Below are positions 1-64,000 of a DNA stretch of 64,000 nt, piece after piece (positions within the stretch are counted from its first letter, which is position 1; each line of letters begins with the position of its first letter). The notes under the pieces were generated by a model. That model had not been told where the DNA came from. It made no database searches and saw only the letters and a list, made by a program, of their open reading frames with translations. The DNA comes from Candidatus Korarchaeum sp. (GTDB lineage: Archaea > Korarchaeota > Korarchaeia > Korarchaeales > Korarchaeaceae). Position numbers and translations under genes: made by a program. The DNA is taken from positions 399,594-463,593 of the forward strand of contig JAWAID010000002.1 in the NCBI GenBank assembly GCA_038888615.1, given 5' to 3'.

Positions 1-1289
1 TCGCGGTCATATTGGGATTGATCTTGAGGCCTTTGCCTCAAGGAGCTATCGTCATCATAGGTGTAGCCGTAACAGCGCTCACGGGTGTCTTGAAGTTAGG
101 AGATGCTCTTTCGGGTTTCGCTGACTCTACAGTATGGCTCATCTTCACAGCTTATATGTTCGCTAGAGCTTTTCTAAAAACGAGACTGGGTGAGAGGATC
201 GCTTACCACTTCATAAGGGCTTTAGGGAGGAGGACACTCTTCTTAGGTTACTCAATCTCGCTCACGGATCTCGTATTAGCACCTGCAATGCCCAGTAACA
301 CAGCAAGGGCTGGAGGAGTCCTCTACCCTATAGTGAGGAGCATCTGCCGCGCTTATGACTCTGAACCGGGTCCGACAGCGAAGAAGGTAGGTAAGTTCCT
401 CATATTCAATGAGTACCATACCACGCTAGTAACAGGCGCTATGTTCCTCACGGGAATGGCTGCCAACCCACTCCTAGCCCAGCTGGCATCGCAAACGATA
501 AAAGTGACAGTTACATGGACTTCCTGGCTCATCGGAGCTCTAGCGCCTGGGATAATAACTTTCCTACTGGTTCCTCTCCTCATCTACCTACTGATGAGGC
601 CTGAGGTTAAGGTGAGCGAGGAAGCGCCTAAGCTCGCTGGGGAGAAGCTCAGGGAGATGGGTCCTGCGACTAGACAGGAGAAGGTTCTAGCAGTGATATT
701 TCTGATAGTGCTAGCCCTCTGGATATTAGGGGATAGGATGAACCTCAGTGCCACTGTCACTGCTCTAGCAGGGCTTGCCCTGATGCTGATCTTCGGAGTG
801 CTCGGATGGGAGGACGTGTTAGGTGAGAAAGGTGGCTGGGATGCCTTGATATGGTTCGGTGGCTTGGTATCGATGGCCACGGGACTGAACAAACTTGGAG
901 TCATAAAGTGGATAGCCGACTCATCGAAGGGCCTAGTTGCTGGCTGGGAATGGCTAGCAGCTTTCTTCGTCCTCGCTATGATCTACTACTACGTGCACTA
1001 CTTAATGGCTAGCATGACAGCACACGTTGCAGCTTTCTTCCCAGCTTTCGCTGCGGTGATGGTCAGCGTGGGAGCCCCGCCCCTCTTCGTGGCTCTCGTC
1101 CTGGGGTACCTTACTAACCTGATGGCGGCCACCACCCACTACGGAACGGGACCTGCTCCGATCTACTTCGGCTCGGGCTACTTGGACATAAAGGAGTGGT
1201 GGGGCTACGGATTCCTACTATCGGTGATATACATCCTCCTCTGGTTCGGGATAGGGCTTCCTTACTGGAAGCTCCTAGGCCTCTGGTAA
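1..1289 (+). CDS. DASS-family dicarboxylate/anion symporter, 5' end cut off by window
   Basis: Predicted membrane carrier of the divalent anion:Na+ symporter family (SLC13/CitT/plastid 2-oxoglutarate-malate translocator type), importing or exchanging C4/C5 dicarboxylates. The reading frame is open to the window edge; a TTG at 12 is available, but codons upstream continue family-like sequence, so the true start lies outside. About ten hydrophobic segments are visible. The first signature loop MPSNTARAGG and the second-half motif THYGTGP followed by IYFGSGYLD are those of the dicarboxylate translocator subgroup. A T6 run follows the stop. The gene converges on the cysteine desulfurase gene. Substrate is inferred from family only. 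Confidence 0.85.
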   Translation, partial: AVILGLILRPLPQGAIVIIGVAVTALTGVLKLGDALSGFADSTVWLIFTAYMFARAFLKTRLGERIAYHFIRALGRRTLFLGYSISLTDLVLAPAMPSNTARAGGVLYPIVRSICRAYDSEPGPTAKKVGKFLIFNEYHTTLVTGAMFLTGMAANPLLAQLASQTIKVTVTWTSWLIGALAPGIITFLLVPLLIYLLMRPEVKVSEEAPKLAGEKLREMGPATRQEKVLAVIFLIVLALWILGDRMNLSATVTALAGLALMLIFGVLGWEDVLGEKGGWDALIWFGGLVSMATGLNKLGVIKWIADSSKGLVAGWEWLAAFFVLAMIYYYVHYLMASMTAHVAAFFPAFAAVMVSVGAPPLFVALVLGYLTNLMAATTHYGTGPAPIYFGSGYLDIKEWWGYGFLLSVIYILLWFGIGLPYWKLLGLW

Positions 1290-1296
1290 CCTCACC

Positions 1297-1302
1297 TTTT
1301 TT
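1297..1302 (+). terminator. T6 run after the DASS gene
   Basis: Six consecutive T residues lie 8 nt past the TAA stop. Archaeal termination commonly occurs at such oligo-T runs. It overlaps the 3' end of the convergent gene. Confidence 0.4.
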
Positions 1303-2518
1303 ACGAGAGCCTAGATATACCCCTCAACTCATCGGCCAGTACCTCTACCTCCTCTTCGGTGTTGTAGAGGTAGAAGCTAGCTCTAACAGTCCCCTGAGGA
1401 GCCCCCATCCTCCTATGCAGGGGATGGGCGCAGTGTAACCCCGTCCTGACGGCGATGCCCCTGGCGTCGAGCAGAGCACCGACCATATGAGGGTCAATTC
1501 CCTTGACGTTGAAGGCCACTATACCCCCTCTCCTCCTCGCGTCCCTCGGCCCGTACAGGATCAAGCCCTCCACCTCAGATAGGAGCTTGAGGGCCCTTTC
1601 AGTCAGGTTTACCTCATGAGCCCTCACCCTCTCCATCCCCACCCTCATCAAGTACTCGGCAGCTGCAGCGAGCCCTATCCCGCCAGCGATATTCGGCGTA
1701 CCCCCCTCCTGCCTCCAGGGTAACTCCGCCCAGCTCTGACCATCCAAGGTCACGTCCTCTATCGTCCCCCCTCCGGGTTTAGCAGGCTCCATCTCGGCTA
1801 GGACCTCCCTCTTCCCGTAGAGGACCCCTGTTCCCGTTGGTCCGAGCATCTTATGTCCTGAGAAAGCGAGGAAATCAACATCCAACTTCTTGACGTCCAC
1901 GGGCATGTGAGGGACCATCTGAGCACCATCCACGAGGACCAGCGCGCCCACCTCCCTCGCCAGCTTGATGAACCCCTCGATATCGGGGATGAATCCAGTG
2001 ACATTGGACATGCCTGAGATAGCCACCAGCTTAGTCCTCTCATCTATCAGCCTCTCGGCCTCCTCCATCCTCGGCACTCCTTCCTCATCAACGCCGACGT
2101 AAGCGACCTCGCAACCCGTGAGTCTAGCGACGAGCCTCCAGGGGAGCATGTTGCTGTGATGCTCCATCTCAGTCGTCACTATCCTCTCCCCACTCCTGAT
2201 GTTCCACACAGCCCATCCCCAGGCAACGATGTTTATCGCATCCGTCGTGTTGGATGTGAAGATCACCTCATCGGCATCGGCGTTTATGAACCTAGCTAGG
2301 GTCTCATGAGCCCTCTCGTAGAGCTCCGAGGCCTCCCTGCTCAGGTAATGTATACCCCTGTGGACGTTCGCGTTCAACCTCTCGTAGAACTCCCTCTCCG
2401 CTTCTATCACCTGCCTTGGCTTCTGCGTGGTGGCTGCGTTATCGAAGTAGATAAGCTGCCTCCCGTTGACCTCCACCTTCAGGATCGGGAAGTCCTCCCT
2501 CAGTTCCGCTGTGAGCAT
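1301..2518 (-). CDS. sufS: SufS-type cysteine desulfurase
   Basis: PLP enzyme that takes sulfur from L-cysteine as a protein-bound persulfide for Fe-S cluster and other sulfur transfer. Class V aminotransferase fold, 405 residues, normal for group II (SufS/Csd) enzymes. The PLP lysine is K223 in FSGHKMLGPTG. The catalytic cysteine is C363 in RTGLHCAHPLHRR, the short-loop arrangement of group II. The N-terminal YFDNAATTQKP motif is also diagnostic. Starts at an ATG with a GGTG ribosome site. It lies 10 nt downstream of a TusA-like gene, so the two are probably co-transcribed. No suf scaffold genes are adjacent. Confidence 0.93.
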   Translation of the reverse strand: MLTAELREDFPILKVEVNGRQLIYFDNAATTQKPRQVIEAEREFYERLNANVHRGIHYLSREASELYERAHETLARFINADADEVIFTSNTTDAINIVAWGWAVWNIRSGERIVTTEMEHHSNMLPWRLVARLTGCEVAYVGVDEEGVPRMEEAERLIDERTKLVAISGMSNVTGFIPDIEGFIKLAREVGALVLVDGAQMVPHMPVDVKKLDVDFLAFSGHKMLGPTGTGVLYGKREVLAEMEPAKPGGGTIEDVTLDGQSWAELPWRQEGGTPNIAGGIGLAAAAEYLMRVGMERVRAHEVNLTERALKLLSEVEGLILYGPRDARRRGGIVAFNVKGIDPHMVGALLDARGIAVRTGLHCAHPLHRRMGAPQGTVRASFYLYNTEEEVEVLADELRGISRLS

Positions 2519-2528
2519 GTTCGCACCT

Positions 2529-2765
2529 TCACTTCCTTATCAGCAACTCGATGAAGTTACCCTTGCAAGAGACCCTCTCGCAGGCAGCGCCGTAGACCTT
2601 GGCTAGCGACTCCACGGAATCCAGGCTGAACCTCTCGGTATCTATGAGCACCTCTACAGCCTCCCCCTCCCTCATGGAGGAGAGCAGTTTCGTGAGCTTA
2701 ATTAGGGGGACGTAAGCGCACCTGTAGTTCTCCTTCCTCATCTCTATCCTGTCTATCACCCTCAA
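2529..2765 (-). CDS. TusA/SirA-like sulfur carrier, variant active-site motif
   Basis: Small 78-residue protein with the length and beta-alpha-beta pattern of TusA-family sulfur-relay proteins. The region YRCAYVPLIKLTKLLSSMREGEAVEVLID aligns with the usual CPxPLLKLKKALKEL-GE-LEV core. The family Cys is kept (residue 16), but the CPxP motif reads CAYVP. The TTG start has an AGGGGGACC ribosome site 5 nt upstream. Directly upstream of sufS in the same direction, it is a natural persulfide acceptor for that desulfurase (inference). A second Cys pair (residues 62 and 66) could also be functional. Family call is moderately certain; the sulfur-carrier role is inferred. Confidence 0.7.
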   Translation of the reverse strand: MRVIDRIEMRKENYRCAYVPLIKLTKLLSSMREGEAVEVLIDTERFSLDSVESLAKVYGAACERVSCKGNFIELLIRK

Positions 2766-2781
2766 GCGGGTCCCCCTGGGG

Positions 2782-3561
2782 TCATGGGGTGACGATACTT
2801 AACGTTGACTCCCTCCATATGCCCTCGACTACGTCCCTAGCTGTGATTATCCCCTTGATAGCACCTTCCTGGGTTATGGGTAGCCTCTTCACCCTACTCT
2901 CAGCCATTAGTTTGGCGGCGTCAAGCAGGGAAGCTTCTGAATCTACAGTTATGAGCTTAAACGTAGTGTACTTCCCAATGGGATCGCAGTAGTCCCCTCC
3001 TGAAGCCAGAAAACCCTTAACAGCATCTCTCTCGGTGAATATACCCACCGGAACACCTTCGTCCTCCACTATCAGGCTCCCCACCCTCTCCCTCCTCATG
3101 AGCTCTATCGCCCTCTCGACGCTCTCACTTAAGCTCACGCTAACCAGCTTCCAAGTGGCGTAGGGTCTCAGCGGGATGGGACGCGTTGACGAAACAGCAT
3201 ACGCTTTAGTTATATCTGCAGCCGTGACCACGCCCACTAGCTCATCCCTCTCAAGCACAACTAGCCTAGCCTTAGCTTTCATCATGGTGGTCGCTGCCTC
3301 CAAGTAACTATCATACGGCTTAACCACCCCGTACCTCCTGGTCATGACGTCCGATACTCTGAACTGCTCCGGAGGTGCCTTCTGCGACATCACGTAATTT
3401 ATCAGATCCCTCTCCGTAACGAAACCCAGGACCTTCCCCTCCTTTGAGAGGACAACGGGGCTCCAAACGTCACGATGAGCCATCTCATCAAGAGCCTCAA
3501 GTAAGTTCATCTCGGGCTCGACCACAAGGGGATTCCTACTCATGAACTCCGATACTCTCAT
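2782..3561 (-). CDS. Four-CBS-domain protein
   Basis: Stand-alone regulatory protein made of four consecutive CBS motifs (two Bateman modules), each with a V-x-x-x-M segment and an ending of the type GxxTxRDxx (TERDLI, TAADIT, TERDAV, TARDVV). Such modules usually bind adenine nucleotides or S-adenosylmethionine and sense energy or methylation state. The frame is open further upstream, but that extension overlaps the thioesterase gene and is not family-like. I place the start at the ATG at 3561 (MRVSEFMSRNPLVV); an ATG at 3582 is also possible, with an A/T-rich promoter-like stretch (3595-3625) upstream of either. Target unknown. Confidence 0.88.
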   Translation of the reverse strand: MRVSEFMSRNPLVVEPEMNLLEALDEMAHRDVWSPVVLSKEGKVLGFVTERDLINYVMSQKAPPEQFRVSDVMTRRYGVVKPYDSYLEAATTMMKAKARLVVLERDELVGVVTAADITKAYAVSSTRPIPLRPYATWKLVSVSLSESVERAIELMRRERVGSLIVEDEGVPVGIFTERDAVKGFLASGGDYCDPIGKYTTFKLITVDSEASLLDAAKLMAESRVKRLPITQEGAIKGIITARDVVEGIWRESTLSIVTP

Positions 3562-3644
3562 CGTCCCACGCTTCGATTTCATTGAAGGAGTAAAATAAAT
3601 TCTTTTGGAGATCTTATTTAACGAAATAGAGTAAAAGAGGTGGC

Positions 3645-4019
3645 TTATCTTCCCTTGATGAACCTCTCCCTCTCCACCACGTACCTCTCGTGCTCCCCCT
3701 CCCCTATCACGACATCCCCCCTCAGGCACCTGACCTCAAAGATGAGCCTCCTACCGCTCACTTCCCTCAGTTTAGCTCTAACCGTGACCTCATCGCCTAG
3801 CCAAGCCGGCGCCCTATGGTATACGCATACCCTAGTGCCCACGCTGATCATCCCCTCGGGAAGCTCATCGGCGACCAAGGATTCCGCTACGCTCTCCATC
3901 AGGGCTATCATAGAGGGTGTTGAGAGCACATCCACCCTCCCGCTGCCCACTATACTAGCTAACATGTCCTCGATCACCCTGAACCTCCTCTCCGCTTGAA
4001 TCCCAGCCCGGAGCACCAA
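3645..4019 (-). CDS. Hot-dog fold thioesterase (FlK-like)
   Basis: 124-residue protein resembling fluoroacetyl-CoA-thioesterase-like hot-dog proteins. Visible features are a central TPSMIALMESVAESLVADELP helix region, typical of the hot-dog helix, followed by GTRVCVYHRAPAWLGDEVTVRAKL and a final EGEHERYVV strand. It probably hydrolyses acyl-CoA thioesters; the substrate is not deducible. Start is TTG at 4019 (or the next codon, GTG at 4016) behind a GGGGGTG ribosome site. It lies 13 nt after the antiporter gene on the same strand, so is likely co-transcribed with it. Confidence 0.75.
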   Translation of the reverse strand: MVLRAGIQAERRFRVIEDMLASIVGSGRVDVLSTPSMIALMESVAESLVADELPEGMISVGTRVCVYHRAPAWLGDEVTVRAKLREVSGRRLIFEVRCLRGDVVIGEGEHERYVVERERFIKGR

Positions 4020-4032
4020 AATCGCACCCCCG

Positions 4033-5226
4033 TTAAGTAGCCCTCCTCTGGGCGCTGCAGAGCTTCTCGAGGAGCAACGGAGATATCAGCGTAGTAAGGG
4101 CCACCATGCCTATTATTTCAGCGTACGCCTCGCTTCCGAGCACGTTCGCAGTTAGACCTATCGACGCTATTATGAGCCCAAGTTCCCCTCTCGGCATCAT
4201 CCCAACCCCTAAGCCCACAGCTTCCCTGGGTTTGAGCGCTACCAGGGCCGGTAGGGCTGAGCCCAAGAACTTACCGATCATCGCCAGAGCGGTGAGCACG
4301 AGGACAAGACCGACCACCTTCGGGTCCGTGAAGACCCTCAAGTCAAGCATAGCTCCTAGGTAAGCGAAGAAAACGGATCCGAATACAGCCTCCAGATCGG
4401 ACACGAACTCCATCACCTCCTCCCTCCACTTAGATTCCCCTATGGCTAGACCCGCAGCGTAAGCTCCGACTAGGGGACTGAGGCCTATCGCTCCGGATAG
4501 GGAAGCGGTCCCCAGGCCGGCGGATATGGCGATCGCCTTAGTGGCCCCCTTGCCCCCGAACTCACCGAGGGACTCGAGGAACCTCGGTATTATCGCTACA
4601 GATACCCCGAGGATGAGGAGCCATATGACTATGAAAGATGCCGTCTTATAGGCTACGGTGAGGGGATCCAGGCTGCCGCCGGATATAGCGCTGACCACAA
4701 CCCCCAGCACGACTATGCCGACGATGTCATCGAGCACGGCAGCGCTCATGAGGGTGGCGCCCATCCTCGTGTCGAGCAATCCCATGTCGCTCAGGACCCT
4801 CTTGGATATCGCTATGCTGGTGGCCACGAAGGCAGCACCAGCTATGAGCGCGGTAGCTTCATTGCTACCGATGGCCAAGTAGAAGTAGTAAGCTAAGGCG
4901 AAGGGTAGCAACCCTCCTCCCGTCGCTATGAGAGCTGCCACCTTACCTGATGCCCTTAAGCTCTCTAATCCTAGCTCTATACCGGCTGCCAGGAGTAGGA
5001 GTATTGCTCCTATCTCCGCGAATCCCTCAACGTAATCGTTCATCACTACCAGAGGTTCATCGAACACCTTAACGCCTCCCCCTAAAGCGTACGGGCTCAG
5101 GAGCATACCTGCGAAGAGCTCACCCAGTACTGGGGGCAATTTTAATCCCCTGAATATGCCCGCGAAGAGTTTAGCAGCGATCACGAGAAGGCTGACCGTT
5201 ATTATACCCCTTATCAGAGGCTCCAT
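4033..5226 (-). CDS. Na+/H+ antiporter, CPA2 (NapA/KefB) family
   Basis: Membrane antiporter of 397 residues with about 12 hydrophobic segments. The segment LMSAAVLDDIVGIVVLG contains the paired aspartates that bind Na+/H+ in electrogenic NapA/NhaA-type exchangers. GELFAGMLLSPYALGG near the N-terminus and GMMPRGELGLIIASIGL near the C-terminus are family signatures. It has no C-terminal RCK/TrkA domain, unlike K+ efflux members. ATG start with a GAGGTGGGG ribosome site. Presumed role is Na+ extrusion and pH homeostasis at the cytoplasmic membrane. Confidence 0.88.
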   Translation of the reverse strand: MEPLIRGIITVSLLVIAAKLFAGIFRGLKLPPVLGELFAGMLLSPYALGGGVKVFDEPLVVMNDYVEGFAEIGAILLLLAAGIELGLESLRASGKVAALIATGGGLLPFALAYYFYLAIGSNEATALIAGAAFVATSIAISKRVLSDMGLLDTRMGATLMSAAVLDDIVGIVVLGVVVSAISGGSLDPLTVAYKTASFIVIWLLILGVSVAIIPRFLESLGEFGGKGATKAIAISAGLGTASLSGAIGLSPLVGAYAAGLAIGESKWREEVMEFVSDLEAVFGSVFFAYLGAMLDLRVFTDPKVVGLVLVLTALAMIGKFLGSALPALVALKPREAVGLGVGMMPRGELGLIIASIGLTANVLGSEAYAEIIGMVALTTLISPLLLEKLCSAQRRAT

Positions 5227-5462
5227 GTTCTCCCCACCTCAAGAAACCCATGATTTATAAAGCGAGTTCCCTCAATCGAAGGCACGTTCTGATGGCCTAA
5301 ACCAAGCTACCTTAAATGGATATACGCTCTCACCATTGAACATGCTCCCTTTAACCGAACCGCCGAGCTTCTCACTCAAGTGGAGACAGCTTCAACACCA
5401 TCGCCACAGGTCACCGTGCTACCTCGAGCTTGGCGGAGCTCCCTGAGTTCATCGTGACACAG

Positions 5463-5476
5463 CCTTTTTATTTTTC
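5463..5476 (+). promoter_or_regulatory. TATA box of the 5499 gene
   Basis: A T-rich CTTTTTATTTTT element is centred about 29 nt before the ATG at 5499. No ribosome site lies between, which suggests a leaderless or nearly leaderless mRNA and supports choosing 5499 over upstream in-frame starts. Confidence 0.55.
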
Positions 5477-5498
5477 ACGATCGCATCATCGTCCCCTA

Positions 5499-6506
5499 AT
5501 GATGGGGAGGCCGGTGTTGTTGAGGGGGCTCCCGCTACTCGCCATCGCACTCATCCTCTCACTAAGCGTGGTTAAGGAAGGCGCTCTCGCGAGGTTCATG
5601 GTGATCACACCGACTTACGATGGATCCGGGCAAGCTGTGCACCCTGACGTCATCTACCTCGAACGCGGGCTCGGTGGTAGGAGGTATAGGTACTGGATGG
5701 TCTTCACGCCCTACCCAAAAGGGGACTACTCTCGCGAGAACCCATCGATTCTCGTGAGCGGTGATGGGAGGAGTTGGTTCGTCCCCAGAGGTTTGGTGAA
5801 CCCCCTCGCAGCTCCACCTCCGAAGGGCCATTATTCCGACCCGGATATGTTCTCATTTAGGGGTGAGCTCTGGATATTCTTCAGGTGGTCTTACGGGCTT
5901 GAGGAGAGGATTTACGCTAAGAGCTCAAGGGATGGGATTTCTTGGAGCGATGAGGTGAAGGTACTCGAGACCAGTTCCGAGAGCCTGCTCTCTCCCTCCG
6001 TTGTAGTCGAGAACGGTACTTTGAGGATGTGGTACATCGACAACAGGCCCAACCCCAACGTGCTGAAGATGAGGACCTCGAGGGCACCGGAGGGGCCCTG
6101 GTCCGAGCCCACGGTCTGCGATGTCGATGGGGTACCCGAGGGTAGGGAGCTCTGGCACTTAGATGTCGTCAGGGTGAGCGGGGGTTACGATTCCTTCATC
6201 GTCCTCATAGACAAGGGGAGAGGGTTGAGGGAAGCGGAGCTCTACTTCGCGACCAGTAAGGATGGGGTTAAATGGAGACTTAGCGAGATCCCGATCTTAA
6301 TGCCCTCGGTTAGCGATTGGGATAACTATCTGATTTACCGAAGCTCAGCCTTGCTCTTGAGGGAGGGGGAGGAAGGGGGAACCTCCTTCAGGAAGTACGC
6401 CCTATGGTACTCCGCATGTAACGAGGATAAGGAGTGGCACATCGGCTACGCTGAGCTCTCGATTTGCATCAGTGGGGATGAGCTCTTGCTTTGCGACGGT
6501 TTTTAA
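5499..6506 (+). CDS. Exported beta-propeller protein, glycosidase-like
   Basis: 335-residue protein with an N-terminal hydrophobic signal/anchor (residues about 8-28: LLRGLPLLAIALILSLSVV) followed by repeated blades with SxDGxxW signatures (SGDGRSWF, SRDGISWS, SKDGVKWR). These are typical of five-bladed propellers such as GH43/GH32/GH117 and sialidase-type proteins. SDPDMFSFRGELWIFFRW resembles the acid-bearing blade of such glycosidases. Likely acts outside the cell on a glycan, but catalytic residues cannot be assigned with confidence. The start is the ATG at 5499, set by the TATA spacing; the frame extends 23 codons further upstream. No sugar-related neighbours. Confidence 0.65.
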   Translation: MMGRPVLLRGLPLLAIALILSLSVVKEGALARFMVITPTYDGSGQAVHPDVIYLERGLGGRRYRYWMVFTPYPKGDYSRENPSILVSGDGRSWFVPRGLVNPLAAPPPKGHYSDPDMFSFRGELWIFFRWSYGLEERIYAKSSRDGISWSDEVKVLETSSESLLSPSVVVENGTLRMWYIDNRPNPNVLKMRTSRAPEGPWSEPTVCDVDGVPEGRELWHLDVVRVSGGYDSFIVLIDKGRGLREAELYFATSKDGVKWRLSEIPILMPSVSDWDNYLIYRSSALLLREGEEGGTSFRKYALWYSACNEDKEWHIGYAELSICISGDELLLCDGF

Positions 6507-6549
6507 TTCCCAATAGCTTACGATGGAGTGCTGAGTAAGAGGGATCACT

Positions 6550-7773
6550 ATGAACTCGAGGGATCTGGCCGACGATATCTTCAGTAGGATAGAGGAAGCT
6601 AGGGAGTTCCTCAGGCCCGTCGTGCACAGGACCCCGCTGATAACCAGCAGGACCCTCTCGGAGCTCTCAGGCCGTGAGGTCCACTTGAAGATGGAGAACC
6701 TGCAGAAGACGGGTTCCTTCAAGGTCAGGGGTGCTTACTATAAGATGAGGAGGATGGGTAGCCCGAGGGGTGTCGTTGCAGCTAGCTCGGGGAACCATGC
6801 GCAAGGGGTAGCTTACTCAGCCGGCCTGCTCGGGATCAAAGCCGTCATAGTGATGCCGAAGTACACACCGTTCTTCAAGGTCAACGCTACCAAGGGATAC
6901 GGGGCTCGGGTCATCCTGCACGGCGAGACGTACGATGACGCTTACATCAAGGCTAAGGAGATCTCGGAGAGCGAGGGGATACCCTTCATCCACCCGTTCG
7001 ACGATCCTGATGTGATAGCGGGCCAGGGAACGGTGGGTATGGAGGTACAGGAGGACCTCGGGGATGCGGATAGCGTGATAGTCCCCGTCGGTGGAGGAGG
7101 TCTGATCTCAGGCATAGCTATCGCGATGAAGTCCCTCAACCCGAACGTGAGGATAATAGGGGTTCAGCCCTCAGGGGCTCCATCAGCTTTCCTCTCTTAC
7201 GAGCGAGGGACCCCTGTGGAGACGCAGCAGGCTTACAGCATAGCGGATGGCGTCGTGGTCAAGAGGCCCGGGGACCTCACCTTGAGGATAATGAGGGACT
7301 TCGTCGATGAGATAGTCCTAGTGGATGACAGGGAGATAGCTAGAGCTATATTCCTCCTACTGGAGAGAGTTAAGACTGTAGTAGAGGGAGCTGGGGCTCT
7401 TCCAGTTGCAGCTCTAATTTCCGGTAAGCTCAAGCTCAGGGGGAGGCGTGTGGTTTGCGTCCTATCGGGAGGTAACATAGATCCATCCATGCTGATCAGG
7501 ATAACCAACAGGGTGCTCGCCCTTGAGGGGAGACAGGTTAAGGTCACGGGTACGCTTCCGGATAGATCGGGCCAGCTTAAGAGGGTGATAGACGTCGTGG
7601 CTGAGCTGGGTTTCAACATAGTCGAGGTGGAGCACGAGAGGCTCAACCCGCTCGTGCACCCCGGCATGGTTCAGGTGACCCTGGTGTTGGAGGTCCCCGA
7701 GAGGGGGGCCGCTGACCTGCTCATCTCGAAGCTTAGGAGGATGGGACTCGAGTTCAGTCAGGTGATGCCCTGA
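6550..7773 (+). CDS. ilvA: Threonine dehydratase (threonine ammonia-lyase) with ACT domain
   Basis: Fold-type II PLP enzyme that deaminates L-threonine (and serine) to 2-oxobutyrate (pyruvate) through an enamine/imine intermediate. The PLP lysine is K58 in KTGSFKVRGA. ASSGNHAQGVA binds substrate, and PVGGGGLISGIA is the glycine-rich phosphate loop. After residue about 325 a C-terminal ACT domain follows (VKVTGTLPDRSGQLKRVIDVV), a usual site of amino-acid control. Length of 407 residues is typical of TdcB/archaeal IlvA. ATG with a GAGGGATC ribosome site. Followed after 84 nt by ridA, whose product destroys the reactive imine this enzyme releases. Confidence 0.93.
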   Translation: MNSRDLADDIFSRIEEAREFLRPVVHRTPLITSRTLSELSGREVHLKMENLQKTGSFKVRGAYYKMRRMGSPRGVVAASSGNHAQGVAYSAGLLGIKAVIVMPKYTPFFKVNATKGYGARVILHGETYDDAYIKAKEISESEGIPFIHPFDDPDVIAGQGTVGMEVQEDLGDADSVIVPVGGGGLISGIAIAMKSLNPNVRIIGVQPSGAPSAFLSYERGTPVETQQAYSIADGVVVKRPGDLTLRIMRDFVDEIVLVDDREIARAIFLLLERVKTVVEGAGALPVAALISGKLKLRGRRVVCVLSGGNIDPSMLIRITNRVLALEGRQVKVTGTLPDRSGQLKRVIDVVAELGFNIVEVEHERLNPLVHPGMVQVTLVLEVPERGAADLLISKLRRMGLEFSQVMP

Positions 7774-7857
7774 ATCCATGTTGAAAATCAGCTGATCAAG
7801 GTCCAGTAGCGCGATCTTTATTATTCCCGAGCGAGAGAGTTAAGGAGGTAGGTTCCC

Positions 7858-8244
7858 ATGGTCGAGTACGTCTTCACCGACCGAGCCCCCAAGCCGATAG
7901 GACCGTACAGTCAAGCGGTCATAGCCGGTGACCTCGTCTTCCTAGCGGGCCAGATACCCATAGACCCCGATACCGGGGAGGTGGTGAGCGGAGGCATAAG
8001 GGAGCAGACGAGGAGGGTTCTGGAGAACATAAAAGCAGTTTTAGAGAAAGCTGGATGCTCTTTCAAGGATGTCGTTAGTGTCACTGTCTTCCTTAAGGAC
8101 ATATCTCATTTCAACGAGTTCAATGAGGTTTACAACGAGTACTTCGGTGACGTTAGACCTGCGAGAGCGACTGTCCAAGTAGCGAGACTCCCGAAGGACG
8201 CCCTAGTCGAGATAGTGGTCACGGCGTACAGGGGGAAGTCATAA
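7858..8244 (+). CDS. ridA: RidA enamine/imine deaminase (YjgF/UK114 family)
   Basis: 128-residue trimeric-type RidA that hydrolyses 2-aminoacrylate and related imines to ketoacids plus ammonia. Family signatures seen are [11 protein letters not shown] near the N-terminus, [38 protein letters not shown], and the C-terminal [24 protein letters not shown], whose conserved Arg binds the carboxylate. ATG with a GGAGGTAGG ribosome site. Same strand as threonine dehydratase and functionally linked to it. The 3' end overlaps the convergent htrA gene by 6 nt. Confidence 0.95.
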
Positions 8245-9186
8245 CCTCTCAGCGATCACGGGTACGCAGAGGTCCAGTACCTTCCCCTCCCTGTATATTT
8301 TCAGATCGACGCACTCAAGTCCGTATAGATCCTCCAGAGTGTTCCTGAGATCGCTAGCCTTAACCATCCTCCTCCCACCTGCTTCGACTATCACGTCCCC
8401 TGGCCTGAGTCCCTTGATCGCTGCGGGCGACCTGGGCACCACTTGAACGACTATCAAACCCTCCTTGTAGGGTATCTCGTACATCTTAGCTATGTTCGGG
8501 TTCAGGGGTACTACGAAAACACCTATCCAAACCCTCAAAGGTCTCCCATACTTCTCTATGGAGCTCAGGAACCTCTTAACGGAGTTTATCGGTATGGCGA
8601 ATCCTATCCCCTGAGCGAAGGGTATTATGGCGGTAGCGACGCCCACGGCATCTCCCAGGCAGTTGACTATAGGCCCCCCACTGTTCCCCGGGTTTATAGC
8701 AGCATCCGTCTGTATGAGGTCGTCTAAGTATATCCCGCTCTGCTCGTCCACTATGGCCCTCCCCAGGGAGCTCACCACGCCCATCGATACCGATGTTCCG
8801 GTCATTCCCAAGGGTGAGCCAACGGCGAACACTATCTCGCCTACCCTGACCCCATCCGAGTCCCCGAGCTTCGCGGTAGGGAAGCTACTAGTATCGGCCT
8901 CGATCAAGGCCAGGTCCCTCATCGAGTCAGCGGCCAGTATCCTGCCCCTACTACTGGACCCATCGCTGAAGACGAGGTTTATCTCCTTGGCTCTCAGCAC
9001 GACGTGGGCGTTCGTCACCACAAGTCCTTCCTTGACGATGAAGCCGGAGCCAGCACCGTGGAGGACCCTGGGACCGAAGAAGAGGGATATCTCGGGTACG
9101 GCTGTGTAAACTGTCACGACGCTCTTAGTTACCTCAGAGACCATATCAGCTATCCTATCGCTCAACTCCCTGAAATCGAACCCCAT
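8239..9186 (-). CDS. htrA: HtrA/DegP-like serine protease, apparently cytoplasmic
   Basis: Trypsin-fold protease plus one C-terminal PDZ domain, for protein quality control. The catalytic triad is visible (numbering from the chosen start): H61 in VVTNAHVV, D91 in MRDLALIE, S169 in NPGNSGGP. The PDZ (about 225-315) contains [29 protein letters not shown]. No signal peptide or N-terminal membrane segment is seen, which is unusual for HtrA and places it in the cytoplasm unless exported another way. I choose ATG 9186 (MGFDFREL) over GTG 9207 because a TATATAA box at 9215-9224 would be too close to the latter. Confidence 0.9.
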
Positions 9187-9214
9187 AGAGGTACCGATTT
9201 CCCTCACCGAGGGT

Positions 9215-9224
9215 CTTATATAAC
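9215..9224 (-). promoter_or_regulatory. TATA box of htrA
   Basis: GTTATATAAG on the minus strand, about 33 nt before the ATG at 9186. It implies a transcription start only a few bases upstream of that ATG. Confidence 0.5.
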
Positions 9225-9250
9225 TTTTGAGTCCTCAGCTCCCTAACATC

Positions 9251-10357
9251 TCACACCTCTACCGAGAAGATCCCAACGGGAAGGTCCCCGTACTTCGCAT
9301 CGTACTCGACTATCTTCGAGAAGAAGTTGCCAGCGTACCTCCTGAAGATCCCCCTCTCCTTCGTTATCACGATCATCTTACGCTTGAGTATAGAGCTAAC
9401 CGATTCGAGGAAGCTTGAGTAGAGCCTCTCTATGAACCCCCTCCTCCCTATCCTCAGACCGTACGGGGGGTTCGTGATCACGTAGTCCACCTCCTCGAAG
9501 TACTCGTTCACCCTCTCGGCGTAGCCCCTGATGAGGGTGGGATGTATGCCCACGTAATCGGCTATCCTCCTAGCACCCTCCAGGTGCTTCCTGAACTTCT
9601 CCACACCGTATAGCCTTAGCCCGACCTCCCTCTCCTCTATCTCAGGTATCTCCTTGAGGAACCTGAGGAAGGCGAAGTCCCTCCTGAACTTGCAGATCGG
9701 GATGTTCTTAGCGATCATCCCAGCTTCGAAGAGGATCGTCCCGCTACCGCAGAACGGGTCAAGCAAACTGTCCTCATGGATCCACCCCGAGAGGTACACC
9801 AGGGAGGCCGCTATAGTCGGGTTCAGGGGAGCGGGATGCTGGTACACCCTGTACCCGCGTCTGTGAAGTCCCTCGTCACCGGTCATGTCCACCCCGACGA
9901 CCAGCTCGTCGACGATGAGGTCGCACTTCACTATGACATCGGGCTCATTGAGGTTCACCTTCAGCCTCACGCCTCTAGCCTGCATGTAATTATCTATCAC
10001 CGCCTGCCCAGCTACTCTCCCTATGTCGACCGAAGTGAAGCAGTGCTCCCCTACCCTAGTTGGCCGCACCGCGAAGCTCCACTCAGGCTCGATGAAGCTG
10101 AAGTCCACCTCCCTCAAGGCCCTGTAGATATCCTCTAGGCTCACCGCTCTACCGCGGTGTAGGAGGAGCACCACCCTCTCAGCGGTCCTCATTGAGCAAT
10201 GTATCTCCGGGACCCTCTCAAGATCGGATTCGAAGAAGACCCTCCCCTTCCCCTCCCTGACCTCGATCACCTCACCTAGTCCCTTGCTCTCCAGCTCCTT
10301 AGCTGAGATGAACTCCAGGCCCGGAGTGCAGGTAAGGTAGAAGGGCACTCTTACCAT
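9251..10357 (-). CDS. trm14: THUMP-domain tRNA guanine-N2 methyltransferase (Trm14/TrmN-like)
   Basis: S-adenosylmethionine-dependent tRNA methyltransferase. The N-terminal ferredoxin-like plus THUMP region (about 1-160; TCTPGLEFISAKELESKGL is the family opening) binds the tRNA. The C-terminal Rossmann domain has the SAM loop LLDPFCGSGTILFEAG and the catalytic motif TNPPYGLRIG used for N-methylation of guanine N2. This matches archaeal/bacterial Trm14, which makes m2G6 in the acceptor stem. ATG 10357 chosen over an in-frame TTG at 10372; a GGTG element precedes it. 368 residues, usual for the family. Paralogs with other target positions exist, so site specificity is inferred. Confidence 0.87.
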   Translation of the reverse strand: MVRVPFYLTCTPGLEFISAKELESKGLGEVIEVREGKGRVFFESDLERVPEIHCSMRTAERVVLLLHRGRAVSLEDIYRALREVDFSFIEPEWSFAVRPTRVGEHCFTSVDIGRVAGQAVIDNYMQARGVRLKVNLNEPDVIVKCDLIVDELVVGVDMTGDEGLHRRGYRVYQHPAPLNPTIAASLVYLSGWIHEDSLLDPFCGSGTILFEAGMIAKNIPICKFRRDFAFLRFLKEIPEIEEREVGLRLYGVEKFRKHLEGARRIADYVGIHPTLIRGYAERVNEYFEEVDYVITNPPYGLRIGRRGFIERLYSSFLESVSSILKRKMIVITKERGIFRRYAGNFFSKIVEYDAKYGDLPVGIFSVEV

Positions 10358-10725
10358 GCTACCGACACCCAACCTCCGCTTTATCCCCCGCTGTTACCTC
10401 ACTAGCTCTTCCTTTCCCCGGACTCTCGGTGACCATCTCAGTACCCGATGCGATGAAATGGAGGCCCCCACGCCCCCTTTGGGGATCCTCGAGTCGAGAG
10501 GTCACGGTGACACCGATGGAGGGAAATCCCACCAGCTTGAGGGATAGAAAAGCCTTATTTCGTCATTAGCGATAGGATATGTCGGAGACGTGATCTAGGC
10601 CCGATCGAGAATCCTCCGGATGCTTCGACGGAGCACGTGGGGGTGCGGCTGGGCAACCCGGGGGCCTCGAGCGGATGCGGGGATGATGGGCTGGAAGTGG
10701 AGTTATCTTTATTTCTCAGTTGAAG
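10358..10725. other. Intergenic region with a G/C-rich potential hairpin
   Basis: No credible gene. The stretch 10620-10675 is distinctly G/C-rich and can fold locally (GGCTGGG / CCCGGGGGCC around 10648-10668). The sequence nearer 10700 is A/T-rich and follows the 3' end of the glycyl-radical activase gene. No TATA box is convincingly placed for a separate RNA, so I make no RNA call. Confidence 0.3.
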
Positions 10726-11634
10726 TTATCCGTAAAGAACTACTTTGAGTCCTGCTTCCTCAAAAAATCTTTTTACCTGATCCAGCTCCTCCTTCGAGGG
10801 ACCCCTCCTAACCTCCATTCTGTAAGGGATCCCGAGCCTATCGTACTTCTCCTTAACGTCATGGTAGGGAAGTAGGTGTATTTCCTCTATGCCTAGGTCT
10901 AATAAAAGCTCCCTAATAATCTTTAAGTTCTTATCAGTATTCGTTATCGTCGGGATCACGGGAAACCTCGCTATAACATCGTTTCTCCTTCCGCTCTCGA
11001 CTAGGAACCTGAGGTTACCTACCATAGGTCCGCTCGGGACCCCAGTGTAGTACTTGCTCTCCTCGTCATCTAACAACTTGATGTCGTGCAGGAAGAGGTC
11101 TATCTTACTGACCAGGGACCTCATAACTTCTCTAGAGACGAAGCCGGAGGTCTCAATGGCTGTGTGTATGCCCAACTCCCTGCAGGCAGATAGCACCTCA
11201 CCTAGGAATCGTGGTTGGAACAGGGGTTCGCCGCCCGTGAAGGTGACGCCACCTCCCGAGGAATCGTAGTAGGGTACGTCCTTCTTTATCTCCTCCATGA
11301 GTTGATCGACTGTATAAACCTTCCCAACTAGTTTAAGAGCTCCAGAAGGACAGTTACTAGCGCAAATCCCACAGCCATCACAGAGACTCCTGTTGATGAC
11401 GTGCAAATCACCTTCAGTGACTCCTATCGCTCCTCGGGGGCATGCGTCGCAGCAGAGGTGACAGTGGATGCACTTGAACTCGAAGTACATTACCTGAGGC
11501 TCGGGACTTATGCCCTCGGGGTTCTGGCACCACCAACACCGCAGAGGACAGCCCTTCATGAAGACATTCGTCCTTATCCCGGGACCATCGTGTATCGCGA
11601 ACCTCTGTATATCGAATACTATACCTGAGCTCAA
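10726..11634 (-). CDS. Glycyl-radical enzyme activating protein (radical SAM, 3 Fe-S clusters)
   Basis: Radical-SAM activase that abstracts a hydrogen from the glycine of its partner enzyme. The SAM cluster motif is C29-x3-C33-x2-C36 (GCPLRCWWCQNPE). It is followed by an inserted ferredoxin module of two CxxCxxCxxxC sets (CIHCHLCCDACP and CDGCGICASNCP, about residues 54-93). This insert is typical of activases for CVE-type enzymes (glycerol dehydratase, hydroxyphenylacetate decarboxylase, benzylsuccinate synthase) and absent from PflA. GGGVTFTGGEP is the glycine-rich SAM-binding strand. TTG start with a GGGAGTGATCC ribosome site, 18 nt after the partner gene, hence same operon. Confidence 0.93.
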   Translation of the reverse strand: MSSGIVFDIQRFAIHDGPGIRTNVFMKGCPLRCWWCQNPEGISPEPQVMYFEFKCIHCHLCCDACPRGAIGVTEGDLHVINRSLCDGCGICASNCPSGALKLVGKVYTVDQLMEEIKKDVPYYDSSGGGVTFTGGEPLFQPRFLGEVLSACRELGIHTAIETSGFVSREVMRSLVSKIDLFLHDIKLLDDEESKYYTGVPSGPMVGNLRFLVESGRRNDVIARFPVIPTITNTDKNLKIIRELLLDLGIEEIHLLPYHDVKEKYDRLGIPYRMEVRRGPSKEELDQVKRFFEEAGLKVVLYG

Positions 11635-11652
11635 GGGATCACTCCCGAAAAA

Positions 11653-14106
11653 TCAGAGGGATTTGTGTTCCGTCCTCTCTATTATCTCATCTTGGAGCCC
11701 CTTCGGAAGGTTCACGAAGTAGTCGCTGTAGCCAGCCACTCTAACCATGAGGTCCTGGAAGTCCTGCGGCCTCCTCTGAGCTTCCCTAAGGAGCTCAGCG
11801 CTCACCACGTTGAACTGCACGTGATGACCTCCCATCCTGAAGAAGGCCCTTATCAACTGAGCTAACTTCCTCAGGTTCTCCTCGTTATCGAATATGTCTG
11901 GGGTTAGCTTCTGGTTCAGGAGGGCTCCTCCCGTCTTATCCCAGTCACACTTAGCGACGCTCTTGAACACGGCAGCTATTCCCCTCCTATCCATCCCTTG
12001 AACAGGCGAGACGCCTTCCGATACCGGGAACCCGGCTTTCCTCCCATCCGGAGTCGCTCCCGTCACCCTACCGAAGTAGACGTGCACCGTTGTCGGGAGG
12101 AAGTAGACCTCCCTCCTCGCCCTCCTGACGGGGGTCGGAGGGTAGCTCCTCACCATCTCGACAACGCTGTCCACCACCATCCTAGCTATTGAGTCAGCGT
12201 AATCGTCATCGTTACCGTACTTAGGAGTCCTATCGGGATTCCTGAGAATCTCCCTGAGGAACTCGTATCCCTCGAAGTCCTTGCTGAGGGCATCCAGGAG
12301 TTCCTCCATCGATATGGTTCCTTTCTCGAACACATGGTACTTCATCGCTGCTAAGCTATCGGTAATGGTGCCCAACCCGACGACCTGGATGTACTGGGTG
12401 TTGTACCTAGCGCCCCCAGCGTTGTAGTCCTTCGCGTTCTCAACGCAGTCCTCTATCCAGAGGGATAGGAACGGGACGGGGAGGTACTTAGCGTATAGGG
12501 CCTCTATCAAGTCATTACCTCTCATCTTTATATCTAGGAAGTGCTTTACCTGCTTGAGGAAGGCGTTCCATAGGTCCTCGAAGCTCTTGAACTCCCTGGG
12601 ATCTCCCGTATCTATGCCTATCCTCTTCCCGGTCCTCGGGTCAACCCCCCTGTTCAGCGTCACCTCCAGTATCTTGGGCAAGTTGAAGTAACCCGTCAGT
12701 ATGTAAGCCTCCTTACCGAAGGCTCCTGATTCAACACATCCGCTCACACCGGATGTCCTAGCGTCCTCTAAACTCTTACGCTGCCTCAGCATCTTCACCA
12801 TAACACCATCGAAGTTGAAGAACGGCGGTTCCCCGAAACCAGGGCCTACTACCTTCAGAGCCCTTATCAGGAAGCTGTCCGGATTCTTCTCGCTCACGAG
12901 CACAGCTGTGTTCGGCTGAAGGGTCCTCATCTCATCTAGGACCTCCAGTATCAAGTAAGACAACTCGTTGACACCGTCCCTCCCATCTACGGTCAGACCG
13001 CCTAAGTTCAGCTTGGAGAAGTCGTTGTAAGTGAAGCTCTCCTCAGCAGTGACCCCTACCTTCGGTACAGCTGGCTGGTTGTTGAACTTCAACCAGAAGG
13101 CTTGAAGCAGCTCCTTCGCCCTCTCCCTAGTCAGCCTACCCTCCTCCAAATCACGCTTGTAGAAGGGATAGAGGTGCTGATCTATCCTACCGGGGTTGAA
13201 GGAGTCCCAGGGGTTCGTTTCATAGGTAACGCCGACGTGTATGAACCAGTAATGCTGCAGCGCCTCCCAGAAAGTTCTAGGAGCATGAGCTGGGACCCAT
13301 CTGCATATCTCGGCCATCTGCTCTAGTTCCCTCTTCCTCTCAGGGTCCTTCTCCTCCTTAGCCATCTGCTCCAGCTTCTCAGCGTACCTCTTAGCGTAAA
13401 TTAGAATGGCATCAGCAACTATGTCCATGGCCTTGAGCTCCTCCATCTTCTCATAGTAATCCGGATCGGAGTGATCTAAGGACTCCATTTTCCTCCTTAT
13501 CTGCTCCTTTATGTCGAGGACCCCCATCTTGAATATCCTCTCTCCTCCTGCAGTATGTCCAGGAGCCCTCTGCTCCATGAACTCAGTCCAGATGCCCGCT
13601 TCGTAAGCATCTATCCACTCCCTCGGGAGGTTCTCGAAGAGGATGTCCCTCATCGACCTCCCCTTCCAGAAGGGTATCGCTTCCCTCTCGTAGAACTCCA
13701 TAGTCTCCTCATCGACCTTGTAAGGCATGTTCTTCCTCTTATCCAGGACCTCGAGGTCCTGGAGGCTGTGCACGCATATCTCAGGGTAAGTCGGTACCTC
13801 CTTGACACCGGTGCCCCTCAGACCAACGATGAGCTGACCCTCCTCGACGGGCAAGCTGACCCTCTCCATCAAGTACTTGAAAGCCAAAGCGCGTTGTACG
13901 GGAATAGATTTTCCTTTCGGAAGGTCACTTTTGTAAAATTCTGTTATTATTTTTGCCCTTTCCAAGGAAACCTTTACCATTGAATTTACGCTCTCCTCCC
14001 TCAACTTGGCGATCCTCTCATTGATGGGCCTTATGGAGCTCCTTCTTCTCTGGAGCTCCTTCGAGATCTTAACCTCGCACGGGTACTGCGATACGCTAGT
14101 GGTCAT
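11653..14106 (-). CDS. Glycyl-radical enzyme of the PFL superfamily, Cys-Val-Glu type
   Basis: 817-residue glycyl-radical enzyme. The radical glycine is G792 in RVAGYSDYF, 25 residues from the C-terminus. The thiyl cysteine is C457 in SGCVESGAFGKEAY, with the catalytic glutamate at E459. The Cys-x-Glu arrangement excludes true pyruvate formate-lyase, which has two adjacent Cys. It fits the group of diol/glycerol dehydratases, C-N or C-S lyases and arylacetate decarboxylases. The CVES-GAFGKEAY...GYFNLPKILE context reminds me most of arylacetate decarboxylases (low confidence, from memory). ATG with a GGTGAG ribosome site and an A/T-rich promoter-like stretch at about 14134-14144. Requires anaerobic conditions; substrate unassigned. 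Confidence 0.9.
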   Translation of the reverse strand: MTTSVSQYPCEVKISKELQRRRSSIRPINERIAKLREESVNSMVKVSLERAKIITEFYKSDLPKGKSIPVQRALAFKYLMERVSLPVEEGQLIVGLRGTGVKEVPTYPEICVHSLQDLEVLDKRKNMPYKVDEETMEFYEREAIPFWKGRSMRDILFENLPREWIDAYEAGIWTEFMEQRAPGHTAGGERIFKMGVLDIKEQIRRKMESLDHSDPDYYEKMEELKAMDIVADAILIYAKRYAEKLEQMAKEEKDPERKRELEQMAEICRWVPAHAPRTFWEALQHYWFIHVGVTYETNPWDSFNPGRIDQHLYPFYKRDLEEGRLTRERAKELLQAFWLKFNNQPAVPKVGVTAEESFTYNDFSKLNLGGLTVDGRDGVNELSYLILEVLDEMRTLQPNTAVLVSEKNPDSFLIRALKVVGPGFGEPPFFNFDGVMVKMLRQRKSLEDARTSGVSGCVESGAFGKEAYILTGYFNLPKILEVTLNRGVDPRTGKRIGIDTGDPREFKSFEDLWNAFLKQVKHFLDIKMRGNDLIEALYAKYLPVPFLSLWIEDCVENAKDYNAGGARYNTQYIQVVGLGTITDSLAAMKYHVFEKGTISMEELLDALSKDFEGYEFLREILRNPDRTPKYGNDDDYADSIARMVVDSVVEMVRSYPPTPVRRARREVYFLPTTVHVYFGRVTGATPDGRKAGFPVSEGVSPVQGMDRRGIAAVFKSVAKCDWDKTGGALLNQKLTPDIFDNEENLRKLAQLIRAFFRMGGHHVQFNVVSAELLREAQRRPQDFQDLMVRVAGYSDYFVNLPKGLQDEIIERTEHKSL

Positions 14107-14208
14107 AACTCACCTAGGAGAGCGTGAGGACCTAAGATTTAATTCTTACGCACAGGAGGCTTCGTTGTTGGGGAGACGTTAGGAAACAGCCTTCTTCCTC
14201 CTCCGAGA

Positions 14209-14649
14209 TCAACAGCCAATCAGCTCCTTACTGACCACCACTACTGGCGTCCTGAACTTCGCTGCTAAGCCCTCTATCGAGATCCTCGATAGGACCTTCC
14301 TCAAGGTTCCACCGAAGCTTCCGGAGGATATTATTAGGATATCGTGCCTCGGCAGGCATTCCTCGATCCCGATGACCAGATTTCTCGCGAGAACAACTCT
14401 CACCTCGGCTTTCACACCTGCCTCCGAGAGCTTCTCAGCTATCTGCTTGAGCTCTCTTTCAGCTCTAGCTATCTCCTCGGAGAACTCGCTCTCCTCCAGG
14501 GGAGAGGTCAGGGGCACTTTCACGACCTTGAGCAAGGTGACCTCGGCATCGATCAACCCCAACCTACCGACTAAGAGCGCCTTAAGTAGATCAGGGGAGA
14601 GGCGGCAGGTAACGGGAAGGAGTACCCTCCTCTTAGCTCCTTCGCTCAC
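14209..14649 (-). CDS. UspA-like universal stress protein
   Basis: 146-residue single Usp domain. RRVLLPVTCRLSPDLLKALLVG is strand 1 and helix 1; the C-terminal half ends SSGSFGGTLRKVLSRISIEGLAAKFRTPVVVV. That resembles the Gx9G(S/T) nucleotide-binding region of ATP-binding Usp proteins, although the canonical spacing is not exact. GTG start overlaps the stop of the upstream gene (GTGA), so translation is coupled. Third gene of a permease / AsnC-type sensor / Usp operon. The preceding permease also carries a Usp domain, which suggests a joint role in transporter control (inference). Confidence 0.83.
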   Translation of the reverse strand: MSEGAKRRVLLPVTCRLSPDLLKALLVGRLGLIDAEVTLLKVVKVPLTSPLEESEFSEEIARAERELKQIAEKLSEAGVKAEVRVVLARNLVIGIEECLPRHDILIISSGSFGGTLRKVLSRISIEGLAAKFRTPVVVVSKELIGC

Positions 14650-14906
14650 TCCTCAATAGACCTCCCTTCTCTCTTGTGAGTGTGAAGCACTACGAAGCTA
14701 TTAGTACCCCTCACGCCTTTTATCTCGGTCAGCTTCCTTATGACTACCTTTCTGAACTCCTCAACGGAGTCCACCTCAACCACGGCGACGATATCGTAAT
14801 CCCCGGTCACCTCGTATAGGTCCACTACCTCAGGCATTTCCCTGAGCTTCTCCACGATGCTATCGAGCTCATCCAGTTCGGCGTATATGTTGAGTATCAC
14901 TAACAA
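14646..14906 (-). CDS. Stand-alone Lrp/AsnC ligand-binding (RAM) domain protein
   Basis: 86-residue protein equal to the C-terminal alpha-beta effector domain of Lrp/AsnC regulators, without the DNA-binding helix-turn-helix. The pattern LVILNIYAELDELDSIVEKLREMPEVVDLYEVTGDYDIVAVVEVDS is typical (the TGxxDxxA motif is visible). Such stand-alone domains bind amino acids and may act as sensors or modulate full-length Lrp proteins. TTG start with a strong GGAGGTGAGG ribosome site, placed between a permease-Usp fusion and a Usp protein and overlapping the latter. Confidence 0.87.
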   Translation of the reverse strand: MLVILNIYAELDELDSIVEKLREMPEVVDLYEVTGDYDIVAVVEVDSVEEFRKVVIRKLTEIKGVRGTNSFVVLHTHKREGRSIEE

Positions 14907-14910
14907 GCCC

Positions 14911-16806
14911 TCACCTCCTTATGGCTAGCACCTTCCCCGGAAGCTTGCTCATTAAAAGCCTTGCGACCCCTCCCTCCTCTATCTTCCTCGACCCCTTCCC
15001 TATTATCACCAGCGCGAAATCGAATGCATCGTTTGATGCTAACGAGAGAGCTACTTCTCTCGGGTCTCCGAAATCAACTCTGTAATCCACTTCTAGTCCC
15101 CTATTCCTCAGTTCCCTCGCTATGCTCCTCAGCACCCTGTCGGCGGCTTCACTCTCCTCCCTCACCTCACCGGCGCTGAGCCCCGATGGGTCCACTATGG
15201 TGACTAAGTGCAGCCTGTACCTACCCTTGAGCCCGTGATATATGTCCTCAGCGACATCATCACTCTCATAAGGCCTTATCAGAACTAGAGCTTCCCTCGT
15301 GTACTCAGCGGGTCTCATTAAGTCGGCGCTGAACCTCCCGAGGACATCGATCCCACTCAGCTTCCTGTAAGCTACATATAGGGATAGTCCCGAGACGAGC
15401 CAAGCGAAACCTATGAGCCTCCCCACCTCGTGCATCAGCACGACTAGAGCCAGTAGGAACGTCGTTGATACCACCCCAAGAGCCGCTACTAAGTTGAGAT
15501 CCCTCCCGAGTACCTTGATATCCCCGGGGACCTTCCAAGGCCTGAAAGCCCTCTCCACCCTCCTTATCCTGATCAGAGAGTAGTTGACCAGTAGGTAGGA
15601 TGCGAGGGCTGCCACCGCGTAGACATCGGCTATCCTCTCAAGCTCGCCTAGGAAGCAGAGGAACACCGCGAGCAGGCCCGAAAGCACTATCGACCTCACG
15701 GGAGTCCTGAACCTCCTGTTTATGGAGGAGAGGTGGGGAGGGATCAGCCTGAACTTCCCCATCGAGTAGAGGACCCTCGAGACCCCCACCACCCCGGTGT
15801 TGGATGATGCTAGCGTTATCAGGAAGCCAGTGAAAGCGACTATGAGCGAAGCGTACCTCCCTATTAACGGGAAGGAGAGTGCTAAAGCAGCTAGCGACAT
15901 CTCCCTGTGCTCAGCTAAGGTCCTCCACCCGACGCTGCCGATGCTGACGAAGGAGAGACCTAGGACGAATATCAACACGGATACCACTGACATCTTGGTC
16001 GCTACGGGGATCCACCTATATGGTCTCTTTATCTCCTCGGAAGCTTGCGCTATTGACTCTATCCCTACGAACGAGCTCATGGCTAATGTAGTCCCATAGA
16101 GAAAGTTCTGAAGGCTCAGATCGATTCCAGGTAGGTAAGCCACGCCTTCCATCCTCCCGGGGACACCCAACTCCCTCACGTTATTGAGGAAGGATGAGGG
16201 ATCCCGAAGGAGGTTCATGAGACCTAAAGCCAGTATCAGCGTCTCTACGACTAAGTCTATGGCTACTAGGACCTCCGTGAATAGGGCCGATTCCCTTATC
16301 CCGATTAGATTGAGGAACAAGAGCATGCAGATCAGGATCACCGCGATTAAGATGATCCCAGATACCCCAAGCGGGCCTATACTCAAGTTCAGGTCCCTGA
16401 TCTCAGGGAGTAAGAAGGAGAGGTAGCCTGCTGATGTCACAGCGAAGAGCGATATATCCACTACGTAGCTGAGAACGAGGAGCCAGCCTGCTATGAACCC
16501 GAATAGGTCGTTCAGACCCTTAGCCGCGAATACCTGAGCACCGCCCGCGAGCGGGTAAGTCGAGCTCAGCTCAGCGTAAACCAAGCCTGTGGTTACGTAA
16601 ACTATGGATGCTATGATGAAGGATAGTGGAGCAGCTCCCGCTGAGAAAAGAGCCACAACCCCTATCGCCACATATATATCAGCACCGACATCGGCGTAGC
16701 CCATCGAGAAGGCTCCGAACAACTTCACTTCTCTTTTCAGCGATACCTCCTCTCTCCCTAATTCAGGTCCCCCACCGTCGTCCTCCGAGGCTCCGGCGAT
16801 CCACAT
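14911..16806 (-). CDS. APC-family amino-acid permease fused to a C-terminal Usp domain
   Basis: 631 residues. The first about 470 form a 12-helix APC-type permease starting GAFSMGYADVGADIYVAIGVVALFS, with TYPLAGGAQVFAAKGL in the second/third helices. The last about 130 residues (EALVLIRPYESDDVAEDIYHGLKGRYRLHLVTIVDPS...FALVIIGKGSRKIEEGGVARLLMSKLPGKVLAIRR) form a Usp-like domain. Such fusions are known in archaeal cationic or branched amino-acid transporters. The start is uncertain: ATG 16806 is only 10 nt from a TATA-like element, so a downstream GTG (16728) behind a GGAGGT stretch may be used. Leads an operon with the AsnC-like and Usp genes. Confidence 0.85.
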   Translation of the reverse strand: MWIAGASEDDGGGPELGREEVSLKREVKLFGAFSMGYADVGADIYVAIGVVALFSAGAAPLSFIIASIVYVTTGLVYAELSSTYPLAGGAQVFAAKGLNDLFGFIAGWLLVLSYVVDISLFAVTSAGYLSFLLPEIRDLNLSIGPLGVSGIILIAVILICMLLFLNLIGIRESALFTEVLVAIDLVVETLILALGLMNLLRDPSSFLNNVRELGVPGRMEGVAYLPGIDLSLQNFLYGTTLAMSSFVGIESIAQASEEIKRPYRWIPVATKMSVVSVLIFVLGLSFVSIGSVGWRTLAEHREMSLAALALSFPLIGRYASLIVAFTGFLITLASSNTGVVGVSRVLYSMGKFRLIPPHLSSINRRFRTPVRSIVLSGLLAVFLCFLGELERIADVYAVAALASYLLVNYSLIRIRRVERAFRPWKVPGDIKVLGRDLNLVAALGVVSTTFLLALVVLMHEVGRLIGFAWLVSGLSLYVAYRKLSGIDVLGRFSADLMRPAEYTREALVLIRPYESDDVAEDIYHGLKGRYRLHLVTIVDPSGLSAGEVREESEAADRVLRSIARELRNRGLEVDYRVDFGDPREVALSLASNDAFDFALVIIGKGSRKIEEGGVARLLMSKLPGKVLAIRR

Positions 16807-16831
16807 AGGTAGTATAAAAAGTTAGCTACCT
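16807..16831 (-). promoter_or_regulatory. TATA box flanked by a 6-bp inverted repeat
   Basis: AGGTAG (16807-16812) and CTACCT (16826-16831) form an inverted repeat exactly bracketing a TATAAAAA-type box (read CTTTTTATA on the minus strand). A protein bound here would block TBP/TFB, so this is a candidate operator for the permease operon (inference). Confidence 0.4.
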
Positions 16832-16923
16832 GAGGAACGCGAGGCTCACGCGGGAGCAGCTAAAGGGCTTATCCTATTAAGGAGCTTATCCTAGCCTCTA
16901 AATTCGCTCCGCGATCTAGCTGC

Positions 16924-17541
16924 TCAGTTACCACGGGAATCGAGCTGCCTAACCCTCCCCTCAAGGTACTCGCCGAAGAACGCCCATGCTGAGAAAACAC
17001 CGATGAGTAGTCCTAAGCCTATCGCAAGTCCCGTTGAGAGAGCTAGCTTTATCTCGCTGCTCAGGTTCGCGAGGTCTATGACCAATATCGCCACTATCAG
17101 GGAGATGAGCATTATGAAGAAGGTCTCCGCTTTCTTTTCGAACCTCATCGATTTCACGAGGGCGTCTACGAGAACCGTCGATATCAACGCTAGTATGACG
17201 ATGCTCCCGATCCTCGCTAAGTAATCGATCGCTTGACCGTGAAGCTGCGTGCCTTCAGGCGCGAATACCCTTATCACACCCGATGATGCAGCTATTAGGA
17301 TGAGTGAATCTGCGATCGAGGAGAAGAGCACCTTAAGAGGTACTCTCATCCCATCCGGGAAGATCTCCCTCAGGTACTCCTCGAGCCTCCCTGTCTTCAC
17401 GAGCCACCCGATCAATCTATTAACGAACCTGATCATCACGAAGGCCATGAACAGTATCAAGGAAGCTAGGGCTATCTTAGGGACCGATGTCACCACATCA
17501 TTGATCGCCCTCAGTATCTCCTCCATCACCTGGGCCTGCAA
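16924..17541 (-). CDS. Integral membrane protein with MscS-type transmembrane-helix module (no channel domain)
   Basis: 205 residues with four to five hydrophobic helices. The segment LASLILFMAFVMIRFVNRLIGWLVKTGRLEEYLREIFPDGM, and the glycine-rich last helix TGLAIGLGLLIGVFSAWAFFGEYL, resemble the conserved TM-helix repeats found in small-conductance mechanosensitive-channel relatives. The cytoplasmic beta domain of MscS is absent, so function is unknown. TTG start immediately behind the stop of the MFS-like gene, whose last codons supply the ribosome site, so the two are translationally coupled. Confidence 0.65.
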   Translation of the reverse strand: MQAQVMEEILRAINDVVTSVPKIALASLILFMAFVMIRFVNRLIGWLVKTGRLEEYLREIFPDGMRVPLKVLFSSIADSLILIAASSGVIRVFAPEGTQLHGQAIDYLARIGSIVILALISTVLVDALVKSMRFEKKAETFFIMLISLIVAILVIDLANLSSEIKLALSTGLAIGLGLLIGVFSAWAFFGEYLEGRVRQLDSRGN

Positions 17542-17542
17542 A

Positions 17543-18865
17543 TCACATCCCCAGTAGCACAGTGGTGACCCTATAAATCGTGTAGAGCAGCACCGCCAGG
17601 GTGGTCAGGGCTAAGGCCGCTAGCATCATCCTGAGGAACTCCTTAGATGCTTGCAGGGTGAAGGAGTACCCGAGGAGGCTCGTGGAGTATATCATCCTGC
17701 TCATCTCGTAAGCCCTCCTCGCTGGGATGACAGCTGCCTCAGGTACGGTCAGTAAAGCCAAAGCTAGAGCAGATAGCTTCAACACACCGGCTGTTATCAA
17801 GAGCTGAGAGGGTTTTAGCATTCCGATCATCGAAATCAGAGTAGCTAGCAGCAATCCTATGTAGTTAGAGGAGGTGAGGTAAGCTGAAGCCCTCATCCTA
17901 CCTAGCCTCTTGTTCACCTCCGAGAATATCTGCATGCCCAAGAGGTTCGCTCCGGTGAAGGTTAGGGAGGCAAGGAAGGAGATACCGATGTGGTGAGTCG
18001 GGACCGTGACGAGGGGTATGGCTAGCGTGATCAGCGTGTTCAAGAGGATCGCTATCACGTAAGCTCTGTAACCCCTCCATAGGTAGGAGCCAATAGCCCC
18101 TCCCAAGTTCCCAGTTACGGATAAAGCAACCGCTAAGTAGATAGGCGCCCCCATCTCCCTCAAGAATGGGCTCCAGGCAATTCCCACCATGTTGGCTCCA
18201 GCCAACATGAGGCTCAGTACCAGAAGCGCTGAGCTGCTCCTCACCTTAACCTCCTCCGAGGTCTCCGCGCTTACTTCCACTATCCTACTCGGTATCCTGG
18301 GGATCAGGAGTAGTGAGAGGGATGATGAGAGACCTATCAACATGGCTGTGGTGTAGCAGAGGTAGTAGGAGTGAGGGGGTTCCACTCCAGCTGATACGGA
18401 CGTCATGAAGATCGAGCCTAGGAGGGATGCCGCTGACGAAGCTGCCGATCTGTGAACCGATACTTCCATCACCTCCTCAGTCCCGAGTATGGAGAAGATC
18501 AGCGCACCTACAGCTATGCTGACGACCGCCGACACTAGGTTCGCCAGCAGGTAAGCTGCCGATATCAGCATGGGGTCGCCTAAGAAGAATGGGAGGGAGA
18601 ACCAGGTTACTCTCTCGATCACGTGAAGGGATATGAGGGAGTACTTGAAGCTGTCAGTTAACATGCCTGGCTTAGTGTAGAGGCCTAGTGATACCAGTAT
18701 GCCCCCGATGGATGTCGGTAGCAGCACCCGGGACAGCAGCTCCACCGAGTAGCCCGAGTAGCTCAGCATGGGCACGAAGAGACCCCTCGTTACGGATACG
18801 TAGAATCCTCCTAGGAAGGCTTCAAGCACCAATGCCGCTCTCTTAACGACGTCCGCGTGTGCCAT
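17543..18865 (-). CDS. MFS-like multi-pass transporter
   Basis: About 440 residues with roughly 12 hydrophobic segments in two halves. The N-terminal ALVLEAFLGGFYVSVTRGLFVPMLSYSGYSVELLSRVLLPTSIGGI resembles the first two helices of major facilitator proteins. No clear substrate motif. Start placed at ATG 18865, which has a GAGGGGG ribosome site; the open frame continues 35 codons upstream without membrane character. Co-transcribed with the small membrane protein that follows. Substrate unknown. Confidence 0.72.
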   Translation of the reverse strand: MAHADVVKRAALVLEAFLGGFYVSVTRGLFVPMLSYSGYSVELLSRVLLPTSIGGILVSLGLYTKPGMLTDSFKYSLISLHVIERVTWFSLPFFLGDPMLISAAYLLANLVSAVVSIAVGALIFSILGTEEVMEVSVHRSAASSAASLLGSIFMTSVSAGVEPPHSYYLCYTTAMLIGLSSSLSLLLIPRIPSRIVEVSAETSEEVKVRSSSALLVLSLMLAGANMVGIAWSPFLREMGAPIYLAVALSVTGNLGGAIGSYLWRGYRAYVIAILLNTLITLAIPLVTVPTHHIGISFLASLTFTGANLLGMQIFSEVNKRLGRMRASAYLTSSNYIGLLLATLISMIGMLKPSQLLITAGVLKLSALALALLTVPEAAVIPARRAYEMSRMIYSTSLLGYSFTLQASKEFLRMMLAALALTTLAVLLYTIYRVTTVLLGM

Positions 18866-19114
18866 GGTCCCCCTCGGCCCGTGGAGGATCTGTCCAACTG
18901 AGTATGACGCTACTCGAGGGAAGCCCCGGCCGTTATAAAGTTTCCCAGTGGTCTCCGAATGGACCGCCATATGTGAACGCTGTACACTCTCTCGCTTCCC
19001 TTAACGGATCTCATCCCCGAGAACTAGCGATTTGACTCAAGCTCGTATCTCGGGAGGTTAAGCTCCGTCTTAGAAGGATTAAGAGATATTGAGGAACACG
19101 GGCTTAAGGAAGAG

Positions 19115-19125
19115 CTTTTATAATT
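19115..19125 (+). promoter_or_regulatory. TATA box upstream of candidate RNA
   Basis: CTTTTATAATT centred about 25 nt before 19144, the first base of an 8-bp stem. This is the expected archaeal TATA-to-start spacing, and no gene begins there. Confidence 0.5.
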
Positions 19126-19143
19126 GCAGCGTTCACAAAAATA

Positions 19144-19261
19144 GGTGATTACAGCTCGAGCTACATAGCTGCGTCCCCTTGGTTTAATCACCATGGGTTC
19201 CGAGCTTCAGGGTAATAGAACGCTCTTATTCCGAATTTCTTCCTCAGAAGGATGCTGAAGC
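19144..19261 (+). ncRNA. Candidate structured RNA with two helical modules
   Basis: No reading frame of note. The first module is an 8-bp stem GGTGATTA (19144-19151) / TAATCACC (19185-19192) enclosing a CAGCT / AGCTG hairpin (19152-19171). The second is GCTTCAG (19204-19210) / CTGAAGC (19255-19261) enclosing a CTTC-CTCA-GAAG hairpin. The predicted transcription start from the TATA box falls on the first stem base. The 3' end is not defined by an oligo-T run. It could instead be operator DNA or a decayed tRNA-like element; there is no T-arm consensus. Confidence 0.4.
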
Positions 19262-19473
19262 GGATCGAGATACGGGGTCGCTAGGATTAGTCTCACCGCG
19301 AACCCACCGACGGAAGCTATCGCGAGTATTCGATCACTTTAGCTCCCCCTCAGGTGGTCGGCGAAACTCAACTTGATCGAAGAGACCTAAAGAGGCTCTA
19401 CGGTGGAAAGAGCGACTCACGTAAGTCCGTGTGAAGAGTAAAGTTAATTAGGTTGGACGTCATCCGGTCAGCG

Positions 19474-20220
19474 ATGACCCTGATAAAGAGGCTCCTTGAG
19501 GAACTGGAGGAGCACCCTGAGCTGGCTAAGAAGCTAGCGGAGAAGCTAGCCGCGTATACGATCTCCGTCCAGATGGACAGGCTGGTTAAGCAGATGGGTA
19601 GAATGGCGGAGGAGCAGACGAAGATATGGCAGGAGATAAGGGCCCTGAAGGAGGAGCAGACGAAGATATGGCAGGAGATAAGGGCCCTGAAGGAGGAGCA
19701 GACGAAGATATGGCAGGAGATAAGGGCCCTGAAGGAGGAGCAGACGAAGATGAGAGAGGACTTCAACAAGATACTCGCGGAGATAAAGGAGATCAAGATG
19801 ACGCAGGACAAGCTCAAGGAAGGGCTGAATAAATTGAGCGAGTCCATGATGTACGGTTTTTCGCAGTTAAGCAAGTTCGCCGGCGTTACTTTTGAGCAGT
19901 TCGTTCGTATCCTTCTGACGAACCTCTTCAGGAGGTTCGGGGAGATACCCGAGGACGCTGAGCTCAAACGAGCTACGATAGACGGGGAGGAGGTGGATAT
20001 CTTCCTGGAGGATCCCCTAATAGTGGGGGAGGTAACGGCCCACGCGGAGTCGGACGAAATCGAAAAACTACTCAGGAAGGCTAAGAGGGCCGAGGAGATC
20101 TATGGAAGGAGGGCTAGGCTAATACTTATAGCGGAAACTTCCAGATCGGACGTCGCGAGGGAACTGAGGAGGAGGGCCGAGGAGGAGGGTGTGGAGTTGG
20201 TAATAGGGAAGGAAACCTGA
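19474..20220 (+). CDS. Coiled-coil protein with C-terminal PD-(D/E)XK-like nuclease domain (DUF3782-type)
   Basis: About 248 residues: an N-terminal helix (LIKRLLEELEEHPELAKKLAEKL), a coiled coil of three identical 14-residue units (EEQTKIWQEIRALK), a hinge, then a nuclease-like domain. The core DGEEVDIFLEDPLIVGEVTAH matches the D...(D/E)xx pattern (D-x-F...G-E-V), followed by an EEIYGRRARLILIAE strand. This architecture is common in thermophilic archaea and of unknown function; a DNA or mobile-element role is only suspected. Start ATG 19474, with an A/T-rich promoter about 28 nt upstream; TTG 19453 is possible. A second gene of this design lies at 43856. Confidence 0.75.
   Translation: MTLIKRLLEELEEHPELAKKLAEKLAAYTISVQMDRLVKQMGRMAEEQTKIWQEIRALKEEQTKIWQEIRALKEEQTKIWQEIRALKEEQTKMREDFNKILAEIKEIKMTQDKLKEGLNKLSESMMYGFSQLSKFAGVTFEQFVRILLTNLFRRFGEIPEDAELKRATIDGEEVDIFLEDPLIVGEVTAHAESDEIEKLLRKAKRAEEIYGRRARLILIAETSRSDVARELRRRAEEEGVELVIGKET
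19609..19751 (+). repeat. 42-bp tandem repeat, 3 copies plus partial
   Basis: Units at 19609, 19651 and 19693 are identical at the DNA level, and a 17-bp partial unit follows at 19735. Each encodes two heptads of coiled coil. Base-perfect identity points to recent expansion or gene-conversion homogenisation. Confidence 0.95.
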
Positions 20221-20562
20221 GAGCCCCCTGATCCTCGAGAGCGAACTGAATCGACCCGCGCTCTCACTCCTCCTGATCCGATGCAACTGAAACCGCTCAG
20301 TTCCCCTTCATCCCCTCTACCATCCCGCGTCACAGAGCCATCCGACGATGGGACTCCGAGGGCTCGGCGGTCTCCACCTCGTCATGGATCGCCTCAGGAG
20401 ATCCCCTACCTCAGATCTCTAAGCCATCTTCTGGCTTAACACACATCTTTCCCGCGCTTAGAGGGCTATTCGGTCACTCGTTGAAAGCGGGTTAGGCGGC
20501 AACTCCCAAATGGATGATCTTTATGGACGTTCATAATATCAAGTCCACGATATCCACCAGTC

Positions 20563-20574
20563 ATCTTTATAGTC
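20563..20574 (+). promoter_or_regulatory. TATA box of RNA element A
   Basis: ATCTTTATAGTC, centre about 22 nt before 20591, where sequence conservation with the second copy begins. The second copy has a TATA box at the same distance to within about 1 nt. Confidence 0.5.
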
Positions 20575-20590
20575 CTCACATTTGACATTA

Positions 20591-20712
20591 GGACGTACCC
20601 GATATGCGGCGAGAGAGCCGAATGGGCACGCTATAGCTCCAGATGTGCCTTACCGTTGGCGGCGAAAGCCCCTATATGTGGAGGGACTCATAGATACGAG
20701 TCCCACAACGGT
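20591..20712 (+). ncRNA. Candidate novel structured RNA, copy A
   Basis: Homologous to the element at 55800-55915: 31 of the first 36 bases match, and 22 of 25 match over the segment starting ATGTGCCT at 20643. It is flanked by unrelated DNA. Predicted fold: CGGC/GCCG hairpin near 20607; GGGCAC/GTGCCT stem (20624-20650); closing stem ACCGTTG (20652-20658) with CAACGGT (20706-20712), enclosing a CCCC/GGAGG-type hairpin and a perfect 7-bp hairpin GGGACTC (20683-20689) / GAGTCCC (20698-20704). No shared reading frame is conserved: indels between copies are not multiples of three. I do not recognise the family. Confidence 0.5.
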
Positions 20713-21497
20713 GAAGTTAATCACACCTCCTCGATCCCCCGGTGATGTTGACGCGATGGTCCCTGGAATCGGCAGGAAGCTCCGTCTGGTTACGATGCCC
20801 CCAGCGGTGCTGAGGTCCAGTCTTCGTCGTTCCGCTCATTGGCGGGGTGAACCGGATCCCCGCTCGAGAGATCGGGGCTCGTGGAAGGCCGAGCCTCCCG
20901 ATGTCGAGTCGAGCGAGGAGTCCGCTGACGGGTTCATCGAGGGATCCGGCTCATTGGTCCCTCTTCACGACTCAGGTAACTTCTAAGATATATTACGGCG
21001 CATTCGATCGTGGAAGCCGCAGGTACAGCCCCTCCGGACGCTCCGAAGATCCCACTACAAGCGCTGAGGCGATCGAGAGATGATCCGCCCACCTCGGAGG
21101 ATCACCGCGTTTTCGAACGCGGTAACCCATCGATGCATAGCGACAGATCCTGGGGTCATCGGGAGCGCTCGGACGAGGCAGATAAGGGAGATCGACACCC
21201 GAACTAGCTTCATGTGTCCAAGAAGGTAGGACGAGCCCTCGAACTCCCGATCCTCCACAGCGCTTCAGCTGAGCGAGGCCTCGGCGTGCCGACAAAGCCG
21301 GAGATATTGGAAGCCGACCGAGGAAATACCGATTCTTGTGAAGTCAGTTCCCATCTCACCCCGGAGCCGCCGGGCTCTAGGGATTCTCCCGAACAACTCC
21401 CCAACTGAGCGGAAATACCAGCTCCTCGAGAGCTTTAGGACCTCTGAGCGTTCGAGACACATCGATCATGCATTTCAAAGCTCTAAATTGGTCATAT

Positions 21498-21505
21498 AAA
21501 AAAAA
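21498..21505 (-). terminator. T8 terminator of rubrerythrin
   Basis: Eight consecutive A on the plus strand (T8 on the transcript strand), 11 nt past the rubrerythrin stop. Confidence 0.5.
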
Positions 21506-21515
21506 TTGAGGGATA

Positions 21516-22075
21516 CTAGAAGCCGACGTACCTCTCCCTGGGGGCCTGGCAGACGGGGCACCTCTCGGGAGGGACCTCGCCCACGTAGGTGTGACCGCAG
21601 ACCTGACATATCCAAACCTTCCCCTCTATCTTGAGGTCCTCCCCCCTATCCACGGACTCCTTAGCCTTCCTGTATAGCTCGGCATGTATCCTCTCAGCTT
21701 CGTAAGCCCACTTGAAGCTCCTCTCGGCTTGAGATACCTCTTGAAGTCTGGCTAGCTCCATGTAAGCGGGGTACATCTCCTTCACCTCGTACTCCTCCCC
21801 AGCTATGGCCAGCTCCAAGTTGTGGGAGGTCGAGCCCGGTCCTATCGGGGTTCCGGCGGATACCTTCGCTTCCTCCCTGTAGCCCTTGAGGACGTTGTAG
21901 TGATTGGTAGCGTGGACGCGCTCAGCGTGAGCTACCGCTCTGAAGAGCCTGGCCACGTTTGGAAAGCCCCCCTCTCAGCTATATCGGAGTATATGAGGTA
22001 CCTCATGTGAGCCATCGACTCCCCACCGAAGGCCGAGAGTAGGGCGTCCTTGGTCATGGGGCGGATGTTGTGCAT
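21516..22075 (-). CDS. rbr: Rubrerythrin, interrupted by a single-base frameshift
   Basis: Non-haem di-iron peroxidase with a C-terminal rubredoxin domain, defending anaerobes against H2O2. The ferritin-like part shows ESMAHMRYLIYSD...AHAERVHATNHY...AGEEYEVKEMYPAY...YEAERIHAELY with the diiron Glu/His ligands. The rubredoxin part is CQVCGHTYVGEVPPERCPVC. The first 33 residues (MHNIRPMTKDALLSAFGGES...ERG) are in another frame: a run of six G (plus-strand C at 21967-21972) needs one more base to read ERGGFPNVARLF. Start ATG 22075, leaderless behind a TATA box at 22097-22105. Either a sequence error or a real disruption; without the shift, translation gives a truncated diiron domain. Confidence 0.85.
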
Positions 22076-22096
22076 AATGCTAATACCATCCACCGG

Positions 22097-22105
22097 ATAT
22101 AAATT
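22097..22105 (-). promoter_or_regulatory. TATA box of rubrerythrin
   Basis: AATTTATAT on the minus strand, centred 26 nt before ATG 22075, indicating a leaderless transcript and fixing the start. Confidence 0.6.
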
Positions 22106-22130
22106 ACTATAGTTATCTATGAGAACCGAG

Positions 22131-24185
22131 CTATTTGAGGGCGCTGGCGTTAAGCACCACGAAGAGATCGCTCAGGCTCATTATGACCGCCCCCGCGGCG
22201 GGGCTTATCATCAGGGGGATCAGGGCTCCCGCTGCTAAGGGGACCGTCAGGGAGTTGTACCCTATCGTCCAAGCTAGGTTCTCAACCATCTTCCTATGAG
22301 CTGACCTAGCGATCTTGAGTAAGCGGACCACGTCCCTCAGGTCATTCCTCACCAACACGACGTCAGCGCTCTCCACAGCTATATCGGTACCGCTACCTAT
22401 GGCTATGCCTAGATCCGCTTGTATGAGGGCAGGTGCGTCGTTAATCCCATCGCCCACCATCACGACGTATCGACCTTTTCCCTGTAGCTCCCTTATCACC
22501 TCGACCTTCTCGTGCGGTTTCACCTCGGAGTAAAAGCCGTCCAATCCTAGCTCCCTCGAGAACCTCTCAGCGACGCTCCTCCTATCTCCAGTCAGCATGT
22601 AGACCTTGTAGCCCATCTCCCTGAGCTCCCTCACGGTGTCTGGAGCCTCCTCCTTGAGGGAGTCCTCTAGCTCTATCGTCCCAACCACCTCGCCCTCCAC
22701 GGAGACCACTATCAAGGTCCCCTCTCCCTCCAGATCAAGCTCGCTGAAGTAATTGGGGCTCGCCACTACCACCTCTCTACCCTCAACTTTACCCTCGACC
22801 CCGTAGCCGGGTATGCTCCTGAATTCGCTTGCCTCGAGCAGCTCTATACCCCTTCTAGAAGCCTCCTCCACTAGAGCTCCGGCGATCGGGTGATTCGACA
22901 GGGCCTCCAGCGAGGCCGCTAACTTGAGCAGGTCATCCTCTGAGAGCCCACTGTACGTCCTCACCTTCCTCACCGCCAGCCTCCCCTTCGTGAGCGTGCC
23001 CGTCTTATCGAACACGATGATCCCACTGGACCTAACTCTCTCCAGAGCCTGCTTCGACTTCAGGAGTATCCCCCTCCTCGAGGTGAGCGAAGTCACCCTG
23101 TGCACGACCACCGGTACGGCTAGACCCAGGGCGTGGGGGCAAGCCACTACCATCACCGCCACCATCCTCTCCACAGCGAACGAGAGTCTCCCATCGTGGA
23201 GCAACCAGTAGATCAGGGAGGAGGGACCAGCGATCAGTATAGCTGCTGTCAGGAGGAACGCTGCCCTATCCGCTAGCTCAACGTACCTGGACTTAGAGGA
23301 CCTTATCTCCATCATCAACCTCTCCACCTGAGCTAGGTAGCTCTCCTCCCCTGAACGTGAGATCCTCACCTTGATCGGCGCCTCCAGGTTGAGTGAACCC
23401 CCTATTACCTCACTTCCCTCCACCTTCAACACGGGGCTCGATTCACCGGTAAGCAGGGACTCGTCCACGTAACTCACTCCCTCCTCGACGACCCCATCCG
23501 CAGCTATCCTCTCGCCCGGTTTGACCAGTACGAGATCCCCCTCCTTGAGCGCGCTCACAGGGACCTCTATCACGCTGGAGTCCCGGATCAGGTGGGCTTC
23601 GGAGGGGAGCAGTTTGACCAGCAGGTCTAATTGCCCGGTAGCGCTCGCTAGAGCCCTAGCCTCAACGTAATGGCCTAAGAGCATTATATCGATCAGCATA
23701 GCTAACTCCATGTAGAAGGCCTGCGATGATGATGAGAGGAATGAGTAGAGGCTGTAGATGAAGGCAGTAGTTATGCCCAGGGAGACTAATGTCATCATCC
23801 CCGGAGCCCTCCTTCTTAGCTCAGATAGAGCCCCCTTCAAGAAGAAGCTCCCTCCGTAGAGGAAGAGGATCGTTGCCGAGGCTAGCTGAACCGCTCCCGA
23901 GTGAGGGAACTCCACCCTGACCGCGTCCTCGACCATAGGGGAGAGGAATATCGGGATCGAGAGCAGGAGGGACACGAGCAGCTTCCTCTTGAGCTTCTCA
24001 ATGGTCCCGTGATGAGCGTGATGCTCTGTCCCGCTGGGTCCCTCGAGTAAGTACTTCCTTGGGTCTTTTGAGAACTCCTCCATGCAGTGCCTCGAGCAGA
24101 AGTAGTAGGTCCTGCCCCCGTGCTCCAATCTGAAGGGAGCGCTCCCGGGATCCACTTCCATCCCGCACACAGGATCCTTAACCAT
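22131..24185 (-). CDS. copB: P1B-type copper-transporting ATPase with N-terminal YHS domain (CopB-like)
   Basis: 684-residue heavy-metal exporter. Residues 1-45 form a YHS domain (VKDPVCGMEVDPGSAPFRLEHGGRTYYFCSRHC), a metal-binding module. The membrane metal site is CPH (VVACPHALGL), the signature of CopB-type copper ATPases rather than the CPC of CopA. FDKTGTLTKG is the phosphorylated Asp, TGES the actuator loop, SNHPIAGAL the nucleotide-domain HP motif, and GDGINDAPAL the hinge. Ends MSLSDLFVVLNASALK, close to P1B-3 helix 8. ATG start with a TATAAAAA element (24213-24220) about 31 nt upstream. Probably detoxifies copper; silver or other soft metals are possible. Confidence 0.92.
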   Translation of the reverse strand: MVKDPVCGMEVDPGSAPFRLEHGGRTYYFCSRHCMEEFSKDPRKYLLEGPSGTEHHAHHGTIEKLKRKLLVSLLLSIPIFLSPMVEDAVRVEFPHSGAVQLASATILFLYGGSFFLKGALSELRRRAPGMMTLVSLGITTAFIYSLYSFLSSSSQAFYMELAMLIDIMLLGHYVEARALASATGQLDLLVKLLPSEAHLIRDSSVIEVPVSALKEGDLVLVKPGERIAADGVVEEGVSYVDESLLTGESSPVLKVEGSEVIGGSLNLEAPIKVRISRSGEESYLAQVERLMMEIRSSKSRYVELADRAAFLLTAAILIAGPSSLIYWLLHDGRLSFAVERMVAVMVVACPHALGLAVPVVVHRVTSLTSRRGILLKSKQALERVRSSGIIVFDKTGTLTKGRLAVRKVRTYSGLSEDDLLKLAASLEALSNHPIAGALVEEASRRGIELLEASEFRSIPGYGVEGKVEGREVVVASPNYFSELDLEGEGTLIVVSVEGEVVGTIELEDSLKEEAPDTVRELREMGYKVYMLTGDRRSVAERFSRELGLDGFYSEVKPHEKVEVIRELQGKGRYVVMVGDGINDAPALIQADLGIAIGSGTDIAVESADVVLVRNDLRDVVRLLKIARSAHRKMVENLAWTIGYNSLTVPLAAGALIPLMISPAAGAVIMSLSDLFVVLNASALK

Positions 24186-24756
24186 GGTTATCTAGCCCCC
24201 TACCCTTATCGCTATAAAAAGGGATGCACCTGCGGCTCAGCTCATCGGTGATCATCGGAGATAGTGCTGCAAGGATCCCTTCAACAGCTTAGGGAGAATG
24301 CTCTCTCGTTTGGAAGGAAATTAGCCATGGAAGTTAACGATCAGAGCGATACGCACGGATACCGAACCCTTCATATTTCCGTGTTACCACTCCTGCTCCA
24401 GATTACGTTTGAGTCGGGTTCTGTCCAAGGCCGTAGGAAGGGGCTTCCACATCCAAACGCATGTGCGAGCAGCTTGACATGAGGGAGATGACAGGTTCCA
24501 ATGAAGGTTGAGGGTGACAAGCTGATGTCTGAGCTCGTACCTGACCCGCTCTCCCTGGCCTTGGAGAGCATGAAGCGTGCGAGACCTCCGTTGAGGATTT
24601 TGAAAGGGAGCCGGAGGGTGTGTCCTTCGCCAGTTGAGAGGCTGTTAGATTCGACTTACGTTCTCCCTAGCTTCGGAATTGAGGAGAAAGGGCTTTCCGC
24701 TCGCTGGGCTTAGGGAGGCTAGCATCGGTGACATGCTCAACGCTCATCGGTAGGAG
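24186..24756. other. Intergenic region upstream of copB
   Basis: Holds the copB TATA box at 24213-24220. A 70-codon plus-strand frame begins with ATG at 24501, but it shows no family likeness and lacks a clear ribosome site. I see no RNA gene or repeat. Confidence 0.5.
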
Positions 24757-25401
24757 TTAGAACCTCCTCATCATATCCCTCTCCTCCCCTATGGTCGTCC
24801 TATCCCCGTGACCTGGGAGGACCACCGTGTCCTTTGGGAGGGATGATAGCTTCCTCAGGCTCCTCCTCATCTGTCCGTAGCTATCAGGACTTCCTGAATA
24901 CCTGAGAGTACCGATCGCACCTTTGAAGAGGGTATCTCCGGTGAATACGACACCTAGATCCCTAGAGTAATAGCAGACGCTGCCGGGAGTGTGTCCCGGC
25001 GTGTGAAGGACCACCAGGCTCAGGCTAGCTGCGCTCAGGGTTAGCCCTTCCTCTAGGGAGGGGATCACCTCGGGGATATTTCCCAGGTCCTCCCTCCAGT
25101 AGACTGGAAGCATCTCAACGTCCTTGGGATGAGCGAGGGCCTTTGACCCGGTGCTCCTCGTTATCGAGTTGACTTCCAGTAGGTGATCGAAGTGGGTATG
25201 CGTCAGGAGCACCGCCTCGAGCCTCGAGCCCCTCTCCTCCAACAGCCGGACCACCTCCTCGGCTGGACAGCCTGCATCTATCAGAAAGGAACTCCCGCTA
25301 AACCTATCCTCTAAGAGGTAACAGAGGCTCTCGAAGGGCCCACAGCACACTCTAGTTACCCTAGCCGTAGGGGAGCCCATCAGGACCTCCCACATAGGCA
25401 T
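24757..25401 (-). CDS. Metallo-beta-lactamase-fold hydrolase, glyoxalase II-like
   Basis: 214 residues with the full MBL metal-ligand set: HTHFDH, the HTPGHTPGSVCYY histidine, the FTGDTLF aspartate, and the LPGHGD histidine near the C-terminus. The small size and the GDTLFKGAIGTLRYSGSPDSYGQMRRSL segment resemble hydroxyacylglutathione-hydrolase-like MBL proteins of prokaryotes, which cleave thioesters; persulfide dioxygenases are a neighbouring group. Starts ATG 25401, or possibly ATG 25380. Isolated transcription unit; substrate unknown. Confidence 0.83.
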   Translation of the reverse strand: MPMWEVLMGSPTARVTRVCCGPFESLCYLLEDRFSGSSFLIDAGCPAEEVVRLLEERGSRLEAVLLTHTHFDHLLEVNSITRSTGSKALAHPKDVEMLPVYWREDLGNIPEVIPSLEEGLTLSAASLSLVVLHTPGHTPGSVCYYSRDLGVVFTGDTLFKGAIGTLRYSGSPDSYGQMRRSLRKLSSLPKDTVVLPGHGDRTTIGEERDMMRRF

Positions 25402-25483
25402 CCGAGGATTCGCTCAACATCAAAAATTAAATCTAGCTGAGCTTGGATGAACTTGAAGAGGTGATTAAGGAATAATGATAAAT

Positions 25484-25489
25484 AAAAAA
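25484..25489 (-). terminator. Oligo-T terminator of the peptide-binding protein
   Basis: T6 on the transcript strand, about 15 nt past the stop at 25505, within an A/T-rich stretch. Confidence 0.4.
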
Positions 25490-25504
25490 GGAGGGGATTT
25501 AAAT

Positions 25505-27058
25505 TTAACTCTTATATATCGTTGAGTACGTCAGCATCATCGGCGGTCCCACTAGTACGCCCTCGACGTTCTTCTGAGTGATCAGTATCAGTTCCCCTTG
25601 AAAGAGTGGTATGAGAGGAACATCCTCAGCGAGTATCCTCTGGACCTCGGCGTAGTAGTTGGTTCTGGCTTTGGTGTCTACCTCAACAGACGCTTTGTCC
25701 AGTAGATCATCGACCCTCGGGTTCGAGTAACCTGATGCCAGCCATCTGTTCGACTCGGTCCTCAGGAACGGGGTTAGGTAGTCATCTGGATCTATGTAAT
25801 CCGGGTACCAGCCTAGGAGGTGTATGTTCATCCTCCCGGTCCTCTGTTGCTCTAAATATGTTGCCCACTCACTGCTCTTCAGCTCAACCTCTATCATCCC
25901 AGTGGCCTCGAACTGCTTCTTGAGTACCTGGGCTACGTCAGCCTCCGTATCACCGTAGTGAGTCGGTGTGTACCAGAGCTCTACCTTCAGCTTATTCGTC
26001 TCGCTGTAGCCAGCTTGTGAGAGGAGCTTTCTAGCCATCTCCAAGTTCGGCTTATCACCATACTTGTCCTTGAAGCAATCCACGTGACTCCACATCCCGT
26101 TCGGCACCATGCTGTAGAGAGGGGCCATCGTCCCGAGGAAGACCTTATCCACTATCTCTGACCTATCTACAGCGTAAGCTAGAGCTTGCCTAACGCGGAC
26201 ATCGTTGAACGGGGGAGCATCTACCTTAAGGACTACGTACCTTATGAAACCTCCCGGAGCGACCACGCTCTTGTAGTTCGGGTTGCCCATCAGATCCTTG
26301 TAGTCGGTCGGCCTGAGGGTCTTCCAAGCTACATCTATCTCCCCTCTCTCCAGAGCGAGCCTCATCGTAGAAGCGTCCTTGTAGAACCTTATCACGAAGG
26401 TCCCGCTCCTCGGCTTCGTCCCGTGGTAGTAGGGGTTGGCCTCCAGGATCATGTACTCATCCCTCTTGAACTCCTTTATGCAGTAAGCCCCAGCCCCTCC
26501 CCACGTCGCATCGCTCACGATCTTATCAGCGGGGTAACTGGGATGGACTGGGAAGTAGGGTGGGGTCGCCACTAGGGCCAGGAAGTAGCTAACGGGCTTC
26601 GCTAGTTTGAATTGAACCGTATAATCATCTAGAGCTACTACATCCTCAACAAAATCGGTAACTAGCCAAGCTGGATCACCGTCTATACTAATGACTCTCT
26701 TTATGCTCCTCACGACATCCTGAGCTTTGACAGGAGTTCCATCGCAGAACTTAACGTCCTTCCTCAGGTAGAAAACCCAGGTGGAACCTCCGTCCTTGAC
26801 CTCGTACCTCTCAGCTACACCGGGTACGAGCTTGTCTGTACCGGGTTCGTACTTGTAGAGGCCCTCCATGACGTTGGAGAGCACCTCCCAAGTGAAGAAG
26901 TCGTAGGCATTGGAGGTATCGAGGTCCGAGATCTTATCAGTCGTGCCCAGGGTGATCCTAGCTGCTGGAGGGGCTCTCTGTTGAAGGAGGACGTAAGCAG
27001 CCCCTGCGAGGATCAGGATTATTACCACTAGAATCGCTAACCAATATGCCCTTCTCAT
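25505..27058 (-). CDS. Oligopeptide ABC transporter substrate-binding protein (family 5)
   Basis: About 517 residues. An N-terminal membrane anchor (YWLAILVVIILILAGAAYVLL) is followed by the family-5 binding fold: TSNAYDFFTWEVLSNVMEGLYKYEPG, the conserved VFYLRKDVKFCDGTPVKAQDVVRSIKR signature, and NDVRVRQALAYAVDRSEIVDKVFLG. No lipobox Cys; archaeal binding proteins are often membrane-anchored this way. ATG 27058 chosen because a GGTGATTC ribosome site precedes it. Divergent from the permease/ATPase operon at 27224, with which it must work. Binds peptides by family; nickel or sugar relatives are less likely. Confidence 0.9.
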   Translation of the reverse strand: MRRAYWLAILVVIILILAGAAYVLLQQRAPPAARITLGTTDKISDLDTSNAYDFFTWEVLSNVMEGLYKYEPGTDKLVPGVAERYEVKDGGSTWVFYLRKDVKFCDGTPVKAQDVVRSIKRVISIDGDPAWLVTDFVEDVVALDDYTVQFKLAKPVSYFLALVATPPYFPVHPSYPADKIVSDATWGGAGAYCIKEFKRDEYMILEANPYYHGTKPRSGTFVIRFYKDASTMRLALERGEIDVAWKTLRPTDYKDLMGNPNYKSVVAPGGFIRYVVLKVDAPPFNDVRVRQALAYAVDRSEIVDKVFLGTMAPLYSMVPNGMWSHVDCFKDKYGDKPNLEMARKLLSQAGYSETNKLKVELWYTPTHYGDTEADVAQVLKKQFEATGMIEVELKSSEWATYLEQQRTGRMNIHLLGWYPDYIDPDDYLTPFLRTESNRWLASGYSNPRVDDLLDKASVEVDTKARTNYYAEVQRILAEDVPLIPLFQGELILITQKNVEGVLVGPPMMLTYSTIYKS

Positions 27059-27067
27059 CCGAATCAC

Positions 27068-27223
27068 CGGCCAGATTTTGCTATCATATCACTCTGAAGC
27101 TTTAAAAGTTTACGGTAGATAAGCTGGGCTATCCTCACGGAGTTTGATGGGAAAACTTAAATTAATTAATCAAGCGTTCGAATCCGAGAGCTCAGGTGGA
27201 GGGACTGTTGGAGAGGTGCAATT
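27068..27223. promoter_or_regulatory. Divergent promoter region of the peptide transporter
   Basis: Contains a minus-strand TATA-like AACTTTTAAAGC (about 27099-27110) for the binding protein and a plus-strand A/T-rich element (AAACTTAAATTAATTAAT, about 27153-27170) for the permease operon, so both arms can be co-regulated. Confidence 0.45.
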
Positions 27224-28234
27224 ATGGGGTTAGCGAGGTACGTGGGAATTAGGGCTCTGCTAATAGTACCGACCGTGATGGTCCTATACACGTTGGTCTT
27301 CTTAATCCTGAGGATACTCCCCGGAAACCCAGTTTTAGCTGTCTTAGGTACGAAGAACATACCTGAGGAGCAGCTAAGAGCTATAATGGAGAGGCTCGGG
27401 TTAACGAAACCCTACCACGTCCAGTACTTGGAGTACCTCGCGAACCTCCTCAGGGGGGATATGGGGGTCAGCTTGATAATACAGGGCAGGCCCATAGCTC
27501 AAGACATAGTGGAGAGGCTCCCGGCTACCGTAGAGCTAGCGATATCCTCGATAATCGTTAGCTTATTACTCGGGATTTCCTTCGGCTATTTAGCTGCTAG
27601 AGGGAGAGGAAGTCCCATTGACTCCTTGATAAGGGTCCTGGGATCCTTCTTATACACGATATTCATCCCTTGGTTCGGGATGCTCCTCCAGATAATCTTC
27701 GGTATATGGCTCGGGCTACTCCCCATAGGAGGGAGGATCACACCGGGAGTAGCTCCAACTGGGCCCACAGGATTCGTCTTGCTGGATTCCCTGATAGCTG
27801 GAGACCTAATAGCTTTCCTCGATTCCCTGAGGTACCTCATACTACCGTCGGTAACGTTAGGCATAATGCTGAGCGGTCCCTACATGAGGTTGGCTAGGAA
27901 CAATATGGTCAGAGCGCTGGACTCAGGCTTCTCAGTAGCTTACAGGGCGAGAGGCGTGAGGGAGAGCAGGATAGTGAGCTACTCCCTGAGGCACGCGATG
28001 ATACCCATAATAACCTACACAGGTCTTCAGTTCGCTTTACTTTTAGGAGGGGCCGTTCTAACTGAGACGACATTCAGCTGGCCCGGCATAGGGACTTACT
28101 TGGTTGAGAAGGTGTTCTATAGGGATTATCCAGCTATACAAGCTGTCGTAATAGTATTCGCTTTCTTCGTAGGTCTGATCAGCTTAGTGGTAGATGTTAT
28201 CTACGCTTACGTAGATCCGAGGATAAGGTACTGA
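27224..28234 (+). CDS. dppB: Peptide ABC transporter permease, DppB type
   Basis: 336-residue inner permease with six membrane helices. The opening LARYVGIRALLIVPTVMVLYTLVFLILRILPGNPV is typical of DppB/OppB, and the ATPase-docking EAA loop is seen near YRARGVRESRIVSYSLRHAMIPIITY. ATG with a GGAGAGGTGC ribosome site. First gene of dppBCDF, and 1 nt ahead of the next frame. Confidence 0.93.
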   Translation: MGLARYVGIRALLIVPTVMVLYTLVFLILRILPGNPVLAVLGTKNIPEEQLRAIMERLGLTKPYHVQYLEYLANLLRGDMGVSLIIQGRPIAQDIVERLPATVELAISSIIVSLLLGISFGYLAARGRGSPIDSLIRVLGSFLYTIFIPWFGMLLQIIFGIWLGLLPIGGRITPGVAPTGPTGFVLLDSLIAGDLIAFLDSLRYLILPSVTLGIMLSGPYMRLARNNMVRALDSGFSVAYRARGVRESRIVSYSLRHAMIPIITYTGLQFALLLGGAVLTETTFSWPGIGTYLVEKVFYRDYPAIQAVVIVFAFFVGLISLVVDVIYAYVDPRIRY

Positions 28235-28244
28235 GGTGGTCCCG

Positions 28245-29054
28245 TTGGAGCTAAGGAGGAACCTATTTCTACTCACCGGAATTTCCATAGTCCTCTTAGT
28301 GGTGATTTTATCTATCCTAGCTGATTACATAGCTCCCTTCTCCTACGATGAGGCTGCCGGTGCTCCTCTATCCCCCCCGAACCCCGTGAACTTGATGGGC
28401 ACTGATAACCTGGGCTACGATGTCTGGTCCAGGATAGTTTACGGTTCAAGGACCGTGCTCTTCGTGGTCCTCTCCTCGATAATCCTGAGCGCTGCCTTGG
28501 GAATCCCATTGGGTTTAGTGAGCGGTTACATAGGAGGGAAGCTAGATAAGGTCCTATCCTTCATCATGGACTCCATATACGCTTTCCCAAGCCTCGTCCT
28601 AGCGATAACTTTGGCTGTAGTGCTCGGACCCTCCCCCATCAATGCAGCCATAGCTATAGCTATTGTGTACGTGCCCACTTACTTCAGGATGGTCAGGGGA
28701 CAGGTCCTGAGCGTTAAGACGGAGCCCTTCATAGAGGTGAGCAGGGCCCTAGGGCTACCCGTGGCCAGGATACTCTTCAAGCACATACTACCTCACGTGG
28801 GCCCCACTGTCATGGTGGTCTTCAGTTTGAGCAGCACAGATGCCGTGCTCACTGAGGCAGCCCTCAGCTTCTTAGGACTCTCAGTTCAGCCTCCTACCCC
28901 TGACTGGGGTTACGAGCTCTACAAGGGGAAGGGCTTCCTGCTCTCGGGAGCTTGGTGGATGGTTTTCTTCCCTGGGCTCATGATAACCCTCCTCGCGATG
29001 GGTTTCGCGTTAATGAGTGAGGGATTATCTAGGGGGGAGAGGGAGGTTGTCTGA
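28245..29054 (+). CDS. dppC: Peptide ABC transporter permease, DppC type
   Basis: Second permease of the transporter, about 270 residues with six helices. Typical DppC features are the ADYIAPFSYDEAAGAPLSPPNPVNLMGTDNLGYDVWSRIVYG entry segment and the EAA loop EVSRALGLPVARILFKHILPHVGPTVMV. I prefer the TTG at 28245 because the GAGGTGG just before it makes a good ribosome site; a GTG at 28236 lies within that site. Confidence 0.92.
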   Translation: MELRRNLFLLTGISIVLLVVILSILADYIAPFSYDEAAGAPLSPPNPVNLMGTDNLGYDVWSRIVYGSRTVLFVVLSSIILSAALGIPLGLVSGYIGGKLDKVLSFIMDSIYAFPSLVLAITLAVVLGPSPINAAIAIAIVYVPTYFRMVRGQVLSVKTEPFIEVSRALGLPVARILFKHILPHVGPTVMVVFSLSSTDAVLTEAALSFLGLSVQPPTPDWGYELYKGKGFLLSGAWWMVFFPGLMITLLAMGFALMSEGLSRGEREVV

Positions 29055-29055
29055 A

Positions 29056-30003
29056 GTGCTCCTGAAGGTAGAGGAGTTAAGCGTGCATTATCTCACGAGG
29101 AAGGGGGTAGTACACGCAGTTGATGACCTCTCCTTGGAGCTGAGGAGAGGGGAAACCCTTGCCCTAGTTGGGGAGAGCGGTAGCGGGAAGTCAACGCTCG
29201 GCCTCGCCATAATGAGGATACTCCCTCCTCCTGGAAGGATAGTGAGCGGGAGAGCTATCCTGGATGGGATCGACCTATTGAAGTTGACTGAGGATGAGAT
29301 GAGGGAGATCAGAGGACATAAGGTCTCGATGGTCTTTCAAGATCCGTTCACAACACTAGATCCCCTGAGGAGGGTGAGTGATGTGGTAGCTGAGGTCATG
29401 ATGGAGCATGGAGTCGGGGAGAGGGAAGCTAAGGAGAGAGCATTAGAACTTTTGAGACGAGTTGGTATTCCAGAGAAGCTCGTAGATGCTTATCCGCATC
29501 AACTGAGCGGTGGTCAGAAGCAGAGGGTATCGATAGCCGCGGCGATAGCGTTGGGCCCCTCTCTCCTCATAGCGGATGAGCCGACTACAGCGCTAGATGT
29601 GATAGTCCAGAGGCAGATAATGGACCTGTTAGATGAGATAAGGAGGGGGAGTGAGATGAGCATGGTATTGATAACTCATGACATAGCATTAGCTTTAGAG
29701 AGATCCGATAGGATTTGCGTCATGTACGCTGGCAAGCTCATGGAGGTGGGGACGAAGGAGGAGATAATGAATTCTCCAATGCATCCCTACACTAAGGGGT
29801 TACTTTCCTCACTCCCCAGGCTCCTCTCGAGTGAATGGCCCAGCTCCATTCCCGGATCCCCTCCGGACCTCAGGAACCCGCCTTCAGGATGCAGGTTCCA
29901 CCCCAGGTGCAACAGGGCTATGGAGATATGCAGAAGGGAGACTCCAGCTATTATCAGAGTTGGAGGAGAACATATAGTCTCCTGCTGGCTTCACGGGGGG
30001 TAA
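29056..30003 (+). CDS. dppD: Peptide ABC transporter ATPase, DppD type
   Basis: Nucleotide-binding subunit. Walker A GESGSGKST, signature LSGGQKQRVSIA, Walker B LLIADEPTTALD, and switch THD are all visible. The C-terminal oligopeptide-transport extension (SSLPRLLSSEWPSSIPGSPPDLRNPPSGCRFHPRCNRAMEICR) carries the Cys cluster (CxxxxxxCxxxxxxC) typical of the OppD/DppD tail. GTG 29056, with a GGGAGG ribosome site, lies just after the dppC stop. Confidence 0.93.
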   Translation: MLLKVEELSVHYLTRKGVVHAVDDLSLELRRGETLALVGESGSGKSTLGLAIMRILPPPGRIVSGRAILDGIDLLKLTEDEMREIRGHKVSMVFQDPFTTLDPLRRVSDVVAEVMMEHGVGEREAKERALELLRRVGIPEKLVDAYPHQLSGGQKQRVSIAAAIALGPSLLIADEPTTALDVIVQRQIMDLLDEIRRGSEMSMVLITHDIALALERSDRICVMYAGKLMEVGTKEEIMNSPMHPYTKGLLSSLPRLLSSEWPSSIPGSPPDLRNPPSGCRFHPRCNRAMEICRRETPAIIRVGGEHIVSCWLHGG

Positions 30004-30006
30004 TTT

Positions 30007-30954
30007 ATGCTTCTGAGGATGGATGATATTAGGATGTACTTTCAGATAGGTGCCTTCGGAAGGAAGAAGATCGTTAGAGCTGTAGATGGCATAAGCGCTC
30101 ATGTGGAGAGGGGGGAAGTGCTCGGTATCGTCGGGGAGAGCGGTAGCGGGAAGTCCACCCTGGGAAGGGTAGCTCTAAGGCTCTACAGACCCAGTGGGGG
30201 TAGGGTCCTCTTCGATGGGATCGATATAACTGACCTCAGCGAGGGCGCCCTTAGGAAGATGAGGAGGAGGATGCAGCTGGTCCCCCAGGATCCATATAGC
30301 AGTTTTAACCCCCTTCAGAAGCTTGGGGAATCTCTTATAGAGCCTCTAGAGGTTCACTTCAGCATACAGAGGGAGGAGGCCGAGGATAGGGTTCTCAAGA
30401 TGCTCGAGAGGATCGGTCTATCCCCTCCCGAGGAGTTCATGGAGAGGAGGCCCTACCAACTGAGCGGAGGTCAGTTGCAGAGGGTAGCTATAGCTAGAGC
30501 CATGCTTTTAGAACCGGACTTCATCGTTGCCGATGAGCCCACCTCGAACCTAGACCTCTCGATAAGGGCATCGATACTGGAGCTCCTCATGGACTTCAAG
30601 GGGAGGTTGAGGCAGGGGCTGATGTTCATAACGCACGATATAGTTCTAGCGAGCCTCGTAGCTAACAGGATCGCTGTTCTCTACTTGGGGAGGGTCATGG
30701 AAGAGGGGAGAACGCGTGATGTAGTCAGTAACCCTAAGAGTCCTTACACTAGGGCTTTGATGTCGTCAATACCGCTTGAAAGATCCAGGATCGAGGAAGT
30801 ACGGTTGAGGGGAGATATAGCGGATCCCTCCAACCCTCCCCCCGGGTGCAAGCTCCACCCCAGGTGCCCATTTTCGAGGGAGATCTGTAAGAGGGAGGAG
30901 CCTCCCCTGATTGAAGTAGACGGTGTGAGGGTGAGGTGCTGGCTCTACAAGTAA
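30007..30954 (+). CDS. dppF: Peptide ABC transporter ATPase, DppF type
   Basis: Second nucleotide-binding subunit. Walker A GESGSGKST, QDPYSSFNP Q-loop, signature LSGGQLQRVAIA, Walker B FIVADEPTSNLD, switch THD. The C-terminal tail has NPPPGCKLHPRCPFSREIC, again a Cys cluster. ATG start 4 nt after dppD. It is followed 13 nt later by the deoxyhypusine synthase gene on the same strand, so that gene may share the transcript. Confidence 0.93.
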   Translation: MLLRMDDIRMYFQIGAFGRKKIVRAVDGISAHVERGEVLGIVGESGSGKSTLGRVALRLYRPSGGRVLFDGIDITDLSEGALRKMRRRMQLVPQDPYSSFNPLQKLGESLIEPLEVHFSIQREEAEDRVLKMLERIGLSPPEEFMERRPYQLSGGQLQRVAIARAMLLEPDFIVADEPTSNLDLSIRASILELLMDFKGRLRQGLMFITHDIVLASLVANRIAVLYLGRVMEEGRTRDVVSNPKSPYTRALMSSIPLERSRIEEVRLRGDIADPSNPPPGCKLHPRCPFSREICKREEPPLIEVDGVRVRCWLYK

Positions 30955-30967
30955 CCCCCACGATTCA

Positions 30968-31951
30968 ATGGGCTTTTATATTCCCCTGGAGCTACTACCG
31001 ATCAGAATGGAGTACGTGAAGGACGTCGTCTGGAGGAGAAAGATGAGTGTGAGGGACCTCGTGGAGGCCCTCGGGAGCGTAGGTTTCCAGGCTACTGAGC
31101 TCCATAAGGCAGCTAAGATAATGGTCAAGATGAAGAGTGAGGGGGCCAAGGTGATCCTCACCTTCACCTCGAACATGGGGACCTCCGGGCTCAGGGGCCT
31201 CTTCGCTCAGCTGGTGAAGCTGGGCTTAGTGGACGTGCTCATAACTACCGCAGGGGCATTGGAGGAGGACGTGATGAAGGCGCTAGGGGAGAGGTTCTAC
31301 ATACACCGCTTCTCCGCTGATGACATAGAGCTCCATGAACTCGGGATGAACAGGGTGGGCAACGTACTGATAAGCAACGACAGCTACGCCAGGTTCGAGG
31401 CATTCATAACGCGTTTGATAGAGGAGATATACCCCTCCAAGAGGAGCCTCACCGTATCGGAGTTCCTGAGGGAGGTCGGACTGAGGCTCAACGATGAGAA
31501 CTCCTTCCTATATCAAGCTGCTAGGAGGGAAGTACCCGTCTTCTGTCCAGCTATAACCGATGGAGCCCTCGGTTTCCACCTTTTCATGGCCAGGGAGAGG
31601 CATCCAGACTTCGGCGTGGATGTGGTCGGTGACTTCGGGAGGATGATCCTCACCTTGAGCCAGGAGGACAGGAAGGGGGTGATAGCCCTGGGCGGTGGGG
31701 TGTCGAAGCATCACGCCATCCTGATGACGCTGCTCAGCGGAGGGGCTGATTACGCCATCTACATAACGACATCAACGCAGTTCTCGGGTAGCATGAGCGG
31801 GGCTACCACATCGGAGGCCAAGAGCTGGGGGAAGATAAAGGACGATTCTGACTCCGTCACCGTGATAGGGGATGCCACGATACTCTTCCCGCTGGTGGCC
31901 TTCTACGCAATAGAGGAGCTGGTTGAGAGGGGTCTGCTGAAGGTGAGCTAA
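30968..31951 (+). CDS. dys: Deoxyhypusine synthase (or DHS-like aminobutyl transferase)
   Basis: NAD-dependent enzyme that transfers an aminobutyl group from spermidine to a lysine of aIF5A, the first step of hypusine formation. The catalytic lysine lies in SEAKSWGKI, with the preceding GGGVSKHHAILMTLLSGGADYAIYITT and GSMSGA segments matching the family. NLVLTFTSNMGTSGLRG-type NAD contacts are also present. 327 residues, normal length. No strong ribosome site at ATG 30968; an ATG at 31007 is an alternative. DHS-like paralogs include homospermidine synthase. The adjacent PLP decarboxylase suggests polyamine metabolism either way. Confidence 0.82.
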   Translation: MGFYIPLELLPIRMEYVKDVVWRRKMSVRDLVEALGSVGFQATELHKAAKIMVKMKSEGAKVILTFTSNMGTSGLRGLFAQLVKLGLVDVLITTAGALEEDVMKALGERFYIHRFSADDIELHELGMNRVGNVLISNDSYARFEAFITRLIEEIYPSKRSLTVSEFLREVGLRLNDENSFLYQAARREVPVFCPAITDGALGFHLFMARERHPDFGVDVVGDFGRMILTLSQEDRKGVIALGGGVSKHHAILMTLLSGGADYAIYITTSTQFSGSMSGATTSEAKSWGKIKDDSDSVTVIGDATILFPLVAFYAIEELVERGLLKVS

Positions 31952-32989
31952 TTGGCTAGGTTCATACTCAGCAGGAGAGTCGCTCTGAAGCAGTATCATA
32001 TGGCTAGGGAGCATTGCGATGCCCTGGCTTACAGCTACAAGACGAATCCGGTGCTCTGGGAGGTGCTGAGGGAGACCGATTCCCTGGTCGGGGTGAGCTC
32101 CATGGGATCGATGGAGAGGATCGGGGAGACGGATAGGGTGATTTACTACCTTCAGGGGGAGAGGAGAGATGAGGTAAAGTCCCTCCTGGGATCGGGGGTT
32201 AGATGGTTCATCGTGGATAATGAGCCGGAGCTCAGGAACCTCCTAGCTTCATGCGATGAGAGGATCAACCTCCTCCTGAGGGTCAAGATGAGGGAGCACA
32301 CCATATACACGGGTAAGCACTTCGTCTACGGCATCGACTGGAGGAGGGCCGGGGAGCTCGTGAGGGAGGTGAGGGGAAGCCCCAAGGTCGAGCAGCTGGG
32401 CATCCACTTCCACAGGAAGACCCAGAACGTCGGGGAGTGGAGCCTCACTGAGGACGTTTCCGAAGCTCTAGGGGACGTTCTAGACCTGATTGATTGGGTG
32501 AACATGGGAGGAGGTATACCTGTGAGCTACGCTAACTCTAAACCTGATTTGAACACCGTTTTCAGGGAGATAGATGAGCTCAGGGATTATCTGAATGCCA
32601 GAGGGGTGAAGCTCATGATGGAGCCCGGGAGGTTCATAGCGGCCCCTTCAGTGATACTTGAAGCTGAGGTGCTGAACGTTTACGAGGGAAACGTTATACT
32701 TGACTGCTCTATCTTCAACGCCTACATGGACACTTACCTGCTGAACATAAGGCTGCCCGTGCTGGGCGAGGTGGAGGGGAGGGGCCACAGGTACCTTCTC
32801 AAGGGGAGGTCCCCCGATTCGCTGGACATCCTCAGGTACTCCGTCTACCTGGATAGGGAGCTCAAGCCGGGAGATAAGGTGATCTTCCTCAACGCGGGAG
32901 CTTATAACTTCCACACGGAGTTCAACGACATGCCCAAGCTGAGGACAGAGATCGTTGAGGATTTCCCGTTTGAGGTGAATGCTCAGTGA
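31952..32989 (+). CDS. Fold-type III PLP decarboxylase, polyamine/amino-acid type
   Basis: 345 residues of the alanine-racemase-fold decarboxylase family (ornithine/diaminopimelate/carboxynorspermidine decarboxylases). The PLP lysine is in YSYKTNP. HFHRKTQNVGEW contains the His stacking on PLP, GGGIP the phosphate loop, and EPGRFIAAP the Glu/Arg pair. At the position where these enzymes keep a catalytic Cys (GPTCDSxD) this protein reads GRSPDSLD, so the Cys is missing and the reaction is uncertain. TTG start behind GGTGAG, directly abutting the DHS gene; its last 4 bases overlap the next start (GTGA). Confidence 0.8.
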   Translation: MARFILSRRVALKQYHMAREHCDALAYSYKTNPVLWEVLRETDSLVGVSSMGSMERIGETDRVIYYLQGERRDEVKSLLGSGVRWFIVDNEPELRNLLASCDERINLLLRVKMREHTIYTGKHFVYGIDWRRAGELVREVRGSPKVEQLGIHFHRKTQNVGEWSLTEDVSEALGDVLDLIDWVNMGGGIPVSYANSKPDLNTVFREIDELRDYLNARGVKLMMEPGRFIAAPSVILEAEVLNVYEGNVILDCSIFNAYMDTYLLNIRLPVLGEVEGRGHRYLLKGRSPDSLDILRYSVYLDRELKPGDKVIFLNAGAYNFHTEFNDMPKLRTEIVEDFPFEVNAQ

Positions 32990-33438
32990 GGCTCTGGAGC
33001 ATACATCCATCGTACCTCGACCGCCTAGGTCTCCTGGGCCTATGGAGGGAGGGCCTACTCGCTAAGGCCGTGATAGAGGGTAGAACTACTGGGTACAGGA
33101 GGCACCCGCAATTGAGGAGGTTTTTAAGGCATGAGGATCCGATTCTAGCCATAAACTCCTTCCTTTACTTCGTAATGGTAGAAGGAGAGGCCAGAGGTTA
33201 TAGATTCGATAGATCCAAGGTCTCTCGGGAGCTGGTAGCTGAAGGCATAATGCCCGTCACATCGGGGCAGCTCGCCTTCGAGTTCGAGCATCTCCTCGGT
33301 AAGCTCGGGAAGAGGGACTCTGAGAGGTACTTGCTCCTGAGAAGCGTACCTGAGCGATCTATAAAGTGCAACCCCGTGTTTTACGTGGTGAGAGGGGATA
33401 TCGAGGACTTCGAGAGGGTTGGTCGTAAGAGAGGGTAG
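32986..33438 (+). CDS. Pyrimidine-dimer DNA glycosylase family protein (Pyr_excise)
   Basis: 150 residues beginning MRLWSIHPSYLDRLGLLGLWREGLLAKAVIEGRTTGYRRHPQLRRF, the hallmark of the prokaryotic proteins related to phage T4 endonuclease V. GYRxHPQLxRF is the conserved DNA-contacting segment. Members are assigned to removal of UV dimers by glycosylase/AP-lyase action; the biochemical evidence is mainly for the T4 enzyme. GTG start overlaps the decarboxylase stop, so it is translationally coupled to an apparently unrelated polyamine gene. Confidence 0.78.
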   Translation: MRLWSIHPSYLDRLGLLGLWREGLLAKAVIEGRTTGYRRHPQLRRFLRHEDPILAINSFLYFVMVEGEARGYRFDRSKVSRELVAEGIMPVTSGQLAFEFEHLLGKLGKRDSERYLLLRSVPERSIKCNPVFYVVRGDIEDFERVGRKRG

Positions 33439-33558
33439 GTCTCTCGGGGCTGTCGGGCGCCCTCAAGCCCTGAGGCGAGTCCTCGGCCTTCGCCAAGCAC
33501 GTTGGAACGGTAAGTATTGCGGGTGGGGGGTCCCAAAGGGAAATGCTTCGTTCCTCAA
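33439..33558. other. Convergent intergenic hairpin region
   Basis: Between two convergent genes. Contains a CCTCA-AGCCC-TGAGG hairpin (33471-33485) and further G/C-rich pairing, but no oligo-T run. Possible terminator or mRNA 3' stabiliser. Confidence 0.3.
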
Positions 33559-34749
33559 TCACCCCCTCAGTATGACCTGGCTCATGCAGTGAGGTCCTCC
33601 GTATCCTCCGGTTAGAGCTGAGAAGTCCAGGAGCTCGGCCTTAACGTTCCACTGCTTCAGCCTATCGGCGAAGGACTCGCCCGCCTGCGCAACACCTATG
33701 ATCCTTCTGTCCTCCAGTAGGAGGAAGTTGGGGGCGAAGTTCCTCTGCTCCTCCACGGTTATCGGGAATATCTCGAACCCCCTCTCGATCAGGTACTCCC
33801 TCAGGGTGAGCTCCCCCTTCCTCACGTACCTCACCCTGTCCTCGGCTACGGGCTCGAAGACCTCGACCACTGGCTCCCTGCCCTCGACCATCCTGTCCTC
33901 GCTGAGCAGAGCTAAGTTTCTGCCCAGGAAGTTGAAGTAGGTATCGAGGTGCATCTCCTCCATCCCCGGGTTCGGGTCCCTCACCAGCCCCACCTCCACG
34001 TTACCGTAAACCCCCCTCTCGAGCATCTGCCTTGCCCCCTCCTCGTCCGTCAGCAGTCCCACACCCTGGAGGGCGAAGTCACCCGCGGGCATGAAGTCCC
34101 CTCCCTCAGCGTGACCGGGCTCCTTAACCCTGTAAATGGGCTCCACCCCGATCTGCCTCAGGGCGAGCTCCACTATATCGTTCTCGACCTTCCTCACGTC
34201 CAGGGTGAAGTTACCTATCACCACCCCCTCCCCGGTGGTGAGCATGCCGTCCCTCATGAAGTAGAGGTTGTTAGCTGGTTCCAGGCAGTAGGAGGAGAGG
34301 AACCTGGTCGTCGGATCCAGGGCTCTGGGGTTGTAGCTTATGTTCACCACCGGCCTCAGCACTATGACGTCGGCCAGCACCTCTGGGCTGAGCGTCTCTA
34401 TCGTCCTCCTGAGGTTCGAGAGGAGGAAGGACTTATCCTCCTCCGATATCCCCTGGAAGGCGTATCTCACGCTCCTAAGGGCGAACTCCCTCAGCCTCCT
34501 CAGGTTCCCCTCGATGACCTCCGTAGTGCACCCATGCACCAACATCTCCCTCAAATCGTAAACCTTAGCTCCGAACTCCTCCAACTTCCTCCTGTAGTTC
34601 CTATGCTCCTCAATGGCCTTCTTGAGGTCGAAGGGGTAGAGGAAGTTGGCCGAGTTGGTCTCGAGTATGGCGAATAGCGTCTCCACAGCGGGCTGGCAGA
34701 GGAGCACCACCTTGGCCCTATCCCACTCAGCCGGTTGAGATGCCCTCAT
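33559..34749 (-). CDS. arcA: Arginine deiminase
   Basis: 396-residue guanidino-modifying enzyme hydrolysing arginine to citrulline and ammonia. Family landmarks are LEPANNLYFMRDGMLTTGEGVVIG (FTRD-type loop), EGGDFMP, the catalytic His in EEMHLDTYFN, and the nucleophilic cysteine C388 in GGYGGPHCMSQVILRG. Bacterial enzymes usually read RGGPRCMT, so the Arg before Cys is His here. ATG overlaps the permease stop (ATGA) and has a GGGAGATC ribosome site. Last gene of a transcarbamylase-permease-deiminase operon, the arginine deiminase pathway; the expected carbamate kinase is not in the window. Confidence 0.87.
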   Translation of the reverse strand: MRASQPAEWDRAKVVLLCQPAVETLFAILETNSANFLYPFDLKKAIEEHRNYRRKLEEFGAKVYDLREMLVHGCTTEVIEGNLRRLREFALRSVRYAFQGISEEDKSFLLSNLRRTIETLSPEVLADVIVLRPVVNISYNPRALDPTTRFLSSYCLEPANNLYFMRDGMLTTGEGVVIGNFTLDVRKVENDIVELALRQIGVEPIYRVKEPGHAEGGDFMPAGDFALQGVGLLTDEEGARQMLERGVYGNVEVGLVRDPNPGMEEMHLDTYFNFLGRNLALLSEDRMVEGREPVVEVFEPVAEDRVRYVRKGELTLREYLIERGFEIFPITVEEQRNFAPNFLLLEDRRIIGVAQAGESFADRLKQWNVKAELLDFSALTGGYGGPHCMSQVILRG

Positions 34750-36125
34750 GATCTCCCCCTGCTCCAGGAGTAGAGCAAGTAACCTACCGCTATCACGATC
34801 GCGGTTCCCCCTATCAGCTCGGCTTCGTAAAGCAAGACGTTCTCTATCTCCTCAGGGGGCATGAAGAAGAACAGGCAAGCTATCGCTATGAAGAGCTCCC
34901 CCAGCAAGGCGGATAGCCAAGCTAGCGGCTTACCTCCGGGCAGCTTGTAGGGCCTCTGAACCTCCGGCCTGGAGTAGCGTAGCTTCAGGAAGGCGGGGAA
35001 GAGCAGTAGATAAGGAAGGAGGAATATCAAGCTTGATAGGGCGAAGAGCGTCCAGAATATGCTGGCTACGGTCTCAGCGGGTATCGCGTTCCCTATCAGC
35101 AGTACGGTGCTTATAGCACCCGTTAGGTAGTAAGCGTAGTCCGGGGAGAGGTACTTGCTGTGCAAGTGGCCCAAGGCCTTAGGCAGTAGCCCCTCAGCGG
35201 CCGTGGAAGCGAGCACCCTGTTTGCTCCCAGCGTCCACGTGACCATGTTCGCGAGGAACGTGTAGAGTATCAGAACACCGAATATGAGTATCAGAGCCTG
35301 TCCTGCGGGCCCAAGCGTGTTAGCTACCTCTATAACGGAGTCTATTATGCCCGTCACGATGCTCAACTTCTCCAGGGGGAGTATGGCGAGTAAGCCGAAC
35401 GTACCTATCACGTAAAGGAGGAATATAGCAGCTCCAGCGAATATTATAGCTCTGGGGACGTCCCTCTTGGGATCCACCATCTCCTCGCTAGCTGAGCTCG
35501 CTAACTCGAAACCCATGTAGTTGTAGACGACGACGGGTAGGTAAGCTAGGGCTACGCTCCAGGAGGGCAGTAAGTCTGAGGGTGTGAAGGGATTAGCGAA
35601 GCCCCTGCTGATCGTCCAGTAGGCCCCCAGCGCCCCTATGCCGAGCAGGACCACGGCCTTAACGACAGCCCCTACGTTCGGGATCCACTTCGACTTACCC
35701 AGCTCCAGTATGCCAGCGGCTACTGTGATCCAGGTCATCACTATAGCTATGGCCGTCTGGCCCCACACGTCCAGCTCGGGAGCGAATACCTTAGCCAATG
35801 TGCCACTGAAGAGAACGTAGACCGAGGGCATCCATATGGCTACGTTAACCCAATAGAGCCAGGATGTCATAACAGCCCACTTCTCACCGAAGGCTTCCTT
35901 AACCCATACGTAAATTCCCCCTTCACTCGGCCAGGCTGAGCCTAACTCGGCCGTGATGAGACCGTAGGGGATGAAGAAGAGGAAGAGGGTGAGGAACCAC
36001 CAGAAGAAGGTCTGCATGCCTATGGCCGCCGAGGAAGCTACAGTATCCAGAACCACTATAGCGCAGACGTTGAACAGGAACAGGTCCCAGTACCTCAGTA
36101 CCCTCCTGAACCTGACCTCCTGCAT
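34746..36125 (-). CDS. APC-family amino-acid permease of the arginine operon
   Basis: About 459 residues and 12 helices. ELGSAWPSEGGIYVWVKEAFGEKWAVMTSWLYWVNVAIWMPSVYVLFSG is the APC helix 2-3 signature. By position between transcarbamylase and deiminase it plays the role of the ArcD arginine/ornithine exchanger, though ArcD itself is a different APC branch (inference). ATG 36125 chosen because GGTGGGGG, which follows the upstream stop by 1 nt, serves as ribosome site. Confidence 0.87.
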   Translation of the reverse strand: MQEVRFRRVLRYWDLFLFNVCAIVVLDTVASSAAIGMQTFFWWFLTLFLFFIPYGLITAELGSAWPSEGGIYVWVKEAFGEKWAVMTSWLYWVNVAIWMPSVYVLFSGTLAKVFAPELDVWGQTAIAIVMTWITVAAGILELGKSKWIPNVGAVVKAVVLLGIGALGAYWTISRGFANPFTPSDLLPSWSVALAYLPVVVYNYMGFELASSASEEMVDPKRDVPRAIIFAGAAIFLLYVIGTFGLLAILPLEKLSIVTGIIDSVIEVANTLGPAGQALILIFGVLILYTFLANMVTWTLGANRVLASTAAEGLLPKALGHLHSKYLSPDYAYYLTGAISTVLLIGNAIPAETVASIFWTLFALSSLIFLLPYLLLFPAFLKLRYSRPEVQRPYKLPGGKPLAWLSALLGELFIAIACLFFFMPPEEIENVLLYEAELIGGTAIVIAVGYLLYSWSRGRS

Positions 36126-36134
36126 GACCCCCAC

Positions 36135-37073
36135 CTAGCCCATGAGCAACACCAGTATGGCCTTCTCAACGTGCAACCTGTTCTCAGCCTGATCCCAGAC
36201 TATGCTCCAAGGGCCGTCCATCACCTCATCTGTCACTTCCATTCCCCTTCCGGCTGGGAGGCAGTGCATGAACACCGCGTTCTTAGCGGCCTTCCTCATG
36301 AGGTTAGCGTTGACTTGATAGGGTTGGAAGGCCACTTTCCTCTCTTCAGCCTCATGCTCCTGCCCGACCCACCACCACAGATCCGTGTAGACGACGTTAG
36401 CGTCCTTTATCGCTTTGTCTATATCCTCGGTTATCTCTACGTTCGCCCCCGTCTCAGCCACGTTCTCCTCGACCATCCTCATCACCCTCTCCTTCGGCCA
36501 GTACTTCCTGGGGCCGCAGAAGGTGAAGTTCATCCCGAGCCTGGAGGTTAGTACGAGAAGGGAGTTGGCCACGTTGGTAGCGTCCCCGAAGAAGCTCACC
36601 TTTATCCTCTTAAGGTCTCCGAACTTCTCCCACATCGTGTATACGTCAGTTAAAGCTTGAACGGGGTGGAACCAGTCCGTGAGACCGTTTATCACCGGTA
36701 TGCTGGCGTGCTTAGCCAGCTCCTCCAGGGTCTCGTGCTTGAACAGCCTAGCCATTATGCCATCTAGGTACCTGCTCAGGACCCTAGCTGTATCAGCTAT
36801 GGTCTCCCTCACCCCCAGGTGCAGCTCTCCAGGCCTTAGGTACAATGCGTGACCTCCTAACTGGCTCATGGCTACCTCAAAGGACACCCTGGTCCTCGTA
36901 GATGGTTCCTCGAATATCATGCCCAAGTTCTTGCCCTCGAGGAGCCTAGGTCTCTCACCTCTGTAGTAAGCGTGCTTAATCTCCTTGGTCGTCTCGAAGA
37001 TGAGCCAGATCTCATCGCGGCTCAGGTCCTGGCAGGTGAGTAGGTCCCTTCCGAAGAGACTGCTCCTAGGCAT
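36135..37073 (-). CDS. argF: Ornithine-type carbamoyltransferase with altered ornithine loop
   Basis: 312 residues. The carbamoyl-phosphate site is S58-T-R-T-R62, with HPVQ at 136-139 and HCLP at 270-273, all intact. The second-domain loop that normally reads DVWxSMGQE and binds ornithine reads D231-LWWWVGQEHEAEER here, so the SMG motif is lost. The family is clear and the overall sequence resembles archaeal ornithine transcarbamylases. Putrescine carbamoyltransferase also lacks SMG, so the amine acceptor is open. In this operon the reaction would run toward carbamoyl phosphate from citrulline. ATG 37073, leaderless behind a TATA box; an upstream in-frame start at 37121 is unlikely. Confidence 0.85.
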   Translation of the reverse strand: MPRSSLFGRDLLTCQDLSRDEIWLIFETTKEIKHAYYRGERPRLLEGKNLGMIFEEPSTRTRVSFEVAMSQLGGHALYLRPGELHLGVRETIADTARVLSRYLDGIMARLFKHETLEELAKHASIPVINGLTDWFHPVQALTDVYTMWEKFGDLKRIKVSFFGDATNVANSLLVLTSRLGMNFTFCGPRKYWPKERVMRMVEENVAETGANVEITEDIDKAIKDANVVYTDLWWWVGQEHEAEERKVAFQPYQVNANLMRKAAKNAVFMHCLPAGRGMEVTDEVMDGPWSIVWDQAENRLHVEKAILVLLMG

Positions 37074-37094
37074 AAGGAGGGACCGGTTTATGTA

Positions 37095-37104
37095 AGATAA
37101 AAAG
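37095..37104 (-). promoter_or_regulatory. TATA box of the arginine deiminase operon
   Basis: CTTTTTATCT on the minus strand, centred 26 nt before ATG 37073. Confidence 0.6.
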
Positions 37105-37121
37105 TTTTCGTCATATTTCAT

Positions 37122-37417
37122 AAGCTCTCCGATGCAATTTTGTAATTAATCTAAATTTTTGTGATGACGAATGCCTCATCCCGATCTCGGGTTTAAACCC
37201 GTAAATATATTTCTGTTATTATGTATTATTGTATTTATAACTAACCTATGGCTCATGAATATGGTTATTTTTTATAGATAAATTTTTTATGGATAATTCC
37301 AATAAAATCGTTTTAATTTATCCATTTCGTCGATTAACTTAGAATATTCCCTCGGGGATCAACTTTATAAGTAATTGGGCAGCAGGCACCTCAACCCTCT
37401 CGAGCGGAGGGATCGTT
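37122..37417. promoter_or_regulatory. A/T-rich divergent regulatory region
   Basis: Markedly A/T-rich (37140-37340) between the arginine operon and the Nramp-like gene. The plus-strand TATA box ACTTTATAAG lies at 37362-37371. In the predicted leader CCCTC (37395-37399) and GAGGG (37407-37411) form a hairpin that covers the ribosome site GGAGGG of the gene at 37418. Confidence 0.55.
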
Positions 37418-38872
37418 ATGGGTGAAAGGAGCATGTTACCCGAGGAAGTCGTGGAGAAGATCCCGACTCCGGAGGAGGTCTTCAAGGTCCCCAAACTGAC
37501 CTGGGGAAAGAAGGTCACAGCGCTTTGGGGATCCGCGTTAATAGCGCTAGGCACATCGATAGGCAGCGGTGAGTTCCTACTTGGACCTACTATGGCTATA
37601 AAAGTTGGATTGGGTCTCTTCTGGCTCATATGGATAGGATCCATCCTCCAAACGCTCTACATCTACAGCTTCACTAAGTTCGCGATCGCCACGGGAGAGA
37701 CTCCTATAACGACTTTCTTCAGGATAGGGGTCTGGGCTGCAGTTCTAGGGGCGATAGGTGTGTTCTTGAGCTTCGTATGGGGAGGATGGGCGATGAGCAG
37801 TGCGACGGCATTGGTAGGAGGGTTCCTGGGGAAGATGCCGGGAGCCGCGGAGAAACCCCTAGTCGTAGCTGCCGGAGTGACCTTACTGGTCCTGACGTTC
37901 GTGATCCTCTCGCTAGGCAGGAGGGTCGCTAGGACCCTGGAGATATTCAACTGGTTCGACTTAGGGGTACTGTTCACCTCATTCATAGTGCTTGCGATAA
38001 TATTAGTGCCCCCTGAGGTCTGGGGGGAGGCCGCGGTGTACTTCGTCTCAGTGGGTTACATACCTCCTGGGGTAGATCCCACCGTGTTCGGAGGCTGGTG
38101 GGGTTACATAGGGTTCGCCACAGGGATCAACTACATACTGGTCAATTACTTCAAGGATAAAGGGTATGGGATGGGCGCTCTCACCGGTTACATCTCCGCC
38201 TTGGTCGGTGGGAAGAAGATAGAGGTCTCTCCCTTCGGGAAGATATTCAAGTTCACACCGGAGAACTTGAGCACCTACAGGAGGTGGTGCAAGCTCGCCT
38301 TGGAGGAGCTCTTCATAATCTTCTGCGTGGGGGCGATAGTTGGTATGGCGATACCCATGGTACTGGCTTACGCTCTAGCTTACGGCTGGAAGATGGAGTA
38401 CACCTGGAACGTTCCCCTATGGCTAGCCGTCGCTCTCAACAAGCTTTGGGGGGTCCCTGGATACTGGTGGGGCGTCATCGTCGCCGTTCTAGTCCTATTC
38501 AAGACCCAGATGGGTGTAGCTGACTCCATAGTTAGGGCTTTCTGTGACACCTTCTGGAAGATGGAAGGCGTGAGGAAGGCCCTGAGGAACGATATAAGGA
38601 TACTTTACTACCTGACCCTCGCCATAATACTCGGTTGGGCCTCCGTCGCTATGTTCGCGACCGCCCCCGTATGGTTGATCGTGATCGCGTCCAACATGGC
38701 TAACTTCGGAGCGATATTCGGAGTTCCCTTCCTGCTATACATCAACAGTAAGTTGCCGAAGGAACTCAAGCTCCACTGGGTGTTAGTGCTAGCTAACGTG
38801 ATATTCTTCGTGCTTTGCACAGCGATATTCATAATCTCGATATCCAACGCGCTGGGCTTCAAGATAGTATAA
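37418..38872 (+). CDS. Nramp-related membrane transporter
   Basis: 484 residues, about 11-12 hydrophobic segments, LeuT-type fold. The first helix, ALIALGTSIGSGEFLLGPTMAIKVGLGLFWLIWIG, and the later FKTQMGVADSIVRAFCDTFW segment resemble the broad Nramp superfamily of archaeal carriers. The metal-binding DPGN of helix 1 and the MPH of helix 6 seen in true Mn2+/Fe2+ Nramps are absent, so the substrate may not be a metal. ATG with a GGAGGG ribosome site. Ends against an oligo-T stretch shared with the convergent LutB-like gene. Confidence 0.7.
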   Translation: MGERSMLPEEVVEKIPTPEEVFKVPKLTWGKKVTALWGSALIALGTSIGSGEFLLGPTMAIKVGLGLFWLIWIGSILQTLYIYSFTKFAIATGETPITTFFRIGVWAAVLGAIGVFLSFVWGGWAMSSATALVGGFLGKMPGAAEKPLVVAAGVTLLVLTFVILSLGRRVARTLEIFNWFDLGVLFTSFIVLAIILVPPEVWGEAAVYFVSVGYIPPGVDPTVFGGWWGYIGFATGINYILVNYFKDKGYGMGALTGYISALVGGKKIEVSPFGKIFKFTPENLSTYRRWCKLALEELFIIFCVGAIVGMAIPMVLAYALAYGWKMEYTWNVPLWLAVALNKLWGVPGYWWGVIVAVLVLFKTQMGVADSIVRAFCDTFWKMEGVRKALRNDIRILYYLTLAIILGWASVAMFATAPVWLIVIASNMANFGAIFGVPFLLYINSKLPKELKLHWVLVLANVIFFVLCTAIFIISISNALGFKIV

Positions 38873-38908
38873 AAAGAAATTCCAATTCGTTTTTCTTTTT
38901 AAGATTAA
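38871..38908. terminator. Bidirectional oligo-T/oligo-A terminator
   Basis: TTTTTCTTTTT for the plus-strand Nramp-like gene, and an A-rich stretch on the same strand (AAAAAGAAA) that reads oligo-T for the convergent LutB-like gene. Confidence 0.5.
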
Positions 38909-40111
38909 TTATTTCCTCACGGCCTTCACGTAGCTCCTCTTCAAATAGTTGGCTATCTTGATGAAGTCTATCTTCTCGGGGCAGACCTCCTTGCAAGCGC
39001 CGTCCAGCAGACAGAACATGGAGAGGGAGGCAGCTTTTTCGATCCCCTCGGTTATCGCTGTCCAAGCCATTCCCAGGGGACCTCCGTAAACGTTCCCTCC
39101 CCAGACGTTACCTGAGACGTTCCATAGAGGGCATACAAACTCGCATCTCCCGCATTTTATACAGAAGAGTTGTTCCCTCAGTGCGCTATCCTTAAGGGCT
39201 TCCCTTCTTCCTCCATCGTACAAGATGACGTGTAGCTCCTTTGGACCGTGGACCCCATATACCCTGTGGTACTCTATGTCGGCGGTGCTGCTGGGTCCAG
39301 CTACCAGGTAGAGGTAAGCCGGAGGGAAGAGACCCGCGTAACCGGATTGTACCAGGACCTGAATGAACGCATCAGTTATGTTCGGCATTATCTTCTCTAT
39401 GCTCACGATCGCTATGTGAACTGGCGGTAGCGTCGTGGCTAGGGATATGTTGCCCTCGTTGAAGACGAGGAATAACGCTCCAGTATCAGCGGCTATGGAG
39501 TTAGCACCGCTTATCCCGACATCCGCAGCTATGAACTTATCCCTGAGGAACTCCCTCACCTTAGATACTATCTCCTCATGGGTCATTTCACCTCTAACAT
39601 CTAAACCGGCTCTCCTAAGCACCTCAGCGGCTTTCTCCTTAGTTAAGTGTATCGCGGGCACTATCACGTGCATCGGCTTATCCCCAGCTACCTGTATTAT
39701 CAGCTCACCCAGATCAGTTTCGTAAACCTCGTGGCCTCTCTCAACCAGGTGCTCCCTCAACATTATCTCCTCGGTCACCATGGACTTAGCCTTCACGATG
39801 ACCTTCCTCCCCTCTCCCAGTATCTCATCCACCAGCCCGATCGCCTCCTCCTTGGTGGAGGCGAAGTAGGCCTTCGCCTTGGCCCTCTCAGTGAGGGACC
39901 TCATGGTCTCCTCTATGTAGTGATCCATGTTGTTCAGCACCTCCTCCTTCCTCTTCCTCACGTAATCGGCGAGCTCCGTCAGGTAGGGCCACGTGGTCAG
40001 GGCCCCGGTCACAGCTGGTACGGATGTGCTAACCCCCCTCCTCAACCCCTCCCTCATGTCGGGGTCGTTCATCGCCCTCATCATCCTCTCCAGGATCTCC
40101 TCCGCCCTCAT
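38909..40111 (-). CDS. LutB/LldF-like iron-sulfur protein (LUD domain plus 4Fe-4S)
   Basis: 400 residues. The LUD domain (about 60-290; GISGANSIAADTGALFLVFNEGN is diagnostic) is followed by a ferredoxin-type pair: CIKCGRCEFVCP and CLLDGACKEVCP. This matches LutB/LldF of L-lactate oxidation complexes. Works with the CCG protein encoded just upstream, with an ATGA start/stop overlap and a GGGGGTGGGG ribosome site. Lactate is the likely but unproven substrate; related complexes serve other 2-hydroxy acids. No LutC-like or flavin dehydrogenase gene is adjacent. Confidence 0.87.
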   Translation of the reverse strand: MRAEEILERMMRAMNDPDMREGLRRGVSTSVPAVTGALTTWPYLTELADYVRKRKEEVLNNMDHYIEETMRSLTERAKAKAYFASTKEEAIGLVDEILGEGRKVIVKAKSMVTEEIMLREHLVERGHEVYETDLGELIIQVAGDKPMHVIVPAIHLTKEKAAEVLRRAGLDVRGEMTHEEIVSKVREFLRDKFIAADVGISGANSIAADTGALFLVFNEGNISLATTLPPVHIAIVSIEKIMPNITDAFIQVLVQSGYAGLFPPAYLYLVAGPSSTADIEYHRVYGVHGPKELHVILYDGGRREALKDSALREQLFCIKCGRCEFVCPLWNVSGNVWGGNVYGGPLGMAWTAITEGIEKAASLSMFCLLDGACKEVCPEKIDFIKIANYLKRSYVKAVRK

Positions 40112-41064
40112 AACCCCACCCCCTCAGCTAGGCAGCTGGATAGATCCCTCAACCTGACGCCCTCAGGCCTCACCCTCAGGAACGAGGAGTGGCATATCGG
40201 GCACATCGTGAGCACCTCGCTCCCGTGCCTCGCTAGCTCCTCCATCCTGAGGGAAGCTATTCCCTTGGAGAGCCCCGGGGAGAGCGACTCCACGGGACCT
40301 CCACAGCAGAAGGTCATGTTGCGGCACCTCTCCGGCTCCTTGACCTCCACCCCTACGGACTCCAGGAGCCCCCTGGGCTGCTCGACTATCCCCTCGTACC
40401 TGGCGTAGAGGCAGGGGTCGTGTATGGTCACCTCCCTCCCCAGCCTCCTCCCGACGAGGCCCCTCTCAGCCAGTACCTCCAGGTAGCTCCTTACTTCCAG
40501 ATCGTAACCGTCCAAGAACTTCGGGTACACTTCCCTCATCACGTGAGTCGTGTGAGGGTCTATCGTTATCAGGCTCCTGACCCCCCTCTCCCTCAACCTC
40601 CCGTGAACCCTCTTGGCATGCAGCTCAAAATCCTCCTCGAGACCAAGGTCGTAGAGTAGAGCGCCGGAGTACATATCGTCCTCGTAAACATAGCCGAAGG
40701 ATACGCCAGATCTCATAAGGAGCATAGCTATGTTCCTTATGACCCCGTTTTGCTCCTCAACCCTCTCCCTCGGAGGACTCGCTATCTTCGTGACGTCCAC
40801 CACCTTACCAGCTATCCTCCCCAATCTGATCGCTAGGGTAGCCACGCTGCTCCTCTCCAATCCCTCCAGGTAGCTCACCAGCGAATCTATGTGAGGGGTG
40901 AGCTGGTACAGGAGGCCCGTGAATAGCACCTCATCCCCACCCCGGGGGATGCCGAGACCGTCCGCCCACCTATAGGAATCCCCCTCAGGTAGGGGAACCG
41001 GGCAACCCCTCCTCCTGGTGTTATCGGCTATCATATCCAGGACTTCCCTCACCGGCAGAGGCAA
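40108..41064 (-). CDS. CCG-domain iron-sulfur oxidoreductase (LutA/LldE/HdrD-like)
   Basis: 318 residues. The C-terminal CCG module is visible as HDPCLYARY followed by NMTFCCGGPVE and a TMCPICHSSF motif. The N-terminal half may be a divergent first module, since only one full Cx(31-39)CCGx(35-36)CxxC set is clear. Such domains bind non-cubane Fe-S clusters and pass electrons to quinone, flavin or disulfide. Partner of the LUD protein that overlaps its 3' end. TTG start with a GAGGGGTGACG ribosome site. Confidence 0.83.
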   Translation of the reverse strand: MPLPVREVLDMIADNTRRRGCPVPLPEGDSYRWADGLGIPRGGDEVLFTGLLYQLTPHIDSLVSYLEGLERSSVATLAIRLGRIAGKVVDVTKIASPPRERVEEQNGVIRNIAMLLMRSGVSFGYVYEDDMYSGALLYDLGLEEDFELHAKRVHGRLRERGVRSLITIDPHTTHVMREVYPKFLDGYDLEVRSYLEVLAERGLVGRRLGREVTIHDPCLYARYEGIVEQPRGLLESVGVEVKEPERCRNMTFCCGGPVESLSPGLSKGIASLRMEELARHGSEVLTMCPICHSSFLRVRPEGVRLRDLSSCLAEGVGL

Positions 41065-41264
41065 GGATCGTCACCCCTCGGTGCGGGACTAAGGAATAAT
41101 ATAATATTTCCCTCCGGATGTATTCTCAAAATTTTTGATATATTTTTCCTATTTTATTAAATACTATTTCATTAAATACGTTTATTTAAGTAACGACATT
41201 CGGGAATTGATGGATCCCCATTTACCTATATACCCTCGCTATCGTTGTATAGATCCGCGAAGTG

Positions 41265-41274
41265 TTTTTATAAA
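41265..41274 (+). promoter_or_regulatory. TATA box of the 41295 gene
   Basis: TTTTTATAAA, centred 25 nt before ATG 41295, so a leaderless mRNA is likely. Confidence 0.6.
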
Positions 41275-41294
41275 ATTGGGCTCTCCCCGGTCCT

Positions 41295-42185
41295 ATGAAG
41301 AGGATCCTCCCCTTAATGCTGGTGACCATCGTACTCCTCTTCCAGCTCACGAGCTTCGCTCAGGCGATCTCAGCCGACATCTCACCTAGCTCGCTGTCGA
41401 CGAGACCTGGAAGTAGGGAGAGGTTCTCGCTGACCGTCAGGAACATGGGGAAGAGCGACATCGATGTCACCGGAATAAGGCTTAAGATAGCATCTAGGGA
41501 GCTCTTCGGGATACCCCTATCCCTCTATCTGGGAGAATACGCTTTTCCCTTCGATAAACCCGAGAGAGTGGTCGCTGGAGGTTCCAAGGTCATCGAGAGG
41601 ACCATAGAGATCCCCTTGATCCCCTTCACCGGTAAGTTCGAGGTCGAAGCGATTGTGGAGACGACCGGAGGGACAGCGAAGACCGAGCTCGAGATAGAAC
41701 TCCTTCACAGTTGGCTCTCCCTATCCTTCCTCCTGTTAGCTCTCCTGATCGTGCTCGGGGTGGTCTACGCAATACTCAAGCTGTCCTGGAGGAGGGTCTC
41801 GAGGAGGAAGATATACAAGGTGAGCGATCTACTGGCTGAGAGGGACAGGTACTACAGACTGATCAGGGAACTGGAGGGGAGAAAGGGTAGGATAGGCGAG
41901 AGGGAGTACAGCGAGCTCAGGGAGGAGTACACCTCGGGCCTCAGGAGGGTGCAATCCGCCTTGGAGGGAATGTTACCGAGCCTTCAGGAGAAGGTATCGA
42001 AGTTGGAGAGGGAGATGGAGGAGATAGAAGGCGAGATAAGGAAGATAAGAGCTAGGATGGAGGTGAAAGAGGTTAAGAGGAGCGAAGCCGAGTCCCAGAT
42101 AAGGAGGAGGGAGATCGCGCTTGAAGACAGGAGGAAGAGGATAAGGGAGCTGAGGGAACTGATGGACAGGATAAGAGGTACCTAA
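41295..42185 (+). CDS. Exported beta-sandwich protein with membrane anchor and cytoplasmic coiled coil
   Basis: 296 residues. A signal peptide (1-25, ILPLMLVTIVLLFQLTSFAQA) is followed by an extracytoplasmic Ig-like domain of the NPCBM/CARDB sort (SPSSLSTRPGSRERFSLTVRNMGKSDIDVTGIRLK). One transmembrane helix (about 137-158, LSLSFLLLALLIVLGVVYAILKL) leads to a charged coiled coil to the C-terminus (EREMEEIEGEIRKIRARMEVKEV). It could sense an external ligand or tether a cytoplasmic complex to the envelope. No recognised family for the whole protein; standalone transcription unit. Confidence 0.7.
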   Translation: MKRILPLMLVTIVLLFQLTSFAQAISADISPSSLSTRPGSRERFSLTVRNMGKSDIDVTGIRLKIASRELFGIPLSLYLGEYAFPFDKPERVVAGGSKVIERTIEIPLIPFTGKFEVEAIVETTGGTAKTELEIELLHSWLSLSFLLLALLIVLGVVYAILKLSWRRVSRRKIYKVSDLLAERDRYYRLIRELEGRKGRIGEREYSELREEYTSGLRRVQSALEGMLPSLQEKVSKLEREMEEIEGEIRKIRARMEVKEVKRSEAESQIRRREIALEDRRKRIRELRELMDRIRGT

Positions 42186-42342
42186 TCCGACTCATAAAAG
42201 GAAGATCTGCTAGAGATTTCGATGAATTACGAGAACTAAAGAATCTTCAAATTCCAAAAACCCTCGGGTCCGTTGATATGAGCCGACTCCACCGAGTTTT
42301 TTGGATGTCCTTAACCTCGCGGCTTTCAGCGGTCACGCTTTT

Positions 42343-42376
42343 AAGTTAGGGGGGTAACTAAGTTAGGGGGGTAACT
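42343..42376 (+). repeat. 17-bp tandem duplication containing the ribosome site
   Basis: The unit AAGTTAGGGGGGTAACT occurs twice back to back (42343-42359 and 42360-42376), ending one base before the ATG of the ATPase gene. Each copy carries a G6 run that can pair with 16S rRNA. A CTTTTAAG element at 42338-42345 sits just upstream. Confidence 0.95.
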
Positions 42377-43423
42377 ATGGGATACTTCACGCCCGAGCCC
42401 AAGAGGAGGAGGGAGGACCTCTACGATATGGAAGCCGAACTATCAGCCCTTGACAATGGGTTGAAACGCGGGAAAATCGTAGTAGTATCTGGATTGAGGA
42501 GGTACGGGAAGACCTCGCTCATACTAACCTACCTCAATGAGAAGAGGATTGATCACGTCTACTTGGACTGTAGGTTGCTTCCTTCGGGCATGATACCCCT
42601 GGGATCCGTGATCGAGTTGCTGGAGGAGGAGCTGAGCAGGAAGGACTGGGCTCGGAGGATCCTGAGGGGGATCGAGGGCATCAGCATCGGGGAGCTCGGG
42701 GTGAGGTTCAAGGAGAGGAAGGAGGGCTCGCTGCTCAGTTTACTTCACGCCCTCGAGGGGAAGGTCATCGTCCTGGACGAGGCTCAGGAGCTGAGGAGAT
42801 CCGGCTACAGGTTCGACTCCCTCATAGCCTACGCTTACGATCACCTGGACCTCAGGTTCGTGATCTCGGGATCGATGGTGGGGCTCCTTCGCAGGTTCCT
42901 GAGGGTGAATGACCCCGAGGCACCCCTCTACGGTAGGGCCTTCGCTGAGGTGAGGCTTAGGAGGCTGAGCTACGGGGAATCGAGGGAGTTCCTAAAGGAG
43001 GGCTTCAGGCAGGAGGGGATCGAGGTACCGGAGGGTGTGATCGATGAGGCGATCAGGAGGTTCGACGGTATAATAGGCTGGCTAACTTACTTCGGGTTCG
43101 CCAAGCTGACCAGCGGGGAAGATCTCGATTCCATAAGCGAGAAGGCATCGAAGTTGGCTCTGAACGAGTTAGAGCACGCTCTGAAGGTCTACGGCGTGGG
43201 GAGGAGGAGGTACGAGGAGGTGCTGAGGGTAATAGCCTCACTGGGCGAAGCCAGGTGGTCTGAAGTGAGGAGGGGGGTGGAGGCGAGGCTCGGGAGGGTG
43301 CCCAGCAATACGCTAGCTAACATACTCAGGAATCTGGCGGACTCGGGATTCATAGAGAAGGAAGGTGATTCCTACAGGATCTCGGATCCCGTGCTCGAGC
43401 GAGGCATCAGGAGCTTCTGGTGA
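42377..43423 (+). CDS. Archaeal STAND-type ATPase (Arch_ATPase family)
   Basis: 348 residues. Walker A SGLRRYGKTSL (39-48), Walker B KVIVLDEAQEL, and the sensor region RFVISGSMVGLLRRFL are followed by YGRAFAEVRLRRLSYGESREFLKEGF, the usual mid-domain of the archaeal ATPase family. The C-terminus (about 265-348) is a winged helix (RYEEVLRVIASLGEARWSEVRRGVEARLG...LANILRNLADSGFIEKEGDSYRISDPVL). These ATPases are abundant in hyperthermophiles with unknown cellular roles, often varying between strains. Preceded by the duplicated ribosome site. Confidence 0.85.
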   Translation: MGYFTPEPKRRREDLYDMEAELSALDNGLKRGKIVVVSGLRRYGKTSLILTYLNEKRIDHVYLDCRLLPSGMIPLGSVIELLEEELSRKDWARRILRGIEGISIGELGVRFKERKEGSLLSLLHALEGKVIVLDEAQELRRSGYRFDSLIAYAYDHLDLRFVISGSMVGLLRRFLRVNDPEAPLYGRAFAEVRLRRLSYGESREFLKEGFRQEGIEVPEGVIDEAIRRFDGIIGWLTYFGFAKLTSGEDLDSISEKASKLALNELEHALKVYGVGRRRYEEVLRVIASLGEARWSEVRRGVEARLGRVPSNTLANILRNLADSGFIEKEGDSYRISDPVLERGIRSFW

Positions 43424-43855
43424 TCCCGCCGCTTAGGCTTGCGGACAGTCCATTTATCGCTTACCACATTGAGAGAGCGTTAACTCAGACTCTAGATTCA
43501 AATGCGTCAGTTCGACATATGATAATCTACTCTTCGGGTAACGCCGGTTCTGCGGTTTCGGATAGAGCAATAAGGATCAGTGACCGCTCTTGAGGATGGA
43601 AAACTCAATGAGAATTCGGAATTTCGCTTCCGGATTACTACGTGTAGTTACTGTGATGAATCTACGAGCGAGAGTCCTCTTCCTGAAGCCGGAAAAGGGG
43701 GATGCCGAGAGAGATCGAGGATTTGAGGGGAGTGACGGTGGATTTGATGGAGCAGCTAGGGGAACCTACGGCGGGATCTTTTATTTACCCAAAAGCAACC
43801 TCTAAGAAAGTATCAATTAATGAGAAGAGCTTCGCTGATACGCCCCCTCAGTCAA
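43424..43855. other. Intergenic region without supported gene
   Basis: Only short frames with no family likeness. A GTGATGA motif at 43653 and CTGA at 43683 resemble a half C/D-box RNA, but the second half is missing. Otherwise I see nothing. Confidence 0.5.
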
Positions 43856-44590
43856 TTAATCATAGCTCCTCCCGAGCACGAGCATGACACCCAGTTCCTC
43901 GCACCTCTTCCTCAGATACTCAGCGATCTCGTTCGGAGCGTTTTCAACAGCTAATACCTTCGCGTAAGCCTTCCTCCCTACGAACCTCTCAGCGACTTCC
44001 ACGTTAGCTAGAAGCTTCTTGAGCTCGTTTTCAGCTCTCTCTATGGTTTTGAGCGATAATGTCGCCTCACCGACCACGAGAGGATCGAAGCATATGACAT
44101 CAATCTCCCTGAAGAGGCCCTCGACGGGTAAGGTGATGCCGACTCTCACGTCGCACCTGAACCCACGTTCCTCCAGCCATATCCTCACCCAGTTAGCGGT
44201 GTAATGCTCGTAGGCGCCACCGAGGGAATCCCTTATCTCGATCAAGGCATTCGCCAACCATCTGTTGAATCTGAGCTGTTCCTCCCATCTCTTCCAATTC
44301 TCCTCCCAGCGCTTAGCGTTCTCCTCCCATCTCCTGCTGTTCTCCTCCCATCTCTTCCAATTCTCCTCCCAGCGCTTAGCGTTCTCCTCCCATCTCCTGC
44401 TGTTCTCCTCCCATCTCTTCCAATTCTCCTCCCATCTCTGACTTTCAAGTCTCATGAAGTTACTGAGGTCCTCCCTAAGCTTCCTTAACTCCTCTAATAT
44501 CTCCCCCAAGCCCAAGAGTCCGGCTACAGCGTATCTGAACTCCTCATCCTCCTTGAGCATGCGGAGTATCTCCTGCTTTATGTCCATCAT
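43856..44590 (-). CDS. Coiled-coil protein with C-terminal PD-(D/E)XK-like nuclease domain
   Basis: 244 residues with the same design as the gene at 19474. An N-terminal helix (IKQEILRMLKEDEEFRYAVAGLLGL) typical of DUF3782-type proteins comes first. Next is a coiled coil of 7-residue units of the type RWEENxK/S, organised as 21-residue repeats (RWEENWK-RWEENSR-RWEENAK). Then a nuclease-like core: VEGLFREIDVICFDPLVVGEATLSLK (E-I-D...G-E-A), then AKVLAVENAPNEIAEYLRKRCEELGVML. Function unknown; the Glu and Asp of the core are conserved. Its promoter side (44591-44640) is short. Confidence 0.75.
   Translation of the reverse strand: MMDIKQEILRMLKEDEEFRYAVAGLLGLGEILEELRKLREDLSNFMRLESQRWEENWKRWEENSRRWEENAKRWEENWKRWEENSRRWEENAKRWEENWKRWEEQLRFNRWLANALIEIRDSLGGAYEHYTANWVRIWLEERGFRCDVRVGITLPVEGLFREIDVICFDPLVVGEATLSLKTIERAENELKKLLANVEVAERFVGRKAYAKVLAVENAPNEIAEYLRKRCEELGVMLVLGRSYD
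44281..44434 (-). repeat. 63-bp tandem repeat, 2 copies plus partial
   Basis: Units at 44281-44343 and 44344-44406 are identical; a 28-bp partial follows at 44407. Each unit encodes three heptads of the coiled coil, so copy-number change keeps both frame and heptad register. Confidence 0.93.
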
Positions 44591-44806
44591 CCACCGTCAC
44601 AGTTGACGGAACCGCCATAAAAACTTTCGATCGGGATCGCCTGAAGCTGTGAGAGCTCGAGATGCGCACGGGTTGGATTGGGTGAGGGTGTCGCTCCACT
44701 GAACGAGCGATAGAATCTATTAGCGATCACTTCAGGGACTATCCCAGTTAGGTAGAACTCCATTCCCCTTGAGGGAGTTGTCTAAGACGTACTTGTTGAG
44801 GGATTC

Positions 44807-44817
44807 CATTATATCTT
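44807..44817 (+). promoter_or_regulatory. TATA box of the 44838 gene
   Basis: CATTATATCTT, centred 26 nt before ATG 44838. It favours this start over the in-frame start at 44769. Confidence 0.55.
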
Positions 44818-44837
44818 ACCTCCACCCCTTGACCGAG

Positions 44838-45752
44838 ATGAGGGCGGCGCTGATACCCGCTTACAACGAGGAGTCAAGGATAGCTCCGGTGATAGTGAAG
44901 GCCAAGAAGCACGTCGACCTGGTCATCGTGTGCGACGACGGCTCAACGGACCTAACCGGCGAGGTGGCCGCCAGCCTAGGCGCTCGCGTGATCAGGCACG
45001 AGAGGAACATGGGTTACGGTGCAGCTTTACTCACTCTCTTCAAGGAAGCCCTTGAGATGAACGTCAGCGTGGCTGTGACCTTGGATGCTGACGGCCAGCA
45101 TGACGCAGATTTCATCCCAACCTTGATCAAACCCATAGAGGAAGGTTCTGCTGATCTGGTCATCGGCTCCAGGTTCGTGAGCGGTGGGAGGGCGCATGGA
45201 ATCTCCCCATTAAGGAAGATCGCCCTCAAAGTACTGAACGCTTTAGGGAGGAGGGCCACTGGCTCGGGCGTTGTGGATACGCAGAGCGGCATGAGGGCCT
45301 ACTCGAGGAGGGCCCTCGAGGTAGCTCAGAGGGCCGTGGAGAGGGGGATGGGCGTCAGCCTGGGGATACTCAGGGAGGTCAGTGACTCGGGCCTCAGAGT
45401 AGCTGAGGTGCCAATAGTCGTGAGCTACGCAGGAAGTAAGCCCTCTAAGAACCCAATAGCTCACTTCTCTGAGCTCCTAGCTACCGTGCTTAGGATAGTG
45501 CTTGAGGAAAGGCCCTTAGTCTACTTAGGGATACCTGGAGCTGCCCTCCTCATGGTGAGCATGTACTTCGGCCTCCTGACGGCTAGCCTCTACCTCTCCA
45601 CCAAGTACTTCAGCCTCCCCATGGCCTTCATCTCCCTCTCCTCCCTCCTCCTGGGGATACTCCTGATAATGGCCTCATTCCAACTCTATTCCATAGCCAG
45701 GATAAGGACCGAGATAAGGAAGATCCACCCGCGGGCTCAGGAACGCAAGTGA
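44838..45752 (+). CDS. GT2 glycosyltransferase, dolichyl-phosphate-sugar synthase-like
   Basis: 304 residues. The GT-A catalytic domain starts MRAALIPAYNEESRIAPVIVKAKKHVDLVIVCDDGSTDLT and carries the DADGQHD metal/nucleotide motif and the GSRFVSGG segment, all typical of DPM1-like enzymes. DTQSGMRAYSRRA is the acceptor-side motif. Two C-terminal membrane helices follow (LGIPGAALLMVSMYFGLLTA and AFISLSSLLLGILLIMASFQL). It probably transfers a hexose from a nucleotide sugar to a polyprenyl phosphate at the cytoplasmic face, feeding N-glycosylation or lipid glycosylation. Sugar identity unknown. Confidence 0.85.
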   Translation: MRAALIPAYNEESRIAPVIVKAKKHVDLVIVCDDGSTDLTGEVAASLGARVIRHERNMGYGAALLTLFKEALEMNVSVAVTLDADGQHDADFIPTLIKPIEEGSADLVIGSRFVSGGRAHGISPLRKIALKVLNALGRRATGSGVVDTQSGMRAYSRRALEVAQRAVERGMGVSLGILREVSDSGLRVAEVPIVVSYAGSKPSKNPIAHFSELLATVLRIVLEERPLVYLGIPGAALLMVSMYFGLLTASLYLSTKYFSLPMAFISLSSLLLGILLIMASFQLYSIARIRTEIRKIHPRAQERK

Positions 45753-45810
45753 TGATCGGAGCCGACGTAAAAAGTTTAAAAATATTCAAAAAGGTGAGGG
45801 GTAGGGACTC

Positions 45811-47535
45811 TCAAGCGGGAGGTATCTCCGTGTATATCGTCTTCACGTCTATGCCCTTCCTCGTGTTGAGAGCTAAGTAAGCGGCGAATATCAGCGCTCC
45901 TATTCCCATCCAGGCAGCCTGCTGCAGCGGGATGTCGGTCGTGTAAGCACCCCAGTAGTAGAACACCTCATGGGTCGTCACGTAGAAGAAGAAGAAGTTG
46001 GCAGCCCATCCCCACAGACCGAGGAGCGTGAGTATCGGTACACCAGCGATCTCCCACCTGTACGGGGACTTCTCGTAGAGGTCCCTCCTCCAGTACGGTA
46101 TGACAGCGGCTGATAAGCAACCTAGCATCACGGCGAACTGGTAAAGGTTGCTCGTGTCAGCTGCAGCAGCCCAATCACCTCCAGCAGTTAGGGCCACGCC
46201 GGCCAGACCGCCTATCATCGTCAGGGTGACGGCCCAGTAGGGCGTGTGGAACCTGGAGTCGACGGCCGCGAACATCTCCGGGAAGAACCTGTCGAAAGCC
46301 CAAGCGAATATCATCCTGCTAGCGACTACGAAGAAAGCCGGTATGTCCTTGAGCAGCACTATGCCAACCAGCGTACCGTTGAGTACCTGCAGCCACTCCA
46401 TGCCCTTGGGCACCAGGGGTATCGTGAACGACGTCACCACCCTGGGCGGTAGCAGGTGGGTTGCGGGAACTCCCAGGAGACTTGCGACCCCTTCAGAACC
46501 CAGTTCAGCCATCAGGTAGTTGTAGAGAGCGGTGAAGTAAACCCTATCAGGAGGTATCCCTTGTTTAGCTAGGTAATCCAACGCCCCTGGTACCTTGGCT
46601 AGCACATCATGAGGTACGACGTAGGCAGTGTATACCAGGAAGGGTAGGGTTATGTAGTAAGCCATTATTATGAGGGTTCCGAGGACCTGGGAGACGAATA
46701 GCGACCTGCCTGGGGACTTCATCTCACCTCCCACGAATACTGCTGAGACTATCCCTATGTAAGCCCATATGGCTCCAGTTCCCGCTGCTATTGTCGCTCC
46801 CCAGTCGAAAGCCGCCGCTGGCAAGTTGCCCTTGGCCATACCCATCTCGAAGGCCTTGCTGACTATCTTCTCATAGGCCCCTGACCCGTAAACGGAGTTC
46901 CAGCCATTCACTGTAGCCATTGGGCCCATTCCCCACGTTCCGAGGATTATTAGGTTCGTAAGGCATCCTATTATCGCAACCACACCGAGTATGTTTATTA
47001 TCCAACCGTATATCCTCATTCCCAAGTAAGCTATAGCTCCGAATATCAGCACGAAGAGTATTCCGAGTATCCAGTGTCCCTCCGTGGTCGCCATCCACTG
47101 GGCTGTAGCGAGTAGGCCCTCATCCCTCAGAGCGATACCTGCTGCTGTAGCAGCGCCGACGAAGAAGTCTATGGAGTACCATGCGATTATCCCGTAGCTG
47201 AGTACCTCGGTGAACCAGAACCCCCAGGAGGCCAGGAACCCCACTGTCGGGTTGAGGCCCCTGCTTATGAATATGTAGTCACCACCCGTCCTGGGCATCA
47301 TAGCCCCTAGCATCGTGTACACTAATGCCGTTGGGATCGCGAGCGCTAGCCCAGTTATGAGGAAGGAGTAAGGTATGAAAGCAGCCGGATGCTGGTAAGC
47401 TGCTATAACTGATAACCTGTGAATTCCTCCTCCTACCGTGTGAGTGAAGACTATCATGAAGGCGGTGAAGGGTCCCACTGTCCTCACTAACCCTGAGGCC
47501 CTCCTCACGAACAGGGTCGGTGCTTCACCGGACAT
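45811..47535 (-). CDS. APC-superfamily amino-acid permease
   Basis: 574 residues, 12-14 hydrophobic segments. MIVFTHTVGGGIHRLS is the unwound helix-1 region, and LGAMMPRTGGDYIFISRGLNPTVGFLASWGFWFTEVLSYG the helix 2-3 motif. The gene is larger than typical APC members because of extended loops (GMGPMATVNGWNSVYGSGAYEKIVS). ATG with an AGGGGTGATG ribosome site and a TATA box at 47574-47586. Probably an amino-acid or polyamine importer; substrate unassigned. Third APC permease in the window. Confidence 0.87.
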   Translation of the reverse strand: MSGEAPTLFVRRASGLVRTVGPFTAFMIVFTHTVGGGIHRLSVIAAYQHPAAFIPYSFLITGLALAIPTALVYTMLGAMMPRTGGDYIFISRGLNPTVGFLASWGFWFTEVLSYGIIAWYSIDFFVGAATAAGIALRDEGLLATAQWMATTEGHWILGILFVLIFGAIAYLGMRIYGWIINILGVVAIIGCLTNLIILGTWGMGPMATVNGWNSVYGSGAYEKIVSKAFEMGMAKGNLPAAAFDWGATIAAGTGAIWAYIGIVSAVFVGGEMKSPGRSLFVSQVLGTLIIMAYYITLPFLVYTAYVVPHDVLAKVPGALDYLAKQGIPPDRVYFTALYNYLMAELGSEGVASLLGVPATHLLPPRVVTSFTIPLVPKGMEWLQVLNGTLVGIVLLKDIPAFFVVASRMIFAWAFDRFFPEMFAAVDSRFHTPYWAVTLTMIGGLAGVALTAGGDWAAAADTSNLYQFAVMLGCLSAAVIPYWRRDLYEKSPYRWEIAGVPILTLLGLWGWAANFFFFYVTTHEVFYYWGAYTTDIPLQQAAWMGIGALIFAAYLALNTRKGIDVKTIYTEIPPA

Positions 47536-48181
47536 AACATCACCCCTAAGAGGGCTGGTGGTAGGGCGCTCCCTATTAAATATAAACTTTTCCCCATAGG
47601 GAAGTTATGGGAATTTTATTTATTATATGTTACCATTAGGATAGATATTTTTCGATTATATCCCTCAATTTCGCTACTAATAATTAGCTATTCCAATTTA
47701 CGTGTAAATTAAGTCTGATGTCTGACCCATCGTAACCAATCGACTTACTGCTTTGACTGTCATCGTGATGGTACCCTTGGATAATTTCCCTCCTCTAACT
47801 CTCCCCCATGATCCTCCCCGGAGCGTTAGCGATCTCGTCGTCCTTCCTCGTCCTTATATCCTTCAAGAGGAGCTCAGCTGTCATCCTAACAGCGAAGTAA
47901 GAAGCCTAACCGTTATCGTAACTCTCCACTCTGAAATCATCCTCCGACCGCTCATCGACTTCAGCGCTTCGCTAATGGAAAACCTCTAACCCCTGAACCG
48001 TTTGCAGATCGTGTGCCCTTCACCGAACCTCCGCTGACCCATAATTAACACCCGCAATAACACGTCCTCAGTCCCCTTACCCTCACAAAGTTCAAATGTG
48101 GCTGCTCATGAGCGATGCGCCTGCATGATTGTATCTTCATTCAAGCTAAATGATGCATCAGTGCAAGCTCGAGGTCTTCCC
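47536..48181. other. Intergenic region, A/T-rich on the 47580-47710 side
   Basis: Carries the ribosome site (47539-47549) and TATA box (47574-47586) of the permease. The rest shows no supported gene; a 78-codon plus-strand frame at 47753 has no family likeness. No tRNA or repeat seen. Confidence 0.5.
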
Positions 48182-48973
48182 TCAGCGTGGATCGCCCCTC
48201 TCGATCACGAATATCGGTACCTCGACCGATACGTTTTGAGAGCTTATGATAACCCTTAACAGTTTCTCTCCGCAACCAGAACCGATCATTAAGTTCACCT
48301 CATACTTCCCCTTCCCCAACACAGCCTGACGGAGGATCTCAGCTACCACGCATTCACCCGAGACCTTTAGGGGGTGGTCGAAAGGGACATCCTCCCCCAA
48401 GTTCTCCACGAATACCTTAACCCTCATCTCATCATGAACCCCCATGACTATACCGTCGAGCTCAACACGGATCGAGATGTCCCCGGATGAGCTACCGAAT
48501 CGAGCCTCGAACCCCCCACCCATCGCTTCACTGAACAGCTTCGTCATAAGGACGCTCGCCGCTTCTAGCTGGAAGGGGATCTCCTCAGAGGCCCAAGGAT
48601 CCACCCAGCTCAACCTTATCCCGTACTCCTCGGAGACGAGTGAGTGAGAGAGGAAGTCCGCGGTTCCCGGCTTCGCTCCGTACTCCGAGTGACCTAAGGG
48701 TGTTAGTTCCTTGAGTAATAACCTAATAGCTTTCAAATCATCATCGCTCAACTTCATCTCCCTGTTAACCAACTTTCCTTGAAAGGAGGCCGTACCACTA
48801 GGATAGATAGTTAAGCCCTCCATCAGGCCCGCTACACCACCCGTCCTTCGGTAGGTCATCAGGGGCCTCTCCGAACGGAGCAGTAGGAGATAGCTCAAGA
48901 CCGTTATTGAAGCCACTAGCACGATTATGAGGATCGCTAGAGCCCATTTAGGCGCGCCTACCCAGTGGAGCAT
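48182..48973 (-). CDS. Membrane-anchored protein with emfourin-like domain
   Basis: About 263 residues. An N-terminal membrane helix (WALAILIIVLVASITVLSYLLLL) is followed by a domain MTYRRTGGVAGLMEGLTIYPSGTASFQGK...LKELTPLGHSEYGAKPGTADFLSHSLV...LEAASVLMTKLF. It resembles emfourin/protealysin-inhibitor proteins (the RxGGxAGL opening and the AD-x-F-Y-like middle). A C-terminal beta-sandwich (about 170-263; RVELDGIVMGVHDEMRVKVFVENLGEDVPFDHPLKV) follows. A protease-inhibiting role is inference. ATG 48973, 24 nt after a CTTTTTATAAG box; the upstream ORF extension (to 49024) is not used. Confidence 0.6.
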   Translation of the reverse strand: MLHWVGAPKWALAILIIVLVASITVLSYLLLLRSERPLMTYRRTGGVAGLMEGLTIYPSGTASFQGKLVNREMKLSDDDLKAIRLLLKELTPLGHSEYGAKPGTADFLSHSLVSEEYGIRLSWVDPWASEEIPFQLEAASVLMTKLFSEAMGGGFEARFGSSSGDISIRVELDGIVMGVHDEMRVKVFVENLGEDVPFDHPLKVSGECVVAEILRQAVLGKGKYEVNLMIGSGCGEKLLRVIISSQNVSVEVPIFVIERGDPR

Positions 48974-48991
48974 ATCACTACATGGATCAAA

Positions 48992-49002
48992 CTTATAAAA
49001 AG
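48992..49002 (-). promoter_or_regulatory. TATA box of the emfourin-like gene
   Basis: CTTTTTATAAG on the minus strand, centred 24 nt before ATG 48973; leaderless transcript expected. Confidence 0.6.
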
Positions 49003-49204
49003 CACGCGATCCTACCTGGCCCAATAGGCTCCAGAGCCACTCAAGGGTATCCGAGTGGTATCCGGAGCTATAGCTCTTCGAAGCCGGGAAGTGATCATCC
49101 CCTCCGATGTTTCCCCTGAGAAATGAAAAAGCACATTCACACCGACTTCAGATAGCTCTAGGTCCACGCAGCGGCTGAAAATCTGCTTGATGAGGTCCTG
49201 AGCC

Positions 49205-50353
49205 TTAGACCTCTATGATGAGGTCCTCTAATTGATCCGGATAGCGTGTTATTGATTCGAAACCGTCTCGCCTTACCAGTACCGTGTCCGAGTGCCTGAA
49301 CCCACCTAACCCCCTCACGTATATCCCGGGCTCCACGGATATAACCATCCCCTCCTCAAGTACCGTATCATCACCTATATCGAGGAAGGGGGCTTCGTGA
49401 AAGTCCAACCCTATCCCATGTCCAGTGTGATGTCTCCAATATCCAATCAAACCCTTTTCCTCAAAGAACCTCCTTACAGCCCTATCTACGTCGCTGCACT
49501 TAACCCCAGCCCTCACGCTCCCGAGAGCCACCTGCCTCGCTTCCATCATCAACCTGAAGAACCTCTCCTGCTCAGGGGTTGGGCTACCGACTATGAGGGT
49601 TCTCTCCAGCTCGGAGCAGTAACCACTCACGTTCGCGGTTGCTCCGGTGACCAGCACGTCCCCTCTCCTTATCACGGCGTGCACGGTGAGGGAGTGGGGG
49701 TAATAGGAGTGCTCACCAACTTGCCCTCTGAAACTCACTTGAGCACCTGAGAACGGACCTAATGGTCTATAGATATCCCTGAGGGTCTTAGCCATCGCTA
49801 AAGTTGCCTCCATGCTCGCTAGTAAGGAGATCTCATCCTCGAGCCCCCCAACACGGATGCGCTCCTGAAGGAGCCTGTGGGCGTAGCCAGCCCACTTAGC
49901 GCTCTCCTTCAATAACTCAATTTCCTCTTCGGATTTCACGATCCTCAATCCCTCCACTAAGTCCCTCTCGTAACTGTAAGATGCCCTAAGCACCTCACTG
50001 AGCCTCGGTCCCCTGTAACCGTAAGCGTGTCCATGCCCGTCACCATCGAAACCTATCCTCTTACCTTCTAGCCCAAGCTCCCTCATGTAGTCTGCTATAA
50101 CGATCATCGGATGCTTCTCATCAGGATACTCCGTGTAACTGAGCACCTTATCAGCGTAAGAGTACTTCTCAGCATGCTCGAGCTCGAGCCTCGGGACGAA
50201 CAGTATCCTCTCACCGCCAGCCAATATCAGAGCCGCTATGGGCCTCTCAGTTGGGATATGGAAGAAGTTCGTCACATAAGCGATGTTGGAGGGGGAGACT
50301 AAGTAGAGGGCATCCAACCCCTTCTCGCTCATCCTCTTAGTGATCTCGCCCAC
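49205..50353 (-). CDS. M24-family protein (prolidase/creatinase fold) with altered metal site
   Basis: 382 residues of pita-bread fold. The N-terminal creatinase domain opens KGLDALYLVSPSNIAYVTNFFHIPTERP. In the catalytic domain HHTGHGIGLDFHE and EEGMVISVEPGIY are conserved. The first metal Asp (usual DxG) is Thr in LVTGAT, the second (YxSDxTRT) is Glu in GYCSELERT, and the last Glu (RxEDT) is Ser in RHSDTV. A two-metal peptidase is therefore doubtful, and a creatinase-like metal-free hydrolase is possible. GTG 50353 is used as start, although family N-termini suggest about a dozen more residues upstream, where no standard start codon is seen. Confidence 0.8.
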   Translation of the reverse strand: MGEITKRMSEKGLDALYLVSPSNIAYVTNFFHIPTERPIAALILAGGERILFVPRLELEHAEKYSYADKVLSYTEYPDEKHPMIVIADYMRELGLEGKRIGFDGDGHGHAYGYRGPRLSEVLRASYSYERDLVEGLRIVKSEEEIELLKESAKWAGYAHRLLQERIRVGGLEDEISLLASMEATLAMAKTLRDIYRPLGPFSGAQVSFRGQVGEHSYYPHSLTVHAVIRRGDVLVTGATANVSGYCSELERTLIVGSPTPEQERFFRLMMEARQVALGSVRAGVKCSDVDRAVRRFFEEKGLIGYWRHHTGHGIGLDFHEAPFLDIGDDTVLEEGMVISVEPGIYVRGLGGFRHSDTVLVRRDGFESITRYPDQLEDLIIEV

Positions 50354-50702
50354 CCTCCTCTCAATCTCACCCTTCGTGATGTAGAGGATAATATCACCCG
50401 ATGGAGCGTTGAGACAAAAAATTTAAAATCTTACGAGATCCGGATTAATCCAGTTAGCGTCACTTGGGGAGATCGGTGCTGGGAGCTGGAGTGAGGGAAG
50501 ACCATCGATCTACGCCCCTAAGTTCAGTACTGCCTCAATGAAGGATGTTCGTAAGCTCTTATCTTCCCAAGGCCTGGGATGCGGGCTCACCCACCTCTAA
50601 CTCGCATCTCCCGGAGAGGCTAATCGAACCCCTCCCACCAGAGGGCATCGAGAGGCCTCAACTCAACCTAGCTCGAGAGGTCTCGAAGATCTCCCTCACG
50701 CC
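50354..50702. other. Intergenic region with a long imperfect hairpin
   Basis: GGGATGCG (50576-50583) pairs with CGCATC-T-CCC (50603-50612). A TATA-like TTTTAAATTTTTT on the minus strand near 50411-50423 could serve the M24 gene. No gene supported. Confidence 0.4.
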
Positions 50703-51131
50703 TCACCGATAGCAAAGCTGATCCTCAGAGATCTTCGAAATGAGGAGTAGGTCCGCATACTCCCTGATCACCTCATCCACAACTTCAACCCTAATCCTCT
50801 CATCTCTGGAGAGGAGAAGCCTTCCTTTAGTGAGGACAATGTAGATGAAAGGTAGAGGGGCCCCGTTAAGCACTTGGACATCCACTGGGATCTTGAATCT
50901 CAGTTCAAGTTTCGATGAGAGCTCAACCTCGTATGAGAACGCCTCCTTCGGGTCCTCGATCCAGAGGGCTATATCTACGTCCCTGAAGAGCTCCCTCTCT
51001 AGGAAGCTTCCGTGAACGTAGGCGAACAGTATCCCATCAACTCCCTCTAGGGATTCCCTTAGTTCGCTTAGGAGCCTCTCCCTCTCACCATCAGCCATCC
51101 TGTAATACCTCAGCCCCGTTAGGCCGATCAT
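50703..51131 (-). CDS. mntA: MNT-domain nucleotidyltransferase antitoxin (MntA-like)
   Basis: 142 residues. The minimal nucleotidyltransferase motif is YVHGSFLERELFRDVDIALWI (G-S-x9-D-x-D). FKIPVDVQVLNGAP supplies the third acidic strand. In MNT/HEPN modules this protein neutralises the HEPN ribonuclease by AMPylating it. It follows the HEPN gene with a 1-nt gap in the same direction, the standard order here being HEPN then MNT. Confidence 0.88.
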   Translation of the reverse strand: MIGLTGLRYYRMADGERERLLSELRESLEGVDGILFAYVHGSFLERELFRDVDIALWIEDPKEAFSYEVELSSKLELRFKIPVDVQVLNGAPLPFIYIVLTKGRLLLSRDERIRVEVVDEVIREYADLLLISKISEDQLCYR

Positions 51132-51132
51132 C

Positions 51133-51552
51133 TCACCTCCTCAGAAACGACCTTACCTGAGCTATGAAGTCCTCGAAATCCCCTAGACCTTTTTTAACAC
51201 TCTCATAAACCCTCTCATCTGAGATGCTCCAGTATCTATGAACCAAGAGGTTCCTCAGCCTGGCTGCTGAAGCTAGCCTAGATGCTAGCTCCTCCATCAG
51301 GACCCCTCTGGATCCGAGTCTCTCGAAGCAATGAGGGAACCCCTCAGCTGTTTCGTTGTAAAAGCTGAGAAGTATACGCAGGCATATGCTAGCTGAGGCC
51401 TCAACGAGCTGTATCACTAGGTACCTCATTGAGAGCTTCTCGTATATCGTCAGCTTCCCGAACTCCTTAGCTAAGATATCTCTTAAGATGAGAATAGCAT
51501 CGTTGATCTCCCTGATGCGCGATTCTATCAGTTCATCCACCACGCTCATCAC
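51133..51552 (-). CDS. hepT: HEPN toxin, HepT-like (DUF86)
   Basis: 139 residues, all-helical. The ribonuclease motif R-x(4-6)-H is seen as RNLLVHRYW, the exact HepT signature. ILRDILAKEFGKLTIYEKLSMRYLVIQLVEASASICLRIL is the DUF86 first half. Acts as an RNase toxin held by its partner MntA at 50703. A type VII toxin-antitoxin module close to mobile-element remains. Confidence 0.88.
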   Translation of the reverse strand: MMSVVDELIESRIREINDAILILRDILAKEFGKLTIYEKLSMRYLVIQLVEASASICLRILLSFYNETAEGFPHCFERLGSRGVLMEELASRLASAARLRNLLVHRYWSISDERVYESVKKGLGDFEDFIAQVRSFLRR

Positions 51553-52307
51553 GTAATGACCGCAGGATAACTTAAAACGGATGCTCTAACTACCATCACG
51601 GGAGTAGTACCTTCTCTCAGTTCTCCACAATATTGCTCCATATCTCATCGATTGCCCTCCGCAGCAATTGCTTGCAAAAACTGTAACTTTATGGTTATCC
51701 AGTCGTATGAGTACTGAGGTCCCACTGTCCCCTATCCGCTGTTGCAATAGCTGTTTTTAATTCCTCTTTACTGAATACCATACTTAGAGACCTTCCTTAA
51801 CCGTATTTTCACTTCTTGCCTTAATTCTTAATCTTATCATGAAACTACTGGCGGCGATATGAGAGCCACCTATGAACCTCCTCAACCTACTCTCGTTCTC
51901 CTAGTTCCTGAAGGCCTCAGCGTGCCCGCGGCCGTAAGGGTAGAGGGTGTTGATATATCACGAAAACATGCTTTTGAAAAGCAAATCCTCCCGGAGTTCC
52001 CTTCCTTGCGCGTATTGCATGGGAATCCTGAGCAATACCTTATTAAACTTCGGATCTTTCTGGAGAAAGTGCGTCGGCTGATGGGAACGGGTTCACGCAC
52101 TAGTTTGAGGCTGCGTATACCTGACCCATACGAACCTTACCTTCGCTCAGGCAACGTCTTGATGCCCCTACACGAGCCTCTCATCAAATCGTTGAGGGCG
52201 AGTTGGCAAGCCGTCATCACAGTTCCAAGATAGATAGGTCTAAGTATAGAAATGCGGAGCAGATGTGGGATAATTTTTTTAAATAAGGTGAGCTAGTAGG
52301 AAGCTGA
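51553..52307. other. Intergenic region between toxin-antitoxin pair and tnpB remnant
   Basis: Contains a 124-codon plus-strand frame (51859-52233) with a TATA-like TTAATCTTATC about 25 nt before its ATG, but with no recognised motifs. I cannot decide whether it is a gene. The end of the region (52268-52290) has a TTTTTTTAAATAAG box that would drive tnpB. Confidence 0.4.
51859..52233 (+). CDS. Doubtful hypothetical protein
   Basis: 124 residues beginning MRATYEPPQPTLVLLV, not recognised. Supporting points are the ATG with a TATA-like element at leaderless spacing and a length of 124 codons. Against it are the lack of a family, a proline/arginine-rich composition and an overlapping antisense frame. 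Could be a decayed gene linked to the neighbouring element. Confidence 0.25.
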   Translation: MRATYEPPQPTLVLLVPEGLSVPAAVRVEGVDISRKHAFEKQILPEFPSLRVLHGNPEQYLIKLRIFLEKVRRLMGTGSRTSLRLRIPDPYEPYLRSGNVLMPLHEPLIKSLRASWQAVITVPR

Positions 52308-53672
52308 ATGCAAAGCCACAACACTAAGCGAGTGCCAAGCTACAGAGCTTACAACATCAAGCATAGATACGATGTCTCAGAGTTCCTAGAAGCGTACAGA
52401 CTGCTGCTTCAGAGGGCTTTGGATGGGATATGGGCTGCGATCGTATGGAAGCATGATAAACGTAACCCAGCAGTATTGAATCCAATAATACCGAAAAGTA
52501 GGAGTTCAAGAAGCAATTGAGGGATAAGTTGATGAAGGATTGGGACTACTCGAAGCATTACGTTGACTCAGCCATAAGGGAGGCCTACAGCCTTTTGAAA
52601 TCCTGGAGGAGGAACTACTTGAAGGGGAGAAGAAAGGGGAAGCCCGTTATAAGGAGGAGGTTCGTTAGGGTAAAGGGAACGCTTTACAGCTACAGAGGAG
52701 GATAAAGATAAGCGTAAGGTCTCATAAGGAGTACTTAATTTTCGATATCTCGAGGGCCTGGTTCTCGAGGATGGTAAAGGAAGGGGAGCTGGGAGAGCTC
52801 ATACTAAGGGAAGAACATCTAACGATAACCTTTAAGTTCAAAGAAAGAGAAGAAAAAACCATTGGGAAGATAGCGTGGGACTGCAATTTGAAAAGTTTGG
52901 ATGGCTTCAATCCGAAGCTGGGATGGATCAGGATCGATTTAGGAAAGCTCTTTCATATCCACAGGGTCTATGAATTGAAGAGGGGGAGGCTGCAGTCTAA
53001 AGCGTTGAGGAAGCCCTCCCTCAAGAGAATTTTAGCTAAATACTCGAGGAGGGAGAGGAACAGAGCTAAAAACTTCGTTCACAAGCTGCCACTTCCCTAT
53101 CTAGGGAGTACAGAAGCTATATACACGGCTTCGAGGATCTGAGGAAGGAGGGGATGTTCAAAAGATCGAGAAAGCATAACAAGAATGCGAGAAAGCATAA
53201 TAGAAAGGTGGCGAAGAGCGATTGGAAGATCATACAATTTTTCATGTCATATAAGGCAAGGGTTGTGATCCTCAACCCAAAAGATACGAGTAGAAGGTGC
53301 TCCAGATGTGGGAAGATTAATAATAAGAATAAGAAGAGGAGGATTAGTACCCCGAAAAGCCTCAACCCTACGAGCTCCGGATGTGGGATGGTTGATGCCC
53401 CGAAGGGAGCTTACGAATGCAAATGTGGGTTGAGGATGGATAGGCAGCTTAACGCTGCCGTAAATTTGTACCTTCAGATGGAGGGTCTTTCTCCGAGCCA
53501 AAAGCTCTTTGAGGAGCTTACGAAAAAGCTCTTCGAGGGGCCGATGAGGGCCCGGAGCGGGTTCGCCCTGACGGGGGAGGAGGCCGATGATCGGGAGACT
53601 GATGAATCCCAAGGGCTAAATGGATATACTTATCCGTACTTAGCCCAGAACCCTTATTACATGTTCCTCTGA
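52308..53672 (+). pseudogene. tnpB: IS605-family TnpB (OrfB) with three frameshifts
   Basis: RNA-guided nuclease of IS200/IS605 elements, broken. Pieces: 52308-52495 (frame of 52308), then GVQEFKKQLRDKLMKDWDYSKHYVDSAIREAYSLLKSWRRNYLKGR, then RIKISVRSHKEYLIFDIS...KIAWDCNLKSLDGF (RuvC-I Asp), then TSLSREYRSYIHGFEDLRKEG (RuvC-II Glu), CSRCG...CKCG zinc ribbon and DRQLNAAVNLYLQM (RuvC-III Asp). All catalytic residues survive; each of the three junctions needs one added base. A homolog of the TnpA transposase is absent. The 3' end at about 53640-53750 could hold the guide RNA/right end. Confidence 0.88.
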
Positions 53673-53781
53673 AGGGAGTTCGAATTCAGTTCGCTGTGGA
53701 GCGAGGATTCTTCTGTTCCTAAGACCCCCCCACTTTACGCTTAGATGTACCATCCTGACGTCGTGAGCGAAGGTCAATATA

Positions 53782-53791
53782 ATATTATATT
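53782..53791 (+). promoter_or_regulatory. TATA box of the HEPN/MNT pair
   Basis: ATATTATATT, centred 23 nt before the GTG at 53809; leaderless start likely. Confidence 0.5.
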
Positions 53792-53808
53792 GATACACTC
53801 GCTCCCAC

Positions 53809-54192
53809 GTGGTCGGGCTCCACCTGAAGTGGTACACTAAGGCCAGGAGGTTCTTGGAGGTCGCCAAGAGGGAACTTGAGGAGGGCTATTATGATTTCGC
53901 TGCTTTCAACTCGCAGCAGGCTGCGGAGTTCGCTTTAAAGGCCATCCTGATAAGGAGGACGGGGTACAGGCCCTACACGCATTCCATAACGGAGCTCCTC
54001 GATGCCCTATCTGAGATATCGGAGGTACCTGACGACGTGAGGGGATGTGAGGGCATAGAGGAGCATTACCTGAAGGCCAGGTATCCAGAGGCCAGGCTGA
54101 GGGAGTACTCGAGGGAGGAGGCCGAGGATGCGATTAGGTGTGCGGAGGTGATACTGAGGTATGTCGAGGGGCTTCTTGAGGAGGAGGGCTGA
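53809..54192 (+). CDS. HEPN-domain protein, toxin-antitoxin type
   Basis: 127 residues: HLKWYTKARRFLEVAKRELEEGYYDFAAFNSQQAAEFALKAILIRRTGYRPYTHSITELL is the classic HEPN opening, in which Gln-Gln-Ala-Ala-Glu marks the family. The RxxxxH RNase motif of HepT is not evident, so it may be a binding or inactive version of the PF05168 type. GTG start behind a TATA box. Overlaps the MNT gene at its 3' end. Confidence 0.87.
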   Translation: MVGLHLKWYTKARRFLEVAKRELEEGYYDFAAFNSQQAAEFALKAILIRRTGYRPYTHSITELLDALSEISEVPDDVRGCEGIEEHYLKARYPEARLREYSREEAEDAIRCAEVILRYVEGLLEEEG

Positions 54193-54580
54193 TGAGGAGA
54201 GGAGGAAAAGCTCGATGCTGAGGGAGATATCATCGAGGTACGATGGGCTGACGGTGATGCTCTTCGGCTCTAGAGCGAGGGGGGAGCATACGGCAGCCAG
54301 CGATTACGATCTGATCGTCATCTACGATGATCCTGATGAGCTGAGGAGCTTCAAGGAGGAGCTTAAGAAGGAGAGGATTCCAGCTGATCTTCATTGTTTC
54401 ACCCTCAGGGAGGCCATTGAGCTTCTGAGGTCCTCAACAGTGCTCCTGGACGCGCTCGAGGAGGGCATCGTCCTGAGGGAGGGCATAGCCCTGGAACCCC
54501 TCAGGGAGGAGATGGGGAGGCTGAAGGGGAAAGGTTACAGGAGGGTGAAGGGGGGATGGATAATCCCCTCAGCCGATTAA
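54161..54580 (+). CDS. MNT-domain nucleotidyltransferase partner
   Basis: 139 residues. The catalytic motif is FGSRARGEHTAASDYDLIVIY (GSRARG-x5-SDYD). RIPADLHCFTLREAIELL completes the fold. Overlaps the upstream HEPN gene by 32 nt. The start is uncertain: ATG 54161, TTG 54176 and ATG 54215 are all in frame, and only the last has a good GGAGG ribosome site, while the charged stretch RRRADEERRK before it looks like normal family N-terminal helix. Second HEPN/MNT pair within 4 kb, opposite in direction to the first. Confidence 0.85.
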   Translation: MSRGFLRRRADEERRKSSMLREISSRYDGLTVMLFGSRARGEHTAASDYDLIVIYDDPDELRSFKEELKKERIPADLHCFTLREAIELLRSSTVLLDALEEGIVLREGIALEPLREEMGRLKGKGYRRVKGGWIIPSAD

Positions 54581-55294
54581 CGCGTTTCGGACAAGGTACT
54601 TCTTAGGCCTTGGAATCGTGTGAGAGTATTCTGGAATCCCTTCTTCAACGACCAACCGATCTCTGAGGCTTCTAACCCTTAATAGGTCTCATTAGTATCC
54701 ATGGGCATCGGCTTCCCATTTGAAAAAGGCTTAATATTTAATCAGCTGTACATATCTTCCATTGTAACCACATGCCATAAGACATGCGGGTAAGAATACA
54801 GGGCCCACTGAGGAGGGCTCCTCGGGTTGGGGATTGGGAGGTAGGGCTTTCGATTGGGACGCGATATGGTAGCGCTTTTTGGATCCTCGTAGATTCGGAA
54901 ATTTCATGCTGAAGACGACGAGGGAACCCGCTTGGAAGGAACTATTGAGCTCATAAGGTAATTGTTGAGCCTCACGAGAGCCATTTGACCGAGCTAATTG
55001 GGGAGATGAGCGAGTTGAGGGTTCGGAGAGTTAAGGGATACTCGATCAGGTTTGAGAAGAGAGGGAGGTGGAGCTAATACCTCTTCGGAGATGCGATTCC
55101 CAGGTAGAGTCCTGTGGGCTCTCGAGTAGGATTCGGTCTGCCGTGAGGTATCACTCGAGGATAGCTAGCAGGCACATAAGTTTTCAGGCGTGAGTAATAT
55201 GAGGTGAATGCAATTAGACCAAGGCTAGTGTTATATGGAGAACCGTTAGGCCACTCGCCCATTGGGATCCGAAGGCTTATAACGGAGTGTCGTC
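54581..55294. other. Intergenic region with a candidate RNA gene
   Basis: No protein gene supported. A TATA-like GGCTTAATATTTAATC (54728-54743) precedes a G-rich, foldable stretch that ends at a T5 run (54876-54880). The second half (54900-55290) has only degraded frames. Nothing else recognised. Confidence 0.45.
54757..54880 (+). ncRNA. Candidate small RNA with TATA box and T5 end
   Basis: Starts 22-26 nt after the TATA element at 54728-54743. It contains a stable hairpin at 54804-54831, CCCAC-TGAGGA-GGGC-TCCTCG-GGTTGGG, and an upstream CATG/CATG stem (54772-54786). It ends at TTTTT behind a GCG/CGC stem. Sequence resembles no RNA family I know, and no second copy is seen in the window. Confidence is limited by lack of comparative support. 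Confidence 0.3.
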
Positions 55295-55528
55295 GTGATG
55301 ATGGTGCGCCGCGTGAGGTACGAGGTTGAGGTCAGATTTCACGGGGACTTCGTCAGGGTCGAGGGTAACAGGATAGTTATCGGGCTTACCTCAGATCCTG
55401 TGGGCGGTAAGGCGAACCTAGAGCTCATCAAGAAGATTGCGAAGCACTTCAAAGTACCGTCATCCCGAGTGAGGATCGTGGCGGGCTTGAAATCGAAGCA
55501 TAAGATAATCGAGATAGCTGAGGACTAG
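55295..55528 (+). CDS. DUF167 (YggU/UPF0235) family protein
   Basis: 77 residues with the family core: VRVEGNRIVIGLTSDPVGGKANLELIKKIAKHFKVPSSRVRIVAGLKSKHKIIEI. GGKAN and GxxSRxK are the conserved marks. A small conserved protein of unknown biochemical role, seen in all three domains. Alternative ATG codons at 55298 and 55301. Isolated in sparse DNA. Confidence 0.88.
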   Translation: MMMVRRVRYEVEVRFHGDFVRVEGNRIVIGLTSDPVGGKANLELIKKIAKHFKVPSSRVRIVAGLKSKHKIIEIAED

Positions 55529-55773
55529 TGGAAGGTTTTCGTGGGACTCGCTCAGTCCCAATCAACACAGGAGCCCTCAAATGGATCGGGGTATTAACGC
55601 TTACTTTGACTCCCACGACTTCGGCTCCCCGATGGGTTAAGCAGCAGCCCCTAGAGGCAGATCCATAGAATATTATGATAACTGTTTATCCGGCTACAAG
55701 ACAACCTCTACGCTGTGAAGAATGTAGCTCAACAGATTTGGAAGGATAAAGCTCACGATCTCCACAGCTGTCT

Positions 55774-55784
55774 CTATATATACA
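55774..55784 (+). promoter_or_regulatory. TATA box of RNA element B
   Basis: CTATATATACA, centre about 22 nt before 55800, matching the spacing at copy A. Confidence 0.55.
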
Positions 55785-55799
55785 TCATATTTATGGCTA

Positions 55800-55915
55800 G
55801 GGCGTACCCGATATGTGACGAGAGATCCGAATGGCCGTCATAGTCATGTGCCTCACCGTCGGCTGCGAAACTCCCCTGTAGGGGGAAGGGACAAAATCTA
55901 TGAGTCCATAACGGT
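55800..55915 (+). ncRNA. Candidate novel structured RNA, copy B
   Basis: Homologous to 20591-20712. The same fold is possible: closing stem ACCGT (55855-55859) / ACGGT (55911-55915), a hairpin TCCCC (55872-55876) / GGGG(A) (55882-55886) with loop around TGTAG, and GGAC (55889-55892) / GTCC (55904-55907). Loop sequences differ between copies while stems are kept; the middle hairpin gains pairs in this copy. The GCGAAA at 55864 is invariant. The indels relative to copy A (for example within 55835-55844) disrupt any common reading frame. Confidence 0.5.
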
Positions 55916-56128
55916 TCACACTCTCCAGCCACTGCGCAGCCTCCGGGTGAGGATTGCTAAGGAGTTCCTCCTTAAAGGTGATCTCCTAGACGATCACGGA
56001 GCTTCTAGCAGATATATCATTATTAGGGGAGATCGCACAGGGTTAAGGGAGGATACCAAAAACAGTTGAGGAATCCGTCGGAAATAAGCTCAATAGGACG
56101 AGAATTTACGATTCCCCTTGAGCTGAAT

Positions 56129-56809
56129 TCAATGGAGGAGGAGTTGAGGGATGGTGATTGTGATCACTGTAGCAGCCAAGATAAATGGCATAGCAGGGTA
56201 AGCGGGAGCTATCCAGCTTCCTTCCCTTAAAGAATCATTTTGGGAGATGCTTAAGGCAGCCCTCAAAACGAACTTTCTTTTTCCATCGACATTAGCTTCA
56301 GCTGGACTCGCGAACTTAGCTAACCTCTCATCGTAAGGCGAGAGGACCATGAGGGCTAGGACCTTCCTCCAGAGTGGTTCATCAAAACCTTCAACTAATT
56401 TATGATTTCTAGATATTTTTACTATATTAACTAGGAATTGGAATGGAATTATTAAAGCTATTAATATCTTCGATAGGAGATATGCAAGAAAAGCGTCCGG
56501 AAACATGCAATTTCCGGACAGTAGTGCCGTTAGGGTGAGGTAGGCCAGCACGTCCGCCTGACCTGAGAGCGAGAGCAACCACTCCATCGCGAGCATTATG
56601 AGAAGTATTAGGAGGAAAGGCCACGCTTTGGAGATGAATTGGATGGTTTGATCGTGATTAAGGAGCTTCATGGTTATGCCGAGGGCTGACCCGATCACCC
56701 ATAGCTTATCCGGTATGGTTCTCTCCCTGAGGTCGTAAACGCTGGCCATAGCTAGCAGCACGATTGCCGCGAGCTCGCAGATCTGATCCACGTTTTCATT
56801 GTGCCGCAT
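56129..56809 (-). CDS. Archaeal type IV prepilin/pre-archaellin peptidase (A24-like)
   Basis: 226-residue membrane protease. The first catalytic aspartate is in MASVYDLRERTIPDKLW; the second is in the GxxD motif SGQADVLAYLTL, the two hallmarks of TFPP/FlaK/PibD enzymes. About six hydrophobic segments, including the final APAYPAMPFILAATVITITI, match EppA-type archaeal members. It cleaves class III signal peptides of pilins or binding proteins. No pilin gene is visible beside it. ATG 56809 near an A/T-rich stretch. Confidence 0.85.
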   Translation of the reverse strand: MRHNENVDQICELAAIVLLAMASVYDLRERTIPDKLWVIGSALGITMKLLNHDQTIQFISKAWPFLLILLIMLAMEWLLSLSGQADVLAYLTLTALLSGNCMFPDAFLAYLLSKILIALIIPFQFLVNIVKISRNHKLVEGFDEPLWRKVLALMVLSPYDERLAKFASPAEANVDGKRKFVLRAALSISQNDSLREGSWIAPAYPAMPFILAATVITITIPQLLLH

Positions 56810-57008
56810 GGAAATATAAACAAGGCTTGATGAAGGGGGAGTGTGTCATTTGATTTTCTGGAATGCGCTCTCAGTTGGGAATCGCACCAACTGATCACAA
56901 GCGAGGGTAATACAGCTTCGAAGAATTCCGACCATTGGAGGAAAGGATAACCGTCAGCCCCACATGGGGCTCTAACGTGACTCTTAAAGCTCACCAAAAA
57001 ACGTGGAG

Positions 57009-57584
57009 CTATTCCCTCTCCATCCTCCTCTTAAGCTCGGCAACTAGGACGTTTATTACGTTATCCCTCAAGGAACTCAAATCGTTCCTTATTTGATCTA
57101 TACCCACCTCAACCCTCTCAGTCCTCCTCTCAAGGAAGTTCACCCTTTCCTTAAGTGAGCTTAGATCACTCCTCATCTGCTCAATGCTTTCCTCAATCCT
57201 TTCCATCCTCTCCTCAATCTTCCCTATCCTTCCCTCCAGGAGGGACATTCTGCTCTCGAGGCTATTCATTTTCGCCTCCAGATCCCTCCTAGTGACCTCC
57301 AGGTCCTTCCTAACACCCTCTATCTTCGCCTCCAGATCCCTCCTAGTGACCTCCAGGTCCTTCCTAACACCCTCTATCTTCGCCTCCAGATCCCTCCTAG
57401 TGACCTCCAGGTCCTTCCTAACACCCTCTATCTTCGCCTCCAGACTCGATCTCATCTGATCCATCATCAGGATGCCCATCTCCCAATCACTCAGCTTCTT
57501 TCCAGCGGATGCCTTCTCAACTATCCTCTTCACGTAGTCAGATACCATCCTCTCTATCACGCTATAGGCTAAGACCTCTGCCAT
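57009..57584 (-). CDS. Repeat-built coiled-coil protein
   Basis: About 191 residues. A helical N-terminal region (MAEVLAYSVIERMVSDYVKRIVEKASAGKKLSDWEMGI) is followed by three identical 18-residue repeats EAKIEGVRKDLEVTRRDL, then a long heptad region (ESRMSLLEGRIGKIEERMERIEESIEQMRSDL) and RNDLSSLRDNVINVLVAELKRRM. Similar to DUF1640-like coiled coils, but no function can be assigned. ATG 57584 chosen because a TCTTTTATTTC element at about 57606-57616 sets leaderless spacing; ATG 57599 would be too close. Confidence 0.7.
   Translation of the reverse strand: MAEVLAYSVIERMVSDYVKRIVEKASAGKKLSDWEMGILMMDQMRSSLEAKIEGVRKDLEVTRRDLEAKIEGVRKDLEVTRRDLEAKIEGVRKDLEVTRRDLEAKMNSLESRMSLLEGRIGKIEERMERIEESIEQMRSDLSSLKERVNFLERRTERVEVGIDQIRNDLSSLRDNVINVLVAELKRRMERE
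57271..57446 (-). repeat. 54-bp tandem repeat, 3 copies plus partial
   Basis: Copies begin at 57271, 57325 and 57379 and are identical; a 14-bp partial begins at 57433. Encodes an 18-residue coiled-coil unit, i.e. a heptad plus an 11-residue (hendecad) step. Confidence 0.95.
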
Positions 57585-57599
57585 CACTCCTCTCAACAT

Positions 57600-58036
57600 C
57601 GCTGAAATAAAAGATTATGGGTACCCCTTGCGTTGGTAAAGATTATCTCGGGAGCCTCTGACTCGCTGCCCATTTACGATCCCACCATACCATTCTTCAG
57701 CGGAAAGATCTCGCCCCGCTTGCTTACTCACCATTCGATTCCTATGTTAAAACTCAGGGATGAAATCAGGGTACTTAGTGAAGAGCTTCAATCGACAAGG
57801 GCGAGTTTTGCGTGGCGCGGTGCGATGAAACTGCATTCATTCATCGAGAGGATGGTCCCTCCAGGAACGAGGAGGGGAAGATGGTATTATAAAACGTAAC
57901 GAACTATGCTAATCGGATCCGAGGAGAACATCAGAAATTTTACACACGCATAAGCATGTAGCTCACTCACACTCTCGGATACATCCTATTCTGCCGGACT
58001 TATTTTCCACATAAATGTATTCGTATAAGCAAAGTT
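57600..58036. other. Intergenic region, nothing recognised
   Basis: One 88-codon plus-strand frame (57633-57899) lacks family likeness. The right side (57990-58070) is A/T-rich. No RNA or repeat found. Confidence 0.5.
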
Positions 58037-58369
58037 CTATTTTTCATTTAAAAGTTTCAAAATCTTAAAGTTTATGTGGTAAAGGGTGTTGGCAACTTTC
58101 CTGGCGATCCTGACCTCCGGAAACTCCCTAGCTATGAGCTCCGGAGTCCCGTCCGTGGAGGAGTTATCGACGACGATCACCTCTAGGGGGTCGTTCAGGA
58201 GGACGGACTCGACCGCCCTCCCAATGTAGCTACTGGAGTTGAAGGTGACTATTATCACACTTGCATCTTCAGTGAGTTTCTCGCGGTATTCTCGAGAGCT
58301 TAGCCGGTGATCAGCGGAGTTAGAGGATTCACGTCCATCATTGATCAATTGGCATTCTGAATTTCCCAT
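58037..58369 (-). pseudogene. GT2 glycosyltransferase fragment (N-terminal only)
   Basis: Residues from DASVIIVTFNSSSYIGRAVESVLLNDPLEVIVVDNSSTDGTPELIAREFPEVRIAR form the first third of a rhamnosyl/GT2 enzyme. After KVANTLYHINFK the sequence departs and stops, so the DxD motif and the acceptor domain are missing. Probably a truncated remnant at the edge of the glycan locus. Confidence 0.75.
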
Positions 58370-58480
58370 GGGAGGGCCTCCACAGAGGTTCTGTGCCCTT
58401 TAGGAGCGAAGTTATTTAAAGTTTTAGGCATTGGTAGGACAAGGAAATCCATTCACTCCACATGCTTGCGGAAGCATGAG

Positions 58481-58946
58481 CTACTTTCCCATTGCCTCTC
58501 GATACCACTCGACGAACCTCCCAGCTATCAAATGCATCTCCAGCTCCCTCGGGTACCTAGGAGCTACTTCCTTTGCCCTCAGTATAGCTTCAGCAATTAT
58601 GGAGCTCGAATATGTGGGGTTCCTTCTGCTGATATTGAGGAGGGGCCTGGGTATCCTCCCCGGTCCCGCTATCACGAACCTCATCCTCCCGTTCAGCATG
58701 AGGGCCGCTCTCACCAGGGTGTCTAACCCCCTTGTAGGCCTCCATCCTACCGAAGAAGAGAGCTACAGGTTCCCTGGATACATCATCACGTCTGTATCTG
58801 GTGAAACGCTCAGCTATGCTTCCATGCGGTATTACCTTAACTCTACGAGCCCCTAATTTGAGAACAGCTTCTCTGAAGACCTCACTATGTACATGAACGC
58901 TATGGGCCTTAGGGATGATGAACCTCCTGATTGCGGAGTCGAGCAT
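58481..58946 (-). pseudogene. GT4 glycosyltransferase remnant with +1 frameshift
   Basis: The upstream piece reads AHSVHVHSEVFREAVLKLGARRVKVIPHGS...EPVALFFGRMEAYKG, the downstream piece LDTLVRAALMLNGRMRFVIAGPG. The two join if one base is removed from the C5 run at 58727-58731. Homologous codons continue upstream to about 59040 without a start codon. Past GPG the usual C-terminal GT-B domain is lost and unrelated residues follow. Thus both shift and deletion; not functional. Confidence 0.75.
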
Positions 58947-59080
58947 CTCCCAAAGATTTCCCCACCAATTGATACCTTCTCGGAGCCTAATTTTGGGTAA
59001 GTAAAAATCTCGCCATAGGTTCCCCTAGGTGCTCCATCAAATTACCATCAGATCCCTTCGCTTCCCATCCTAGAGTATCC

Positions 59081-60190
59081 TCACATCTCCCCGCAGACCT
59101 CCAGGTATAAGTTCAGAAGCTGTCTTGCTACTACATCAGCCCTCCATCTCCTCCCAGCTTCTGCCTTCGCTTTCTCCCCGATTCTTCTCCTCAGTGCTTC
59201 ATCACTCGCTAAAATCAGTAGCTTCTCCGCTATCTCCTTTGGGTTAGTGGGATCGACTAAGAGACCCGTCTCACCGTCTTCAACTAAGTATGGGATTCCC
59301 CCGACACTCGATGCTAATATCGGAGTTCCGGTCGCCATCGCCTCTATCGTGGTCATGGAGAACGATTCAATGAATGATGTCAAAGTAACTATTGAGACTT
59401 TCTTATAAAGTTCAATCATTTGACTATATGGTACCACTCCAATGAATTTCACATTTGTTAGTCCGGTATTTTCTACAAATTTTCTCAGAATATCCACATA
59501 ATTCCTCTCTCCTCCTCCGGCGAAGATGATATCGAAATCCCTCAGCTCTTCCCTCACTAAAGCTAACGCTCTGAGGAACCCATGCTGATTTTTAAGAGGC
59601 CTCAATGCAGCTGGATAAAGTATCATGTTCTCCTCTTCCTTCTGTACCTTGAAGAATTCGTCGGAGACAGGATTCTCCACCACTACGACCTTGGATATAT
59701 CAAAATTTTTTCCTACTAACTCGCTTAAGCAGTAATTAGATGGAACTATGACTCTTGTGAATTCCGGGAAGTATAATCTCAGCATCCTCTCGAATATGTA
59801 AAGCATGACCTTATAAGGGCCCCTGTAGTAATCTATTGCGCTCCACGGTATGCCGTGAATATTAAATAATATCTCGCTTTTTTGTAAAAATTTTGACAAA
59901 AAGACCGCATGTGAGTGAATTAAATTGAACTTCTTCCTCGGTTTTCTTAAAAGCACCTGGGCATCACCGGTCAGTACGATAGGTCAATGCATCCCAACAC
60001 CCCTCACCTCGATGTACTCGCTGAAAGTTTTACTTTTATTATCGTTTATTGAAAGAAAATTTATTTTTAGGTCATTTTTCATGAGATCCCCTTCTATCTT
60101 TAAGAAACCCCTCAATATGTTATGGACCGCTGTTGAAGGACCCAAGTAGGGATCCAAAACCTTCAGGCCGACTATGAGGACCCTCAGCAT
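59081..60190 (-). CDS. GT4 glycosyltransferase with an in-frame TGA
   Basis: Starts ATG 60190 (MLRVLIVGLKVLDPYLGPSTAVHNILRGFL, glycine-rich N-domain) with a GGAGGCGG ribosome site. The same frame runs on after a single TGA (59984-59986) into VLLRKPRKKFNLIHSHAV...PAALRPLKNQHGFLRAL...SIVTLTSFIESFSMTTIEAMATGTPILASSVGGIPYLVEDGETGLLV, a full GT-B C-domain with the EX7E-type motif (ESFSMTTIE). Without the stop it would be a normal protein of about 369 residues. Nonsense mutation, sequence error or stop readthrough cannot be told apart here. Confidence 0.8.
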
Positions 60191-60201
60191 GGTACCGCCT
60201 C

Positions 60202-61797
60202 CTATATCCTCCCCGTTTCCCTTAACCTCCTTATGATTTCCCTTATAGTAACCTCCTCTCTCATGCGAGTCGGCGAATCGCCATACACAATCTCTCTCCG
60301 AGATAACGTCGAGTTTGACTTGAAAACTTCTTTTAGCACCCTTCCATCGACGTCTCTCGGTACAGGAATGCCCAGAATATGTAGTATTGTGGGAAGCACG
60401 TCATAGATCTTAGCACCTTCGATTATATGGTTGCTCCTTATTTCGGGACCGTGTATTAGGAACATACCTTGAAGCCTATGCACACCCCGAGTCATCGCAT
60501 CACTCTCTATCTCGATGAGACAGGAAGGAGTTTTTGTTGAAGCGATCACGTATCCCTCCCGAGGTACTAAGATCAAATCGGGTAGCATGACCCCCGGAGA
60601 GGGGTCCTCATAAACGTCTCTTCCATCAAGTATTCTGATCAAGGGTCCCTCACCGCCCTTACCCCTAAACGCCTTCTCCAATTCAGCTCTAATCCTCGAT
60701 AAGAGAGAGTTCCTCTCATCGCTCGTTAATGAGGGGTTCAGGAACACGTAACCACATGACGACTCGTTTACGCAGAAAGCGGGCGAGTTGGTGTAATCGT
60801 AGTGCTTGAGGATTATAGCCCCGCCATGTTTACTCCTCATCACCCTAAACGCCAGAGGTGAAAGTAAATCTTTTAGCTTCTCTGGCAACTTTAGATAAAT
60901 AAAAGCTATGAGAATCAAAAGATTATGGAAAATTCCTTTCAGAAAAGATTTCAAACTATCTCCCATAACTCCACGTATTTCCTTCAATATTCTCATCTTC
61001 CTAAACAAACAATTTACATCTATCTTCCCTCTTAGCTTGGAAAATCCATGGTCCGAAACTAGGATTAGATAAATATCTTCTCCATTTTTCTCGGCCTTTG
61101 TGGAAATTATTTCGACCAGCTCCCCCATAAAATCGTCTAAATATTTCCAGTATAGTTTTACCTCATTTCTCCCCCAAAATGCGTGCTGGATCCTATCTGT
61201 CTCGGTGAATATGTAAAATAACAATCTCCAATTCTCCTTATTCAGTAAATATCTTAGTAGCTTTATTCTTTTCTCCGTAAGTTCATATATCTTATCTATG
61301 AGGAGCCTCCCTTTGCCTCTATAGTCTGCCAGGTCTATATCGAGCTCGTAATTCGGTACCACTCTGAGAAGTTCATCTCTGAACTCCGGCGGGTACGTGA
61401 ATTGCGAGTGGATGGAAGGAGTTCCCATCCCCGAGACCAGGATTCCATTTACCTCTCGAGTCGGGTACGAGAAGGGCACGTTTACAGCTATGACTCCATC
61501 CACGTAATCCCATAGCTCAGGGGATCTCTTATCCTTGGAAGTATAGACCGATAGATTCCAACCGGAATCAGTTCTTTCCACCTTGGTAAAGCCCAGTATA
61601 CCGTGCTTCTCCGGCCTCTTACCGCTGAGCATGGAGGTCCACGCGGTGGAAGTAACCGCAGGTATCGTGCTTTCGAGAGGTCCATGGGAGCTCCCTTCCA
61701 TCAGTTTCTTCATGTTCGGGAGCCAGCCCTCTTCAGCCCAGCTTCTGATGGTCTCCCAATCGGCACCGTCCAGCCCTATGACCACTATCTTCGTCAT
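60202..61797 (-). CDS. Alkaline-phosphatase-superfamily phosphodiesterase
   Basis: About 531 residues. MTKIVVIGLDGADWETI carries the first metal Asp, and AVTSTAWTSMLSGKRPEKHGILGF the nucleophilic Thr. LVSDHGFSKLRG is the DHG metal motif, and TRGVHRLQGMFLIHGPEIRSN the C-terminal His motif. This is the type I phosphodiesterase/nucleotide-pyrophosphatase group, often found in archaeal glycosylation loci. Hydrolyses phosphodiester or nucleotide-sugar bonds; exact substrate unknown. ATG 61797 with a GAGGG ribosome site, followed after 11 nt by the next glycosyltransferase. Confidence 0.85.
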   Translation of the reverse strand: MTKIVVIGLDGADWETIRSWAEEGWLPNMKKLMEGSSHGPLESTIPAVTSTAWTSMLSGKRPEKHGILGFTKVERTDSGWNLSVYTSKDKRSPELWDYVDGVIAVNVPFSYPTREVNGILVSGMGTPSIHSQFTYPPEFRDELLRVVPNYELDIDLADYRGKGRLLIDKIYELTEKRIKLLRYLLNKENWRLLFYIFTETDRIQHAFWGRNEVKLYWKYLDDFMGELVEIISTKAEKNGEDIYLILVSDHGFSKLRGKIDVNCLFRKMRILKEIRGVMGDSLKSFLKGIFHNLLILIAFIYLKLPEKLKDLLSPLAFRVMRSKHGGAIILKHYDYTNSPAFCVNESSCGYVFLNPSLTSDERNSLLSRIRAELEKAFRGKGGEGPLIRILDGRDVYEDPSPGVMLPDLILVPREGYVIASTKTPSCLIEIESDAMTRGVHRLQGMFLIHGPEIRSNHIIEGAKIYDVLPTILHILGIPVPRDVDGRVLKEVFKSNSTLSRREIVYGDSPTRMREEVTIREIIRRLRETGRI

Positions 61798-62044
61798 CAA
61801 CATCCCTCAAACCGAGGCAATCACCTTCAGATCAGCTTGTCAAATTAAAAAGGTATATCATAATTTCGGGGTGGCCATGCGGACCACCGTTTCCCCATTT
61901 GGTAACTATTCCCAGTGTATGACTTAGTAATGGCAAATTTTTCCTCGTTTTGATGAGCTATTATTTCTTAGTCTTTACTTAATGGTCGACTGGCTAATTA
62001 TCATTTGCCCGGAAATTGAGGGATTCCTCCAAGCCCCATTGCGT

Positions 62045-63202
62045 CTATTTCCCCACTATCGGCATCAGTACGTTCATTAACCTCCTAGCAGACTCCTCCA
62101 AGGAGAACCTAGACGCTACCTCTCGGCATATCCCTCCATCGTCCCTGAGCTCTGGGATCCTCTCAAGAGATCTCATCAGGGACTCAGCCGTCATCTCCTC
62201 CTGGAATATCGCGAGAGGGCACTCGTCCACAACCCATAGGGTACCCGGGAGCGGGCTAGCTATGAAGGGCTTACCCAAGGCCATGAGTTCGAGCACCTTC
62301 GTCGGGACCTGATACCTCCACCTAGGCTCGCTCGGTAGCCAGGCGATCCCAGCGAATGCCTTCCTCAGGACACAGGGGACCACTTCCAGGGGGACTCTCC
62401 CTAAGTAAACCACTCTAGCATCCTCAAGGCTCCTTATGAGTCCGACAGCTGGGCCCTCCCCCAAGAAAGCCAAGCCATATTCATCAGAGTCCAATTTCCT
62501 GAAGCTCTCGATTACCCTCAGGATCCCTCTCCTTTCGTCTATTACACCATGGTAGATCAGCACCCTTCTTCCTGAGTCGAGGAATTCGAGGGACCTCTCA
62601 CTCAGATATTTCTTGAGCGCTTCCTCACAGCCCTCGGGCGTGTTGAGGAACTCTGTGGATAGTACTGATGGTACTACCGCAACTTTACGGGCTCCAACGT
62701 ACTTACCAATCTCCTCAGCCTCGAAGGGGCTTATTGCTGTGAACCTATCGACGAAAAAGCGTCCTAATATGAGGCAAGCTCTGTAGAACAAGTTCTTAGG
62801 GTGGAGAGGGTTATTCACGATCGGGCGACTCAGAACGAGGGAGACTCCCTTGAGATCCCTTCTCAAGATCTTAGCCACTATGAAGGACGGTATGAGCGGA
62901 TAATCGAAAATAACAATTCTAGAGGAGCACCTCATGATTTCTACAGCTCTCTTTATCACGTATAAGTAGTAAAATAACTGGCCGCTCTCTAAGCCCCTAG
63001 GAACCTCTATTCCACGGATCTCACAGAGTTCCTTGTCAAGGGATAATCCTTCCTTCGAGAACACCTTGATGCTCAACCGAGCCCCGTAAATCTTAGAGAA
63101 GCTTTCGAACATTCTTATCAAGGATGCCCCGTGCGGTAGATCGAGCCACATATCGGAGCTCACGATGTCGAACCGCATTGTCTCGTCTCCGCAGTGTAGC
63201 AT
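62045..63202 (-). CDS. GT4-type glycosyltransferase
   Basis: 385 residues, GT-B fold: N-domain IVSSDMWLDLPHGASLIRMFESF, linker, and C-domain VLIYHGVIDERRGILRVIESFRKLDSDEYGLAFLGEGP, which holds the nucleotide-sugar binding GxGP. LELMALGKPFIASPLPGTLWVVDECPLAI is the C-terminal sugar loop. ATG 63202 is set by a strong GGAGGT ribosome site 7 nt upstream; ATG 63178 is the homology-preferred start. First gene of the glycan operon reading 63202 to 59081. Confidence 0.82.
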   Translation of the reverse strand: MLHCGDETMRFDIVSSDMWLDLPHGASLIRMFESFSKIYGARLSIKVFSKEGLSLDKELCEIRGIEVPRGLESGQLFYYLYVIKRAVEIMRCSSRIVIFDYPLIPSFIVAKILRRDLKGVSLVLSRPIVNNPLHPKNLFYRACLILGRFFVDRFTAISPFEAEEIGKYVGARKVAVVPSVLSTEFLNTPEGCEEALKKYLSERSLEFLDSGRRVLIYHGVIDERRGILRVIESFRKLDSDEYGLAFLGEGPAVGLIRSLEDARVVYLGRVPLEVVPCVLRKAFAGIAWLPSEPRWRYQVPTKVLELMALGKPFIASPLPGTLWVVDECPLAIFQEEMTAESLMRSLERIPELRDDGGICREVASRFSLEESARRLMNVLMPIVGK

Positions 63203-63322
63203 CTTGAGGACCTCCGGTTTCGTGGTTCGCGGGATAAATTAAGCTTTGTAACTGGTCCGGGAGAGATGCCATGGGGCTCCGTTATAACCACGACCCGCAG
63301 GGCATCTGTCTGGAGTCGACTT

Positions 63323-63333
63323 GAATTTATAAG
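63323..63333 (+). promoter_or_regulatory. TATA box of the RHH-sat operon
   Basis: GAATTTATAAG, predicted start about 63352. Confidence 0.5.
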
Positions 63334-63369
63334 GGTAACATAACCCTTTAATTACATTTAATTAAGGGT
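63331..63369 (+). promoter_or_regulatory. Operator candidate: AAGGGT/ACCCTT repeats
   Basis: A perfect inverted repeat AAGGGT-AACATA-ACCCTT (63331-63348) begins at the TATA box, and a third half-site AAGGGT lies at 63364-63369 across the expected transcription start. Ribbon-helix-helix dimers bind such paired half-sites, so this is the likely autoregulatory site of the gene at 63393. Confidence 0.6.
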
Positions 63370-63392
63370 GATGGATGTATAGGGGGATCGTC

Positions 63393-63623
63393 ATGGAAGA
63401 TGAGGAGAGGAAGTATACCACCGTATCGATACCTAAACCCCTCTACGATAAGATCAAGAAGAGGATAGAAGGCACTGGGTTCACATCGGTCTCCGATTAT
63501 GTGGTCTATGTGCTTAGGGAAGTCCTTGCGAGTTTAGAAGAGGAGGAAAAGAGGGAGGTATTCAGTAAGGAAGAGGAAGAGAAGATAAAGGAGAAACTGA
63601 GGGCATTGGGGTACATCGACTAA
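63393..63623 (+). CDS. Ribbon-helix-helix (CopG/MetJ-like) regulator
   Basis: 76 residues. An N-terminal beta strand KYTTVSIPKPLYDKIKKRI, then helices GFTSVSDYVVYVLREVLASLEEEEK, form the RHH DNA-binding unit. The C-terminal tail is an acidic coiled coil ending KLRALGYID, as in crenarchaeal RHH proteins. ATG 63393 chosen because AGGGGGATC forms its ribosome site; ATG 63375 is in frame but falls before that site. Precedes sat by 13 nt with an operator-like repeat in front, so it may regulate sulfate assimilation or itself. Confidence 0.85.
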   Translation: MEDEERKYTTVSIPKPLYDKIKKRIEGTGFTSVSDYVVYVLREVLASLEEEEKREVFSKEEEEKIKEKLRALGYID

Positions 63624-63636
63624 TCCGGGTGGTCCG

Positions 63637-64000
63637 TTGGTATCCAAGCCTCACGGTGGAAGACTTGTAAGGAGACTAGTTTCCCCCAGGACCAGGGAGA
63701 GGGTATTAGAGGAGGAGCACGAGTACCCACACTTGGAAATAGACCATGGAGAAGCGTTAGATGCGGAGAACATAGCCCATGGGGTTTACTCCCCGTTAGA
63801 GGGCTTCATGGATAGGAACGATTTCGAGTCCGTTGTAAGAGATATGAGGCTTTCCGATGATACCCCTTGGACGATCCCGATAGTGCTCAGCGTCGATGAA
63901 CGGAACTTCACGGAGGGTGATATCATACTGCTCTACCATGACGGCTTAGCGATCGCTAGAATGCATGTAGAGGATATCTTCACATACGATAAGAGGGTAT
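63637..64000 (+). CDS. sat: Sulfate adenylyltransferase (ATP sulfurylase), 3' end outside window
   Basis: Partial, 121 codons present. KPHGGRLVRRLVS is the Sat/PAPS-synthase N-terminal motif, and HGVYSPLEGFMDRNDFESVVRDMRLSDDTPWTIPIVLSVDE is the following conserved region (YSPLxGFM). Makes adenosine-5'-phosphosulfate from ATP and sulfate, or runs in reverse in sulfur oxidisers. TTG start with a GGGTGGT ribosome site right after the RHH stop, hence one operon. The catalytic HxGH region lies outside the window. Confidence 0.9.
   Translation, partial: MVSKPHGGRLVRRLVSPRTRERVLEEEHEYPHLEIDHGEALDAENIAHGVYSPLEGFMDRNDFESVVRDMRLSDDTPWTIPIVLSVDERNFTEGDIILLYHDGLAIARMHVEDIFTYDKRV

Follow-up and report, generated by a model that had tools for sequence, protein, structure and literature searches.

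Two segments of the window (the whole stretch of korarchaeal DNA that was analysed, 64,000 nucleotides) could be assigned with high confidence, as regards their origin and identity, to non-autonomous mini-elements of the IS607 family, based on comparison with the intact transposons of related genomes. As a whole, the results are best explained by non-autonomous IS607 elements which encode stand-alone guide RNAs and use TnpB in trans, an explanation we consider probable. The first-pass annotation had proposed a multicopy small RNA or mobile-element RNA of unknown family. This was right in kind, and the comparison with omega-RNA that it suggested was the appropriate one; the family itself can be recognised, as the conserved blocks correspond to the part of tnpB coding for the zinc finger and to the omega-RNA of an IS607 right end.

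Copies in the genome and their relation to IS607 tnpB

The genome comprises 1.67 Mb and holds the segment as three good copies and two degraded relatives. The relationship between the two window segments reported earlier is real, with an alignment of about 120 nt between copy 1 and the 55.8-kb copy. When window positions 20580-20720, containing copy 1, were used as a query against the whole genome, a third copy was found at C1:867316-867446 (86% identity, E 2.6e-39) and the 55.8-kb copy was recovered at window positions 55798-55915 (76%, E 1.2e-13). The matches between the three copies are far above chance level. A search with a covariance model, as suggested earlier, yielded further copies; the degraded relatives at C1:451563-451699 and C2:222070-222209 (minus strand) gave weak E-values (0.011 and 0.21, respectively), with motifs clear by eye. 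The flanks had been described as unrelated, which does not wholly apply: in the 95 nt upstream of the RNA, copy 1 shows 82% identity to the third copy, and this stretch includes the transposon left end.

In two genomes of the same genus (G011 and G010, the latter of which we take to be Korarchaeum cryptofilum OPF8), the conserved blocks sit within intact or partial tnpB genes, and in K. cryptofilum the DNA homologous to the window segments lies inside intact tnpA-tnpB elements. The first block corresponds to the DNA coding for the tnpB zinc-finger motif (SRMCPICGELNKPNGH), and the second to the end of tnpB together with the transposon right end. An IS607-type tnpA is located upstream of the tnpB genes carrying the blocks; in the genome under study, a protein of this kind contains MerR-HTH and resolvase domains. 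In position and sequence, the right end of the mini-elements is that of the autonomous IS607 elements: CAACGGT in the intact elements, and CAACGGT or TAACGGT in the window copies.

The zinc-finger motif of the window copies carries a 5-nt indel, larger deletions have also contributed to the destruction of the tnpB frame, and a hairpin region of about 70 nt between the two blocks is missing. The earlier statement that indels break the reading frame was found to hold for all three copies, and a protein gene was ruled out by this loss. No tnpB residues could be detected in a search upstream of the three copies, nor any transposase or nuclease gene. With a profile of IS607 left ends, the left end of the third copy (AGCAGTTCCCAAGTAGATA) was the second-best match in about 76 kb (E 0.064), and it is situated at the expected place, where the homology to copy 1 begins. 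The degraded left end of copy 1 (GGGTTAGGCGGCAACTCCCAAATGGATGATCTTTAT; 20489-20525, plus strand) was not picked up by this profile alone and is known from homology to the third copy and from alignment to the left ends of relatives. The whole putative mini-IS607 element of copy 1 extends from 20489 to 20712 on the plus strand, based on the third-copy homology and on the ACGGT end common to intact IS607 elements. No left end could be recognised for the 55.8-kb copy. In the intact elements both ends are conserved, with a GTTAACT motif common to the two. An assignment to IS200/IS605 or to PATEs was rejected, with no Y1 transposase present in this genome and with ends of the IS607 kind. A search for empty insertion sites of the three copies, which would show insertion at a GG target without duplication, revealed no orthologous site.

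The first-pass annotation had set fragments of a protein gene or an IS end against its RNA reading. Formally the blocks are such fragments, but covariation and further copies exist as well, and the RNA reading therefore survives within the IS reading.

RNA scaffold and promoter-like box

The omega-RNA scaffold of copy 1 (20589-20712, plus strand), delimited by alignment, genome search and folding, consists of a P0 stem with an inner hairpin P0b, followed by P1a, the hairpins P2 and P3, and a pseudoknot. P0 with its inner hairpin CGGC-GAGAGA-GCCG occupies 20591-20633 and is a remnant of the tnpB zinc-finger coding DNA, as indicated by homology to the tnpB genes of K. cryptofilum and G011; its pairing is indicated by covariation. 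The loop of P1a holds ACCGTTG (20652-20658), which can pair as a pseudoknot with the 3' strand CAACGGT (20706-20712), at the same time the transposon right end and identical to that of intact IS607 elements; both strands are kept in intact and mini-elements. P3 (20683-20704, GGGACTC/GAGTCCC) stands where intact elements have GGATAGT/ACTATCC or GGGTAGT/ACTACCC, so that the sequence was replaced and the hairpin kept. In intact elements, where P0 is formed by GATGTGCCC/GGGCACATC, the same region folds very stably, at -92 to -107 kcal/mol over 225 nt. ACCGT and ACGGT had earlier been taken for a closing stem. Since ACCGTT is itself enclosed by a stem that covaries (GCC/GGC here, GGGG/CCCC in relatives), the two strands are more plausibly those of the omega-RNA pseudoknot. 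In sequence, the segments show the tnpB 3'-end origin, the stop at the right end and the scaffold pseudoknotted to the 3' end that characterise an omega-RNA. While the reading frame was destroyed, these RNA parts were kept, i.e. P0, the pseudoknot, two hairpins and the right end ACGGT.

MAFFT and RNAalifold misaligned hairpins on the mixed set, and stems were therefore compared by hand. A set of 12 relatives gave 95 paired cells out of 108 for P0, versus a mean of 85 with shuffled strands, and none of 5000 shuffles reached 95; these strands were extracted by hand from related sequences, some of them still coding, so that the shuffle is indicative only. Out of 28 pairs, 25 are kept in copy 1, 27 in the third copy and 20 in the 55.8-kb copy, the rest being broken or gapped, and the broken pairs in the window copies are mostly due to transitions. 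The pseudoknot is perfect in copy 1, has one mismatch each in the third and the 55.8-kb copy, and is invariant in nine relatives. As regards the earlier claim of a retained fold, the minimum free energy of copy 1 is better than that of shuffles (z -3.6). The 55.8-kb copy does not differ from its shuffles (z 0.0), and its degraded scaffold (55798-55915, plus strand; by alignment, genome search and pair count) ends at ACGGT. In the degraded relative on C2 (locus L103), P0 is altered yet still pairs (GGCATCC/GGATGCG) and P3 reads GGGGAT/ATCCCC. No Rfam family matched the window copies at gathering or loose thresholds (E up to 10), and the intact korarchaeal elements gave no match to the Rfam library, RAGATH-18 included.

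The TATA boxes noted earlier are present on the plus strand, TTTATA at 20566-20571 and TATATATA at 55775-55782. TTTATA precedes the RNA by 24 nt in copy 1 and by 18 nt in the third copy. At a distance of 13-32 nt before the RNA, the box was present in 16 of the 21 mini-elements examined and in none of 12 tnpB-linked copies (Fisher p 2e-5, an optimistic value as the copies within one genome are related; background 0.8% per 20 nt). Judged by these counts, the promoter-like box is specific to the mini-elements.

Related mini-elements in other archaea

Relatives were sought by a pattern scan of GTDB genomes followed by frame checks. In Ca. Methanodesulfokora washburnensis, the scan identified six elements built in the same way, all of them lacking an open tnpB frame. 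Over a length of about 225-250 bp, they comprise a left end (for example GGGTTCGTCAGCAGTTCCCAAAAAGTTAACT), then a linker and a TATA-like box, followed by P0, P0b, P1a with the pseudoknot strand, P2, P3 and ACAACGG. The relation of the left end to that of autonomous elements is clear in relatives. Left end and promoter are at fixed places in the mini-elements of Methanodesulfokora, K. cryptofilum and G012, and nine mini-elements of relatives showed 98.3% standard pairs. The covariance model R2, built from nine mini-elements, gave matches in 17 of 34 genomes, a set which counts one genome twice (G022, Methanodesulfokora, equals G061). The hits were sorted by the amount of tnpB upstream, a mini-element in G022 being one with at most 63 tnpB residues. 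Three tnpB-linked copies and at least 10 mini-elements were thereby assigned to Methanodesulfokora, 2-4 mini-elements to K. cryptofilum and at least six to G012, which gave no tnpB match, while Terraquivivens (G064) carries mostly tnpB-linked copies and a few mini-elements. Among Korarchaeota, mini-elements without tnpB are common. Methanodesulfokora possesses three intact tnpB frames of 388-399 aa, the omega-RNA cores of which are 86-100% identical to six mini-elements; for the mini-element L224, core identity amounts to 98-100%.

The same mini-element and right flank are found in two species, at L092 (G010:C1:414770) and L087 (G012:C4:24791). Their alignment begins exactly at the left-end GGG and the left flanks are unrelated, which corresponds to a rearrangement breakpoint at the transposon end. 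Deletion derivatives with an IS607 left end joined to a tnpB 3' end were observed at L139 (Jordarchaeia), L147 (Nitrososphaeria) and L248/L249 (Terraquivivens); given these loci in other archaeal groups, the mini-element layout may be more widely spread. The window copies resemble L064-type tnpB (GGCGGCGAAAGCC) and the other mini-elements the L075 type (GGGGAGCCCCGTTGCCCC), and these two lines of descent indicate that the same compact layout probably arose twice.

Proposed mechanism and alternative explanations

The insertion target of IS607 is GG (PMC6188088), and an IS607 TnpB uses a GGG motif and a guide read from past the right end (PMC10711439). Deletion removed tnpA, almost all of tnpB and one hairpin region of the tnpB 3' end; the left end and the TnpB guide-RNA scaffold (omega-RNA/reRNA) up to the right end ACGGT are left, with a TATA promoter, a gain of the mini-elements, just before the RNA. 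In the mechanism proposed here, an IS607 serine transposase acting in trans would move the mini-element, and whatever sequence adjoins it on the right after insertion would become the guide. The transcript would load onto TnpB made elsewhere, which would cut matching sites beside a GG-type motif. The main such site would be the donor site left empty, and repair would restore the element. A mini-element with its own promoter would in this way make a guide RNA against its own empty site after each move, and would be protected from loss by TnpB acting in trans. That the RNA is transcribed, that it is loaded onto TnpB in trans and that retention benefits are predictions from sequence, and we give about an even chance to some members of the family using their RNA in trans. 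We propose tentatively that Korarchaeota possess mobile guide-RNA genes, each an omega-RNA unit under its own promoter. Such units would have arisen on two or more occasions, from distinct IS607 TnpB lineages, and have been dispersed as mini-transposons; with every insertion a new guide would be taken from the flank for TnpB in trans, and one nuclease would serve many dispersed guides.

Following IS607 TnpB biology (PMC10711439), the predicted guides are the flanks past the right ends, 20713-20732 for copy 1 and 55916-55935 for the 55.8-kb copy (both plus strand). Within this genome, the copy 1 guide gave only its self-match and one 15-nt chance match across the junction of the joined query, and the guide of the 55.8-kb copy had no second match. 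A search for viral carriage gave two pattern hits in IMG/VR, which are one and the same unrelated sequence. Since G012 retains its mini-elements although it gave no tnpB match, they can persist in the short term without a partner.

The genome under study yielded no intact TnpB that would be cognate to the copies (best match 31%). Its ten tnpB zinc-finger matches are all located in frames no longer than about 300 aa, and one IS607 TnpA of 200 aa, intact-looking, is encoded at C1:466 kb; the broken tnpB genes could partly be assembly errors. Given the missing cognate TnpB, the mismatches and the wear of the left ends, we regard the copies in this genome as probable orphans in the course of decay. 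They may even be inert fossils, i.e. IS607 deletion derivatives that were once mobile and now drift, with an RNA structure inherited and unused, which we hold to be moderately likely. Such a state would agree with the lack of a cognate TnpB, the broken pairs, the worn left ends and the absent fold signal in the 55.8-kb copy, but in two comparisons with that copy the RNA is 0.83-0.85 identical versus 0.60 for the upstream 95 nt, and loss of the frame before spread means that the common ancestor moved without coding for protein. Fossil copies in this genome are compatible with a family that is functional elsewhere.

Among the six Methanodesulfokora copies, identity amounts to 32% in the DNA outside, 66% in the linker (left end to TATA), 87% in the left end and 89-91% in the RNA. 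This conservation of the RNA without an encoded protein points to selection acting on the mini-element RNA in these copies; part of the RNA identity could come from tnpB-linked copies, by recent conversion or by descent, because those have the same RNA and a different linker. It seems unlikely that the sequence is kept solely as DNA, as binding or recombination sites of the IS607 transposase without any RNA function. MITE-like elements usually need just their ends, and the conserved left and right ends with the common GTTAACT motif in intact elements would fit this. However, P0 is distant from the right end, yet it covaries and matches the ends in conservation, for which selection restricted to the ends would not account; the promoter box is moreover specific to mini-elements, and P3 changes in sequence between lineages while its hairpin stays.

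Stand-alone RNA genes with promoters, and the right flank which one K. cryptofilum element has in common with G012, could also be expected of guide RNAs domesticated by the host for the regulation of chromosomal genes, like TldR guide RNAs. Such a role is very improbable, given guides without a second match in the genome, copies at different places in each genome and left flanks that are unlike each other even where the locus is shared. The absence of an Rfam match might point to a new riboswitch or another family of small RNAs without any relation to transposons. This was ruled out by direct homology to the 3' ends of IS607 tnpB and to IS607 right ends, and the genomic contexts are varied.

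For the preferred explanation, IS607 mini-elements with an omega-RNA, no direct equivalent was found in the open-access literature. The omega-RNA/reRNA of IS607 TnpB is known from RAGATH-18-derived RNAs (PMC11061315) and from ISXfa1 (PMC10711439). The mini-elements share with these a right-end RNA of the kind found downstream of an IS607 tnpB, with a pseudoknotted scaffold stopping at the transposon boundary and GG at the ends, but stand alone with their own promoter-like box, without tnpB and without a RAGATH-18 match. The PATEs of haloarchaea are gene-less elements related to tnpB-bearing IS of the IS605 type (PMC3119063), and one was reported to be highly expressed (PMC10544981). Like them, the mini-elements are gene-less archaeal mobile elements with ends resembling tnpB-bearing transposons, some PATEs being expressed as ncRNA; unlike the IS605-type PATEs with their near-terminal palindromes, they are of IS607 type, lack such palindromes and have a recognisable full omega-RNA scaffold. 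They resemble MITEs in being short, gene-less and presumably mobilised in trans, but IS607 has no terminal inverted repeats and the mini-elements carry an RNA gene. Stand-alone trans-acting omega-RNAs have been described for IscB, in which the guide RNA is likewise apart from the nuclease gene, although nuclease family and transposon are different.

If the preferred explanation is true, TnpB systems would be separable, with a single nuclease on one side and numerous mobile guide genes on the other. This would place them halfway between transposon-bound omega-RNA and the separate guides of CRISPR. The mini-elements would provide natural, compact and self-promoted omega-RNA scaffolds of about 120-160 nt and reveal which scaffold parts are kept and which are dispensable, the latter being the hairpins that separate P0 from the stem of the pseudoknot. 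Non-autonomous elements would then be predicted to exploit TnpB in trans against loss.

About 2.3 kb upstream of the 55.8-kb copy, the window contains a frame-broken tnpB of another subfamily (52669-53669, plus strand; PF07282), with a right end unlike that of the mini-elements. At 53809-54580 (plus strand), a HEPN-domain gene is followed by a nucleotidyltransferase gene (PF05168, PF01909) in a HEPN-MNT toxin-antitoxin arrangement. The region 19470-20230 (both strands), without annotation or Pfam match, has 65-80% identical repeats in many genomes of the genus, several per genome, and is perhaps another mobile or multigene family.

What the first reader, a model, noticed from the sequence alone, without database searches (positions are those of the whole stretch)
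55800..55915. Copy B preserves stems while changing loop sequence
Relative to copy A the middle hairpin is rebuilt as TCCCC/GGGGA and the last hairpin shortens from 7 to 4 bp, but both remain paired; the ACCGT/ACGGT stem is unchanged. That is the pattern of selection on structure rather than sequence. The element lies about 2.1 kb from a decayed tnpB, so a link to IS605 guide RNA should be tested, although it is not adjacent to the tnpB 3' end.
Basis: partly seen in the sequence, partly recalled or inferred. Interest (0 to 1): 0.55.

Follow-up and report, generated by a model that had tools for sequence, protein, structure and literature searches.

The report
Fossil mini-transposon carrying TnpB guide RNA
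The little hairpin element looks like one of three worn copies of a miniature IS607-type jumping element that keeps the guide-RNA part of the RNA-guided nuclease TnpB but not the nuclease gene; similar miniature elements turn up in other archaea, one of them in the same genome as an intact nuclease gene with a nearly identical guide-RNA scaffold.

Summary
The stems in copy B exist, and A, B and a third copy C are true relatives, but the polarity was misread: B keeps the family's middle hairpin and A is the copy that changed. The element is the 3' end of an IS607-type tnpB (serine-recombinase family, not IS605), shortened by about 75 nt, mostly zinc-finger codons, and ending in the transposon right end that closes the TnpB guide (omega) RNA. 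C also has a clear IS607 left end, so these look like miniature elements (MITEs) carrying an omegaRNA. The fold is real in the family (covariation over 53 homologues). Copy B alone shows no selection on structure: no compensated change, fewer pairs kept than a neutral simulation expects on average, and a fold no better than shuffled sequence. No TnpB frame longer than 300 codons was found in this genome, so B is most likely a fossil. The wider result is more interesting: 11 homologues in five genomes share this kind of deletion, and in a same-genus genome one with both ends (L136) coexists with an intact TnpB gene whose scaffold matches it at 86 of 89 aligned core positions. That is a natural test case for trans-acting, transposon-borne guide RNAs.

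The parts
55798..55915 (+). copy B: miniature omegaRNA scaffold (tnpB 3'-end derived, zinc-finger part deleted, ending at transposon right end ACGGT)
   Evidence: blastn to tnpB 3' ends of same-genus genomes; covariance model hit E 2.8e-11, model built with B included
55855..55859 (+). 5' arm of closing stem (ACCGT)
   Evidence: the stem covaries in the family
55872..55886 (+). middle hairpin TCCCC/GGGGA, family form
55889..55907 (+). last hairpin GGAC/GTCC; loop ATCTATGA as in several parent-type elements
55911..55915 (+). 3' arm of closing stem = right end (RE) of the transposon
   Evidence: intact IS607 elements end in ACAACGGT, B in ATAACGGT
55916..55935 (+). place where the guide would lie (flanking DNA, about 20 nt)
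   Evidence: inference from IS607 TnpB reRNA layout (PMC11061315); its first 16 nt have no other site with 0-1 mismatch in the genome
55774..55782 (+). TATA-like box before copy B (CTATATATA)
   Evidence: sequence; aligned with TATA-like boxes of A and C; promoter role inferred
20589..20712 (+). copy A: same miniature omegaRNA
20495..20529 (+). weak left-end (LE) remnant of copy A, about the same distance from the RNA as the clear LE of copy C (93 and 96 nt)
   Evidence: score -3.1; 63 of 127,932 window positions score as high, so weak alone; A and C align through it
52215..53650 (+). decayed IS607-like tnpB element of another right-end type; not the parent of copy B (right border approximate)
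   Evidence: TnpB C-terminal domain PF07282, LE-like site at 52215, score 14.3, RE ...CAGAACCC

Best explanation
Copy B is a decayed copy of a miniature IS607-type transposable element. Shown: it derives from the last part of an IS607-type tnpB gene (CPxCG zinc-finger codons, then the 3' domain) ending at the right end, with much of the zinc finger deleted; copies A and C share that deletion, and C keeps an IS607 left end. Inferred: when alive, such an element was moved by the serine recombinase TnpA of full-size elements; a promoter in or after its left end made a short omegaRNA whose guide was the DNA just outside the right end; and a TnpB protein from a full-size element used that RNA in trans to cut the vacated donor site, so that the copy was kept. 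In this genome no TnpB frame longer than 300 codons was found, and B has lost several helices, so B is most likely no longer functional.
For: Homology to tnpB 3' ends in two blocks flanking the deletion (for B only the first block is found by blastn, the second through A and C). Relatives have a serine-resolvase tnpA plus tnpB. Of 32 loci found by pattern, 30 show the right end (28 exactly ACAACGGT, 2 with one change), one is cut by its contig end (L056), one is a chance match in Pseudomonas (L081). Left ends: C 30.3, L078 24.2, L136 33.4, L134 36.3, L130 21.6, against 14.6 for the best of 127,932 window positions. Covariation: 93.1% of cells paired, score 0.216 against 0.090 in shuffles, 0 of 500 reaching it; pseudoknot 169 of 176 cells. 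Distance from the CPxCG codons to the closing stem: 11 rows at 46-73 nt, 28 at 117-159, none between, 14 of 53 not measurable. Decay of B. Graveyard: 10 PF07282 matches, longest open frame 300 codons; one open tnpA frame of 201 aa.
Against: B's own left end is not recognisable and A's is weak, so mobility of A and B rests on their likeness to C; duplication could have made them. A, B and C share a TATA-like box just before the RNA that lies apart from the left end of C, whereas in L078 the left end itself lies just before the RNA; this would also fit a promoter gained later and a kept RNA gene. No expression data and no empty-site test. In one search two measures do not exceed the shuffles (pairs with a two-sided change 5, 123 of 500 shuffles as high; further pair types 14, 94 of 500). 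The pseudoknot switch separates two groups, so it may be few events, and sliding its partner by -3 still pairs 152 of 176 cells.
Confidence: 0.8

Rival explanations
1. A, B and C are domesticated, still expressed small RNAs (stand-alone omegaRNAs with own promoters) that guide some protein of this genome.
For: All three keep a TATA-like box about 20 nt before the RNA start and a CACRRTMTCCAC motif before it; A and C fold better than shuffles (2 and 9 of 200 as low); A keeps 15 of 15 pairs of closing stem, tetraloop hairpin and last hairpin (neutral P 0.08).
Against: B folds like shuffled sequence and keeps fewer pairs than the neutral mean; no compensated change; no TnpB frame above 300 codons found in the genome; a DNA search of 60 relatives gave only two weak hits, one in a tnpB gene (G011) and one that I take as chance (G017).
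Confidence: 0.15
2. Plain dead tnpB 3' fragments, never a mobile or transcribed unit, multiplied by duplication.
For: The genome holds other decayed tnpB 3' ends of this family (L182, L166); no left end is seen in B.
Against: A, B and C share the deletion and A and C the upstream sequence; the same kind of deletion recurs in 5 genomes, several times with a clear left end.
Confidence: 0.1
3. A structured RNA of a known family unrelated to transposons, selected for structure.
For: Hairpins are visible in A and C.
Against: No Rfam match at gathering threshold in the whole window, none up to E 10 in 55700-56000, and only a tRNA in six loci holding C or relatives; homology to tnpB 3' ends.
Confidence: 0.02

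Closest known systems
IS607-family TnpB with RAGATH-18-derived reRNA (Cell Res 2024, PMC11061315; abstract, sections 5 and 10 and some passages seen)
   Same: IS607 setting with serine recombinase tnpA, guide RNA scaffold beside the tnpB 3' end, multi-stem scaffold with pseudoknots, guide of about 20 nt. That paper places 10,258 of 16,029 RAGATH-18 RNAs next to IS607 TnpB, so about 36% are not, which may include contig ends and fragments
   Different: Archaeal lineage; neither the window nor six loci with C or relatives match an Rfam family for it. Here the nuclease-free form has a defined, recurring deletion; the parts of the paper I saw do not discuss miniature elements
IS200/IS605 TnpB and its omegaRNA (PMC8612924, PMC10278001: search listings with the start of the abstract only)
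   Same: RNA-guided nuclease whose guide RNA overlaps the tnpB 3' end (recalled)
   Different: Different transposase class and ends; the relatives here carry a serine resolvase
MITEs and PATEs, non-autonomous derivatives of IS elements (recalled)
   Same: Short, two-ended, no genes, moved in trans
   Different: Keeps some 100 nt of internal omegaRNA scaffold. Whether omegaRNA-bearing PATEs were described for IS605 I recall only dimly and could not check (papers not held)

Membership tests
IS607-type TnpB omegaRNA (reRNA) scaffold | derives from tnpB 3' end and ends at the transposon right end | tested here: met
IS607-type TnpB omegaRNA (reRNA) scaffold | closing stem, last hairpin and pseudoknot supported by covariation in the family | tested here: met
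   (family level, not in B itself; A, B and C were not in the pseudoknot count)
IS607-type TnpB omegaRNA (reRNA) scaffold | full set of helices intact in copy B | tested here: not met
   P1 2/4, P2 2/5, tetraloop hairpin 1/3 pairs
IS607-type TnpB omegaRNA (reRNA) scaffold | is transcribed and bound by TnpB, guide directs cleavage | not testable with these tools
   no expression or biochemical data
IS607-derived MITE | left and right ends of an IS607 element with no gene between | tested here: inconclusive
   clear for copy C, L078, L136, L134 and L130 and for four G063 elements (these served to build the matrix); weak in A, not found in B
IS607-derived MITE | occupied and empty sites showing mobility | not tested
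   no empty-site comparison was made
   relatives' tnpA is a serine resolvase, PF00239
Rfam families | score at or above gathering threshold | tested here: not met
   0 matches in the window; 0 up to E 10 in 55700-56000; 1 match, a tRNA, in six loci

The most novel reading that the evidence does not exclude
Archaeal IS607 elements repeatedly shed both genes but keep a trimmed, working omegaRNA, giving miniature elements that carry their own guide and borrow TnpB and TnpA in trans. In a same-genus genome (G010) the mini element L136, with left end (score 33.4) and right end, coexists with an intact 387-codon TnpB gene (G010d) whose scaffold matches at 86 of 89 aligned core positions. The repeated trimming also marks the minimal RNA core of this nuclease family.
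Probability: 0.5. Interest if true: 0.65.

Novelty: new variant of a known kind. Interest (0 to 1): 0.45.

Why it matters
If miniature elements live by lending their guide RNA to a nuclease made elsewhere, TnpB becomes a shared helper of whole families of gene-free transposons, a simple natural form of trans-acting guide RNA. The naturally trimmed scaffolds also show which parts of the RNA could be lost once the coding sequence was gone, which is useful for making small TnpB guide RNAs. For copy B itself the point is cautionary: paired stems kept between two copies can be plain inheritance.

Tried and rejected
IS605 link with the neighbouring decayed tnpB: rejected, other right-end type. Known RNA family: no Rfam match. 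Selection on structure within A/B/C: neutral simulation gives no support; its ancestor is a consensus of the three that I wrote by hand, so the polarity of some sites is a choice. Weak DNA hit in G017 (L009): a 22-nt match, sequence looked at, taken as chance without further test. A second target for B's guide in its own genome: only the element itself at 0-1 mismatch; three sites with 2 mismatches, the reversed control pattern found 1. First MAFFT alignments (A3, A5) put the two last-hairpin types out of register; the model-fitted alignment A7 was used for counts, and such an alignment leans towards its own structure. Model R1 was built but not used. An alternative stem GGCAC/GTGCC (P2) competes with CGTGCCC/GGGCACG and with the pseudoknot; I could not decide between them from A/B/C. 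By eye, the pseudoknot keeps about 3 of 4 pairs in A and C and 2 of 4 in B; no call counted that. Bacterial-type promoter and terminator scan of 55600-56100: two promoter-like sites on the minus strand, no terminator, not relevant to an archaeon.

Full report
What is there. It is one of three copies in the genome: A (window 20589-20712), B, and C (contig C1 867319-867442, minus; about L007:2820-2943:-). A and C are 174/223 identical including about 86 nt upstream of the RNA; B and C are 100/125 identical. Indels of one and two bases in the alignment argue against coding.

What it derives from. A weak hit in a same-genus genome (L010, G011) lies in the zinc-finger codons of a tnpB gene. The gene is 392 codons, preceded by a serine resolvase gene (Pfam PF07282 and PF00239), so the element is IS607-type. 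A and C match its 3' end in two blocks, TAGGACGTGCCCGATATGTGGCGAG.. and CTCCCGATGTGCC..TTACCGTTGGCGGCGAAAGCC; blastn finds only the first in B. Between the CPxCG codons and the closing stem A and C have 53 nt, the intact genes typically 128: about 75 nt are gone, most of it zinc finger, plus the bases GTCCT. A ends in ACAACGGT and B and C in ATAACGGT, the right end of the intact elements being ACAACGGT. A pattern scan of the genome-contig collection returned 32 stretches: 31 from records titled as archaeal (among them Jordarchaeia, Bathyarchaeota, Methanomethylicota, Nitrososphaerales) and one chance match in Pseudomonas, L081, dropped. 30 of the 32 show the right end, 28 of these exactly ACAACGGT; L056 is cut by its contig end. 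Records of the window's own genome may be left out of that scan.

Ends. C has a left end AGTAGCAGTTCCCAAGTAGATAGATCTTTAT that scores 30.3 on a matrix made from eight left ends of other elements; the best of 127,932 positions in the window scores 14.6. A has a weak remnant at nearly the same distance (-3.1). B has none I can recognise. Other mini forms score 24.2 (L078, 53 nt before its RNA), 33.4 (L136), 36.3 (L134) and 21.6 (L130), while L179 has none (4.4); the best scores near L171, L174, L175 and L176 are at most 4.8. G063 holds four elements of about 215 bp with left and right ends; these ends were used in the matrix, and in them the regular expression found no zinc-finger codons.

Structure. 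On 53 model-aligned homologues (51 distinct) 93.1% of cells pair (84.6% in shuffles), 42 cells have both sides changed (14.8 in shuffles) and the covariation score is 0.216 against 0.090, with 0 of 500 shuffles reaching each; sliding the partners drops pairing to 21-50%. Two measures are not exceptional: pairs with a two-sided change (5; 123 of 500 shuffles as high) and further pair types (14; 94 of 500). A pseudoknot between the four bases after ATG(T/A) and the four before GAAAG reads GCCG/CGGC in 23 rows, GGGG with CCCC, CCCT or CCCA in 17, and other forms in 4; 169 of 176 cells pair in these 44 rows (9 of 53 rows dropped, A, B and C among them; shuffle maximum 147; a slide of -3 still gives 152). 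So the fold belongs to the family.

Copy B. Against a consensus ancestor A has 12 substitutions, B 15, C 5. No pair changed on both sides in any of them. B's minimum free energy is that of shuffled sequence. The inference of selection on structure is therefore not supported for B.

Genome context. In G000 the model finds eight places: A, B, C, the decayed tnpB end L182, and four weaker ones. PF07282 finds ten TnpB C-terminal stretches (eight over the cut-off), the longest open frame being 300 codons, against frames of 387-402 in intact relatives. One IS607 tnpA frame of 201 aa is open, but its tnpB is in pieces and has another right end. B and C each lie about 2 kb from remnants of that other tnpB type; I take this as coincidence.

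Recurrence. In 53 rows the distance from the CPxCG codons to the closing stem could be measured in 39: 11 lie at 46-73 nt (A, B, C; L136 and L174 in G010; L130, L134, L171, L179 in G022; L176 in G023; L078 in G061) and 28 at 117-159 nt (one of these, L105:1840, probably a chance motif); none lies between. In L179 the first codons of the motif are themselves damaged. I chose the 51 sources, partly for their short spans, so the numbers are not frequencies. The junctions look different between groups by eye, which speaks for several separate deletions. In G010 the mini element L136 (left end CTCAGCAGTTTCCAGAAAGTTAACTTTATATAACC, right end ACAACGG) matches the scaffold of the intact 387-codon TnpB gene G010d at 86 of 89 aligned core positions, and L174 and L175 match that of G010c (389 codons) at 65 of 72 and 64 of 70, gaps not counted. 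The contig length of G010 (1,590,757) is the one I recall for Korarchaeum cryptofilum; no call names it.

Print. Nine library searches showed no title or abstract start about omegaRNA-bearing IS607 MITEs in archaea; most subscription papers are not held, and two that I asked for were not. In PMC11061315 I saw the abstract, sections 5 and 10 and some passages: 10,258 of 16,029 RAGATH-18 RNAs lie next to IS607 TnpB, so nuclease-free ones are implicit in print. In PMC10711439 I saw two passages; in PMC9956272 and PMC12558985 the terms I sought do not occur. Other papers: listings only.

Noticed in passing
window 52215-53650 (+): Decayed IS607-like element of another right-end class: left-end-like site, broken tnpB, right end GGGTTCGCCCTGACGGGGG...CAGAACCC; relatives of it sit elsewhere in the genome (L011, L012).
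   Followed up: partly
L007 (C1 864500-870500) about 2000-2800 minus, and L182 upstream of its core hit at 810: A decayed csx1-like (CARF-type) gene lies just after copy C, and a short piece of much the same sequence (ATCTTGGAACTGCTGGTGACGG) precedes the decayed tnpB end L182; the label is from reading and recall.
   Followed up: no
window 19453-20220 and L007 about 3277-3900 minus: Coiled-coil proteins lie about 335-370 bp before copies A and C; probably common genes of this genome (the first has no Pfam match). The protein at 57009-57599 near B gives only coiled-coil-type matches.
   Followed up: no
window 53809-54580 and 50703-51552: Two gene pairs that look like HEPN / minimal nucleotidyltransferase toxin-antitoxin modules (from reading the sequences; not searched).
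   Followed up: no
window 43742-43793 and 58991-59042: 52-nt inverted copies, 83% complementary, 15 kb apart; origin unknown.
   Followed up: no
window 58047 (+): Best left-end-like site of the window by matrix score (14.6) with no right end known nearby; may be chance.
   Followed up: no
upstream of A, B, C (window 20546-20557; window 55754-55765; L007 2969-2980 minus): Shared CACRRTMTCCAC motif and a TATA-like box between left end and RNA; unexplained.
   Followed up: partly
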